DNA from: a virus
Reading direction: 5' to 3' (one strand)
Virus record (IMG/VR): IMGVR_UViG_3300025759_000290
Coordinates: 1-35,577 of that record
DNA length: 35,577 nucleotides
Shown: positions 1-35,577 of the stretch, piece by piece
Layout of the letters: every line of letters starts with the position of its first letter
Numbering within the stretch: the first letter of the stretch is position 1
Position numbers and translations under genes: made by a program
The notes under the pieces: generated by a model
Database searches by the model: none
What the model saw: only the letters and a program-made list of their open reading frames with translations
What the model was told of the DNA's origin: nothing

Positions 1-145
1 ACCTACTCCCCATACTGCCTGGCAATAGTTTCACTATTGCTTCAAAATTAATGCTCTTGCCACTCACGTCTGCAATAGCAACTTCTAACACTACAATCAC
101 ATGTAGCGGACTAGTCCACCAGAACGACATAAATCCTCTTTGCCT
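1..145. repeat. Terminal direct repeat, left copy
   Basis: The first 145 bases are repeated at 35433-35577 in the same orientation. The only difference is at position 19 (C here, T at 35451). The repeat lies inside a winged-helix gene whose reading frame continues across the join. This is what a circular or concatemeric phage genome looks like when read slightly more than once around; it is not evidence of true physical ends. Confidence 0.95.
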
Positions 146-202
146 TCTACTCTTATAAAACTGATCTCGAACACTTATCATTCTATCTTTTAACTGCTTC
201 AT
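1..202 (-). CDS. Winged-helix DNA-binding protein, 5' part (gene crosses the genome join)
   Basis: This is the N-terminal part of a 121-residue protein whose C-terminal part is at 35269-35577. The ATG at 200-202 follows a GGAGGG Shine-Dalgarno, and it adds 24 residues (starting MKQLKDRMISVRDQ) in front of the internal Met at 128-130 that a linear reading would choose. The body looks like a small winged-helix or MarR-like fold: hydrophobic helices, then a helix-turn-helix around GSRSTVASVLDDYVERGY, then a basic wing. The allele here encodes Gly where the right-hand copy encodes Ser (codon GGC versus AGC). It is followed by a second winged-helix gene at 34831-35268. Its role as repressor, initiator or other regulator is not shown by sequence. 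Confidence 0.75.
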   Translation of the reverse strand, partial: MKQLKDRMISVRDQFYKSRRQRGFMSFWWTSPLHVIVVLEVAIADVSGKSINFEAIVKLLPGSMGSR

Positions 203-232
203 TGTTTTTCACCCTCCACTGAAAAAAATTAA

Positions 233-246
233 GTGAAACGTTTTAC
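233..246. promoter_or_regulatory. Pseudo-palindrome, candidate operator
   Basis: GTGAAACGTTTTAC matches its own reverse complement at 12 of 14 positions, with a perfect AAACGTTT centre. It overlaps the -10 of the putative promoter for the winged-helix gene starting at 202, a position suited to autoregulation. An 8-base palindrome can occur by chance in AT-rich DNA. Confidence 0.35.
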
Positions 247-267
247 TAATATCCGCTTCAATTTCAA
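240..267 (-). promoter_or_regulatory. Putative sigma70-like promoter for the winged-helix pair
   Basis: On the minus strand, TTGAAA (262-267) is followed after 16 bases by TAAAAC (240-245), about 40 bases before the ATG at 202. The -35 is a good match and the -10 is moderate. No other promoter for the two leftward winged-helix genes is evident. Confidence 0.35.
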
Positions 268-312
268 CCCAACTTTATCCATAAATTTTACTGATATTTT
301 TATCCCTGAGAG

Positions 313-330
313 TTGAGCCGAAAGGCTCAA
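313..330. terminator. Stable 7-bp hairpin with a four-base loop
   Basis: TTGAGCC, loop GAAA, GGCTCAA form a perfect 7-bp stem. Read on the plus strand it has a GNRA tetraloop. It sits about 100 bases downstream of the stop of the minus-strand gene at 427-1185, so it may end or protect that long transcript. There is no clean T-run on the minus side (CTCTCAGGGATAAAAA), so intrinsic termination is uncertain. It could instead be part of an origin or a processing site. Confidence 0.45.
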
Positions 331-359
331 TCTCTCTATTAGTCTAGTCTAGGATATAT

Positions 360-428
360 GGCTACCCGTATAGCCAATTATTGGCTACCCATATATACAA
401 TAATTGGCTACCCGTGTATCCAATAGCT
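360..428. repeat. Three tandem 23-bp iteron-like repeats
   Basis: GGCTACCC begins at 360, 383 and 406, an exact 23-base period. Each unit shares GGCTACCCRTRTA followed by an AT-rich tail with CAAT. The first unit also contains a short inverted repeat (GGCTA ... TAGCC). The last unit reaches the stop codon of the gene at 427-1185. The array lies in the largest clean intergenic space of the replication side (203-426), upstream of two winged-helix genes. That layout resembles iteron origins of plasmids or phage-plasmids, but it would equally suit tandem binding sites of a regulator. Confidence 0.8.
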
Positions 429-1185
429 AATCCTCCTCATCTTCAATAATACAAAAAATACCACACTCAAAGTTGTAAGATTTTAAGTCTCTACCTTTTG
501 CATCTACTGGCAATTCTCTCAACGGTATTCTTTTATTTTTATACCTAACTAAGTTAGCTCCTAATTCTTCTGATAGATTTGCTCTTTGCTCAAATACATC
601 TGGAAATGTCTTACGCACTAAGTTCCAATAAGTTGGAGAACTAGCCTTAACACAACCAATACAATTAGCATTAGGATAACCAAAAGAGTATATTTCAGGT
701 AATTTAATTCCAGCATCTAATAAAATATCAAAACACCCTTGCTTGGTTATACCTGCATCAATTAAAACTGTAAGCAAATCATCTCTTTGCGTAAGTTTGA
801 ATCTTTCTGCTCTTTTTTCTTCATCAGCAGTAAAGCCTAAGACAATATAATCAGATTTATTTTTAACTTCCCATATTTGCCTAGCATTTTTCTTTAGATG
901 TAATGTGCATGGCGCTCCAAAGTTGCCAGACATAAATTTTCTCTCTCTCCATACTGTTTCGCATGATTGATCTGGAAACTTGGGGTTAATTGCATATTCA
1001 ATCTCTATACCTAACCACTTTTCAATATCTTTTAAGAATCTTTGATTGTCGTGATGTTCTTCTTTAATAGGATTATTAACAACTCTGATACGATTATTTG
1101 CACCATAAAGCTCAATAGTTTTTTTAGCCGCCACGGCACTTGCCGCACCACAACTAAACCAAACTGTAATATCTTTATCTTTCAT
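427..1185 (-). CDS. PP-loop protein of the PAPS reductase / adenine-nucleotide alpha-hydrolase superfamily
   Basis: The 252-residue protein opens with a beta strand and a PP-loop variant, SCGAAS at residues 11-16, which in this superfamily binds the pyrophosphate of ATP or PAPS. Cysteines come in groups: CTLH near 93, CIGC near 176, and two near the C-terminus (CGIFC). They suggest a redox or metal site. Phage members are usually labelled phosphoadenosine phosphosulfate reductase, but the second Ser/Gly of the classical loop is altered and the substrate is unknown. Sulfur chemistry on nucleotides or nucleic acid is possible. It is the last gene of the leftward DNA-metabolism operon and overlaps the preceding small gene by 11 bases. 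Confidence 0.75.
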   Translation of the reverse strand: MKDKDITVWFSCGAASAVAAKKTIELYGANNRIRVVNNPIKEEHHDNQRFLKDIEKWLGIEIEYAINPKFPDQSCETVWRERKFMSGNFGAPCTLHLKKNARQIWEVKNKSDYIVLGFTADEEKRAERFKLTQRDDLLTVLIDAGITKQGCFDILLDAGIKLPEIYSFGYPNANCIGCVKASSPTYWNLVRKTFPDVFEQRANLSEELGANLVRYKNKRIPLRELPVDAKGRDLKSYNFECGIFCIIEDEED

Positions 1186-1321
1186 CAGTTTTAAGAGCTA
1201 AAATTTCCTTTTTTAATGCCTGTAATTGTTGTTTTCTGTAACGCTCAATCGCTTCAATTAATATTTCATTTTGCTCAATTTGTTTTTTAATCTGGTTAAT
1301 TACTGTTCGAGTTTCACTCAT
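1175..1321 (-). CDS. Small coiled-coil hypothetical protein
   Basis: Forty-eight residues starting MSETRTVINQIKKQ, mostly one predicted amphipathic helix with many Lys, Glu and Gln. The open frame runs further upstream to 1402, but that extension overlaps another gene. The ATG at 1321 has AGGGAGC about eight bases before it and follows the previous stop as TAATATG, so I chose it. It overlaps the PP-loop gene downstream by 11 bases, implying coupled translation. I do not recognise the family. Confidence 0.6.
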   Translation of the reverse strand: MSETRTVINQIKKQIEQNEILIEAIERYRKQQLQALKKEILALKTDER

Positions 1322-1322
1322 A

Positions 1323-1454
1323 TTATTTGCTCCCTTTATCTTTCTTTTTGGTTTCTTTTTTGGTCTTTTTCTTACCAAAAATCCTATCCCAATTATCTTC
1401 AAAAGTTTTCTTATCTATTTGTCTTGGTCGTTGGTCGCTTCCCTTTCCGTTCAT
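1323..1454 (-). CDS. Small conserved phage protein of the MNGKGS type
   Basis: A 43-residue basic protein beginning MNGKGSDQRPRQIDKK and containing FEDNWDRIFGKK, followed by a lysine-rich tail. Short proteins with an MNGKG..RPR start and an F..NWD.IF core occur in many marine and T7-like phages, with no assigned function. An AAGGAGAAAGGAGA purine block directly precedes the ATG. The stop (TAA, 1323-1325) is one base from the next start. It lies between the primase-helicase and the coiled-coil protein, inside the replication operon. Confidence 0.75.
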   Translation of the reverse strand: MNGKGSDQRPRQIDKKTFEDNWDRIFGKKKTKKETKKKDKGSK

Positions 1455-1466
1455 TCTCCTTTCTCC

Positions 1467-3323
1467 TTAATCCCAATCAAAGGATTTATTATTTTCTAAA
1501 ATTTCTAAAACTGCACCACGTCTAACCAACGTCTTAGTTGCATAATCTACGTTTCCAGAATTACTTTTAACTAGACTGGCTTTTACTACCGCCATTCTGT
1601 CAACTGGTATGCCTTGCTCCATGCATATCTTTTCGCAAGTATCGTTATCCGCTAACCACATGGCTATCGCGAAACGAACACTATCTGTAATACTTGATGC
1701 TCCTCTTATCTCAGCACGGTGCGAAAGTGCATCGTCTGAATCATTCGTAAGGGCAGATTTTGCCAAGTGATGAACAGTAAGAGTCGTAACACCTAATCTG
1801 GCACTTATATTTGCACAATAACTACCCCATAACTGGCCAACTTCATTACTTGAACTGATATTTCCAGTAGTAAATGCTTGTAATGGGTCGAATACAACCA
1901 GTTTTAAGTTAGGTATTGTCTTTAATTCCTCTACTAATTCAGTCGCTTGTGATGTTACCCCTTCTTCTCTTAATAATATCATTGGCTCTTTTTGTTCTGG
2001 AATAGGAAATACATAAACATCGTATTCAGATTTAAACCGCAAACCTAATGGGTCTAATGATGCAATCCTTCTGTGTACTTCGCCAAGATCATCTTCAGCT
2101 GCAAAAATTACAGTTGAGCCTTTTTGTTTTATATGTTTACCCCACCAATCACCGCCAGTTGCAATACCTAGAGCTAACTGAATCATTGATAAAGACTTAC
2201 CAACGCCACCAACTGCCGCAATTATTCCTGGTTTACCAAAAGGAATAAAACTATCTACTAACCATTCTATTGGTTTTGGCTCTTCAACCAAGTTACGAAT
2301 AGCATATTGTCTAATATTAAACTTAGACTCTATTAACTCTAACTTAACTTGTTCTAATCCCTTCTCCAAATACAAATCATTGAAGTCACCAATAATAGAA
2401 GGCAATCTGGAAACTGCATTAGTAATACTATTAACTACTTCATTGGCACATTTCTCACCAATCCCAGAGGTATCGTTATCAAGTGCAATAATAAACTTTG
2501 CACCCGTTATAGAACGCAATCTCGTACACGCAGAGACACAGAAATTTGCAGAGAATACCACGGCGACAGGTATGCCTGTAGCTTCGTATATAGAAGCTCC
2601 TGTTGCGTATCCTTCACATAAAATAATCGTTTCTAAACCAGGTAATTCAAATGCTTCACAACCAATAAGAAAAACATTTCCCTTAACTTCCCCACCTCCA
2701 GCAAACTTTTTGCTTCCGTCTGGCATAATGTATTGAAGTGACTTTATTTCTGAAACTAATGTTCCATTATCATTATTTCTTATGATAGAATGCACACCGA
2801 TTAATAGGTTTCCATTAATCGTTTTTAACCCATAATTTTTAATCTTTTTATCTGTGAGATACTTATGCTCTATAACTTCATTCGCACCAGCAAACTTTTC
2901 TTTAACGTATACGGCAACTTGCTCATGTTGTATTTTCTTAGCCTCTTCTCTCCTCTTTTGTGCCTCCTCGAGCTTGGATTGTAATATCCTTTTTTGCTCC
3001 GCAGACATCTCATTAGGATTATAGGAAGTAAACTTGTTCTCTAAATTAGTACGCCAATTACCATAAACGCATACAAAGTTTTGATCTAATTGGTTATAAA
3101 CATAATATCCTGAACGCTCCCCACCTTTATCTGGTCGATGATTCGGCCCAGCACTTACAGGTACTCTAACTAAGTTTCCTGTTGTATCTAAGAAATCAAC
3201 TAATAAACCATGAGAACGCATCTCATTAATTAAATCAGCATTAGATTTACTTGTATTACTAAAGGCATAGTTGTCATCTATAACAACGCCTTTATCTCCA
3301 TAAAATTGCGTTAAGTCAGTCAT
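1467..3323 (-). CDS. Toprim primase / RepA-like hexameric helicase
   Basis: The protein is 618 residues from the chosen ATG at 3323, which overlaps the preceding stop as ATGACTGA; the open frame extends 13 codons further. After an N-terminal region there is a Toprim-like domain with CEG (Glu near 237), ALDND (Asps near 282 and 284) and a GDFND segment near 312. The second half is a RecA-fold helicase with Walker A GGVGKS near 372-377 and a Walker B strand LVVFDPLQAF. The arrangement fits a bifunctional primase-helicase that opens and primes DNA at the fork. No DNA polymerase gene is present, so it would have to hand over to the host replisome. It is the largest gene of the replication operon. 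Confidence 0.85.
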   Translation of the reverse strand: MTDLTQFYGDKGVVIDDNYAFSNTSKSNADLINEMRSHGLLVDFLDTTGNLVRVPVSAGPNHRPDKGGERSGYYVYNQLDQNFVCVYGNWRTNLENKFTSYNPNEMSAEQKRILQSKLEEAQKRREEAKKIQHEQVAVYVKEKFAGANEVIEHKYLTDKKIKNYGLKTINGNLLIGVHSIIRNNDNGTLVSEIKSLQYIMPDGSKKFAGGGEVKGNVFLIGCEAFELPGLETIILCEGYATGASIYEATGIPVAVVFSANFCVSACTRLRSITGAKFIIALDNDTSGIGEKCANEVVNSITNAVSRLPSIIGDFNDLYLEKGLEQVKLELIESKFNIRQYAIRNLVEEPKPIEWLVDSFIPFGKPGIIAAVGGVGKSLSMIQLALGIATGGDWWGKHIKQKGSTVIFAAEDDLGEVHRRIASLDPLGLRFKSEYDVYVFPIPEQKEPMILLREEGVTSQATELVEELKTIPNLKLVVFDPLQAFTTGNISSSNEVGQLWGSYCANISARLGVTTLTVHHLAKSALTNDSDDALSHRAEIRGASSITDSVRFAIAMWLADNDTCEKICMEQGIPVDRMAVVKASLVKSNSGNVDYATKTLVRRGAVLEILENNKSFDWD

Positions 3324-3687
3324 CTGCCTGTGCCTTGGAGTTATTGAGATAACTTGACACAAGCCTTCTTACAAAATCTATCCTATCTTCTTTAGTCCAT
3401 TCATGCAGAACAAAGGAATTATTTTTTTTAGAAACCTCTAGATATGTTGACTTACTATCTTTTAATGCAACAGATAACAGCTCCTCGTTAATCTGTGCGA
3501 AATTTTTAATTTGCTCCATTTTTTTACCTTCTCCAATAAATTTAAGATGTTCATAGCAACAAGCAGCTTTAATTTTGCCGTTGCGAATATGAAGTAAGGG
3601 AGAAGCCAAGCCGTGACAGTATGAACATAAACTTGGCCTCCGATACTTGAGATCATCATTATTAAAAAGGTAAGTCGTCTTCGTCAT
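3316..3687 (-). CDS. Small putative zinc-binding protein
   Basis: The 123-residue protein has CSYC at 21-24 and CCYEH at 43-47, a plausible four-ligand zinc knuckle, followed by a helical C-terminal half. It starts inside the last codons of the SSB-like gene, where the acidic SSB tail is encoded in another frame, and ends 8 bases inside the primase-helicase gene. Its tight placement between SSB and helicase suggests a replication accessory role such as loader or adaptor, but that is inferred from context only. Confidence 0.65.
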   Translation of the reverse strand: MTKTTYLFNNDDLKYRRPSLCSYCHGLASPLLHIRNGKIKAACCYEHLKFIGEGKKMEQIKNFAQINEELLSVALKDSKSTYLEVSKKNNSFVLHEWTKEDRIDFVRRLVSSYLNNSKAQADD

Positions 3688-4150
3688 CTACATCGCTTGG
3701 GAAGATTTCTTCTTTTGGTAATACTTCTTTAGGGTCTACATTTTCTTTAGCAGTTGTAGTTCCGTAAGGTTTCCAACCATTACCAAAGTTATCTGCAATC
3801 TCTAAATAACCTTTCTCACCAACGACAAGTTCACCTTCTACTTTTTTACCCAGAAGTTCATCAGTATTTTTCATTGACGCTACTCCCATTGCATTTAGCA
3901 TTTTAACTAATGACTCTCTGCCTATCTCAACAGGCTTGTCATTGTTATGTGCCATAGTAAAAGCATGACTTACTTTTATTATTTCGCCTTCAACATCAAA
4001 GTGAATCTTCAAAGCCTTCCAACCGTTTCTGCCTTCAATCATTTCTGAGCCAGCATATTCAAAGTTGTATCTTCCAGGCTTTACCTTTTCTCCACCGCCA
4101 GATGTTTCTCCAGCTTCTAATTTATCCAAACCGAATTCTGTTAAATCCAT
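3662..4150 (-). CDS. SSB-like single-stranded DNA-binding protein
   Basis: A 162-residue protein from the ATG at 4150, which has a strong GGAGGT seven bases upstream; the open frame runs nine codons further. It begins MDLTEFGLDKLEAGE, has a beta-rich middle (PGRYNFEYAGSEMIEGRNGWKA) and ends in an acidic tail DDEDDLPF. That tail copies the bacterial SSB tip that recruits partner proteins. The body resembles the phage DUF669 group of SSB substitutes. It lies next to a Sak4-like recombinase and an exonuclease, so it should coat single strands for recombination and replication. Confidence 0.75.
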   Translation of the reverse strand: MDLTEFGLDKLEAGETSGGGEKVKPGRYNFEYAGSEMIEGRNGWKALKIHFDVEGEIIKVSHAFTMAHNNDKPVEIGRESLVKMLNAMGVASMKNTDELLGKKVEGELVVGEKGYLEIADNFGNGWKPYGTTTAKENVDPKEVLPKEEIFPSDVDDEDDLPF

Positions 4151-4188
4151 GTTGTTACCTCCGTAAAAATTTAACAATTAATATTTAA

Positions 4189-4383
4189 TTACCCAGGATC
4201 GTATTCCTCGTAATCATTCGCTCGACTTATTTCTTCTTCAAGTGCGTCAACAACATCTGCTAAGACTCTGTTTGCACCTAACGGGAGAATAAGGTCATCA
4301 TCTCCGTTTTTTTCCATGCAATCTTCAACCAATATTTTGGCTTTCGTTAAAAAGAATATTAGTTTTTCGTTTTGCGTTGCCAT
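4189..4383 (-). CDS. Small acidic hypothetical protein
   Basis: Sixty-four residues, strongly acidic at the C-terminus (EEEISRANDYEEYDPG), with a helical N-terminal half (MATQNEKLIFFLTKAKILVED). Its ATG overlaps the stop of the upstream recombinase gene as TAATG, so it is very likely translated with it. It lies between the recombinase and SSB-like genes. No recognised domain. Confidence 0.6.
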   Translation of the reverse strand: MATQNEKLIFFLTKAKILVEDCMEKNGDDDLILPLGANRVLADVVDALEEEISRANDYEEYDPG

Positions 4384-5165
4384 TACTTCGCTATGAGTTT
4401 ACCGATTTCAGCCCAAGTCTTTTCAGCTCTAACAATAAAGTCATCGCCTTCTTCTACGACTGGTATCTCTTCTGGTAATCCATATCTATTCTTGGCAACC
4501 GCAGCTGGTGATTCAGTTGTCACTAACACCCTGCCAGATTGAACAGTTTTACTTGTCAAACCTTTACTACCTTGAACTTTAACAGTTCCTTTTTTGTAGT
4601 TTAGGAATAAACACATATCACTAGCCTCTAAGACTAATGCACTTGCTGCCTTATGCATTTTTAATTCATGCCTATCGTATGCTTCGGTGCTTGGATCGTG
4701 AAATGCTTTAATTTGGTTATGAGCAATCATAACAACACGCATTTTCTTTTCGTTTCTTAATCTATTAACTAAATCAAGTATCTCTCTCCAATACTTCAAC
4801 GCTTCTGCATAACCACGACCATAACCAAAAGATTCAATCGATGGTTGTTTGTGTGCCTCACAAGTCTTTGCATGAATAAGTGGCTCTAACCAATCTAAAC
4901 TATCAATAACCAAAGTATTGTATTCAAGTTCATCTGCATCAACTAAAGATTTTAGATACCCATAAAAAGTATCGTAGTCTCTTGCTAGTGGAAAGTGAGG
5001 GATGTCTCTGTTGTTAGTTAAGATTCCCAAACCTTCTTCTGTTTGCAAAACAATAGGATTTTTACTTCCTACAGCAAGTGTTGTTTTACCTAGTCCAGAA
5101 GGACCATAGATAATGACAATACTTGGTTTTGCTTTTGCTTTCTTTTGTATTGCTGCTAATGACAT
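4383..5165 (-). CDS. Sak4-like RecA-fold ATPase (AAA_24), single-strand annealing recombinase
   Basis: The 260-residue protein begins with a short basic leader and Walker A GPSGLGKTT at 21-29, followed by a Walker B strand ending LVIDSLDWL (Asp 88) and a histidine-containing strand MRVVMIAHNQIK near 145. This is the layout of phage nucleotide-binding AAA_24 proteins, which include the Sak4 recombinases: short RecA-core proteins that anneal or exchange strands together with a phage SSB. The genome supplies both partners, an SSB-like gene downstream and a RecB-type exonuclease upstream. A dedicated loader function cannot be excluded. Confidence 0.75.
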   Translation of the reverse strand: MSLAAIQKKAKAKPSIVIIYGPSGLGKTTLAVGSKNPIVLQTEEGLGILTNNRDIPHFPLARDYDTFYGYLKSLVDADELEYNTLVIDSLDWLEPLIHAKTCEAHKQPSIESFGYGRGYAEALKYWREILDLVNRLRNEKKMRVVMIAHNQIKAFHDPSTEAYDRHELKMHKAASALVLEASDMCLFLNYKKGTVKVQGSKGLTSKTVQSGRVLVTTESPAAVAKNRYGLPEEIPVVEEGDDFIVRAEKTWAEIGKLIAK

Positions 5166-5461
5166 TAGTTAATCTCCTTAGTGACACCTTCTAACTTCAC
5201 AGGTTTTTTATAAGGCGGTAGTTCTGCTTCTAACTTCTCTAAAGTGTTAGCTACATTTTTTCTAACCGACTCCATGTGATGCACAGTTTTAGTTGCCAGT
5301 TGATAGGCTTCGTTTAACTGTTGCTCTGCTTGCAAGTCTTTACTGATTTCTTCAACCATAGGTCTTGTTCTATCAGTTAAGTCTCTCTCAAATATCTCTC
5401 TTGGGTTTCCGTCTTTATCCGTAAAACTCAAAAGAGGTTGCTCTTTCTTTTCATTTACCAT
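5165..5461 (-). CDS. Hypothetical coiled-coil protein of the recombination cluster
   Basis: Ninety-eight residues starting MVNEKKEQPLLSF. I use the ATG at 5461 because GGAGG lies seven bases before it; a longer open frame to 5566 would overlap the exonuclease almost entirely in its first third. The middle and C-terminal parts are helical (EQQLNEAYQLATKTVHHM, then KNVANTLEKLEAEL). The stop overlaps the recombinase start and the start overlaps the exonuclease end by 11 bases. No known family; a partner of its neighbours is likely. Confidence 0.6.
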   Translation of the reverse strand: MVNEKKEQPLLSFTDKDGNPREIFERDLTDRTRPMVEEISKDLQAEQQLNEAYQLATKTVHHMESVRKNVANTLEKLEAELPPYKKPVKLEGVTKEIN

Positions 5462-6194
5462 TTGTATCCTCCATGGATTTATATGTTTCGCAAACTTCTT
5501 TGTGTGAACAGAATTTGCACCAAGTTCCAGCATTAAAGCTAGGCTCATCACCCATTGCTTCATCACAAGCTGGTTTTAGAATATTCAAACCCCAGTCAAC
5601 TAAGTCGACTGCTTGAATATCCCAAGTTCGTATAGGCCCATCTTTATGAAAGGCTTTTTTGTTTGGTTGTATGATTGTCATTTCTATGACTGTATCTTCG
5701 TTACCCCATCTTGATAGGCAACCTAGGGCGTAGCACATTAGCTGTTCGTTCATCACAACATCTACCGCCCATGCACCAGACTTTAAATCGCCAACGACCA
5801 TTCTATTACCTTCGCCCAGGATAACTGCATCAGCAGTTCCCCAGAGATCATCATTTATATCTGGAGCATTTACTTTTTCTTCTACAAGTAATTTACCGTT
5901 TAGTTCTTCAGTTCTTCTATTAATGTATTCAACATAGATTTCTGCCATGTCGATATCATCTTGCGTGATATCAAAACTAAATCCGTCAACATCTACCGTT
6001 CTACCAAGATAGTAGTCTGATAATGTAATTCCATCTAATCTGTTTTTAAGCAAGGCTTCTACCATTTCGTGAGTAGAAGTACCTCTAGCTGCTGCCATGC
6101 TACCTTTACGTTCCGCAGCTGCGTTTATCTTTGCACTAGCTGGACATCTAATAATTCTATTAATGCTACTGGGTGACAATATCGCGTGTGACAA
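5451..6194 (-). CDS. RecB/Cas4-like PD-(D/E)XK exonuclease with Fe-S cysteines (DUF2800)
   Basis: The 247-residue protein carries D122 (GTAD), D136-L-K138 (VVGDLKSG) and Q151...Y155 (EQLMCYA), the nuclease core and QxxxY motif of RecB-type enzymes. Four cysteines, C17 near the N-terminus and C226, C229, C235 near the C-terminus, are placed as in the iron-sulfur staple of AddB and Cas4. The start is TTG at 6192-6194, supported by GAGGAG seven bases upstream. It overlaps the upstream resolvase-like gene by 29 bases. It should produce single-stranded ends for the Sak4-like ATPase and SSB. Confidence 0.8.
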   Translation of the reverse strand: MSHAILSPSSINRIIRCPASAKINAAAERKGSMAAARGTSTHEMVEALLKNRLDGITLSDYYLGRTVDVDGFSFDITQDDIDMAEIYVEYINRRTEELNGKLLVEEKVNAPDINDDLWGTADAVILGEGNRMVVGDLKSGAWAVDVVMNEQLMCYALGCLSRWGNEDTVIEMTIIQPNKKAFHKDGPIRTWDIQAVDLVDWGLNILKPACDEAMGDEPSFNAGTWCKFCSHKEVCETYKSMEDTNGK

Positions 6195-6588
6195 GTCCGT
6201 ACTCCTCTCTGATTAGTGCTGCAAATAGTTCCGTAGAAATATTCATAGCAATATTAAAATCTTCCATTTCAAATAAATTGTTTTTGATGGCGTAAGTGTT
6301 TGCAATCATTACACGCCAGTCTGATCTATCAGCTCTAAACCATAAGCATGGCAAGAGTCTTACCTTCTTTGCTTGTGTGGTTGTTTGTTCCCAGAAGTTT
6401 TTTAAGTCTCCTGGTGTTATAACTTTTCTTCTTTTAACTTCGATTGCAAAACCATCTAAGCCAAGTAGGTCGTGACCACCGCCGAATGTTTGTGAGTAGT
6501 TTACTTCTAATTGGATACCTAAAAGTTCTTTGATTTCATCAATGACCTCTCGTTCTCCACGCCTACCTTTATTTCTAGCGTTGACCAA
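6166..6588 (-). CDS. Holliday-junction-resolvase-like PD-(D/E)XK nuclease
   Basis: A 140-residue protein beginning with a basic, Glu-containing helix (NARNKGRRGEREV), then GGHD (Asp 40) and GFAIEVKRRK (Glu 50, Lys 52). This E...D...ExK order matches Hjc-like resolvases. The product would cut branched DNA arising from recombination or replication before packaging. It follows the Xis-like gene with a one-base gap and overlaps the exonuclease. Function as a resolvase rather than another structure-specific endonuclease is inferred. Confidence 0.7.
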   Translation of the reverse strand: MVNARNKGRRGEREVIDEIKELLGIQLEVNYSQTFGGGHDLLGLDGFAIEVKRRKVITPGDLKNFWEQTTTQAKKVRLLPCLWFRADRSDWRVMIANTYAIKNNLFEMEDFNIAMNISTELFAALIREEYGLVTRDIVTQ

Positions 6589-6589
6589 G

Positions 6590-6772
6590 TTACTCTCCGA
6601 CTTGTGATGATTCTTCTAGCTTTTTGATTTCCTCGAACTTGTATCTAACTTGACCGCCTAACTTTACATACGATGGTCCTTTGCCATGTGAACGCCAGTT
6701 CTCTAAAGTTCTTGGAGACATTCCCCAACGCTCAGCAAGTTCGTTTTGATTTAAAAATATTTTTTCTTCCAT
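6590..6772 (-). CDS. AlpA/Xis-like helix-turn-helix protein, probable excisionase
   Basis: Sixty residues with the MerR-type winged-helix signature of excisionases: LNQNELAERWGMSPRTLENWRSHGKGPSYVKLGGQVRYKFEEI in short form, i.e. LAERWGMSPRTLENW as helix-turn-helix and VRYKFEEIKKL as the wing end. It is the first gene of the leftward operon, about 430 bases past the integrase stop, so a recombination directionality role is reasonable. AlpA-like proteins can also be transcription regulators, and here it would head the replication operon. Confidence 0.7.
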   Translation of the reverse strand: MEEKIFLNQNELAERWGMSPRTLENWRSHGKGPSYVKLGGQVRYKFEEIKKLEESSQVGE

Positions 6773-6801
6773 GTTATTACCTATTACTTCGTGATTGTGA
6801 T

Positions 6802-6831
6802 ATTCTACTCGATGTAATTTTAATAAAGCAA
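6802..6831 (-). promoter_or_regulatory. Putative promoter of the leftward DNA-metabolism operon
   Basis: On the minus strand, TTGCTT (6826-6831) is followed after 18 bases by TAGAAT (6802-6807), five of six to the sigma70 -10, about 30 bases before the Xis-like ATG. The 160-base space 6773-6932 separates divergent genes, so a promoter for each direction is expected. For the plus-strand gene I see only weak candidates near TTGAGA at 6861. Confidence 0.4.
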
Positions 6832-6932
6832 GTAGCTGAACAAAAATAATAGAAATAATATTGAGATTTAAACTACAGAAAAAAATTACATAAAATTTAT
6901 CAATAAAATTAAATCATTATTTGGAGGAATAA

Positions 6933-7208
6933 ATGAGTATAGATAATGCAACACCTGAAGAGTGGGATAGAGCCAGAATGAAAGCAACACAAAAACAAAT
7001 TGGTGGAAGCCATTACAAAGATAAAGGCATACAACCATTGGAGTATGCTTACAGTAATGGATTAACGCCTAACTTAACTAATGTAGTTAAGTATGTAACC
7101 AGAGAAAAAGAAGATAGAGTGAAAGACTTACGAAAAGCCATTCACTATATCGAACTTGAATTAGAAATGGTCTACGGTGTTGACCCAGACGGTAACCCTT
7201 TAGATTAA
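6933..7208 (+). CDS. DUF3310 family protein
   Basis: The 91-residue protein has the DUF3310 hallmark KQIGGSHYKDKGIQPLEYAY (residues 20-39), then NVVKYVTREK and DLRKAIHYIELELE. The family is widespread in phages and its biochemical role is not settled. It starts after GGAGG with seven bases of spacing. It is the only plus-strand gene in the left 31 kb, divergent from the Xis-like operon and convergent with the integrase, whose stop codon it overlaps. Confidence 0.85.
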   Translation: MSIDNATPEEWDRARMKATQKQIGGSHYKDKGIQPLEYAYSNGLTPNLTNVVKYVTREKEDRVKDLRKAIHYIELELEMVYGVDPDGNPLD

Positions 7209-8323
7209 TTAATTAACTTTACAGAACCATCATCTATTGCATTACCAACTAAGCTGGCATTTGTAGTAGATGTTTGGTCGTAGATGTGCATATATCTATC
7301 CATTGATGCTAGACTTGTATGACCAAGTAAAGTTCCAACTTCTTTAGTAGACATCTTCCCAGAGTTTATAGCTGTTGAGGCATAAGAGTGTCTTAGATCA
7401 TGCAGTTGTAAATCTGGACAACCGCATACTTCTCTTGTTTTATTCCAAATTTTTCTAACACTTTTTACTTTAACTATAGTGCTGTCTTCAGACTTATTAG
7501 TTAAATTATTTAGCTTATAAATAATTTTCATAGCCTGGTCGTTTAACCAAATAACTCTTTTCTTATTTGTTTTTAACCCAGTCTTATGGTCTAAAACTGG
7601 TAATTCTATTCTATTACCTCTCTCATCTTGGACTAGATGTTTCCATTTAGCTTTAGATATTTCATCGCCTCTGGCACCAGTAAAGAACTGTAGTCCTATT
7701 TTAGATACTGAATATATAAGACTAGGGTCTTCTTCATATCTTCTGGCTAGTTCTATAAAGATAGCTTTCTTTTCTTCATCTGTGTAATACCTACTTCTTG
7801 CCACCTCATAGTTTTTGCTTATCTTTTTAGTAGGGTTTTTATCTAACAGTTCCAATACATCGATAGAATAGTAGTAAGCTGCTTTTAAAAATACTAAACA
7901 TTTATTTGCTACCGTTGGACTTCTTTTTGTTAGCTCCTGGAACCATTGTACTAAATCACTTTTACTAACCTTTGACGCGGTAGTATTACCAAAGAAGGGT
8001 TGTATGTTTTTTATATAAATATTTTCTTTTGTTTTTGTTTCTTGATTTTTATGTTGCAAACTTTTGATGTAGTTCTCCCACATATTATCGACTGTATATT
8101 CATTTGCCTTTTGTTTCTTTTTCTTTTCTTCAAAAGGATCAATACCTTGTGCAATTAAACCTAATATCTTTTGTGCTTCTTTTCTTGCAATGTTTATTAA
8201 TACATTTCTTGGTGCTATTTTTTTCTCTCTTCTTTTGCCATCAATTCTGCAATGAATATAGTATCCAGTTGGATAGATTTTAAGACTATTTATTTGTTTA
8301 TCAGTTGTGTATTTTGCCGCCAT
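7205..8323 (-). CDS. int: Tyrosine-family site-specific integrase
   Basis: The 372-residue protein has an N-terminal DUF4102-like arm-binding part, a core-binding SAM-like helical domain (about 75-165) and a catalytic domain with R218 (GARGDE), K247 (DHKTG), H308-xx-R311 (LHDLRH), H335 (LLGHTS) and the nucleophile Y344 (DRYMHI). All catalytic residues are present. It would join the circular phage genome to the host chromosome at the tRNA-derived core at 8484-8521, just upstream of its start. The start has GGGAGC six bases before the ATG. A likely promoter overlaps one of the flanking repeat pairs. Confidence 0.95.
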   Translation of the reverse strand: MAAKYTTDKQINSLKIYPTGYYIHCRIDGKRREKKIAPRNVLINIARKEAQKILGLIAQGIDPFEEKKKKQKANEYTVDNMWENYIKSLQHKNQETKTKENIYIKNIQPFFGNTTASKVSKSDLVQWFQELTKRSPTVANKCLVFLKAAYYYSIDVLELLDKNPTKKISKNYEVARSRYYTDEEKKAIFIELARRYEEDPSLIYSVSKIGLQFFTGARGDEISKAKWKHLVQDERGNRIELPVLDHKTGLKTNKKRVIWLNDQAMKIIYKLNNLTNKSEDSTIVKVKSVRKIWNKTREVCGCPDLQLHDLRHSYASTAINSGKMSTKEVGTLLGHTSLASMDRYMHIYDQTSTTNASLVGNAIDDGSVKLIN

Positions 8324-8334
8324 TGTTTGCTCCC

Positions 8335-8354
8335 ATCCGTCATATATCCGTCAT
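8335..8354. repeat. Paired direct repeat, left copy; candidate integrase arm site and operator
   Basis: ATCCGTCAT occurs twice with two bases (AT) between, an 11-base period, and the same 20-base pair recurs exactly at 8585-8604. The two pairs flank the tRNA-like core. Tandem 9-mers at helical spacing on both arms are typical of integrase or excisionase arm sites. This copy overlaps the expected transcription start of the integrase gene, so binding would also repress it. Confidence 0.7.
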
Positions 8355-8381
8355 TTAAGAGCGGACAGACGTGTATTTCAA
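8353..8381 (-). promoter_or_regulatory. Putative integrase promoter
   Basis: TTGAAA (8376-8381), 17 bases, TTAAAT (8353-8358) on the minus strand. The -35 matches sigma70 at five of six positions and the -10 at four. The expected start point falls inside the repeat pair at 8335-8354. Confidence 0.45.
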
Positions 8382-8451
8382 TTACCTATAGTGTATTAAT
8401 ATAACTGATTTTATGGCGGAAACAAAGGGTTATTTTAAAAAAATATAATTT

Positions 8452-8464
8452 TATCAATTAGTTA
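8452..8464 (+). promoter_or_regulatory. IHF-like binding site
   Basis: TATCAATTAGTTA fits the IHF consensus WATCAANNNNTTR at every defined position. It lies between the attachment core and the integrase gene, where DNA bending is needed for an intasome. The local AT-richness makes a chance match possible. Confidence 0.5.
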
Positions 8465-8483
8465 AAAAATTAAAAAAAAATAT

Positions 8484-8521
8484 TTAAAAGGGAATTGCTC
8501 TACCAACTGAGCTAAGGGCCC
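8484..8521 (-). other. attP: attP core: 5' half of a tRNA-Lys(UUU) gene
   Basis: Read on the minus strand, the segment begins GGGCCCTTAGCTCAGTTGG and continues through the D-arm and GAGC to CTTTTAA. Acceptor strand (7), TA, D-stem GCTC/GAGC and positions 32-38 fall exactly in canonical tRNA numbering, with TTT at 34-36. The sequence then turns into A/T runs with no 3' half, so this is not a working tRNA gene. Its place next to the integrase makes it the likely phage attachment core, recombining within a host tRNA-Lys gene. Confidence 0.8.
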
Positions 8522-8558
8522 ACACGCAGAAATCAGCCATTTTTTAGGGTATTTAGAG

Positions 8559-8576
8559 AAGCTAAACATATAGCTT
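8559..8576. other. Inverted repeat in the attachment region
   Basis: AAGCTA, six-base loop, TAGCTT, followed on the plus strand by TTCT. It sits between the nuclease stop and the tRNA-like core. It may be a weak terminator for the leftward late transcript or part of the attachment architecture. Confidence 0.3.
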
Positions 8577-8584
8577 TTCTACCT

Positions 8585-8604
8585 ATCCGTCATATATCCG
8601 TCAT
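8585..8604. repeat. Paired direct repeat, right copy
   Basis: Exact second copy of the ATCCGTCAT-AT-ATCCGTCAT pair found at 8335-8354, in the same orientation, about 64 bases beyond the tRNA-like core. It overlaps the last codons of the small nuclease gene. Confidence 0.75.
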
Positions 8605-9006
8605 GCTTAAAGATTTCATAGCATCTTTAAAACTTTGGATAGAATTGGTCGACTTCATAATTTCGTCCTTTATCGTGATTTGTGTGGTTTGACAATCACA
8701 AAAGGCTCTAAAACATATAGTCTGGTATTCAAGATTTACCATAGCGACAATATCAATTTGATTTTTTTTATAATGTCTTCCTGTTGTTGTTCTGCCTTTG
8801 CGTAAATCAAATCGCCAGTTTTTTTTTCTCTTTTCTATATGTGTAACTGTTTTAACCTGGCATCGGTAGAGTTTACTTTTCCATTCAAAGATTAAATCCG
8901 CATGGGATGTATGAGGCATTACTGTGACGGTGTCTGATTCTCTCGCAATAACTGAGCAAGCTAGGTACTCTCCACTCCTACCTATCCGCTCCGTTTTGCG
9001 TGTCAT
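8590..9006 (-). CDS. Small PD-(D/E)XK endonuclease-like protein
   Basis: The 138-residue protein has GRSGEYLA with Glu 13, then HADLIFEWKSKLYRCQVKT, i.e. Asp 37 followed by Q-V-K. The QxK form replaces the usual ExK and is also seen in the PDDEXK_5 family. A basic middle (KRKKNWRFDLRKGR) could contact DNA. It is the last gene before the attachment core, after the virion genes, and its end overlaps a candidate arm site. The target is unknown; it may be a cargo-type restriction or structure-specific nuclease carried near attP. Confidence 0.6.
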   Translation of the reverse strand: MTRKTERIGRSGEYLACSVIARESDTVTVMPHTSHADLIFEWKSKLYRCQVKTVTHIEKRKKNWRFDLRKGRTTTGRHYKKNQIDIVAMVNLEYQTICFRAFCDCQTTQITIKDEIMKSTNSIQSFKDAMKSLSMTDI

Positions 9007-9017
9007 GGTATGTCATG

Positions 9018-11000
9018 TTAGTTGTTACCGAGTATCTGATCCTCAACAACTGGAACTAGGGGTTGTACTGCAACCGTTGAAGCTGGTAAACCGCTTGGCA
9101 ATGATTGTGGTAAGAAGTTTAAAAACTTTCTTAAGAATTCTTTTTGTGCTTCTTTGTTTCCAGTATTTGCTTGCTTAATCAATTCTTTGTTAAATGGTTT
9201 TGATAAAAATCTGTTTAAACCATACATCATTCCTAAACCAGCAAAAGCACCAATACCACCGCTTGCACTTGCTCCTGTCATACCAACCATAGCACTAGGT
9301 CCTAATGAGTTAGCAGCTCTAAGCATACCTGATCTTTGTATAAATTGATTAACTTCTGGTAATACTTCTGGGAACTCTCTTAATGCACCTAATAGATTAG
9401 ATAAATCATCTATGTTTGTATGTTTGTAAGTTTTTAATAATTCTTTAGTAGCTTCATACTGCATACTTTGCGGATTTGATAAACCAAGCTCATCAAATAA
9501 TTTAGCAAAATCTCTTTTTTCTGATTTTATATATTTACCAAAAATATCATCTAAATAATTTGCAGCCAATTCATTAACTTGTTTATCACCGACTAAAGCT
9601 CTCAGCTCTCTTACTGCTTCTGGACTTTTGTTTTTACCAAAAGTTTTGCTATATAAGTCTTCTATTCTTGCGGTAGGAGGTCTGCCAATACCAGGTCTTA
9701 ATGCTCCTCTTCCTAATGCTCTTTGGAATTCTTTACCTGTTTTGTTTTCTACTTTTTGCATATAGTTTTTAAACATCTTATCACCAGCAGAATATAAACG
9801 ACCAGCTTCATCTCTTGGGTCTCTAAGCTGTCTTTTCATTGTATCTAGTAATGCGTTTGCGGTTCTAAAGGCATAATTATTTGGTACTTGAGATACTGCT
9901 GGATCATATTTTTTAGACAAATCTGTAATTCTTGTATCAAGTGCTTTTACATCATTAAATTTTATTTTATTACCTTTGTTAATTTTTAATTCATCTAACA
10001 AATCTACTATTTCTTTTGGAGCATCTGTAAATTTACTTGGTGAAGTAACTCTATTTGCAGTATTCGCTAAAGGAGTCATATCAAAAAACTCACCCTTTGC
10101 TTTATTTATAGAGTCTGCTTTTTTATAAACTGTTGAATATGATTTTCTCCAAGTATTAAAGTTTTCTAAACCAACTTCTTTGATTAAATCCGATCTTTCA
10201 GACTCGCTCAATGGTTTTAATTTTGCAGATGGAGATATTCTTTTATCTAATGCTTTATTAACTTGTTCAAAAACATTTTTTAATTGTGCTTGTCCTGGTT
10301 TACCAGCTAAAGGCATACGATTTGATAAATCATAAGCACCTCTTACAAAAGGAGATGAGCTTGCTTGACCAAGTGATAATTCAATACCTTCCTTGCCTAG
10401 TAGTTCTGCTTTTTTAGCCGCATCATCAGTAATACCTAATGCCTTTTCAGCAAAACCAACTCTTTGACCTGAACTTGGTACTACTCCAGCTAATTTATCA
10501 GCACCTTTAGTTATTATATTTTTACCACCAGTTATTCCTTCTTTAATAGTTGATGATAAAAATTTACCTGCTCCTGGAGCTGCGGCTGTTAAAGCAGTAT
10601 CAATAGTTCCTGTGATGACCGCATCTTTTGCTCTTTGACCAGCAGAAGGTGATGGCATATTTGGAGAAACTATATCTCCTATAAAATCTGTTAATAGTGA
10701 ACCACCGCCTGCTCCAACTCCAGCACCAACAGCCATGCCAGGTAAACCACCAGGAATACCAGCGATAGCACCACCGATACCACCAGCGACTTCTAATACT
10801 GGCTCTACAAAACCAGGAAGTCTGCCAGGATATTCATTAGGGCCGATTAAACCAAGCTCAACACCAGCATCTCTTACTCTTGTGTTAAAAGTAAGTTCAT
10901 CAATTTTACCTTCTTGAAGTAACTTGAAGCCATCAGCTTTTAACTCTTCAAATATTTTTTGTGCTTGTTGTTTTTGTTGAAGCTCTTGATAGGTAGCCAT
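9018..11000 (-). CDS. Putative internal virion / ejection protein, glycine-rich hydrophobic segment
   Basis: The 660-residue protein starts with a coiled-coil-like helix, then a long Gly/Ala-rich hydrophobic stretch (about residues 70-110: VAGGIGGAIAGIPGG, VGAGVGAGGGSLL) that could insert in or cross a membrane, then a large helical body, and a second small hydrophobic Gly-rich stretch near 580-610. It is the third of three consecutive large proteins at the end of the late operon, the usual place for ejection proteins of podoviruses. No catalytic domain is evident. Assignment rests on position and composition. Confidence 0.5.
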   Translation of the reverse strand: MATYQELQQKQQAQKIFEELKADGFKLLQEGKIDELTFNTRVRDAGVELGLIGPNEYPGRLPGFVEPVLEVAGGIGGAIAGIPGGLPGMAVGAGVGAGGGSLLTDFIGDIVSPNMPSPSAGQRAKDAVITGTIDTALTAAAPGAGKFLSSTIKEGITGGKNIITKGADKLAGVVPSSGQRVGFAEKALGITDDAAKKAELLGKEGIELSLGQASSSPFVRGAYDLSNRMPLAGKPGQAQLKNVFEQVNKALDKRISPSAKLKPLSESERSDLIKEVGLENFNTWRKSYSTVYKKADSINKAKGEFFDMTPLANTANRVTSPSKFTDAPKEIVDLLDELKINKGNKIKFNDVKALDTRITDLSKKYDPAVSQVPNNYAFRTANALLDTMKRQLRDPRDEAGRLYSAGDKMFKNYMQKVENKTGKEFQRALGRGALRPGIGRPPTARIEDLYSKTFGKNKSPEAVRELRALVGDKQVNELAANYLDDIFGKYIKSEKRDFAKLFDELGLSNPQSMQYEATKELLKTYKHTNIDDLSNLLGALREFPEVLPEVNQFIQRSGMLRAANSLGPSAMVGMTGASASGGIGAFAGLGMMYGLNRFLSKPFNKELIKQANTGNKEAQKEFLRKFLNFLPQSLPSGLPASTVAVQPLVPVVEDQILGNN

Positions 11001-11002
11001 GA

Positions 11003-12079
11003 TTAAAAATCATTTCCTTTATTTATAAAATAGTTGTTATATTTTCCTTCGGATACAAAATTTGTATCTGCTTTTACTGAAACACTATCTTTAGGAGCTA
11101 ACGATGCTGTTGCTGCTTCTAGTTTTTTTAATAAAGTTTTTGATTTTACTAATTCTTCTCTATACTTTTCTTTCGTAGCATCGCTAACATTTTCACTTCT
11201 AATTCCTTGTTCTAAATTTGCAATTCTTGATTGTGTTTGTATTTTAAAATTTGAATATTTTTGAAAAGCATCCGCTTCAGAAGTTGCAGAACCCTCTGGA
11301 ATATTCTTTTTAATTTCGCCTAAAAGTAAATTACTTGGTCTACCAGTATAATCATTTGCTAATGTTGCTAAAATTTCTAAGTTTAAATTATCTCTATCTC
11401 TTATAGCTGCTGCTGTATCACCAGCAGGATCAGCACCAAATAAAAATCTTGATGGTTTATTTATAATATTTTCTTGAAATGCATCAACAGGCCCAAATGC
11501 TTGGTCTAAATTAGAATAGTCATTTTGCATACCTGTATCTTTGTTTAAAGTTTCAACAATTTCATTTGTTTCATCAATAATACTTTGACCTGAAGAAACA
11601 TTTAAGTTTTTAACCTCGTTTGGTTTTAAACCACCAACAACTATTGCGTTTGCTTGTTCTGGTGTGTAACCAGCATTAATTAAAGATTGTATTTGTCTTT
11701 GTTCTGCCATTCCTGCTATTTCACCAGCTTGCAAGTTTTGTTGATATTGAAATGCAGCACTAGGACCAAAAGTTTTATATATTTGTTGTTGCTCTGGACT
11801 CATAGCATTAATTGCTTTTTCCTGCTCTGCTTTCCTCTTAGCATCTTCTTCATCTAATTGTCTTTGTTTGATTGCGTTTTGCGCTTGAGCAATTCTTGAC
11901 GGATCGCCAGATTGTTGTGCGCCAATAAGATTCATAGCCTCACTAAACTTTTGCAAGCCTTCAATTTGCATTTGTCTTCTATCGCCTTTTGGTAAATTCA
12001 AAAATTGATCTGTTGGCATACGATTATCCATACCGTATTGACCAAAAGCACTTCCTATTTTTTGAAATATATTTGCCAT
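11003..12079 (-). CDS. Putative virion (ejection-type) protein, helical and Gln-rich
   Basis: A 358-residue protein, mostly charged or Gln-rich helices (KQRQLDEEDAKRKAEQEK), without membrane segments or known motifs. It sits two bases from the next large protein and is immediately downstream of the 711-residue protein, so the three are one transcript. Helical, low-motif proteins in this position are usually internal virion proteins that leave the head with the DNA. Not recognised beyond that. Confidence 0.45.
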   Translation of the reverse strand: MANIFQKIGSAFGQYGMDNRMPTDQFLNLPKGDRRQMQIEGLQKFSEAMNLIGAQQSGDPSRIAQAQNAIKQRQLDEEDAKRKAEQEKAINAMSPEQQQIYKTFGPSAAFQYQQNLQAGEIAGMAEQRQIQSLINAGYTPEQANAIVVGGLKPNEVKNLNVSSGQSIIDETNEIVETLNKDTGMQNDYSNLDQAFGPVDAFQENIINKPSRFLFGADPAGDTAAAIRDRDNLNLEILATLANDYTGRPSNLLLGEIKKNIPEGSATSEADAFQKYSNFKIQTQSRIANLEQGIRSENVSDATKEKYREELVKSKTLLKKLEAATASLAPKDSVSVKADTNFVSEGKYNNYFINKGNDF

Positions 12080-14215
12080 TTATAAAGCTCCATAATTAAC
12101 TGTTAAGTAACCGCTTTCATGTTCAAATACTGCATTAGGTATGTGTGCAACTTCTTGAGCAATAACACCAATCTCAGGTGTGTTAATACCAAGTTTTTTA
12201 GCAACATCATTCCATGTCCAAGTGTAAACATTATGTCCTTTAGATTTACCAACAAGTGTAATATTGTCTTTTAATCTTTCATCAGAAAATAAACCCATAA
12301 TTGATCCTATAGCTCCAGCAGCACCTCCTATTTGTTCAAAAGTTCCAGGTTTATAACTTTGACTAACATTACTCTGCGTAGGCAACGCACTAACACCTTG
12401 AGCCAATAAACCAAGTTGTTGTGGGCCGTAACCAAGCGCTCGTAAGAACTCGTTGTAACCAGCATCCATGCCTCTTTGTTGTAGTCCTTGTTGTTGTGAA
12501 CCGATACTAGATAGCATACCAAGACTTCTGTATTGGTCGCTTAATTGGTCGCTTAATAAACCAGCTTGGAACTGTCTGTTTCTCATTTCTAATTCTGGTT
12601 GCATAAATGCAGCTCTATTAGCAGCATCAAACATTCCCATGTTCATTTGATTATTAAACTGTCCTTGTTGTAAACCAAATCTATTTAAAGCATCTTGGTT
12701 AGCAGCAAATCTTGACGCGTCTAATCTTGCCTGATTTTGTGCAACATCACCAAGCAAGCCTTGTCTTGCTAAACCAGCCTGTTGACCAAAGGTTGCGTTT
12801 TGCATAGCAATAGCTCTGTCTGCATCAGACATAAATCTATCTGCTCCAAACTGTCTATCTATATCTTGTCCAGCTAAACCTGTTGCTCTATCAAAACCTT
12901 GCGAACGTAAATTACTAGCTAACTTACCAGCTTGTTCTGCAAAGTTTCTGTTTGTTTCTGATTCTAATAAGGCTGAACGCGAACCACCAAATGCACCTCT
13001 TCCGATTGCTGCATCTTGGTCGCTTTGTATTTGCATCTGTCTTGCTCTGTTTAAATCACCGAGTGTATTGTCTATAACTTGTGATTGAAAAGGGTTTTGA
13101 TACGCACCTATATCTGTATCTAATAAAGACCTTGGTGTTATATCTCTTACATCACCACGATTAACAGAAGCACCACTATATAAGTCTACTGGAGCTATGT
13201 TTGATGCTTGTTGCATTGCTGCTGGACCTAATTGAGTTGGTGAAAATGGATTAGTTTGTGACTGTAAACCTGGTCTAATAGGATTTCGTATTGGGTCAGG
13301 TCTACGAACAGTTACTCCTGCTGAACCAGTCATAGTGCCATCTGAATTAATAATTTCTGATGGTCTAATTCCTGGACCAAAACCAAAGTCTTGTGAAGGT
13401 ATTGGTTTTGGAGGAGTTGGAGGTTGCAATAGACCACCGTAGTTAATGCCACCGCCTCCAGGAACATTACCGCCTACAATAGGTCCTCTAGGTCTTGAAG
13501 CTCTAGGGTCAGCCGATGAACCAAATGCTTGAAGAGGTCTATCTGGATCAAATCCCTCAGCAATTAATGATTCTCTGGTTTTTTGTCGTTGTGCTAAGAC
13601 CTCTGGATTATCACCAAAATATCCTGGTCCTCTACCACCACCAGCAGCTCTTAGTGAAGCCTCTGCTTCTTCCATTGATACTCGTGGTCCATCAAAAATT
13701 GCTTCAGGCATATTTAGAAATCCAGCCTCTCTTAAATCTGTGCCAACCAAAGGTCTATTTCTGTCTGTTCCATCTCCCATTGTCATTTTAGGCATTGGGT
13801 CATAACCTGTACCTGGAGTTGGTGAAGGAAAAACAGGTCCACCGCCTCCTGGGCCACCGATTGATATAGGTGGAGTTGGTCTTCTACCGCCGCCGCCAGT
13901 AATAGGCATAGGTTGGAAGATTGGAGAAGGTTGTTGTGGTTGATTATAACCAAATGGTAAATTAACACTTGGAGCAGACATATAAGCTAAATTGTTTAAT
14001 TGACTTCTAGGATCAAAACCCATTGATTGATTAAACATATTTCTTGTTGCACCAAATCCCATTAATTGATCTGGGTTAAATCCTGCTACTCTTGCACCTG
14101 TGTATGGAACAAAAGGTTGTGAAGCTATACCTTGGGCCTTACTATAAAGGTCCTGGTATATCTCCATTTGTGCTGGGTCAGTCGTTGTTGTAGTTGTGCT
14201 TTTTCCTTTACTCAT
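12080..14215 (-). CDS. Large tail or internal virion protein with a short C-terminal S74 chaperone-like domain
   Basis: The 711-residue protein begins MSKGKSTTTTTTDPAQ, continues with a Pro/Gly-rich disordered part (about 95-330), then a Gln/Asp/Arg-rich helical part (about 380-600), and ends in an S74-like segment: SDERLKDNI at 644-652, then IGVIAQEVA near 682. The S74 module normally trimerises fibers and self-cleaves at the Ser before D.R.K. Here it stops at the last strand (YLTVNYGAL) and lacks the long coiled coil of the copy in the tail fiber at 16827-18773. Overlaps the previous gene by ATGA. Confidence 0.65.
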   Translation of the reverse strand: MSKGKSTTTTTTDPAQMEIYQDLYSKAQGIASQPFVPYTGARVAGFNPDQLMGFGATRNMFNQSMGFDPRSQLNNLAYMSAPSVNLPFGYNQPQQPSPIFQPMPITGGGGRRPTPPISIGGPGGGGPVFPSPTPGTGYDPMPKMTMGDGTDRNRPLVGTDLREAGFLNMPEAIFDGPRVSMEEAEASLRAAGGGRGPGYFGDNPEVLAQRQKTRESLIAEGFDPDRPLQAFGSSADPRASRPRGPIVGGNVPGGGGINYGGLLQPPTPPKPIPSQDFGFGPGIRPSEIINSDGTMTGSAGVTVRRPDPIRNPIRPGLQSQTNPFSPTQLGPAAMQQASNIAPVDLYSGASVNRGDVRDITPRSLLDTDIGAYQNPFQSQVIDNTLGDLNRARQMQIQSDQDAAIGRGAFGGSRSALLESETNRNFAEQAGKLASNLRSQGFDRATGLAGQDIDRQFGADRFMSDADRAIAMQNATFGQQAGLARQGLLGDVAQNQARLDASRFAANQDALNRFGLQQGQFNNQMNMGMFDAANRAAFMQPELEMRNRQFQAGLLSDQLSDQYRSLGMLSSIGSQQQGLQQRGMDAGYNEFLRALGYGPQQLGLLAQGVSALPTQSNVSQSYKPGTFEQIGGAAGAIGSIMGLFSDERLKDNITLVGKSKGHNVYTWTWNDVAKKLGINTPEIGVIAQEVAHIPNAVFEHESGYLTVNYGAL

Positions 14216-14607
14216 AATTCTTTTCTAACCAGATATTCTTGTTCAAAGCCAAGATGTTTTATTTTTCGCAGCCAGCCTTTACGACCACCACCATAAATTC
14301 TTTTGCATCCAAAATGTTTTGCAAATTGTTCAAAGCTAGGTAACATTGACTCTAGCTCTTTGTAGTCACCAGCACAGAATATTAAATTCATTACTTTCAC
14401 TCTGGGATATTCTACAAACTCTGTTATCATTACAGAGTCTTTACCAGGCCATATATGAAACATTCCTTGGCCTATTTTTTCTTTAATATCAGTTAAATTA
14501 TACATATCTTGGTGCTTTATTGCACGAATAATATGATGCTCTAACCTGTCAAACTCTACTTCCCAGTCTTCTTTAGACTGTTGTGGAGGTGGAGAGTGTT
14601 CCGTCAT
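14212..14607 (-). CDS. GNAT-like small protein of the tail region
   Basis: About 131 residues from MTEHSPPPQQ; an in-frame ATG at 14637 would add ten more and neither start has a clear Shine-Dalgarno. The C-terminal half (FEQFAKHFGCKRIYGGGRKGW, in short FGCKRIYGGGRKGW, then LGFEQEYLVRKEL) resembles the acetyl-CoA-binding end of GNAT acetyltransferases, and similar proteins occur among marine podovirus tail genes. The N-terminus overlaps the 75-residue gene upstream by at least 35 bases. Enzymatic activity is unproven. Confidence 0.55.
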   Translation of the reverse strand: MTEHSPPPQQSKEDWEVEFDRLEHHIIRAIKHQDMYNLTDIKEKIGQGMFHIWPGKDSVMITEFVEYPRVKVMNLIFCAGDYKELESMLPSFEQFAKHFGCKRIYGGGRKGWLRKIKHLGFEQEYLVRKEL

Positions 14608-14800
14608 CTGCGACACTAACTTTATATTTCGTTCCATTTGGACTTACCAATACTAACTCGGTGGCATCACCACCATTTATTTGTATTCTTTCACCTTTGT
14701 TGAAAGTCATACCCGTTTGATATTCTATCTCTGATATTAAATAGTTAAGATAGTTCTTATCGTAATCTTCACCTGGTCGTGTCAGCGTTCTTCTTGCCAC
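14573..14800 (-). CDS. Small virion-region hypothetical protein (GTG start)
   Basis: Seventy-five residues starting at GTG (14798-14800), which overlaps the stop of the gp10-like gene as TAGTG. The sequence has an N-terminal helical part (YLNYLISEIEYQTGM) and a C-terminal beta-rich end (ATELVLVSPNGTKYKVSV). No family recognised. Location between the stabilization protein and the GNAT-like gene suggests a small structural or assembly protein. Confidence 0.55.
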   Translation of the reverse strand: MARRTLTRPGEDYDKNYLNYLISEIEYQTGMTFNKGERIQINGGDATELVLVSPNGTKYKVSVADDGTLSTSTTV

Positions 14801-16299
14801 TATCTACGACCTCTATTTCTTACATCTAATCGTATATTGCCTACTTGAAAATTTTGATTGGTTGATCCTGTTACTGTCATCTGTACTTGTCGTGCTGTAA
14901 ACCTTGCATCGGTATAACCATCATTTTCAAACGTAAAACTTCCAAAATCTGTTTCTGGACCAAGTGGTGTAAATCTTCCTTTAAAACTTAATGTGACTCC
15001 TGGTAAGCTGTTAGCTTCTTCATCAGGTAATATTTGGTTACATTGCACATAGTTATCACCGTTACCTATTTCTATAGGTCCTGATTCTGCATACGGAACG
15101 GCTGTTCCTAAATTTTCAGAATTACTAAGTGTTGTACTTTCATGTTGATAAACATTACCAAGTGAATCACAAGCAATCGGATAATCAAAAACACCTTGGT
15201 CTATCCAACATCCTCTATCCATAGAACCAATAGACCAAACATTATCAACATAATTCCAAATAGCATATTTATTAGGTGTCTTTTGGTCACTACCTTTTGG
15301 AAAAAACCAAATTACTTCATTAAAGTTAGAGTTATGTCCACCGCAAGATAATCTTCTATAGTTATATCGTATATCATCAAACACAAAATCATGCACATCA
15401 CACTTGATTTCTTTAACCGATCCATCAAAAACAAAGAAAGAGTTTTCACCCATCCATGTTAAAAAGTTACCAGAAGTTACAACTGTTCTAGGTGATGCAG
15501 CTTTACAGTTAGTACCAGCATCTTGAATACCGTATATAAAAGGAGAACCTGTATAGTAAAGTCTTGCGATACCAGTATCAGTAAAGATAATGACATCTGT
15601 TTGCCATTTAACGGCACTTAATATTCTACCGCCTGTTGGTATTTGTAAATCACCAGCTGTATTTGTTGATGCAGCTGTCCAGGTTGTACTTGCTTCTCTT
15701 GATGACCATTGTACTTTTCTTGGGTCGCCACCAGCTCCTAGAGCTATCACATGACGTTCATTGGTGACTAATACACCAGAACATCCTGTAGGAGAATTAG
15801 TTAGCTGTGAGCCTATAGTTGATGGTGCAGAAGGTGACCATTTATAAATCTTGCCATCACTTGCACAACAGAAAAGTAAGTCTTCACCAAAGTTATCAAA
15901 AGACCATGATTTAGAATCAAAGAATAAACCAGACTGTGATCTAGCATCACCGTAGTCTTCGACATTATAGTTATATGCACCGTATCCAAGTGGGTCTGTT
16001 GATTGGTCAGACACAAAACCAGAAGGAGTAATGTCATACCAAGTTCCAGCATGGTTGACATAAATCTTTTGTCTTGTTCCAACCGCTAAAACTTTTTTAC
16101 CAGAATTAGTAATGTATGCAAACATTCCTGTCGGCGTACCTGTTAAAGCTGTATCTCTTATTTTTTCCCAACCACCAAGAGGTCGCAAAAAACCATTTTG
16201 AAAACGTATTAAATTACTATCAGTCCAACGCCCTTTGTTACCATAGTCCGTTCCATTCGTGACTACTCCAGCGGGAGGGGTGACTGGTAGCAAAGGCAT
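14800..16299 (-). CDS. P22 gp10-like packaged-DNA stabilization protein
   Basis: A 499-residue, beta-rich protein with repeated strand-turn patterns (KKVLAVGTRQKIYV, FCCASDGKIYKW, DVIIFTDTGIARLYY, NSFFVFDGSVKEI) that suggest a propeller, and an N-terminus MPLLPVTPPAGVVTNGTDY typical of this family. In P22, gp10 closes the portal-tail channel after packaging. The length is close to the family norm. It lies between a small tail protein and the large ejection-type genes. Similarity is judged by eye. Confidence 0.6.
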   Translation of the reverse strand: MPLLPVTPPAGVVTNGTDYGNKGRWTDSNLIRFQNGFLRPLGGWEKIRDTALTGTPTGMFAYITNSGKKVLAVGTRQKIYVNHAGTWYDITPSGFVSDQSTDPLGYGAYNYNVEDYGDARSQSGLFFDSKSWSFDNFGEDLLFCCASDGKIYKWSPSAPSTIGSQLTNSPTGCSGVLVTNERHVIALGAGGDPRKVQWSSREASTTWTAASTNTAGDLQIPTGGRILSAVKWQTDVIIFTDTGIARLYYTGSPFIYGIQDAGTNCKAASPRTVVTSGNFLTWMGENSFFVFDGSVKEIKCDVHDFVFDDIRYNYRRLSCGGHNSNFNEVIWFFPKGSDQKTPNKYAIWNYVDNVWSIGSMDRGCWIDQGVFDYPIACDSLGNVYQHESTTLSNSENLGTAVPYAESGPIEIGNGDNYVQCNQILPDEEANSLPGVTLSFKGRFTPLGPETDFGSFTFENDGYTDARFTARQVQMTVTGSTNQNFQVGNIRLDVRNRGRR

Positions 16300-16301
16300 T
16301 A

Positions 16302-16646
16302 TTAACCTGCTATTGTTTTTGTTTCGCTTGTTGGATTGATTTGGCCATCAATGTTGTTGTCTAGGCTTTCTTTTAAACCAGAAACTTCATCTTCGCCCAT
16401 AACATCTGTAACCCAACCACTTACTATTTCATTAGTAAGATCAGCAAACGGTATAAAGTTTTCTATATCATCTGCGTTAATAGCCTGCGTGCCATACGTT
16501 GAAGCTGTGTAATCATTACCTTCAGCATCTTGTTGGTCGCTTACTGCGTTTAGTCGCCAATGTACGTTATAAACAACGTCTGAGTGACTGTCGTGATTTG
16601 GGTAAACATCAACTGTTTTACAATCCCATGTATATGTATTTGCCAT
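16302..16646 (-). CDS. Conserved small tail-region protein (DUF7936-like)
   Basis: The 114-residue protein starts MANTYTWDCKTVDVYPNH, has VVYNVHWRL, then a beta-rich middle and an ending with SGWVTDVMGEDEV and INPTSETK. This pattern is common in small marine-phage proteins located by the fiber genes. Its ATG overlaps the stop of the small membrane protein upstream as TAATG. Exact role unknown; a fiber or tail accessory is likely. Confidence 0.6.
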   Translation of the reverse strand: MANTYTWDCKTVDVYPNHDSHSDVVYNVHWRLNAVSDQQDAEGNDYTASTYGTQAINADDIENFIPFADLTNEIVSGWVTDVMGEDEVSGLKESLDNNIDGQINPTSETKTIAG

Positions 16647-16822
16647 TATTTATTCTCCTTTTGATAAATTTTTATTTTAAAATTTAATGCCAATAAATCA
16701 ATGTAACCAAATAATTTATCTATCCAGGCATCATCTTTTGTTGATGGTGTAAAGGCAGCGATGATAGATGCGATTGTTACTATGTAAGTTATTGTTGTTA
16801 TTGTATCTGTTATAAAATGCAT
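16646..16822 (-). CDS. Small membrane protein, holin-like candidate
   Basis: A 58-residue protein with an N-terminal hydrophobic helix (ITTITYIVTIASIIAAF, residues 8-24), then the polar PSTKDDAWIDKLFGYIDLLALN and a basic end. Small proteins with one membrane helix followed by a DDAW.DK..K..D.LALN segment occur in many marine phages. AGAAGGA precedes the ATG, and the stop overlaps the next start (TAATG). It could be a second holin or a virion membrane peptide; the three-helix holin at 24983 is the better main holin. Confidence 0.65.
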   Translation of the reverse strand: MHFITDTITTITYIVTIASIIAAFTPSTKDDAWIDKLFGYIDLLALNFKIKIYQKENK

Positions 16823-16826
16823 GATG

Positions 16827-18773
16827 TTATCCTTCTAGTGTTTCTATTCTTGATTTAAGATCATCAATCTGTTCTTGTTGTTCTTGTATAGCTTTTACTA
16901 ATAGTGGAACTAATTTACTTTGGTCAATTCCTTGATATTCTGGATTACCTTCACTATCAACTCCATCTTTTTCACCAGTAATTGCTTCAGGCACTATGTC
17001 TTGTACTTCGTGCGCTAAGAAACCATCAACTGTTGTATCTGCATCAGCTATAAAATTAAACCTAGCTGGTTTTAATTGTGCAACTCTATCAAGAGCATTA
17101 AAGTCATAATTTACATTTTCTTTTAATCTATAATCTGATGATGTATTAAATGCTGTGCTTGAACCAGAGGTTACAATGCTTCCCACTTGTCCATTGGGAT
17201 TAAACATTTGCATATGGCTATCTCCCCCAGTTGCACTTGATGAAGTAACTATCATTCCAATCGTGCTTTTTGCGTCTATACCAAACCCTTTTACAGAAGC
17301 AGAAGGAAGTGATGAGCAATTTACAAGTAAATCTCCATTATTAGCAATAGTCATTAATGTTGAAAGTGATGCATCTGCACCTGCACTTCCTGAAGCTGCG
17401 GTTGCAAAATAATGATTACCATTAAATTGCTGATAATAACTACCTTCACCATTAGCTAAATATGCATAAGTATTTCCAGAATCTACTGCTAAATTTTGAG
17501 AAAGTGTTATAGCACCACCATCAATTCTGGTAGAGTCAGTTATTAATGATCCATTTGTAAATACTATACCTGTAACTGCTGAATGCAATGTTGGAGATGT
17601 ACAACCTTGATATATCGTTCCAGCACTATCAATACGCATTCTTTCTGAGCCATTTGTAGCGAATCCCATGTGATTAGAAGAATGGTTATAACCGAAAGAA
17701 GCTACATTATTACTATCAGCATCTCCAAATATAATTGCATTTTCTACATTGTTTGGAGATAAGAATGTCAGATAGTTGTGTGTACTATTTTCTATAACTA
17801 ATGAACTATCTGATAGTGCTGTTACACTACCTGCACTTCCTTTATGCACATGAAGTTTTGTATCAGGACTAGCCGTTCCAATTCCAACATTGCCACCATC
17901 TGTAATGACCATCTGACCACCAGCATCAGATAAACTGTTGTAATTAAATCTTAAAGTATTAGAGCTTCCTGATTGATAAATATAAAAAGGATTTGCATTA
18001 CCAGCATTAATTTTTACACCAGCATGAACATAAGCATTAGAGTTGGTTTGAGCTATCGTTACTAAAGCATCGCCACCACCTACCGCTGGTTGAAATTTAC
18101 CGCTACCAACTACGTCTAATTTAGTACTTGGACTACTAGTTCCAATTCCAACGTTGCCTGAACTATCAATACGCATATGTTGTGAACCTGCAGCAGTAAA
18201 AATAGTGCTACTACCAGCTTGTTCTGAGCCAATGATAAAATTATTACCACTATTGTATGCAAAGGCAACATTCGTTCCGCTATTTTGCCAAGTAATGTGA
18301 GATGTTGAACCATTTATAGTAAGTCCTTTTGTACCAGCTCCAAAAGTTACTGGGCTAGTTTGTCCAAATCCAATATTTCCTGAACTATCAATTGTTAAAG
18401 CATTTATATCAAGTGATGAAGAGTTTGAAACCCTAAAATTAATATCTTGTCCTACAGTAAAGTGGTCAATATAAGAAGCACCTGCTGATTTAAATCTTAT
18501 ATTGTTTTCAGCGATAATTGTATCGCTAGTACCAACTGTTATATTTCCTGATGCATCTAAACTTGTAAATGATCCCGCAGCTGGAGTTGTGCCACCAATG
18601 ACAGAATTATCAATTACTGCTCCGTCTAAGTTTAATGCTACTGAAGTACCATTAGATGCAAAGATCGCATCAAGTGAATCAAGGTCAGCGTTTAGCTTTG
18701 TACCCCAGGTATCAGTAGATGCTCCTACCTCTGGTTTAGTTAAGTTTAAATTCGTTGTATATGTGTCTGCCAT
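16827..18773 (-). CDS. Tail fiber with C-terminal S74 intramolecular chaperone
   Basis: The 648-residue protein opens with TNLNLTKPEVGASTDTWG, a common fiber N-terminus, and then carries repeats of the form DSSGNVGIGTSSPSTKLDV and close variants at about 20-100 residue intervals. The C-terminal 104 residues are an S74 chaperone: SSDYRLKENV from 545, GFLAHEVQDIVPEA near 585, and a final coiled coil (EQQEQIDDLKSRIETLEG). In this family the chaperone trimerises the fiber and then cuts itself off at the Ser. It should bind the host surface. Confidence 0.85.
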   Translation of the reverse strand: MADTYTTNLNLTKPEVGASTDTWGTKLNADLDSLDAIFASNGTSVALNLDGAVIDNSVIGGTTPAAGSFTSLDASGNITVGTSDTIIAENNIRFKSAGASYIDHFTVGQDINFRVSNSSSLDINALTIDSSGNIGFGQTSPVTFGAGTKGLTINGSTSHITWQNSGTNVAFAYNSGNNFIIGSEQAGSSTIFTAAGSQHMRIDSSGNVGIGTSSPSTKLDVVGSGKFQPAVGGGDALVTIAQTNSNAYVHAGVKINAGNANPFYIYQSGSSNTLRFNYNSLSDAGGQMVITDGGNVGIGTASPDTKLHVHKGSAGSVTALSDSSLVIENSTHNYLTFLSPNNVENAIIFGDADSNNVASFGYNHSSNHMGFATNGSERMRIDSAGTIYQGCTSPTLHSAVTGIVFTNGSLITDSTRIDGGAITLSQNLAVDSGNTYAYLANGEGSYYQQFNGNHYFATAASGSAGADASLSTLMTIANNGDLLVNCSSLPSASVKGFGIDAKSTIGMIVTSSSATGGDSHMQMFNPNGQVGSIVTSGSSTAFNTSSDYRLKENVNYDFNALDRVAQLKPARFNFIADADTTVDGFLAHEVQDIVPEAITGEKDGVDSEGNPEYQGIDQSKLVPLLVKAIQEQQEQIDDLKSRIETLEG

Positions 18774-18787
18774 AATTTAATTCCTGT

Positions 18788-19441
18788 TTATGCTGCAATG
18801 TCAGTCCAATCAGTATTTGTTGCGGACTGATCTGTCCAAGTTGTTGTAGCTGGTGTTTGGTCTGTATAAATAGTATCTGCTACAGTCTGGTCTTCCCATT
18901 TTAAACTACCTATCGCAGAAAAACTACTGCTTTGTGTAATACTACAGGTTCCAGATTGGACCAATGAACCAGTAACAACTAAGTCACTTGAAGCATTTAT
19001 TTGACTTGCTGCTGATACGATAAAGACACCAACAGCAGTTACGTTTGTTGATGCGGTGATATTTGATTCACCAACATCAATTTGTGTGCCTGTTGCACTA
19101 AGACTTGATGATGCTGCCATTAGCACGCCACCAATATCTATTTGAGTACCTACAGCTGTTAGGCTCGATGTTGATGATATGCTTGTCGCACCAAATTTAA
19201 TTCTAACACCAGTCGATGTAAGACTTGATGTTGCTGTGATTTGTGAAGCACCTTGTACGGGTACTAATCCAACTGCAGTAACACTAGAAGAAGCTGTTAT
19301 TGATACTTCTCCAGTTACAGGTACAACACCAACCGCAGTTAGGTTTGATGTTGCTGTGATTGAGCTTTCAGCTAATTCAAATTGTGGTGTTCCCCAGTAG
19401 GACTTACCGTATCCACCAAAACCATAGCCTACTGAAGCCAT
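18788..19441 (-). CDS. Repeat-rich fiber or spike protein
   Basis: The 217-residue protein starts MASVGYGFGGYGKSYWGTPQ, then has eight tandem units of about 20 residues with the pattern SITATSSLTAVG followed by six variable residues. The regular beta-strand period suggests a solenoid or stacked trimeric shaft. The tail has WEDQTVADTIYTDQ and two WTDQ/WTDI units. It lies just upstream of the main fiber. It probably forms a thin shaft or a receptor-binding accessory. Confidence 0.6.
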   Translation of the reverse strand: MASVGYGFGGYGKSYWGTPQFELAESSITATSNLTAVGVVPVTGEVSITASSSVTAVGLVPVQGASQITATSSLTSTGVRIKFGATSISSTSSLTAVGTQIDIGGVLMAASSSLSATGTQIDVGESNITASTNVTAVGVFIVSAASQINASSDLVVTGSLVQSGTCSITQSSSFSAIGSLKWEDQTVADTIYTDQTPATTTWTDQSATNTDWTDIAA

Positions 19442-19445
19442 GATA

Positions 19446-19829
19446 TTACGCTACAGTTATATCTATAGCACCTGCATTAAATCTAAATACATCTCCAGTA
19501 GAAACAGTTTTACTTGTTGTTAGGTTTCCATAAGCAAGTAAGTTACCAGATGATGAAGCATCAAAAATACCTACTGCAACAACAGTACCGTAATCGGCTG
19601 TAGCTGTTGGGTATTCTATAGCTGATGTGTTTGATGCTGTATCATTAGTAACAGTAAAAGCTGCTGTTTGTCTTGCATAAGCTCCGCCTGAAACTTCTGT
19701 TCCACCACCAGTATCAGATGGTGCTGATGTATATAATGCTACATATAAAGTTGATGGAGCTGTATAGGCTGATCCACCAAATACATGACCAACAACTTTG
19801 TTCTCTAAATAATCTGAAAATCCAGCCAT
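19446..19829 (-). CDS. Tail-region beta-rich protein
   Basis: A 127-residue protein starting MAGFSDYLENKVVGHVFGG, with APSTLYVALYTSAPSD (about 24-39), GGAYARQTAAFTVT and a strand-rich C-terminus. Short proteins of this type recur beside fiber genes in many tailed phages and are generally labelled tail fiber or minor tail protein. No catalytic residues are seen. The assignment is from gene order and the ALYTSAPSD segment. Confidence 0.55.
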   Translation of the reverse strand: MAGFSDYLENKVVGHVFGGSAYTAPSTLYVALYTSAPSDTGGGTEVSGGAYARQTAAFTVTNDTASNTSAIEYPTATADYGTVVAVGIFDASSSGNLLAYGNLTTSKTVSTGDVFRFNAGAIDITVA

Positions 19830-19843
19830 TCTATTCTCCTTTC

Positions 19844-20491
19844 TTAATTACCGTAGTAATAATTTTTCTTTTGTTTTTTTCCGTAAGTTCTTCTTCTCAT
19901 CATTAAAGAACCTTTACCAAATGCAGCTTTCTCTTGCTCAAGCCTCATTTCTTCTAATGCTTTCTCAAACTGTTGCGTAAACATTGGTATTCTTTCATCT
20001 TCCATTAAGAAGATTGAAGCGTGTTTTAACGCACCATACAAATATACATCTGGGTGTGAGACTGATACAAAGTTACTTGTATTGGAATCACTTAATGCAG
20101 ATATTTTAGCATAGTAAGTTAGCTGTAGGGTATATTCTGCATCAGGAGTTGGTGCTAATTCTATAGAGTCATCCACCATTGCAAAATAAACTGGTTGACC
20201 TGTAGAGTTGTTGTTTGCTTTTCTATAGACATCTAATGACTCTATAGATTGTTGGAATAAAGGACTAAAATCATTTGATGTAATTTCTACATTGATGGCC
20301 TCTATCCAATCTGTTGGAACTGTTAAGTATTGTGAGTCAGCTGTAGCTGTTGCTCGTTTAATCATGTCTTTAGTTCTTAATCTTCTATTAAGTTCTGCTT
20401 CGACATTATCAATGAACGTATCTATATCAGACGTTAAATCTGATCTATTTAGATAATTTGCTATTGCTGTTTTAAGTTCTGCGTATGTCAT
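19844..20491 (-). CDS. Head-tail adaptor of the SU10/P22 gp4 type
   Basis: The 215-residue protein begins MTYAELKTAIANYLNRSDL and has the helical motif IDTFIDNVEAELNRRLR, then strands TVPTDWIEAINVEI and YTLQLTYYAKI, and a C-terminal helix plus a very basic tail. This layout is typical of podovirus adaptors that bind below the portal ring. It overlaps the upstream 99-residue gene by four bases (ATGA). The placement between capsid and tail fits. Confidence 0.7.
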   Translation of the reverse strand: MTYAELKTAIANYLNRSDLTSDIDTFIDNVEAELNRRLRTKDMIKRATATADSQYLTVPTDWIEAINVEITSNDFSPLFQQSIESLDVYRKANNNSTGQPVYFAMVDDSIELAPTPDAEYTLQLTYYAKISALSDSNTSNFVSVSHPDVYLYGALKHASIFLMEDERIPMFTQQFEKALEEMRLEQEKAAFGKGSLMMRRRTYGKKQKKNYYYGN

Positions 20492-20787
20492 ACTTTACCT
20501 TGCCAAGTTCTAAATACTTTATTATCTGGGTTGTTGAGCCACTCTTTCCATTTTGCACGGTCTTGTGACCAACCTTCTCGTAATGCTTTTTGCCAAATTA
20601 CCATGGGTACTTCAGCGATGTGTCGCATATCTTTTCCAGGCTTAGGTGTATTGTCTCTTAGTTTCTTAACGTGGTCAATGACGGGAGCAACATCTTGAGT
20701 CGTATGATAAACCAACTTGTCATCTTCAGTAATGAACTCTGATTTGTAACCAGTTTTGTGGTCGGTAATTGTACGTTTTGTTGCCAT
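20488..20787 (-). CDS. Conserved hypothetical protein between capsid and adaptor
   Basis: The 99-residue basic protein ends WQKALREGWSQDRAKWKEWLNN and VFRTWQGKV, a pattern I associate with a conserved but unassigned protein next to podovirus capsid genes. The ATG at 20787 has no clear Shine-Dalgarno; the UUCG hairpin at 20800-20819 lies directly upstream. A head-assembly or decoration role is possible, not shown. Confidence 0.55.
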   Translation of the reverse strand: MATKRTITDHKTGYKSEFITEDDKLVYHTTQDVAPVIDHVKKLRDNTPKPGKDMRHIAEVPMVIWQKALREGWSQDRAKWKEWLNNPDNKVFRTWQGKV

Positions 20788-20799
20788 ATGAATAAGGGT

Positions 20800-20819
20800 G
20801 GGAGAGCCGAAGCTCCCCC
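20800..20819 (-). terminator. UUCG-tetraloop hairpin downstream of the capsid gene
   Basis: On the minus strand an 8-bp stem with one G-U pair closes on TTCG with the optimal C-G closing pair (GGGGGAGC, TTCG, GCTCTCCC). It starts 16 bases after the capsid stop. No T-run follows, so it is more likely an mRNA-stabilising or partial termination element that raises capsid mRNA over the distal genes. Confidence 0.65.
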
Positions 20820-20834
20820 TAAATTCTAACTAAC

Positions 20835-21770
20835 TTATGAAGTTGTTAAGTCTGCGACTATACCGTGAGCAGCTTCGTTGCTCATTTCTAATCCATACTC
20901 AGCCAAAATCATTTTAGTTTCTGCATCACCTACAGTTGAGATGTCGACTGTTTTGAAGTCTCTTAGGTAAGAAACTTTTGCATAGTCAGGATCAACTAAT
21001 AATAGTGATCTTTCTCTACTGAAGTTAGATGGAACGATTTTTAACTCACCAAAGTCTGATGCGTAAATAGAAACAGAAGCCTCTACTGTGTTTGCATCAA
21101 CCATTTGTCTAGCTGAACTTCTACCTGTGAAACCAGAAATTACTTGCTTGTTTACAGGACCACAGATTGCCATTGAAGGCTCTCCACCGTTTGTGAAACA
21201 AGATTGTAATACAGTTTTCAATAAGGCTTCAGTTAAAGCTCTTTGAGTTCCGTCTGTTGGAGCAGCACCGCCACCAGCACCAGCACCGTTAGTTCCTCTT
21301 GATACGTTAGATGTAATCCAAGATTCAAAACCACCAGTTACACGAGCAGTTGTAGCATTACCAGTTGTCTTAGCACCTTTTTGACAAAGAGCAGTTTCCA
21401 TGTCTCTTTTTAATGCTTTAGCCATAATAGCTAACTGGTGAGCCATTTCAGATTTCTTACCTGCTGGGTCAGAAGCCTGTTGTGAACCAGTTACAGTTGC
21501 ATCTCTTGATGAGATTTGTGCTACGTTACTAACTCTAGATGTAGCTGTTGCAGCAGCTCTTGAAAGTTCAAAACCTTCTAACTGTCCTGCACCTGAAGCT
21601 GTAGGTAGAGTTTCTGTTTGCCAATCGAAAACTACGTTCTTGATTGAGTTTTTACCAATAGCACTCATGAAAGGAGTTGCTTGTGGTGAGATGTTGTAAA
21701 TGACGTTACTCAGTTGTTCTCTATCAGAAGTCGCTGAATAAGTATCAAATGCGTTAGTTACTTTTGCCAT
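20835..21770 (-). CDS. Major capsid protein, SU10/DUF5309 type
   Basis: A 311-residue protein with the family start: AFDTYSATSDREQLSNVIYNISPQATPFMSAIG, in short SNVIYNISPQATPF (residues 22-35), then VFDWQTETL, a middle domain around VTGGFESW and a C-terminal PDYAKVSYLRDF. HK97-fold capsids of the SU10 family share this. It lies downstream of a scaffold-type gene and is followed by a stable hairpin, consistent with high expression. No protease gene is seen. Confidence 0.85.
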   Translation of the reverse strand: MAKVTNAFDTYSATSDREQLSNVIYNISPQATPFMSAIGKNSIKNVVFDWQTETLPTASGAGQLEGFELSRAAATATSRVSNVAQISSRDATVTGSQQASDPAGKKSEMAHQLAIMAKALKRDMETALCQKGAKTTGNATTARVTGGFESWITSNVSRGTNGAGAGGGAAPTDGTQRALTEALLKTVLQSCFTNGGEPSMAICGPVNKQVISGFTGRSSARQMVDANTVEASVSIYASDFGELKIVPSNFSRERSLLLVDPDYAKVSYLRDFKTVDISTVGDAETKMILAEYGLEMSNEAAHGIVADLTTS

Positions 21771-21794
21771 GATATATTCCTATGTTTAAAAAGT

Positions 21795-22787
21795 TTATAA
21801 AATTTGTTCAAATAATTTAGCTGCATCCTGGACCTTTCCAGTTTTAGCCAGTTTTTGACGTGCTTTTTTCACAGGAGTTGTTGACTTGGGAACATTTGAA
21901 GTGCCAGGTCGGGCTGTACGAGCTGCCGCTTTTTTTTCAGTTGGTTTCACTTTAGTCGCTTGTTGTGTTTTATGTTGTAGCCATGCGTTTCTTAAACCAA
22001 GTAAAACTCGGTAGTCATAAACGCTGTCCATCTCTTGAGGTGTGTACCCAAGAACATTAACACCGTAATCACGAATTGCCATCTTTTCTTTTGATGCCAC
22101 TTCGTTATCTTGCCATTCTGGTATTTGTTCAAGCAACTGTTGTTGACCGTATTGCAAAAACTGTTGTAGTTGTTGCTGTTGTGCCATCGCAGACTCTTGT
22201 TGAAGTCTTTGGGACTCAGCTTGTACGGCTTGTAACTTTTGCTTTTTCTCATTCCAGATGTCTTTTTCACGGACATAGGCAATAGGATCAGCTTCGTAAA
22301 GTGCGTTCCAATCTGGCTCGTTTTCTAACTCGCCCTTCAAAGTTGATTCCATCTTTGGTAACAACTGTGAATAAATTGCGTCTTTTTGAGAAACCTCTTG
22401 ATATTTAGCCTCAATAGCTTTTCGCTGTTGGGCTAATTCTTGAGTCTTTCTCGTATAATCTCTTTGGCGACTGTATCCGTTTTGGAGTTCTTCAAGCGTG
22501 ACCTGTGTTTCTTCGCCATCTACTTTAATTGTATATAGCTGTGGTTGCTCGGACTCCTCTTCTTCTACTTGATCTTCTTGAGGTTCGTCTTCTTCTTCGG
22601 CTGCTTCTAGTTCTTCTTCAAAGGGTTCGTCATCTTCGATGATTTCTTCTTCGTTGACTAACTCTTCAGTAGCCTGTTCTTCTATCTCGTTTTCTGGTTG
22701 CTCATTTGGAGTCAAAAAACTTTCGAATGATTGTTCTGTCTGTTCTAAGTTTGTTTGTAAACCAATCGGCTTTGCGTTGTTGGTCAT
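21795..22787 (-). CDS. Scaffolding protein
   Basis: The 330-residue protein has a very acidic N-terminal part (Glu/Asp-rich, about residues 30-80), a central charged and Gln-rich coiled coil (AVQAESQRLQQESAMAQ), and a basic C-terminus (KKARQKLAKTGKVQD). Highly charged helical proteins immediately upstream of the capsid gene are usually scaffolds, with the basic C-terminus contacting the capsid. No fold signature beyond this composition. Confidence 0.75.
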   Translation of the reverse strand: MTNNAKPIGLQTNLEQTEQSFESFLTPNEQPENEIEEQATEELVNEEEIIEDDEPFEEELEAAEEEDEPQEDQVEEEESEQPQLYTIKVDGEETQVTLEELQNGYSRQRDYTRKTQELAQQRKAIEAKYQEVSQKDAIYSQLLPKMESTLKGELENEPDWNALYEADPIAYVREKDIWNEKKQKLQAVQAESQRLQQESAMAQQQQLQQFLQYGQQQLLEQIPEWQDNEVASKEKMAIRDYGVNVLGYTPQEMDSVYDYRVLLGLRNAWLQHKTQQATKVKPTEKKAAARTARPGTSNVPKSTTPVKKARQKLAKTGKVQDAAKLFEQIL

Positions 22788-22816
22788 AAGTTATCCTTAA
22801 AAATGTAAAGTAATAT

Positions 22817-22836
22817 TTTAACAATACTATGTTAAA
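22817..22836 (-). terminator. Inverted repeat between the 86-residue gene and the scaffold gene
   Basis: TTTAACA and TGTTAAA form a 7-bp AT-rich stem with a six-base loop, starting just after the stop at 22839. The minus strand continues AATATTACTTT. It may be a weak terminator or an operator ahead of the head genes. The stem is too AT-rich to be sure. Confidence 0.35.
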
Positions 22837-22838
22837 TT

Positions 22839-23099
22839 TTACACAACTTTGTGCAATCTTCCTAATTGTGCTTTTGTAATTTTACCTTTCTCTACGATAA
22901 TACGCAGATGTCTTTCGACTTCAGGTAATAGTTTAATTGCTTTGTGTAAATTTTCTCTTTTATTTATATCATCTTCTTTTGATGATAACCATAAATTTAT
23001 ATATTCATTTTTAAGTTCTTCGATTGCACTTTTAAAAGTTTCAGCGTTAAGAATTAACTCTGCTTCGTTTGAGTTTAAAATATCTTCTTGTGATGGCAT
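22839..23099 (-). CDS. Small helical hypothetical protein
   Basis: The 86-residue protein begins MPSQEDILNSNEAELILN and is largely helical and charged (FKSAIEELKNEYINLWL, HKAIKLLPEVERHLRIIVEKGK). It is placed between the Pro/Gly-rich protein and the scaffold. No family is recognised. An assembly or regulatory role in head formation is only suggested by position. Confidence 0.55.
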   Translation of the reverse strand: MPSQEDILNSNEAELILNAETFKSAIEELKNEYINLWLSSKEDDINKRENLHKAIKLLPEVERHLRIIVEKGKITKAQLGRLHKVV

Positions 23100-23102
23100 T
23101 AA

Positions 23103-24371
23103 TTATCTTCCAAATTTTCTTACACTTGAATAATCAATACCAGGTGTAAATGATGATATAGATGGTTGAGGACTTGGTGAAGGACTTGGTGAAAAATTAT
23201 TCTGGAAAGAGTCAGAAATATTTTTAGCTAAACTCAATCCTGGTACTGCCATAGGCACAACTGTTTCCATAATAGATGGTATTCCTAAATTGATTGCACT
23301 ACCTATAGGTAACTCTTCTTTATAAGTATCCATATTAATAGGTGACTTATTAATGTATTCATCAAGCTCAACTTGATATTGATTTCTTACTCCATCATCA
23401 GCTGGTATTTCTTTTAAGATGTCTTTATTAGACATTAAATTTAGTAACTCTTGTTGTGATGACATTTTTGCTGTTTCTTGTGGAGACATACCAACTGGTC
23501 CTTGAGGTGGACTTTGATTTAATAAATTATTAAGAGGTACTTCTGGTACTACATAATTATCTAAATCTAATCCACCACCTACTCCACCAATACTTATAGG
23601 TGGTATTGGAAACATAGATGGTCCACCCATTCCAGGTAAGTCAACAGGTCCGCCTACATTAATAGGTGGCATAGGCGGAAATACTGGGTCAGGCATAGGT
23701 CCTCCTACTGGCCCTCCTACATTAATAGGTGGGTCTATTGGTGGAAAGTTAATTGGAGGAAAACCTATCGGTGGTATGACTGGGTCAGGTACAGGTCCAC
23801 CAATATTAATAGGTGGTTCTACAGGACCGCCTATATTAATCGGAGGAAAATTTATTGGAGGAAAATTTATTGGAGGTTCTACAGGATCGCTAACTGGAGG
23901 ATTAACAACTGGAGGATTTACAACAACACCATCGCCACCGCCTTTTCCAGGTGGGTTATATCCTCCACCACCAGGACCGCCGCCAGGTGGGTTATAAATA
24001 GGATTAGGGTCAAAAGGGTTTGGAAAACCTTTACGGTTAATATCATCTTGAGTAAAACCACCAGGTATAGCAGATGAAAAACTTGTACCAGGTGCAATCA
24101 TGTTAGGTACATTTTGTCCGCCAGCTATAGATTGAGCATAGTTTAATCCGCTTGTAAAAGTTGGGTCTGTTGAGGGTGGTGTGTAAGTATTATTTCCTAT
24201 ACTTTTTAATATTCCTTTTGTTATTGCATCTAAGAAAGAATTACCAGAAGACACATCATTACCAGCAGACGTATTATTGCCTGCTCCACTGTTTCCTGTT
24301 CCGCCACCAAAAGTATTGCCAAATATATCTCTAAGCTCTTGGGGGTTTAATTTACTAAAATCTATTTCCAT
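23103..24371 (-). CDS. Pro/Gly-rich low-complexity virion-region protein
   Basis: The 422-residue protein has an N-terminal Gly/Asn-rich part, then about 150 residues (about 130-280) made of repeats like INFPPINFPPINIGGPVEPP and NVGGPV, and an ordinary C-terminal part (NLMSNKDILKEIPADDG). The repeat is Pro/Ile/Gly rather than a strict Gly-X-Y collagen. Nucleotide-level tandem repeats back it (see 23839-23880). It may form an extended shaft or linker. It lies between the spanin-like gene and the scaffold. Function unknown. Confidence 0.55.
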   Translation of the reverse strand: MEIDFSKLNPQELRDIFGNTFGGGTGNSGAGNNTSAGNDVSSGNSFLDAITKGILKSIGNNTYTPPSTDPTFTSGLNYAQSIAGGQNVPNMIAPGTSFSSAIPGGFTQDDINRKGFPNPFDPNPIYNPPGGGPGGGGYNPPGKGGGDGVVVNPPVVNPPVSDPVEPPINFPPINFPPINIGGPVEPPINIGGPVPDPVIPPIGFPPINFPPIDPPINVGGPVGGPMPDPVFPPMPPINVGGPVDLPGMGGPSMFPIPPISIGGVGGGLDLDNYVVPEVPLNNLLNQSPPQGPVGMSPQETAKMSSQQELLNLMSNKDILKEIPADDGVRNQYQVELDEYINKSPINMDTYKEELPIGSAINLGIPSIMETVVPMAVPGLSLAKNISDSFQNNFSPSPSPSPQPSISSFTPGIDYSSVRKFGR

Positions 24372-24378
24372 AATATTC

Positions 24379-24615
24379 CTACCCAGCGATTAGTTTATCA
24401 ATTTTTTCATCTAATTTGTCTAATCTGTCGAAAATTCTTTGCATATCTAAATGAAGGTCTTGTTTAGTTGCGTAGCGTGATGGGATTTCTTCTCTGGTTT
24501 TGTTTAGTAGGATTTCTACTCTTTGTATTTGTGATGCGTTAGATCGTATGCTGTAGACCATAGGAACATACACTAACGTAATAATTGCGTTCCAAAATAA
24601 AATCGGGTTGTCCAT
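24379..24615 (-). CDS. Small membrane-anchored coiled-coil protein, spanin or holin accessory
   Basis: Seventy-eight residues from MDNPILFW; I use the ATG that overlaps the endolysin stop as TGATG and has GGAG before it, four codons inside the longest frame. One membrane helix (ILFWNAIITLVYVPMVYSI, residues 4-22) is followed by a coiled coil (MQRIFDRLDKLDEKIDKLI). This shape suits an inner-membrane spanin or a holin regulator. It directly follows the endolysin and holin genes. Confidence 0.6.
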   Translation of the reverse strand: MDNPILFWNAIITLVYVPMVYSIRSNASQIQRVEILLNKTREEIPSRYATKQDLHLDMQRIFDRLDKLDEKIDKLIAG

Positions 24616-24986
24616 CAATAACTCCATATATGCGGTCTTGGTCTATTTGTTTTTTCTTCCGAAATATCTAAGTGTATAAATCGTGAGTTTCCTTTTTGAT
24701 TTACGCCAACACCAGTAAATCCATAATCTCTAGCTTTCGATACAATCTGGAGTGCTTTCTCTCCTCTTACATATATATCAGCAGCTAAACCTTCTGCGTG
24801 AGTTCCTGGTGTTTTCTTCTTCGCTTCTATTGGGTGGTCTTCACACCTGTACCCAGAAGTTATAACAAAGGGAAAATCCAGCTCTGTTCTTAGTGATTGT
24901 AACTTATTTATTAGTTCGTGTGAAATACCATTTTTACCACAATGTTTGCAAGCAAACTCTTCTTCTTTAAAGTTTTCCCAACTCAT
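24615..24986 (-). CDS. M15-family peptidase endolysin
   Basis: The 123-residue protein contains SGYR at 44-47, H63...D70 (HAEGLAAD) and H105-L-D107, the zinc-binding and catalytic pattern of M15 D-Ala-D-Ala carboxypeptidases and L-Ala-D-Glu peptidases. CKHC near residues 13-16 may bind another metal. It would cut cell-wall peptide crosslinks at lysis. It overlaps the holin gene by ATGA and the spanin-like gene by TGATG, making a lysis cassette. No signal peptide, so it needs the holin for release. Confidence 0.85.
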   Translation of the reverse strand: MSWENFKEEEFACKHCGKNGISHELINKLQSLRTELDFPFVITSGYRCEDHPIEAKKKTPGTHAEGLAADIYVRGEKALQIVSKARDYGFTGVGVNQKGNSRFIHLDISEEKTNRPRPHIWSY

Positions 24987-25363
24987 TTTGTTAAACCTTT
25001 GGTTTTCTCAAAAGTTCTTAAACCACCAAGACCAAGCATACCCATAAGGACAGTTAAGAGTGATCCCATGTCAAACTGTGGTAATGTTAGTTGAATATTA
25101 TAAAGGGCAAGACCAAATACAATTATTGGTTCTAAGATAAAATGATATGCTAAGGCACTTGCACATACCCAGCCTGTGAAGGGCCTCCAGCCAGCAACAA
25201 AAACATTTCTATGAGCAGCTTCTACTTTATTAACTTCAAGCTGTGCTATGTTTGCTTTGTGTAGTTCTTGACTAAGTTCGTGTTGTAATTTTAATTTTAA
25301 ATCTTTATCAGCAACAAACTTATCCAGTATTTCGCTTACTGGTTTTATTAGTTTTTCTATCAT
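24983..25363 (-). CDS. Holin of the 3TM (gene-transfer-agent) type
   Basis: The 126-residue protein starts with an amphipathic helical arm (KLKLQHELSQELHKANIAQ), then WRPFTGWVCASALAYHFI and EPIIVFGLALYNIQL (about 60-92) and a third segment SLLTVLMGMLGLGGLRT (about 99-115). WRP..GW followed by three hydrophobic helices is the signature of the 3TM holin family. It would permeabilise the inner membrane and let the endolysin out. Overlaps the endolysin gene by four bases. Confidence 0.8.
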   Translation of the reverse strand: MIEKLIKPVSEILDKFVADKDLKLKLQHELSQELHKANIAQLEVNKVEAAHRNVFVAGWRPFTGWVCASALAYHFILEPIIVFGLALYNIQLTLPQFDMGSLLTVLMGMLGLGGLRTFEKTKGLTK

Positions 25364-25454
25364 TGTTTCTAAGTTTTAATAATGCTTCTAATTTAGAAAA
25401 AGAATTAACCGTTAGTTTTTCTTCTTTTTTTTCTTTTTGTTTTTTTGTGTGCAT
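25320..25454 (-). CDS. Possible overlapping small basic ORF
   Basis: A 44-residue frame starting MHTKKQKEKKEEK with a helical middle (LTVNSFSKLEALLKLRN). It overlaps the start of the holin by 44 bases and the TTG-start frame at 25405-25530 by 50 bases in another frame. No Shine-Dalgarno is clear. At most one of the two overlapping frames is probably translated well. Confidence 0.25.
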   Translation of the reverse strand: MHTKKQKEKKEEKLTVNSFSKLEALLKLRNNDRKTNKTSKRNTG

Positions 25455-25530
25455 TGATATGTTTTTTAAACAGTTTGTTTTCTTGTCTTTGTAAAGACCA
25501 TTCTAAAAATTTATTTATTAAACCAAACAA
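25405..25530 (-). CDS. Possible 41-residue basic protein (TTG start)
   Basis: Starts at TTG (25528-25530), immediately after the stop of the 28-residue gene upstream, with AGGAAA about nine bases before it. It reads FGLINKFLEWSLQRQENKLF and then a Lys/Arg-rich tail. The amphipathic first half looks coding. The TTG start and basic low-complexity end leave it uncertain. Confidence 0.4.
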   Translation of the reverse strand: MFGLINKFLEWSLQRQENKLFKKHINAHKKTKRKKRRKTNG

Positions 25531-25617
25531 TTAACACTTTTTCCTTTTTGTTTTTTTGGTTTTTTTCTTTGGTGGTCTACCCACTTTGCTTCCGTATGTA
25601 CCTTTTCCTCTTGGCAT
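25531..25617 (-). CDS. Tiny basic phage protein
   Basis: A 28-residue protein, MPRGKGTYGSKVGRPPKKKT and then a Lys-rich end finishing KKC. The MPRGKGTYGSKVGRPPK opening is very common among small phage proteins; the role is unknown. The ATG has AGGAGT before it and overlaps the stop of the preceding gene as TAATG. With its neighbours it forms a run of four small basic products. Confidence 0.7.
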   Translation of the reverse strand: MPRGKGTYGSKVGRPPKKKTKKTKRKKC

Positions 25618-25772
25618 TATTTACTCCTTTTCTTTGTTGTTTTTTTCTTTTTAGGAAATCCAGCTTTCATATTTGCATATGCTTTGGCTGAGATTGTAGA
25701 TTTCTTTTTGCTTCTGCTTGTTCCAGCTTTTCTTCTTTTATTAATATTAGCGTATAGTCCTTTTCCAGGCAT
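25617..25772 (-). CDS. Small basic phage protein of the MPGKGLYANI type
   Basis: A 51-residue protein with MPGKGLYANINKRRKAGTSR, AYANMKAGFPKKKK and a basic end. The same MPGKGLYANIN..RKAGTSR and AYANMK.GFPKK pattern is familiar from many phage genomes, without assigned function. AAGGAG lies six bases before the ATG. The composition suggests nucleic-acid binding, perhaps DNA condensation or a head component. Confidence 0.75.
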   Translation of the reverse strand: MPGKGLYANINKRRKAGTSRSKKKSTISAKAYANMKAGFPKKKKTTKKRSK

Positions 25773-25782
25773 AATTATCTCC

Positions 25783-26034
25783 TTACCATTTTTTGCAAGA
25801 CCAATATCTTGCGGTTAATTTACTAGGCGGATTGGTGTCACACTTGTGCCTAGCTCTAAATGATTTACGTCTGTTAGGCTGGTTCTTTTTAATTTTCATA
25901 TTAGGATCACCAAAACGAATTAGTTTTATGGTGTCGCCTTGTTTTGCTAAAACAGCAAACTTCTTGGACTTACTAGGTGTACGTTTAGGTTTGTTATATC
26001 CAGCGAACCTTTCGCCTCTATATGTTATTGCCAT
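25783..26034 (-). CDS. Conserved small basic protein (DUF6321-like)
   Basis: The 83-residue protein begins MAITYRGERFAGYNKPKRTP, has KFAVLAKQGDTIKLIRFGDPNMKI and ends in RRKSFRARHKCDTNPPSKL and ARYWSCKKW. The last part has two conserved cysteines and a histidine, a possible metal site. This is a widespread small marine-phage protein of unknown role, usually near structural or lysis genes. The name is by resemblance. Confidence 0.7.
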   Translation of the reverse strand: MAITYRGERFAGYNKPKRTPSKSKKFAVLAKQGDTIKLIRFGDPNMKIKKNQPNRRKSFRARHKCDTNPPSKLTARYWSCKKW

Positions 26035-26063
26035 TTAATTTGGCCTCCACATTTTTTTCCTTA

Positions 26064-26894
26064 TTAGTCTTTGTCTATTTTATAATTATAGTTTTTTCTT
26101 ACCTCACCTCTAAATGATTGAGGTTTTAATTTAGTAATACCTAAATGTTTTAAGTCTTCAGGAAGTTTTTTAGTTTTATCATAAAATGTTTGTGCAATTT
26201 CTTCAAAGTCTTTTTTATTTTGACTAAAGCGTTGTAATTTTATTTCTACTGGCATTGTTTTAGCTCCAGCTTGTTTTGCTAAAATAGCTCTCGTTCTACC
26301 TTCATGACCAACTACTTTTCCTGCTTCATCTATTTGTAAAAAGGGTCCTATTGAATCTTTATCTATTGCTTTTTTTACATCAAACTTACCGTAACTTTTT
26401 ATTCTAGGAGTTGTGGTAATATTTTTAATTGCTTTATCACTAGGAGTTGTTAATTTTAAATAATCATCTATAGGTATTCTTTTTACAAAAGATGTTTTAA
26501 ATAATACTTCATCGTATTTATTACCTTTTTCATCTACTATATGTGGATATTTTCTATTAGATTTTTTGTAAATAGATAGTCTTGGAGCGTTATAGCTTAT
26601 ATCTTTTAATTTTTTTGTACTAAAATTTGGAAATATTTTTGTTGCTACAGGTTTTACTCCTTTAACAGGAGAAAACATAGATAAAATTTCTACTGGTGTT
26701 TCTGGAGTTAACAAACCTTTAATACCACGACCAAACCTTTGTAAATTAGCTATAACAGGATCAGAGCTTAACTGACTTCTTTGTGCCTGTATAGCTTCAT
26801 AAGGATTTAATGGTGTAATAGAGCCAACATCTGGGCTTTTAGGTTGCCTTGTTAAAAGCAAACGCTGTAATTCTTGTAAAGACTCTGGTGTCAT
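26064..26894 (-). CDS. Protein with a ParB/sulfiredoxin-like domain
   Basis: The 276-residue protein has, after an unrelated helical N-terminal half, a C-terminal segment FLQIDEAGKVVGHEGRTRAIL, in short VVGHEGRTRAILAKQAG (about 190-210), followed by AKTMPVEIKLQRF. That G-H-E-G-R-T/H-R-A...AG...PV pattern is the ParB N-terminal or sulfiredoxin fold, which binds CTP or ATP in its relatives. It lies between portal and lysis genes, an unusual spot for a partition protein, so a virion role is as likely. It starts about 17 bases after the upstream stop. Confidence 0.55.
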   Translation of the reverse strand: MTPESLQELQRLLLTRQPKSPDVGSITPLNPYEAIQAQRSQLSSDPVIANLQRFGRGIKGLLTPETPVEILSMFSPVKGVKPVATKIFPNFSTKKLKDISYNAPRLSIYKKSNRKYPHIVDEKGNKYDEVLFKTSFVKRIPIDDYLKLTTPSDKAIKNITTTPRIKSYGKFDVKKAIDKDSIGPFLQIDEAGKVVGHEGRTRAILAKQAGAKTMPVEIKLQRFSQNKKDFEEIAQTFYDKTKKLPEDLKHLGITKLKPQSFRGEVRKNYNYKIDKD

Positions 26895-26910
26895 TTTTTT
26901 TCTTCCTTGA

Positions 26911-27093
26911 TTAATGTATTAAAGTTACTTTAGAAGATATTAGTTCTGAGTCGTGTGGTATTTGTAAAAATACTAAAGCAACTCTTTTAGCTTCTTCTAA
27001 GCTCTTAGCTTTTATATCGTTACCGCAGTAGATAAAATCTCCGTCAAGAAACTCTAGATCATAAATCTTATCCGACTGGTTGGTTGTTACCAT
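26911..27093 (-). CDS. Small hypothetical protein after the portal
   Basis: Sixty residues starting inside the last codons of the portal gene in another frame (overlap 26 bases), with AAGGAA before the ATG. Sequence: YDLEFLDGDFIYCGNDIKA, a helix SLEEAKRVALVFLQI and a final strand. Looks like a small alpha/beta fold; not recognised. Confidence 0.55.
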   Translation of the reverse strand: MVTTNQSDKIYDLEFLDGDFIYCGNDIKAKSLEEAKRVALVFLQIPHDSELISSKVTLIH

Positions 27094-29215
27094 TAGTGAA
27101 CATTCCTTGAGCTTGGTTCTTAGCTTGTTGTCTAATTACTTCTCTATCTCTTTCCATGATTGCATTTATTTCAGCGACATTAACTTGTGCGCCGTACTTA
27201 GCTTGTAGCTCTGCAATCTTAAGTTTTAAATCTGCTTCGTGTTCATCTCTTTGTCTATCATCATCCATAATGATTTTCATTCTATCTGTTTCTGCATCAA
27301 TGATAGCTTTTTGTGCTTGGTTCTGTGCCTTCATAGCTTCAGCTTGAGCCAACATTGCAGCTGGGTCAGGTTTCTCTTCAGCTGGTGGTTGCGGAGGCAT
27401 TGGTGGAACTTCTGTGTTTATAAATGTTGTTGCATCTTTAAAACCAGCCATCTCAATCATTTTAGTTAAGGTGTTTGCGTATTGCTGTAAATTAACCAAA
27501 GGATTGTTAGGTCCTAGTGTTTGCATGATTTGTTCTTGTTTTTGTGATAGTGCTGATAAGACTTGGAACTTCTCTTCGTCAGAGTTTTTAGAAATACCAA
27601 CATTGATAACCATGTCTTTATCAGCATCCCAATATCTAGGATCGACAGGAATAAACTCGTTGTTTAATCTCATCATGTCTTGACCTTCTTGGTGTTTGAT
27701 AACAAGTGAGTTTACAAGTTTAAATAAATCTTTCATTCCGTCAGCAAAGTGACGACATATAAGTTCTACTCTTCCTTGCGCTCCAGACATCGTTGCCGAT
27801 ACAGCTGCGGAAGTTGTAGATTGTAATGCTTCAGCGTTGAGTCCAGCGGAAGCCTTAGAAACGCCTGTGCGGTTCTCCTTTGCTTCGTCAAGATAAGATA
27901 ATACTGGGAAGGCTTCTTTACCAACGAAAGGAACAGAGAAAGGCTGAACCATTCCTGGCGCTCTCATTCTTATTGGTTGTCCTATGTCGGTGTTAAGTAC
28001 ATCGTCAATGTTGACTTGTCCTTCAACAATACCCATTCGTGGGAAGATGGCGTGGCCTAGACTATCAAGGGTATCTCTCATTATCTGAGATTTAGCTGCT
28101 TGAATAGGCATCAAGTAGTCCGCTGGGCATGAGCCAATGGAGGTATGAGGCTCTGGATCGGGACAGAAGAGTGTAATAGGTAAATCATCCCAGGGAGTTG
28201 CATTAACAATATTTAATCCATTCCCTACGGTGCATACTCTAATCCTTTCATCTATGCCATCACCATCTAAATCATAAAAAACATAATGCTCTACATACAG
28301 AACACTTTTACTGTTTGTATCTGCTCTATCAACACCAGTAAAATCTGCGTATGGGTTTCTGGCTTCTTCGATGTCGTAAGAGTCTTCATCGACTGTAGTT
28401 CCAGAACCAGCAAACTGTTCCATTTGTTCTTTGTCATAACCCATAGCAACTAAGTCACTTACAGTCTTAACCATTCTGTGTGCAACATAAGGTGATGAGT
28501 TTAAATCTCTAGCGTGTCTTGATATTAGTATTTCTTCAGTTGGTACTGCTTCAATTACTACTTGGTCTTTAGGTTTAATTCTTCTAATCTTAACGTCAAA
28601 ACTAGCAGGTGTTTCTTGTGTCATCTCTTCGCCAGTTTCAGGATTCATAATTGTTATGCTTTCCATTTCAGCTTTTTCTTCAATGACTTCTACATTTGGG
28701 TCGAGCGTAATAGCTTGATAAGCCTCTGGAGATAAACCAGTATATTCGTGAGTTGATGCAGTAATGCTGTCATCCCAATAGGCTTTTACAAAACCAGTTT
28801 TTCTAATAAGGGCATCTTTGAAAGCATCGTATATAACTTTGAATCCAGGGTTTTTTTGTTGGATAACATAGTTGATGTAATCTGTTTGTTGTTTTGCAAG
28901 GTCAATATCTTCTGGACCGTTTGGTATAAATTCTACTATTTTATTTGTACCAAAAAATGTACGCATAATGGAAGGCAACATGAATAACACGCTGTCTCTT
29001 ACATCAGTAGATACAAACTCTGATTGCATAGAACTTTGAGCTGTTGGTGCATTACCAAGGTAATAATCAGTAGCATCAGCTCTGTCTTCGTCTATTTGGT
29101 CGATAAAGTCTTTAGCGTCATCCATTTCAGATTTTAGTACGCCTTGTAGTTCTTCTTCGTTATATGAATCTTCTACTTGTAACTCTTCGATTTCTTGATC
29201 TTTTTCGTATTCCAT
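27068..29215 (-). CDS. Portal protein (P22/SU10-like)
   Basis: The 715-residue protein has an acidic N-terminus, then FVSTDVRDSVLFMLPSIMRTF near 66-86, a typical portal clip start in this group, ADYLMPIQAAKSQIMRDTLD in the middle and a long Gln/Ala/Glu-rich helical C-terminus (about 620-700, MKAQNQAQKAIIDAETDRM). The size fits large podovirus portals with a barrel-like C-terminal extension. It lies directly after the large terminase, four bases apart, and docks the motor and later the adaptor ring. Confidence 0.85.
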   Translation of the reverse strand: MEYEKDQEIEELQVEDSYNEEELQGVLKSEMDDAKDFIDQIDEDRADATDYYLGNAPTAQSSMQSEFVSTDVRDSVLFMLPSIMRTFFGTNKIVEFIPNGPEDIDLAKQQTDYINYVIQQKNPGFKVIYDAFKDALIRKTGFVKAYWDDSITASTHEYTGLSPEAYQAITLDPNVEVIEEKAEMESITIMNPETGEEMTQETPASFDVKIRRIKPKDQVVIEAVPTEEILISRHARDLNSSPYVAHRMVKTVSDLVAMGYDKEQMEQFAGSGTTVDEDSYDIEEARNPYADFTGVDRADTNSKSVLYVEHYVFYDLDGDGIDERIRVCTVGNGLNIVNATPWDDLPITLFCPDPEPHTSIGSCPADYLMPIQAAKSQIMRDTLDSLGHAIFPRMGIVEGQVNIDDVLNTDIGQPIRMRAPGMVQPFSVPFVGKEAFPVLSYLDEAKENRTGVSKASAGLNAEALQSTTSAAVSATMSGAQGRVELICRHFADGMKDLFKLVNSLVIKHQEGQDMMRLNNEFIPVDPRYWDADKDMVINVGISKNSDEEKFQVLSALSQKQEQIMQTLGPNNPLVNLQQYANTLTKMIEMAGFKDATTFINTEVPPMPPQPPAEEKPDPAAMLAQAEAMKAQNQAQKAIIDAETDRMKIIMDDDRQRDEHEADLKLKIAELQAKYGAQVNVAEINAIMERDREVIRQQAKNQAQGMFTNGNNQPVG

Positions 29216-29219
29216 AAAT

Positions 29220-30752
29220 TTATCCCACTCTGATAATTCTTGATGTCAAGGGTTTCTTGAAATTATACCCTAAAAAGTTCTCTCCACCACTAAAACTTGC
29301 AGCGGAACTTGCCATGGTTAATGCAAGTGCATCTGCTTTGTCGGGTGATTTTACTCCTCGTTTTTTCATTTCGTCTTTAGACTCTATTTTTATTTTTCCA
29401 GTTGAGGTATATTTGTAACTGGGTGCAGCTAATTCCGATACAAGCTCATCATCATTAGGAAGACGGCAATTACGCTGCACCAGCCAATCTTTGATTGCGA
29501 ACCAAAGTTCAGCTCGCAAGTTTAAATAGTTCTTTTTAGTCGCTGGTGCTTCTGCAACATTGACTCCTCTTACTGGTAAATTTTGTTCTAACAGTCTATC
29601 TACAACACCACTACCAAGACCAATTACGTCTATGAGTATTTCTTGTGGTTGTTCGATTGCCGTGCAATCATCGTATAAGTTTTTAACTGCACCGCATAAT
29701 TGCATTAAATCCATCGATTTGAAAGTCTTAATTTCAAAAACTGTATTGCCTTGTCTTATACATAGTGCAGAATTATCGCCACCAAAACGAGCAACATCTA
29801 ATCCCCATACAATAGGTGCTTTAGTTGTTAGTGCTACATCTCTATCGATAGCGTTTCGTGCAAGTTCCATTGGTATGACGGAATCATCGTCAGCGTTAGG
29901 GAACTCTCCTCTTACTTCTACTCTAGCAACAGTAGAATCTTCACCGTATTGCTCGAGCATAGTTTGGAAAAGTTTTTGGTCAGTACCTTCTACTGTTCGT
30001 GAGTCTATTTGTTCTAAGTTCCAGAACTTGCGTTTAGAGGTGAAACTTTCGTAAAAAGGCCCTGTATTTCTTCTAGGGTTAGAGAAAGTAAACCAAAAAC
30101 GATTTTCAGTAGGTTCGGAGAAGAAACCTTCGGATACAGAATAGATTGGAGCTGGAATACCCGATGCTTCATCCATTATCAAACATACTCCGTAAGATGA
30201 GTGGATACCTGCAAACGCATCTGGGTTTTCCTCGCTCCATAGTTGTGCTTGGGCGTAGTAGTAACCAGTATCTATTTTTAAATCTCTTTTTAGTGCTTCT
30301 TCAAACCAACCATCTGGTTTTATGGCGGTAGCAGTTTTAGTAAACCAATGATTATTTATTGCGAGTGTTAGCCACTTACCTAACTCCGCCCATGTTCTTG
30401 AGCGTAACTGTTGTTCGGTGTTAGCTGTGACGATAATGGTTGAGCCTAGTCTGGTTGATAACATCCATAGGATTAGCCAGGCGACTAATGCAGACTTTCC
30501 TATTCCACGACCAGAAGCTACGGCTAATCTAAACATTTCTGGTGTTAATGAGCCTTTATTCCGTTGAATATGAATTGATAAATCTTTTAAAATTTTTTTC
30601 TGCCACTCTCTTGGGCCATCAAAGTCTTCGAGGGGGGTGTCCTTTTGACCCCATGGGAAGATAAACATAACAAAGTTGTATGGATCATCAGCAACATGAG
30701 GCGACCATACCTCGGTCATTAGTTGCTGTTCTTGTTCAGCACCGTATTTCAT
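29220..30752 (-). CDS. terL: Terminase large subunit
   Basis: The 510-residue protein has Walker A GRGIGKS at 81-87, Walker B CLIMDEAS (D194, E195) and a RNase H-like nuclease with GLDVARFGGDNSA (D319), ILIDVIGLGSGV near 380 and SPDKADALA near 485. It pumps DNA into the capsid and cuts concatemers. The ATG overlaps the stop of a 29-residue membrane peptide as ATGA. The presence of a terminase pair with ordinary features suggests cutting from concatemers; the packaging mode (pac or cos) cannot be read from this. Confidence 0.95.
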   Translation of the reverse strand: MKYGAEQEQQLMTEVWSPHVADDPYNFVMFIFPWGQKDTPLEDFDGPREWQKKILKDLSIHIQRNKGSLTPEMFRLAVASGRGIGKSALVAWLILWMLSTRLGSTIIVTANTEQQLRSRTWAELGKWLTLAINNHWFTKTATAIKPDGWFEEALKRDLKIDTGYYYAQAQLWSEENPDAFAGIHSSYGVCLIMDEASGIPAPIYSVSEGFFSEPTENRFWFTFSNPRRNTGPFYESFTSKRKFWNLEQIDSRTVEGTDQKLFQTMLEQYGEDSTVARVEVRGEFPNADDDSVIPMELARNAIDRDVALTTKAPIVWGLDVARFGGDNSALCIRQGNTVFEIKTFKSMDLMQLCGAVKNLYDDCTAIEQPQEILIDVIGLGSGVVDRLLEQNLPVRGVNVAEAPATKKNYLNLRAELWFAIKDWLVQRNCRLPNDDELVSELAAPSYKYTSTGKIKIESKDEMKKRGVKSPDKADALALTMASSAASFSGGENFLGYNFKKPLTSRIIRVG

Positions 30753-30838
30753 AAATTTACCAAAATAATGAATAGTAGAAAATTACCAAGTCCAGCTATG
30801 GTGGTTATTTCTAGTATTTCTTTTATTACCTCTTTCAT
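30749..30838 (-). CDS. Tiny single-helix membrane peptide before terL
   Basis: A 29-residue frame MKEVIKEILEITTIAGLG followed by NFLLFIILVNL, i.e. a charged amphipathic start and one hydrophobic stretch. Its TGA overlaps the terL ATG (ATGA), which argues for translation coupled to terL. The Shine-Dalgarno (GAG) is weak. No homolog recognised. Confidence 0.5.
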   Translation of the reverse strand: MKEVIKEILEITTIAGLGNFLLFIILVNL

Positions 30839-30972
30839 ATTCTACTCAAAAAAAATTAAAAAAAATTAGTTCAACAGTTACACGTAATATACCCGTGCGA
30901 AAAATTGCAAGGGGGGGTCAATCGTTTTTAAATCGGAGCATGATTTATCAGATTGAAGGGCAACCCTTACAA

Positions 30973-30998
30973 GATAACAGCCTTTTACTTTTGTTATC
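30973..30998 (-). other. Inverted repeat at the terS stop
   Basis: GATAACA and TGTTATC (7 bp, 12-base loop) enclose the terS stop codon, and a second short hairpin (AAGGG, CAA, CCCTT) follows at 30956-30968. No T-run. It may be an attenuator or RNA-stability element in the 150-base space before the small membrane peptide. Confidence 0.3.
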
Positions 30999-31494
30999 CG
31001 CCCTTTTTTTTCTTTAAATCCTTGTTAGGGAATTGTCCTTCGGCTGCAGGTATTGATTTAACAGCATTTATAATCTTTGCTTCTTTGTTATCCGTCACCT
31101 GTCCGCCAATCCGTTCCTTTGCGCCAGTCAAAACTTCATTTAGATTGATCGTAGCATGAACATTTTCAACTCTATCCTTCCATGTCTTTGGGTCTTGGTT
31201 TTTTAAGTAGAATATCTGGGCAGTAACATTGCCGTCTGTTGCCGAAGTAAACAAAGAATTAGTCACTTGAGCAAGACCACGAGCTTGACCCCTTTTTAAA
31301 GCCTCCTCAAAATCCTCAGAACGTTTTCTGCTGCGGTCTATAGTTGACCATGAAACGCCCAAAGCGCGGGCAATCTGAGTTGTTCCAAGACCTCTGGACG
31401 CTAAGTTTTCTACTTGCTCTAAATCTAAATCAATTCGTTTTCTGCCTACTTTTTTAATAGGTTTATTGTCTTTTTTTGGTGTTTTTTGCTCCAT
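30994..31494 (-). CDS. terS: Terminase small subunit
   Basis: The 166-residue protein has a basic N-terminus, a helix-turn-helix TTQIARALGVSWSTIDRSRKR (in short ALGVSWSTIDRSRK, about 42-58), then KRGQARGLAQVTNSLFTSAT and YLKNQDPKTWKDR near 100-113, a common small-terminase pattern. It recognises the packaging site and activates the large subunit. It is the first gene of the late leftward transcript and is divergent from the plus-strand early block. Confidence 0.85.
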   Translation of the reverse strand: MEQKTPKKDNKPIKKVGRKRIDLDLEQVENLASRGLGTTQIARALGVSWSTIDRSRKRSEDFEEALKRGQARGLAQVTNSLFTSATDGNVTAQIFYLKNQDPKTWKDRVENVHATINLNEVLTGAKERIGGQVTDNKEAKIINAVKSIPAAEGQFPNKDLKKKKGG

Positions 31495-31574
31495 AATTGA
31501 ATTTTTTTGCTGCTCCGAATACCCTTATTTTACAACATTCTTCATAAAAACCCTAAGATTTATTGTCTAAGTGT

Positions 31575-31604
31575 TTGTAATATATAGTAAATTAGAGTTA
31601 TAAT
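31575..31604 (+). promoter_or_regulatory. Strong sigma70-like promoter of the rightward early block
   Basis: TTGTAA (31575-31580), 18 bases, TATAAT (31599-31604, perfect). The start codon at 31649 follows after a short leader with AGGAGG. It lies in the 154-base divergent space 31495-31648; I see no equally good promoter for terS in the other direction. Confidence 0.65.
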
Positions 31605-31648
31605 TCGTACTGTAAGGAAAAACAAATACTTTAGGAGGTACTTACAAA

Positions 31649-31924
31649 ATGAAAACAAATAAAATAATAGAACATATAACCAAATCTTTTGAGAACTGGA
31701 TTAAATCTGAAAACTTATCTGAATATAGACAAGATTTAGATTTTATTGTTAGAGAAACAAAAGATGAAGATTGCATTATCGAGATATGTTTTGAAAGTAT
31801 TTTACATAGCATAATAAATGATGATGTAGGTTTCTTTGATAATGAAAAGGCTGAAAAGATTTTTGGATTATCAGAATATGAATGGTCGCCTTACGCTTCA
31901 TGGAAAATATCGGTTTATAAATAA
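31649..31924 (+). CDS. Early-block hypothetical protein 1
   Basis: A 91-residue acidic protein, helical at first (KIIEHITKSFENWIKSENLSE, in short HITKSFENWIKSE) and ending FGLSEYEWSPYASWKISVYK. It is the first gene behind the TATAAT promoter, with a near-perfect AGGAGG, and is followed by an intrinsic terminator that separates it from the rest. That layout suggests the highest expression of the block. Small acidic first-expressed phage proteins are often host-takeover or anti-defence factors; no family is recognised here. Confidence 0.75.
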   Translation: MKTNKIIEHITKSFENWIKSENLSEYRQDLDFIVRETKDEDCIIEICFESILHSIINDDVGFFDNEKAEKIFGLSEYEWSPYASWKISVYK

Positions 31925-31941
31925 CCCCAACCCAACCAAAC

Positions 31942-31965
31942 AAGCCCGCTTTATGTGGGCTTTTT
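31942..31965 (+). terminator. Rho-independent terminator
   Basis: AAGCCCGC, loop TTTAT, GTGGGCTT form an 8-bp stem with one G-T pair, followed by a T-run (TTTTT). It sits 17 bases after the stop of the first early gene. Genes downstream must rely on read-through or their own promoter. Confidence 0.85.
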
Positions 31966-32005
31966 GGGTAGAAGTCATAACATTTAATTACTTTAGGAGG
32001 TAAAC

Positions 32006-32293
32006 ATGACAAATATAAAAAGTGCAAATATTAAATTTTCAGTTGGTGGCGAATTAGATATGCCTATATATAATGCTGTTGACATACACCCACAGCGTTG
32101 GAATGGTTGGTTAAAACCAATAGTTACGATTGAAACAGCTTTACAAATAGCTGAAGATATATTTAACCATGATGACCCCTCTGATAATGAGCCATATCAC
32201 GACATACATGAAGCAATAAGAGAAGCTAGGGAAAACCTAGAAGATACTGTTGAGGTTGGTGGCTCTATTATTTGGGATGAGGTAACACAATGA
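32006..32293 (+). CDS. Early-block hypothetical protein 2
   Basis: A 95-residue acidic protein. It has a beta-rich start (ANIKFSVGGELDMPIYNAV), RWNGWLKPIVTIETALQIAEDIF in part (helix ETALQIAEDIF) and an acidic C-terminus (REARENLEDTVEVGGS). Its leader repeats the first 13 bases (ACTTTAGGAGGTA) of the first gene's leader. It ends ATGA-coupled to the next gene. No known domain. Confidence 0.7.
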   Translation: MTNIKSANIKFSVGGELDMPIYNAVDIHPQRWNGWLKPIVTIETALQIAEDIFNHDDPSDNEPYHDIHEAIREARENLEDTVEVGGSIIWDEVTQ

Positions 32294-32520
32294 GTGCTGA
32301 TACATGGATTGTAAATTGTGATTGTTGTAACACAACCATTGATAAATTAGACCAAGATAAGGGCGTTTATATTGTCGGTGATAGTGAAGAAGTATGCTCT
32401 GAAAAATGCGTTAAGCAAATATTAGGAGAAGAAGAATACAAACAAGCTGAGGAGGAATGGGAATATGACGGCCATTCTGATTCTTATTATTGGACTTATT
32501 GGGAACAAAGGGAGGTATAA
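32290..32520 (+). CDS. Early-block small zinc-finger-like protein
   Basis: A 76-residue protein with C10-x-C12-C13 and C36-EK-C40 patterns (CDCCN ... CSEKC), a plausible zinc ribbon, then an acidic aromatic tail (EEWEYDGHSDSYYWTYWEQ). Overlaps the previous gene by ATGA. Small zinc-binding proteins in early regions often bind host proteins or nucleic acid, but nothing here names the target. Confidence 0.65.
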   Translation: MSADTWIVNCDCCNTTIDKLDQDKGVYIVGDSEEVCSEKCVKQILGEEEYKQAEEEWEYDGHSDSYYWTYWEQREV

Positions 32521-32523
32521 CCA

Positions 32524-32724
32524 ATGCAATTAATACAAAAACCAAAGAAAGTTACACGACTACAAAAACATTTCATAACGGACATTATAAGAACTCTGGA
32601 CGATGACCTTCAGAACTTAGACATTGAATCGATCGAAAATCTAATAATTGTTATGCTCGGCTTTGAGAAGAACTGGCGAGTGTTTCAGGACTATATAACT
32701 GGAGAGCTTAATCAAAATGGATAA
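32524..32724 (+). CDS. Early-block hypothetical protein 4
   Basis: A 66-residue protein with a basic start (LIQKPKKVTRLQKHFITDII) and a helical acidic middle (IESIENLIIVMLGFEKNW). GGAGGT lies seven bases before the ATG. Ends eight bases inside the next gene. Not recognised. Confidence 0.65.
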   Translation: MQLIQKPKKVTRLQKHFITDIIRTLDDDLQNLDIESIENLIIVMLGFEKNWRVFQDYITGELNQNG

Positions 32725-33034
32725 ACTAAAGAAACAAGAATATTACTGTGATTATTGTGAAACCACAGAAGCAACTGAATATGACGAAGAAAACGTATGG
32801 TGGGTATGTGATATAAGGCCTTTTGATGTTTTTTGTTGTGGAAGTTGTCTTGATGCTCACATTGAATCTATTGAAAGAGGTGACTGGCATGACCATGACG
32901 GAGACAATAAAGGGTTAGAGGTCTATTATAAAGATGAAATCAAAACCAATTGGATTGGTTATCCTTATAGATTAATTTCAGCAGATAGTAATGAACTAAT
33001 TAAACAGGGAAAAATAGGAGAAGTTGTCCAATGA
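32717..33034 (+). CDS. Early-block cysteine-rich putative zinc-binding protein
   Basis: A 105-residue protein with C11-DY-C14, C31 and C40-C41-GS-C44, plus H48, a likely two-knuckle zinc ribbon. The C-terminal half is strand-rich (EVYYKDEIKTNWIGYPYRLI). It overlaps the preceding gene and is ATGA-coupled to the next. With the 76-residue protein it makes two cysteine proteins in this block. Confidence 0.65.
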   Translation: MDKLKKQEYYCDYCETTEATEYDEENVWWVCDIRPFDVFCCGSCLDAHIESIERGDWHDHDGDNKGLEVYYKDEIKTNWIGYPYRLISADSNELIKQGKIGEVVQ

Positions 33035-33210
33035 GCATACCAAAGACCAGAACACACAAAAGCGTAATAGGGCAGCTCCGCAAGAAGTACGGACTAAAAG
33101 ACAATACACCTATTCACAAAGTAGAACAAATAATGACACCTAAGGACTGGCAAGAGTTTAGCGAAGCCTTGACCTTTCCTAATGGTAAACCAACACAAAG
33201 GGGGAAATGA
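33031..33210 (+). CDS. Early-block small basic protein
   Basis: A 59-residue frame, MSIPKTRTHKSVIGQLRKKY then KVEQIMTPKDWQEFSEALTF and a basic end. Start and stop both overlap neighbours as ATGA, so it fits the coupled chain exactly and fills what would otherwise be a 170-base gap. The sequence looks coding (mixed helix, aromatic residues). Not recognised. Confidence 0.7.
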   Translation: MSIPKTRTHKSVIGQLRKKYGLKDNTPIHKVEQIMTPKDWQEFSEALTFPNGKPTQRGK

Positions 33211-33497
33211 TGAGTAAATTAGTATTAAGAATTGATGAAGAATGTGGCTCAATGAGTCCATGGGGATTGTACAAAAGTAAAGAACAATTAAGAGAATCTT
33301 TACATGAACAAAGTGCTTATGGAAGTTGGGATGAAGAAGAATACAAAAAACTAAATGCCCATGTCGATTTAGAACAATACTGCGATTTATTTCAGTGTGG
33401 ATATATTGAGTTTACTGAAGAACAAATTGAAGAAGCCCTTATAAATTATGCAGAAAAACATAAACTTAAAGACAACTGGGGAGAGGAGATTAACTAA
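33207..33497 (+). CDS. Early-block hypothetical protein 7
   Basis: A 96-residue acidic protein. There are two adjacent ATGs at the start (33207 and 33210); GGGGGA precedes both. It begins SKLVLRIDEECGSMSPWGLY with beta character, followed by a helical part (KEQLRESLHEQSAYGSWDEE) and EEQIEEALINYAEKHK near the end. No recognised domain. Confidence 0.65.
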   Translation: MMSKLVLRIDEECGSMSPWGLYKSKEQLRESLHEQSAYGSWDEEEYKKLNAHVDLEQYCDLFQCGYIEFTEEQIEEALINYAEKHKLKDNWGEEIN

Positions 33498-33583
33498 TGG
33501 ACCTACAACTATTACCAGTACTAATGTTTATGGCGTTTTGCTTGTATGCAATTGCTTTAATAATCAAGGATAAAGAAAAATGA
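33497..33583 (+). CDS. Tiny single-helix membrane peptide of the early block
   Basis: A 28-residue frame MDLQLLPVLMFMAFCLYAIA then LIIKDKEK: one hydrophobic helix and a charged end. The ATG overlaps the previous stop (TAATG) and the stop overlaps the next start (ATGA), so it is locked into the operon. GGAG lies upstream within the previous gene. A membrane-active early peptide is plausible; not recognised. Confidence 0.65.
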   Translation: MDLQLLPVLMFMAFCLYAIALIIKDKEK

Positions 33584-33792
33584 AAATATATATATGTGAT
33601 GATAACGGTGCAGAGACAACTTGGATTATAAAATCTAAAGATGTTAAATCTTTTTTAAAAGATAAAGATTGGATTGATAAAAGTGAACTAAGGGCATACC
33701 AGATTAATAACTTACATCAAATATGTATTGCTATTTGTGGTAGTGCTGGACAATATACAGGCGATATTTACGAAAAGGAAGATAACCAATGA
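33580..33792 (+). CDS. Early-block hypothetical protein 9
   Basis: A 70-residue protein with a beta-rich start (MKIYICDDNGAETTWIIKS) and helix KDVKSFLKDKDWIDKSE, then QICIAICGSAGQYTGDIYE. Coupled by ATGA on both sides. No recognised domain. Confidence 0.65.
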   Translation: MKIYICDDNGAETTWIIKSKDVKSFLKDKDWIDKSELRAYQINNLHQICIAICGSAGQYTGDIYEKEDNQ

Positions 33793-34037
33793 TATTTTCT
33801 ATAAACATCAACGGCTCAATTGTTGACTGGTGCTACACCATTAACAACCAAGAGAAACAATATCATCAAACATGGATACCCAAGATCGGAGATATTCAAA
33901 TACTAACTAAAGACCTAAACGGCTTAACAGTTAGCGAGGTTAAAAAAACAATCTTAGAAGATATACAACCAGATATACAAATGGTGAGAGATAACACCAA
34001 CAAGAAGGCGAGAGCTAGGAGGGTAAAAAATGTCTAA
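33789..34037 (+). CDS. Early-block hypothetical protein 10
   Basis: An 82-residue protein with a strand-rich first half (MIFSININGSIVDWCYTINN) and helical second half ending in a basic tail (NTNKKARARRVKN). It overlaps the next gene by eight bases. Not recognised. Confidence 0.65.
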   Translation: MIFSININGSIVDWCYTINNQEKQYHQTWIPKIGDIQILTKDLNGLTVSEVKKTILEDIQPDIQMVRDNTNKKARARRVKNV

Positions 34038-34266
34038 AGAAGGAGATAGAATCAGAGAACTAATTGAAGTGGAGAGAGATTTAAAATCAGCTCCACGAAA
34101 AAAAGAAATGCTAGTAACAATCCAACTACAACCAATTGAATTTAATGTTTTCATTGGTAATAAACCACCAACGCGTGATGAAGTAGGCAGGGCAATCATT
34201 CAACTAATTGAGAATGACAATTACTACTATGAAGAAATAATTAAACACGTTAAAGATGAAGATTGA
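34030..34266 (+). CDS. Early-block hypothetical protein 11
   Basis: A 78-residue protein with a charged helical start (EGDRIRELIEVERDLKSAP), then strands LVTIQLQPIEFNVFIG and a helical acidic end. GGAGGG lies six bases before the ATG. Not recognised. Confidence 0.65.
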   Translation: MSKEGDRIRELIEVERDLKSAPRKKEMLVTIQLQPIEFNVFIGNKPPTRDEVGRAIIQLIENDNYYYEEIIKHVKDED

Positions 34267-34543
34267 CCAGGAGCAACTAGAAAAAGCGACTGCATTTATT
34301 CTGGAAACAAATAAATACATCTACGAACAAGCGGAGGAACTAGCAAAACAACATCTTCAATCAGAAGATAACAAGAACTTTAAAGCTAGGATTAAACGCT
34401 ATGAGCCAGAAAGCAAAGAAACATTTAAACATTTTGCCGATGAAGTAAGAGCATGGGCCGAGTGTGAAAAGAATTATCCGCTAATGGATTTCATACATAA
34501 ATTTTTTAGAATTAAGAAGGGTTATAAAAACCAATTATATTAA
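34256..34543 (+). CDS. Early-block helical hypothetical protein
   Basis: A 95-residue, mostly helical, charged protein (EQLEKATAFILETNKYIYEQ, AEELAKQHLQ, FKHFADEVRAWAECEK) with a basic C-terminus (FFRIKKGYKN). It starts 11 bases before the upstream stop. A coiled-coil or small helical bundle is likely; function unknown. Confidence 0.65.
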   Translation: MKIDQEQLEKATAFILETNKYIYEQAEELAKQHLQSEDNKNFKARIKRYEPESKETFKHFADEVRAWAECEKNYPLMDFIHKFFRIKKGYKNQLY

Positions 34544-34558
34544 ACAAGGAGCATAAAA

Positions 34559-34777
34559 TTGAGAAATAAAGAACAAATAATGGAAAACCTTTTACACATA
34601 TACAGCGACTTAACCGCTTTGCATGAAAGTTTAAAAGGTAATGCAGATTATGTAATTAGAGAAGAAACCAAAAAAGAAAATCCAGATTATTTTCTTATAA
34701 GCGTAGAAACTCATAGTGTTGGTTTAGTTGAATCAGCATTGAAAGAACTAAATAATACAAAGGAATTAATAGTATAA
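34559..34777 (+). CDS. Early-block last gene (TTG start)
   Basis: A 72-residue helical protein. AAGGAG lies seven bases before TTG (34559), so I keep TTG; an ATG at 34580 is the alternative. The middle reads LHIYSDLTALHESLKG and SVGLVESALKELNNTK. It ends the rightward block about 50 bases from the convergent winged-helix gene. I see no clear terminator in 34778-34830. Confidence 0.6.
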   Translation: MRNKEQIMENLLHIYSDLTALHESLKGNADYVIREETKKENPDYFLISVETHSVGLVESALKELNNTKELIV

Positions 34778-34830
34778 TTAACCAATCACGGAAGCTGAGA
34801 AGGGTATCCTCAAACCCCCTAAAGTATAAA

Positions 34831-35268
34831 CTACTCTTCTTGGCTTTCTCTTTCCAACATCACGCCTAAACCAACCAACAAGAAATGCTTATGCTGAACG
34901 CCACGTTTCAGCTTTCTATATACTTTCCTCTCTCCGTCTATTGCACACCAAATAATATTTTGATCCATAAGATTCTGGATACCTTTACTAACCGTATGCC
35001 TATTCATTCCCACCATTAACGCCAAGTAGCTAACCGCATCATGGCTAGAATAATCTTGAGCTGAATACCTCTCGCACAACGCAAACAATACCAGCTTCTC
35101 TCTCGCCTTAATCTCCGAGCTGCCCAGATGTTTTTTATACCACTTCCAAACCACCTGTTTCAGCTTCGAGTAACTCTTATACTTCATGGCTACACCGTAG
35201 GTTATCAACCCGCTCTTTTCTGGCTCACCGATTGGCTCGACCACCAACCACCATTTCTGCTCTTTCAA
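34831..35268 (-). CDS. Winged-helix protein, putative replication initiator or regulator
   Basis: A 145-residue protein starting at TTG (35266-35268), directly after the stop of the upstream winged-helix gene, with an AAGGCGG stretch about ten bases before. The body has REKLVLFALCERYSA and HDAVSYLALMVGMNRHTVSKG, in short LALMVGMNRHTVSKGIQNL, a helix-turn-helix (about 85-105), then a wing IIWCAIDGERKVYRK. This layout recalls HTH_36 domains at the start of phage replication initiators, and also regulators. It is convergent with the early block and, with its neighbour, could control it. Confidence 0.65.
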   Translation of the reverse strand: MKEQKWWLVVEPIGEPEKSGLITYGVAMKYKSYSKLKQVVWKWYKKHLGSSEIKAREKLVLFALCERYSAQDYSSHDAVSYLALMVGMNRHTVSKGIQNLMDQNIIWCAIDGERKVYRKLKRGVQHKHFLLVGLGVMLERESQEE

Positions 35269-35577
35269 CTAACTAACCGCCTTAAGGCTTCTTTGCCTCT
35301 CAGTAAACCATTCATTTAATAACTGCATCGACTCCTTACACATTCTATACACTCGCTTCCTCTTATCCTTTCCTACCGCCTTGCACATATATCCTCTCTC
35401 AACATAATCATCTAACACCGATGCTACAGTCGACCTACTCCCCATACTGCTTGGCAATAGTTTCACTATTGCTTCAAAATTAATGCTCTTGCCACTCACG
35501 TCTGCAATAGCAACTTCTAACACTACAATCACATGTAGCGGACTAGTCCACCAGAACGACATAAATCCTCTTTGCCT
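35269..35577 (-). CDS. Winged-helix DNA-binding protein, 3' part (continues at 1-202)
   Basis: The remaining part of the 121-residue protein begun at position 202 across the join (the linear view would start it at 35562). It contains INFEAIVKLLPSSMGSRSTV and VASVLDDYVERGYMCKAVGK, in short SSMGSRSTVASVLDDYVERGY, the recognition helix region, and a basic wing KDKRKRVYRM. The Ser allele (AGC) is here; the left end has Gly. Its stop (TAG, 35269-35271) abuts the TTG of the second winged-helix gene, so the two form a pair. Confidence 0.75.
   Translation of the reverse strand, partial: RQRGFMSFWWTSPLHVIVVLEVAIADVSGKSINFEAIVKLLPSSMGSRSTVASVLDDYVERGYMCKAVGKDKRKRVYRMCKESMQLLNEWFTERQRSLKAVS
35433..35577. 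repeat. Terminal direct repeat, right copy
   Basis: Same 145 bases as 1-145, with T instead of C at 35451. The mismatch changes Ser to Gly in the winged-helix protein, so the two ends come from different alleles or one contains an error. Confidence 0.95.

Follow-up and report, generated by a model that had tools for sequence, protein, structure and literature searches.

The stretch between a terminase gene and a winged-helix gene of an uncultured phage raises the question of whether a compact run of small, unrecognised genes behind one promoter forms a new system, as an initial annotation had suggested, and of how such a run may be controlled. We analysed the whole record IMGVR_UViG_3300025759_000290 (35,577 nucleotides, here called the window) and compared the block with a set of 64 distinct islands equivalent to it.

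Genomic setting and limits of the block

The source phage is marine and podovirus-like and encodes an integrase, which matches phrog_1 and returned no match in a PDB sequence search. Its genome is circular, the ends overlapping by 145 bp with one mismatch. One Ca. Pelagibacter MAG contig carries TerL at 83%; it may be misbinned, since 0 of 200 other genomes of the genus match.

On the left, the block is anchored by the divergent terminase small subunit gene TerS (30994 to 31494, minus strand; phrog_309, E = 2e-29) and, on the right, by the convergent WH1 (34831 to 35268, minus strand), encoding a winged-helix, replication-initiator-like protein with weak HTH_36 and phrog_6643 matches which is conserved in relatives. 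Between them lie 13 small ORFs, all on the plus strand; the block announced earlier is real, although its count of about twelve was slightly low. The description of a chain linked mostly by ATGA overlaps holds in part, ATGA being found at 5 of the 11 junctions from g2 to g13, whereas the rest comprise one TAATG, three longer overlaps, and two short gaps. The perfect TATAAT belongs to a sigma-70-like promoter, TTGTAA-18-TATAAT (31575 to 31604, plus strand; 10/12 match), whose position aligns across the relatives; promoter-like matches as a whole are not overrepresented in the region (8 found versus 15 ± 4 expected).

Coding content and turnover of the island

In all 13 ORFs the called frame is the best-scoring one, and the nine ORFs with relatives have median dN/dS values of 0.07 to 0.27. 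The first, g1 (31649 to 31924), encodes an acidic orphan protein of 91 amino acids (aa), placed by its coding frame and position, with no relative in viral_contigs or phage records. It is followed by g2 (32006 to 32293; 95 aa, acidic), the ordinary first gene of the island, which has an 89% relative in L056 (dN/dS 0.08) and whose AF2 model is unusable (pLDDT 56). The two cysteine-rich proteins are g3 (32290 to 32520; 76 aa, five Cys), with relatives at up to 95% in the family and 89% in loci with a GpA terminase, and g5 (32717 to 33034; 105 aa, six Cys), an orphan for which no relative was found; between them lies g4 (32524 to 32724; 66 aa; relatives at 91 to 94%, dN/dS 0.11). The basic protein is g6 (33031 to 33210; 59 aa, pI 10.2), whose family is present in 47 of the 64 islands and whose AF2 model (pLDDT 79) consists of three helices with no PDB match. 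Next come g7 (33210 to 33497, alternative start 33207; 95 aa), with three relatives at 54 to 76% outside the TerL family set, and the 28-aa hydrophobic peptide g8 (33497 to 33583), a conserved microprotein with 27 distinct relatives (median dN/dS 0.22). The relatives of g9 (33580 to 33792; 70 aa) are at about 57% (median dN/dS 0.27). Three recurrent genes follow, g10 (33789 to 34037; 82 aa, basic; 31 islands, dN/dS 0.11), g11 (34030 to 34266; 78 aa; 33 islands, dN/dS 0.13), and g12 (34256 to 34543; 95 aa; 27 islands, dN/dS 0.07), and the block closes with the orphan g13 (34559 to 34777; 72 aa, TTG start), supported by its coding frame and with no relative among the fetched loci.

The cysteine-rich, hydrophobic, and basic products are thus as originally described, and the statement that none is recognised stands as well: profile searches of each product against Pfam and PHROGs gave nothing above the cut-off (0 Pfam matches for g1 to g13 at the curated cut-off). 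The best PHROG match of the block, that of g3 to phrog_9706, is weak (E = 5e-4) and points to a family of unknown function. Protein searches with g1, g6, and g12 and a DNA search with the whole block found no match in phage records.

The 64 islands hold 523 ORFs in 154 families, 85 of which are singletons. By this comparison the block is a hypervariable accessory island between TerS and WH1, whose anchors are conserved while the genes between them are replaced quickly, as is expected of a host-takeover island. Some genes are common to the island and a phage with an unrelated, lambda GpA-type terminase. The idea that unrecognised accessory genes form one operon behind a single promoter is borne out, in a hypervariable slot, but that of one new system is not, the block being a turnover island of independent genes.

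First-gene leader and first-slot cassette

The repeated 13-base leader was recovered as two exact copies of TACTTTAGGAGGTA on the plus strand, leader 1 (31627 to 31640) containing the Shine-Dalgarno (SD) sequence of g1 and leader 2 (31989 to 32002) that of g2. Such a repeat is by itself only modestly unlikely, an estimated 0.3 exact 13-base repeats being expected by chance in 3.3 kb of AT-rich DNA. In the relatives, all 69 occurrences of the 12-base core fall inside islands (152 kb), with none in the 483 kb outside them, a distribution by which the repeat is the first-gene leader throughout the phage family.

Behind g1, the terminator reported earlier corresponds to a terminator-like hairpin, AAGCCCGC-TTTAT-GTGGGCTT (31942 to 31962, plus strand), in a spacer with a folding energy of -19.2 kcal/mol (z = -3.0). 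The constancy of this spacer went unremarked in the initial annotation. Two leaders are found in 16 of the 64 islands, always around the first ORF and in all 16 with the constant hairpin. The slot so formed is occupied by about 20 unrelated ORF families which are nearly confined to slots and are never the first gene in slot-free islands; behind leader 2, in 14 of the 16, stands a family that comes first in slot-free islands. The best empty sites are 94 to 99% identical past the leader. Five slot ORF families are common to phages with differing leaders, at 82 to 97% amino acid identity and with different flanks; between leader lineages the slot ORF is 83 to 95% identical at the nucleotide level versus 42 to 54% for the flanks. 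One phage with a GpA terminase carries the slot as well, with a cassette of matching ORF and hairpin. By these comparisons, and given the constant spacer behind it, g1 is a swappable cassette of the first slot, made up of a leader, an orphan ORF, the constant hairpin, and a second leader, and set before the gene that ordinarily comes first. The leader repeat and the terminator belong to this mobile unit and are no local curiosity.

As to how cassettes are exchanged, we lean slightly towards ordinary phage mosaicism, in which homologous recombination between the conserved leader and terminator imports a variety of small genes, no dedicated mobility being involved. A Sak4-like annealing protein and an exonuclease are encoded in the genome, about 60 nt of right-hand homology in the hairpin together with the short leader homology would suffice, and no recombinase accompanies the cassette, of which a genome never has more than one. 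Against this, slot families are almost absent elsewhere in the island and never serve as ordinary first genes, and the leader is the boundary of the insert in every case. When target-site duplication was considered as the insertion mechanism, an excess of within-genome leader similarity was seen only in group 1.

Predicted roles of the products

In several relatives, the ordinary first gene belongs to an Ocr-like antirestriction family (for example, L113:2794-3102 versus phrog_2568, E = 2.5e-8), an assignment made from the PHROG profile alone, the PDB sequence search giving no match. When all island families were compared with Pfam, PHROGs, PADLOC, and NCBIfam, the matches were mostly weak and single, and the Ocr-like family was the sole informative one. 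Because of this family and of the genes common to a phage with an unrelated terminase, the genes probably have an anti-defence role. It is somewhat unlikely that the products serve instead ordinary phage metabolism or lysogeny control, as small regulators or replication helpers. That reading draws on the window, where no known anti-defence protein was matched among g1 to g13 in Pfam or PHROGs, nor phrog_2568 in particular, and on the recurrent g6 and g10 to g12, conserved like housekeeping genes; it fits poorly with the extreme gene turnover, the sharing across terminase types, and the Ocr-like gene that relatives carry in the first-gene position.

Hairpin with a leader-complementary loop at the operon 3' end

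Just downstream of g13, an anti-leader hairpin is predicted on the plus strand (34790 to 34848), with a 17-bp stem (34790 to 34806 and 34832 to 34848) whose right arm lies within the last codons of WH1. Its apical loop carries the anti-leader ACCCCCTAAAGTATA (34814 to 34828, plus strand), complementary to leaders 1 and 2. It is the most unusual feature of the locus and had been missed, lying just beyond the stretch first described (31575 to 34777).

Stem pairing is kept in 203 of 204 cells as plus-strand RNA versus 157 of 204 on the minus strand, and compensatory changes are present. The loop pairs with the leader of its own haplotype at -15.7 kcal/mol versus -12.0 with those of other haplotypes; 0 of 2,000 permutations equalled the own-haplotype pairing, a figure which overstates independence, as the genomes within a haplotype are related. 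A leader complement of at least 9 nt is present in 60 of 77 genomes versus 3.5% of shuffled leaders, with separate loop-leader matches in the G1b, G2, L176, and L076 haplotypes; L041, L048, L077/78, L080/83/85, L112, L208, L245, L049/51/55, L105, and L126 showed no clear anti-leader. Leader 1 is the best target of the loop among 14,204 sites in the window, with several unrelated sites approaching its pairing energy (-17.0 and -16.9). In the main haplotype, the SD pairing of the anti-leader is interrupted by a conserved A-C mismatch, and the similar C-rich CCCCCCTAAAAG of group 2 lacks complementarity to the leader of that group, so that the C5TAAAG conservation may in part be due to something else. 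From these patterns, the operon 3' end forms, as plus-strand RNA, a long hairpin with a leader-complementary loop, and loop and leader co-vary across haplotypes. The stem conserved on the plus strand only and this co-variation suggest a pairing of the 5' and 3' ends that curbs translation of the first genes, a built-in off-switch.

We consider it unlikely that the hairpin is a mere terminator between convergent operons, its likeness to the leader following simply from arms rich in C and in G and the leader a conserved strong ribosome-binding site. Its position between convergent genes, strong stem, and somewhat U-rich tail would fit a terminator, as would the unmatched C-rich stretch in group 2. 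Usual terminators, however, lack an apical loop of about 25 nt; the co-variation also speaks against this account, the hairpin lies away from WH1 in L213, L233, and L242, and the group 2 leader is conserved though it is not a strong SD. Far less probable still, and rejected here, is that the leader and the right-end motif act at the DNA level, as inverted repeats at the borders of an island that is mobile or invertible: they do form imperfect inverted repeats in most islands, but the hairpin is conserved only as plus-strand RNA, and all islands analysed share one orientation and hold no recombinase.

Proposed model and its implications

Taken as a whole, the locus would fairly probably be an accessory host-takeover and anti-defence operon with a swappable first-slot cassette and a leader-pairing 3' hairpin as off-switch. 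The slot gene and the first gene would be expressed from the promoter in a strong early burst, and the cassette hairpin would end part of the transcripts; termination is assumed to be partial because a full stop after g1, with no strong promoter behind the hairpin, would silence 12 genes. Full-length transcripts or 3'-derived RNA would then supply the loop, which may pair with leaders 1 and 2 and hide the ribosome-binding site, so ending the burst. Most products, that of the slot gene included, would act against host defences or modify the metabolism of the host. A bolder proposal, to which we give a low probability, is that pairs of leader and anti-leader serve a family of marine temperate phages as an RNA immunity code specific to the haplotype, the hairpin hitting the leaders of superinfecting relatives in trans and the cassettes supplying a rotating stock of uncharacterised counter-defence genes controlled by that RNA.

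The constant leader and hairpin offer a sequence handle with which to mine fast-swapping, uncharacterised first genes of uncultured phages, and these adjoin the Ocr-like antirestriction position, so that a guided anti-defence screen is possible. The anti-leader hairpin, if true, would add phage operons to the cases of 5'-3' untranslated region (UTR) control and may set the specificity of an RNA-based immunity; the natural haplotypes are ready-made compensatory variants for its pairing.

Comparison with known systems

Phage morons are extra genes between ordinary genes with their own expression signals, including a terminator. The first-slot cassette resembles them in both respects and differs in that its leader is common to the host operon and duplicated, and in that one constant hairpin serves about 20 unrelated ORFs. 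In the PeSL cassettes of T4-like phages (Arbiol 2010; Comeau 2014), as outlined in PMC4503421, small accessory genes of hypervariable regions are flanked by short conserved regulatory segments with a stem-loop, which mark the shuffling of these genes. Here, too, a repeated stem-loop unit flanks unrelated genes and marks shuffling; in contrast to PeSL as presented there, there is one fixed first slot with at most one cassette per genome, and the repeated unit is a hairpin and SD leader with no strong promoter, the promoter scan listing none across 31925 to 32005. An integron gene cassette (attC, RYYYAAC...GTTRRRY) was rejected, since TTTTTGGGT stands in the GTTRRRY position and genomes carry one cassette and no arrays.

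In the early region of T7, small takeover genes are clustered at the front, with Ocr as gene 0.3 (PMC7261183). The island likewise has a cluster of small genes at the front and, in some relatives, an Ocr-like ordinary first gene; unlike T7, it shows marked gene turnover, the window has no Ocr-like gene, and no phage RNA polymerase was identified. The c4 antisense RNA of P1/P7 and the sar RNA of P22 are complementary to the ribosome-binding site of a phage gene and control ant, the c4 pairing being haplotype specific (PMC12197685). The putative anti-leader RNA shares such complementarity, whereas its target would be the leader in front of accessory first genes, the element lies at the operon 3' end, and an Rfam scan of the window at gathering thresholds gave 0 matches. 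In Staphylococcus aureus, a C-rich motif in the icaR 3' UTR pairs with the SD of its own mRNA and blocks translation (PMC3868564). The 3' motif described here is likewise complementary to an SD, and both would lie on one transcript; unlike icaR, as far as sequence evidence goes, it belongs to a many-gene operon, a long stem with covariation bears its loop, and the loop varies in step with the leader from one phage haplotype to another.

The genome and its block of small genes

The two window ends (1-145 and 35433-35577) share a 145-bp overlap containing a single mismatch, which makes this a circular genome of about 35.4 kb; its right-end genes on the minus strand carry on from those at the left end. 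Its phage gene content includes terminase subunits, an integrase, a Sak4-like annealing protein, an exonuclease, a primase/helicase and P22/podovirus-like virion proteins, together with an auxiliary metabolic gene at 427-1185 encoding a PAPS-reductase-like protein (phrog_424, E 2e-39), which was also found in two sister-lineage contigs (86-88%). The contig L176, binned as Candidatus Pelagibacter, carries a TerL 83% identical; no match was detected in 200 other Candidatus Pelagibacter genomes, so it may be misbinned.

The block is flanked by the divergent terminase small subunit gene (TerS) and the convergent winged-helix gene WH1. According to our analysis, the chain of small genes described in the initial annotation is real and comprises 13 ORFs (g1 to g13), all of which score best in the called frame, with purifying selection on the nine that have relatives. 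Five are recurrent (g6, g8, g10, g11, and g12), three are rare (g3, g4, and g9), and five are orphans or near-orphans (g1, g2, g5, g7, and g13), with one relative for g2 and three for g7. The block DNA had no match in the annotated collection of phage records.

A variable island with a first-slot cassette

Searches with TerL and WH1 retrieved many uncultured relatives, in which we identified 64 distinct TerS-to-WH1 islands of 0.5-4 kb, coding almost wholly on one strand, whose 523 ORFs form 154 families, with 85 singletons. TerL of the window is 81-84% identical to that of relatives L199-L246 but TerS (30994-31494) is 34-48% identical; such different TerS versions next to such similar TerL proteins suggest joint exchange of TerS, promoter, and leader as a module. 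Many relatives (e.g., L013, L060, and L105) carry, within the first 150 bases of the island, TACTTGATATATAAGTA, an inverted repeat spanning the -35 box that is degenerate in the window and is a possible operator.

Alignment of island starts showed that, across most of the family, the 13-base repeat is a leader ahead of the first gene. We counted 69 copies of its 12-base core inside islands and none in 483 kb of sequence elsewhere. Two leaders are present in 16 of the 64 islands, in every case around one extra first ORF, the slot gene (g1 in the window). Although the slot ORFs are unrelated, they are followed by a constant spacer bearing a hairpin, nearly always 19-26 nt past the stop codon. 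The two-leader set was collected without the hairpin as a criterion, and its presence in every such island is therefore no ascertainment effect. A scan for the hairpin pattern brought the slot ORFs to about 30, in about 20 families. A normal first-gene family follows leader 2 in 14 of the 16 islands, and slot families are never normal first genes; the best empty sites match at 94-99%. In haplotype group 1, the two leaders of one genome resemble each other more than leaders of different genomes do (p 0.0036). Group 2 shows no such excess (p 0.30), and insertion by target-site duplication is therefore not established.

The sister lineage with the divergent TerS has a different leader, TACTTTGGAGAAGTA, mostly on both sides. 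The two lineages have five ORF families in common, and in the cross-lineage pairs compared, ORFs are 83-95% identical in nucleotides with upstream flanks at background. The phage L201, which has a lambda-type GpA terminase (E 5e-96), carries the slot and hairpin of the window's family and related first genes. The cassette hairpin and shared island genes are also present in L205, L222, and L238, where none of the window genes tested has a similar counterpart; the cassette and its gene pool are thus not confined to one phage type. Of 80 GpA-terminase loci, 13 contain one or more island families, and among them the L201 contig alone has the hairpin. Past the slot-related genes of L201, L205, and L222, in this second phage type, the intergenic stretch contains repeated AAATTTGCCTTT-like units, read as MKFAF peptides. 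The hairpin core (CCCGC..GTGGG, TTTTTGGGTG) also lies between genes in L204, L235, L237, and L243, phages without clear relation to the window's family (for L204, the link is a 31% exonuclease match only), and may be a widespread terminator type.

A putative anti-leader RNA at the operon end

Downstream of the last ORF, the segment at 34814-34828, here called the anti-leader, has complementarity to each of the two leaders (-17.3 and -16.0 kcal/mol); of the 14,204 sites that the two strands of the window offer, leader 1 ranks as its best target. It forms the loop of a plus-strand RNA hairpin with a 17-bp stem (34790-34848), whose folding gives z -3.7, versus -0.5 for the minus-strand RNA. Across 12 distinct stems of relatives, standard pairs fill 203 of 204 cells on the plus strand and 157 on the minus strand, where G-U wobbles turn into A-C, and compensatory changes occur at stem pairs 12 and 15. 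The right arm lies inside WH1 codons; therefore, the left arm follows the right. Proximity to WH1 is not a fixed feature of the element, which lies several hundred bases away in L213, L233, and L242.

In other haplotypes stems and loops differ, each loop being matched to its own leader: CUUCUCCAAAG to CTTTGGAGAAG in group 2, UUUACUCUCCUU to AAGGAGAGTAAA in L176, CUCCUAAAGUAU to ATACTTTAGGAG in L045, and CCUAAAGAU to ATCTTTAGG in L076. A further leader form, GGAGAAGATAAA, likewise matches the loop region in L207/L221-type genomes. Mean pairing is -15.7 with the own leader and -12.0 with those of other haplotypes (0 of 2000 permutations as good). In the main haplotype the pairing includes a conserved A-C mismatch, and several relatives yielded no clear anti-leader. 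The window matched no Rfam family.

Functional implications and analogues

The front of the accessory operon holds small, often acidic, fast-exchanging genes, and an Ocr-like anti-restriction family occupies this position in several relatives. Together with the genes common to a phage with an unrelated terminase, this genomic context supports in part the host takeover or counter-defence role proposed initially for the products, although it is proven for no window gene. Follow-up value lies chiefly in the cassette and the anti-leader RNA, less in a new protein system.

We propose that transcription starts near 31605, that the strong Shine-Dalgarno sequences within the leaders serve the slot gene and g2, and that the cassette hairpin may stop a share of transcripts. 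These short transcripts, lacking the anti-leader, would continue to be translated, whereas in full-length transcripts the tail could pair with leaders 1 and 2 and turn first-gene translation off. The closest tested analogue of such a mechanism is icaR (PMC3868564), and c4 of P1/P7 and sar of P22 (PMC12197685) are phage analogues of the anti-leader RNA.
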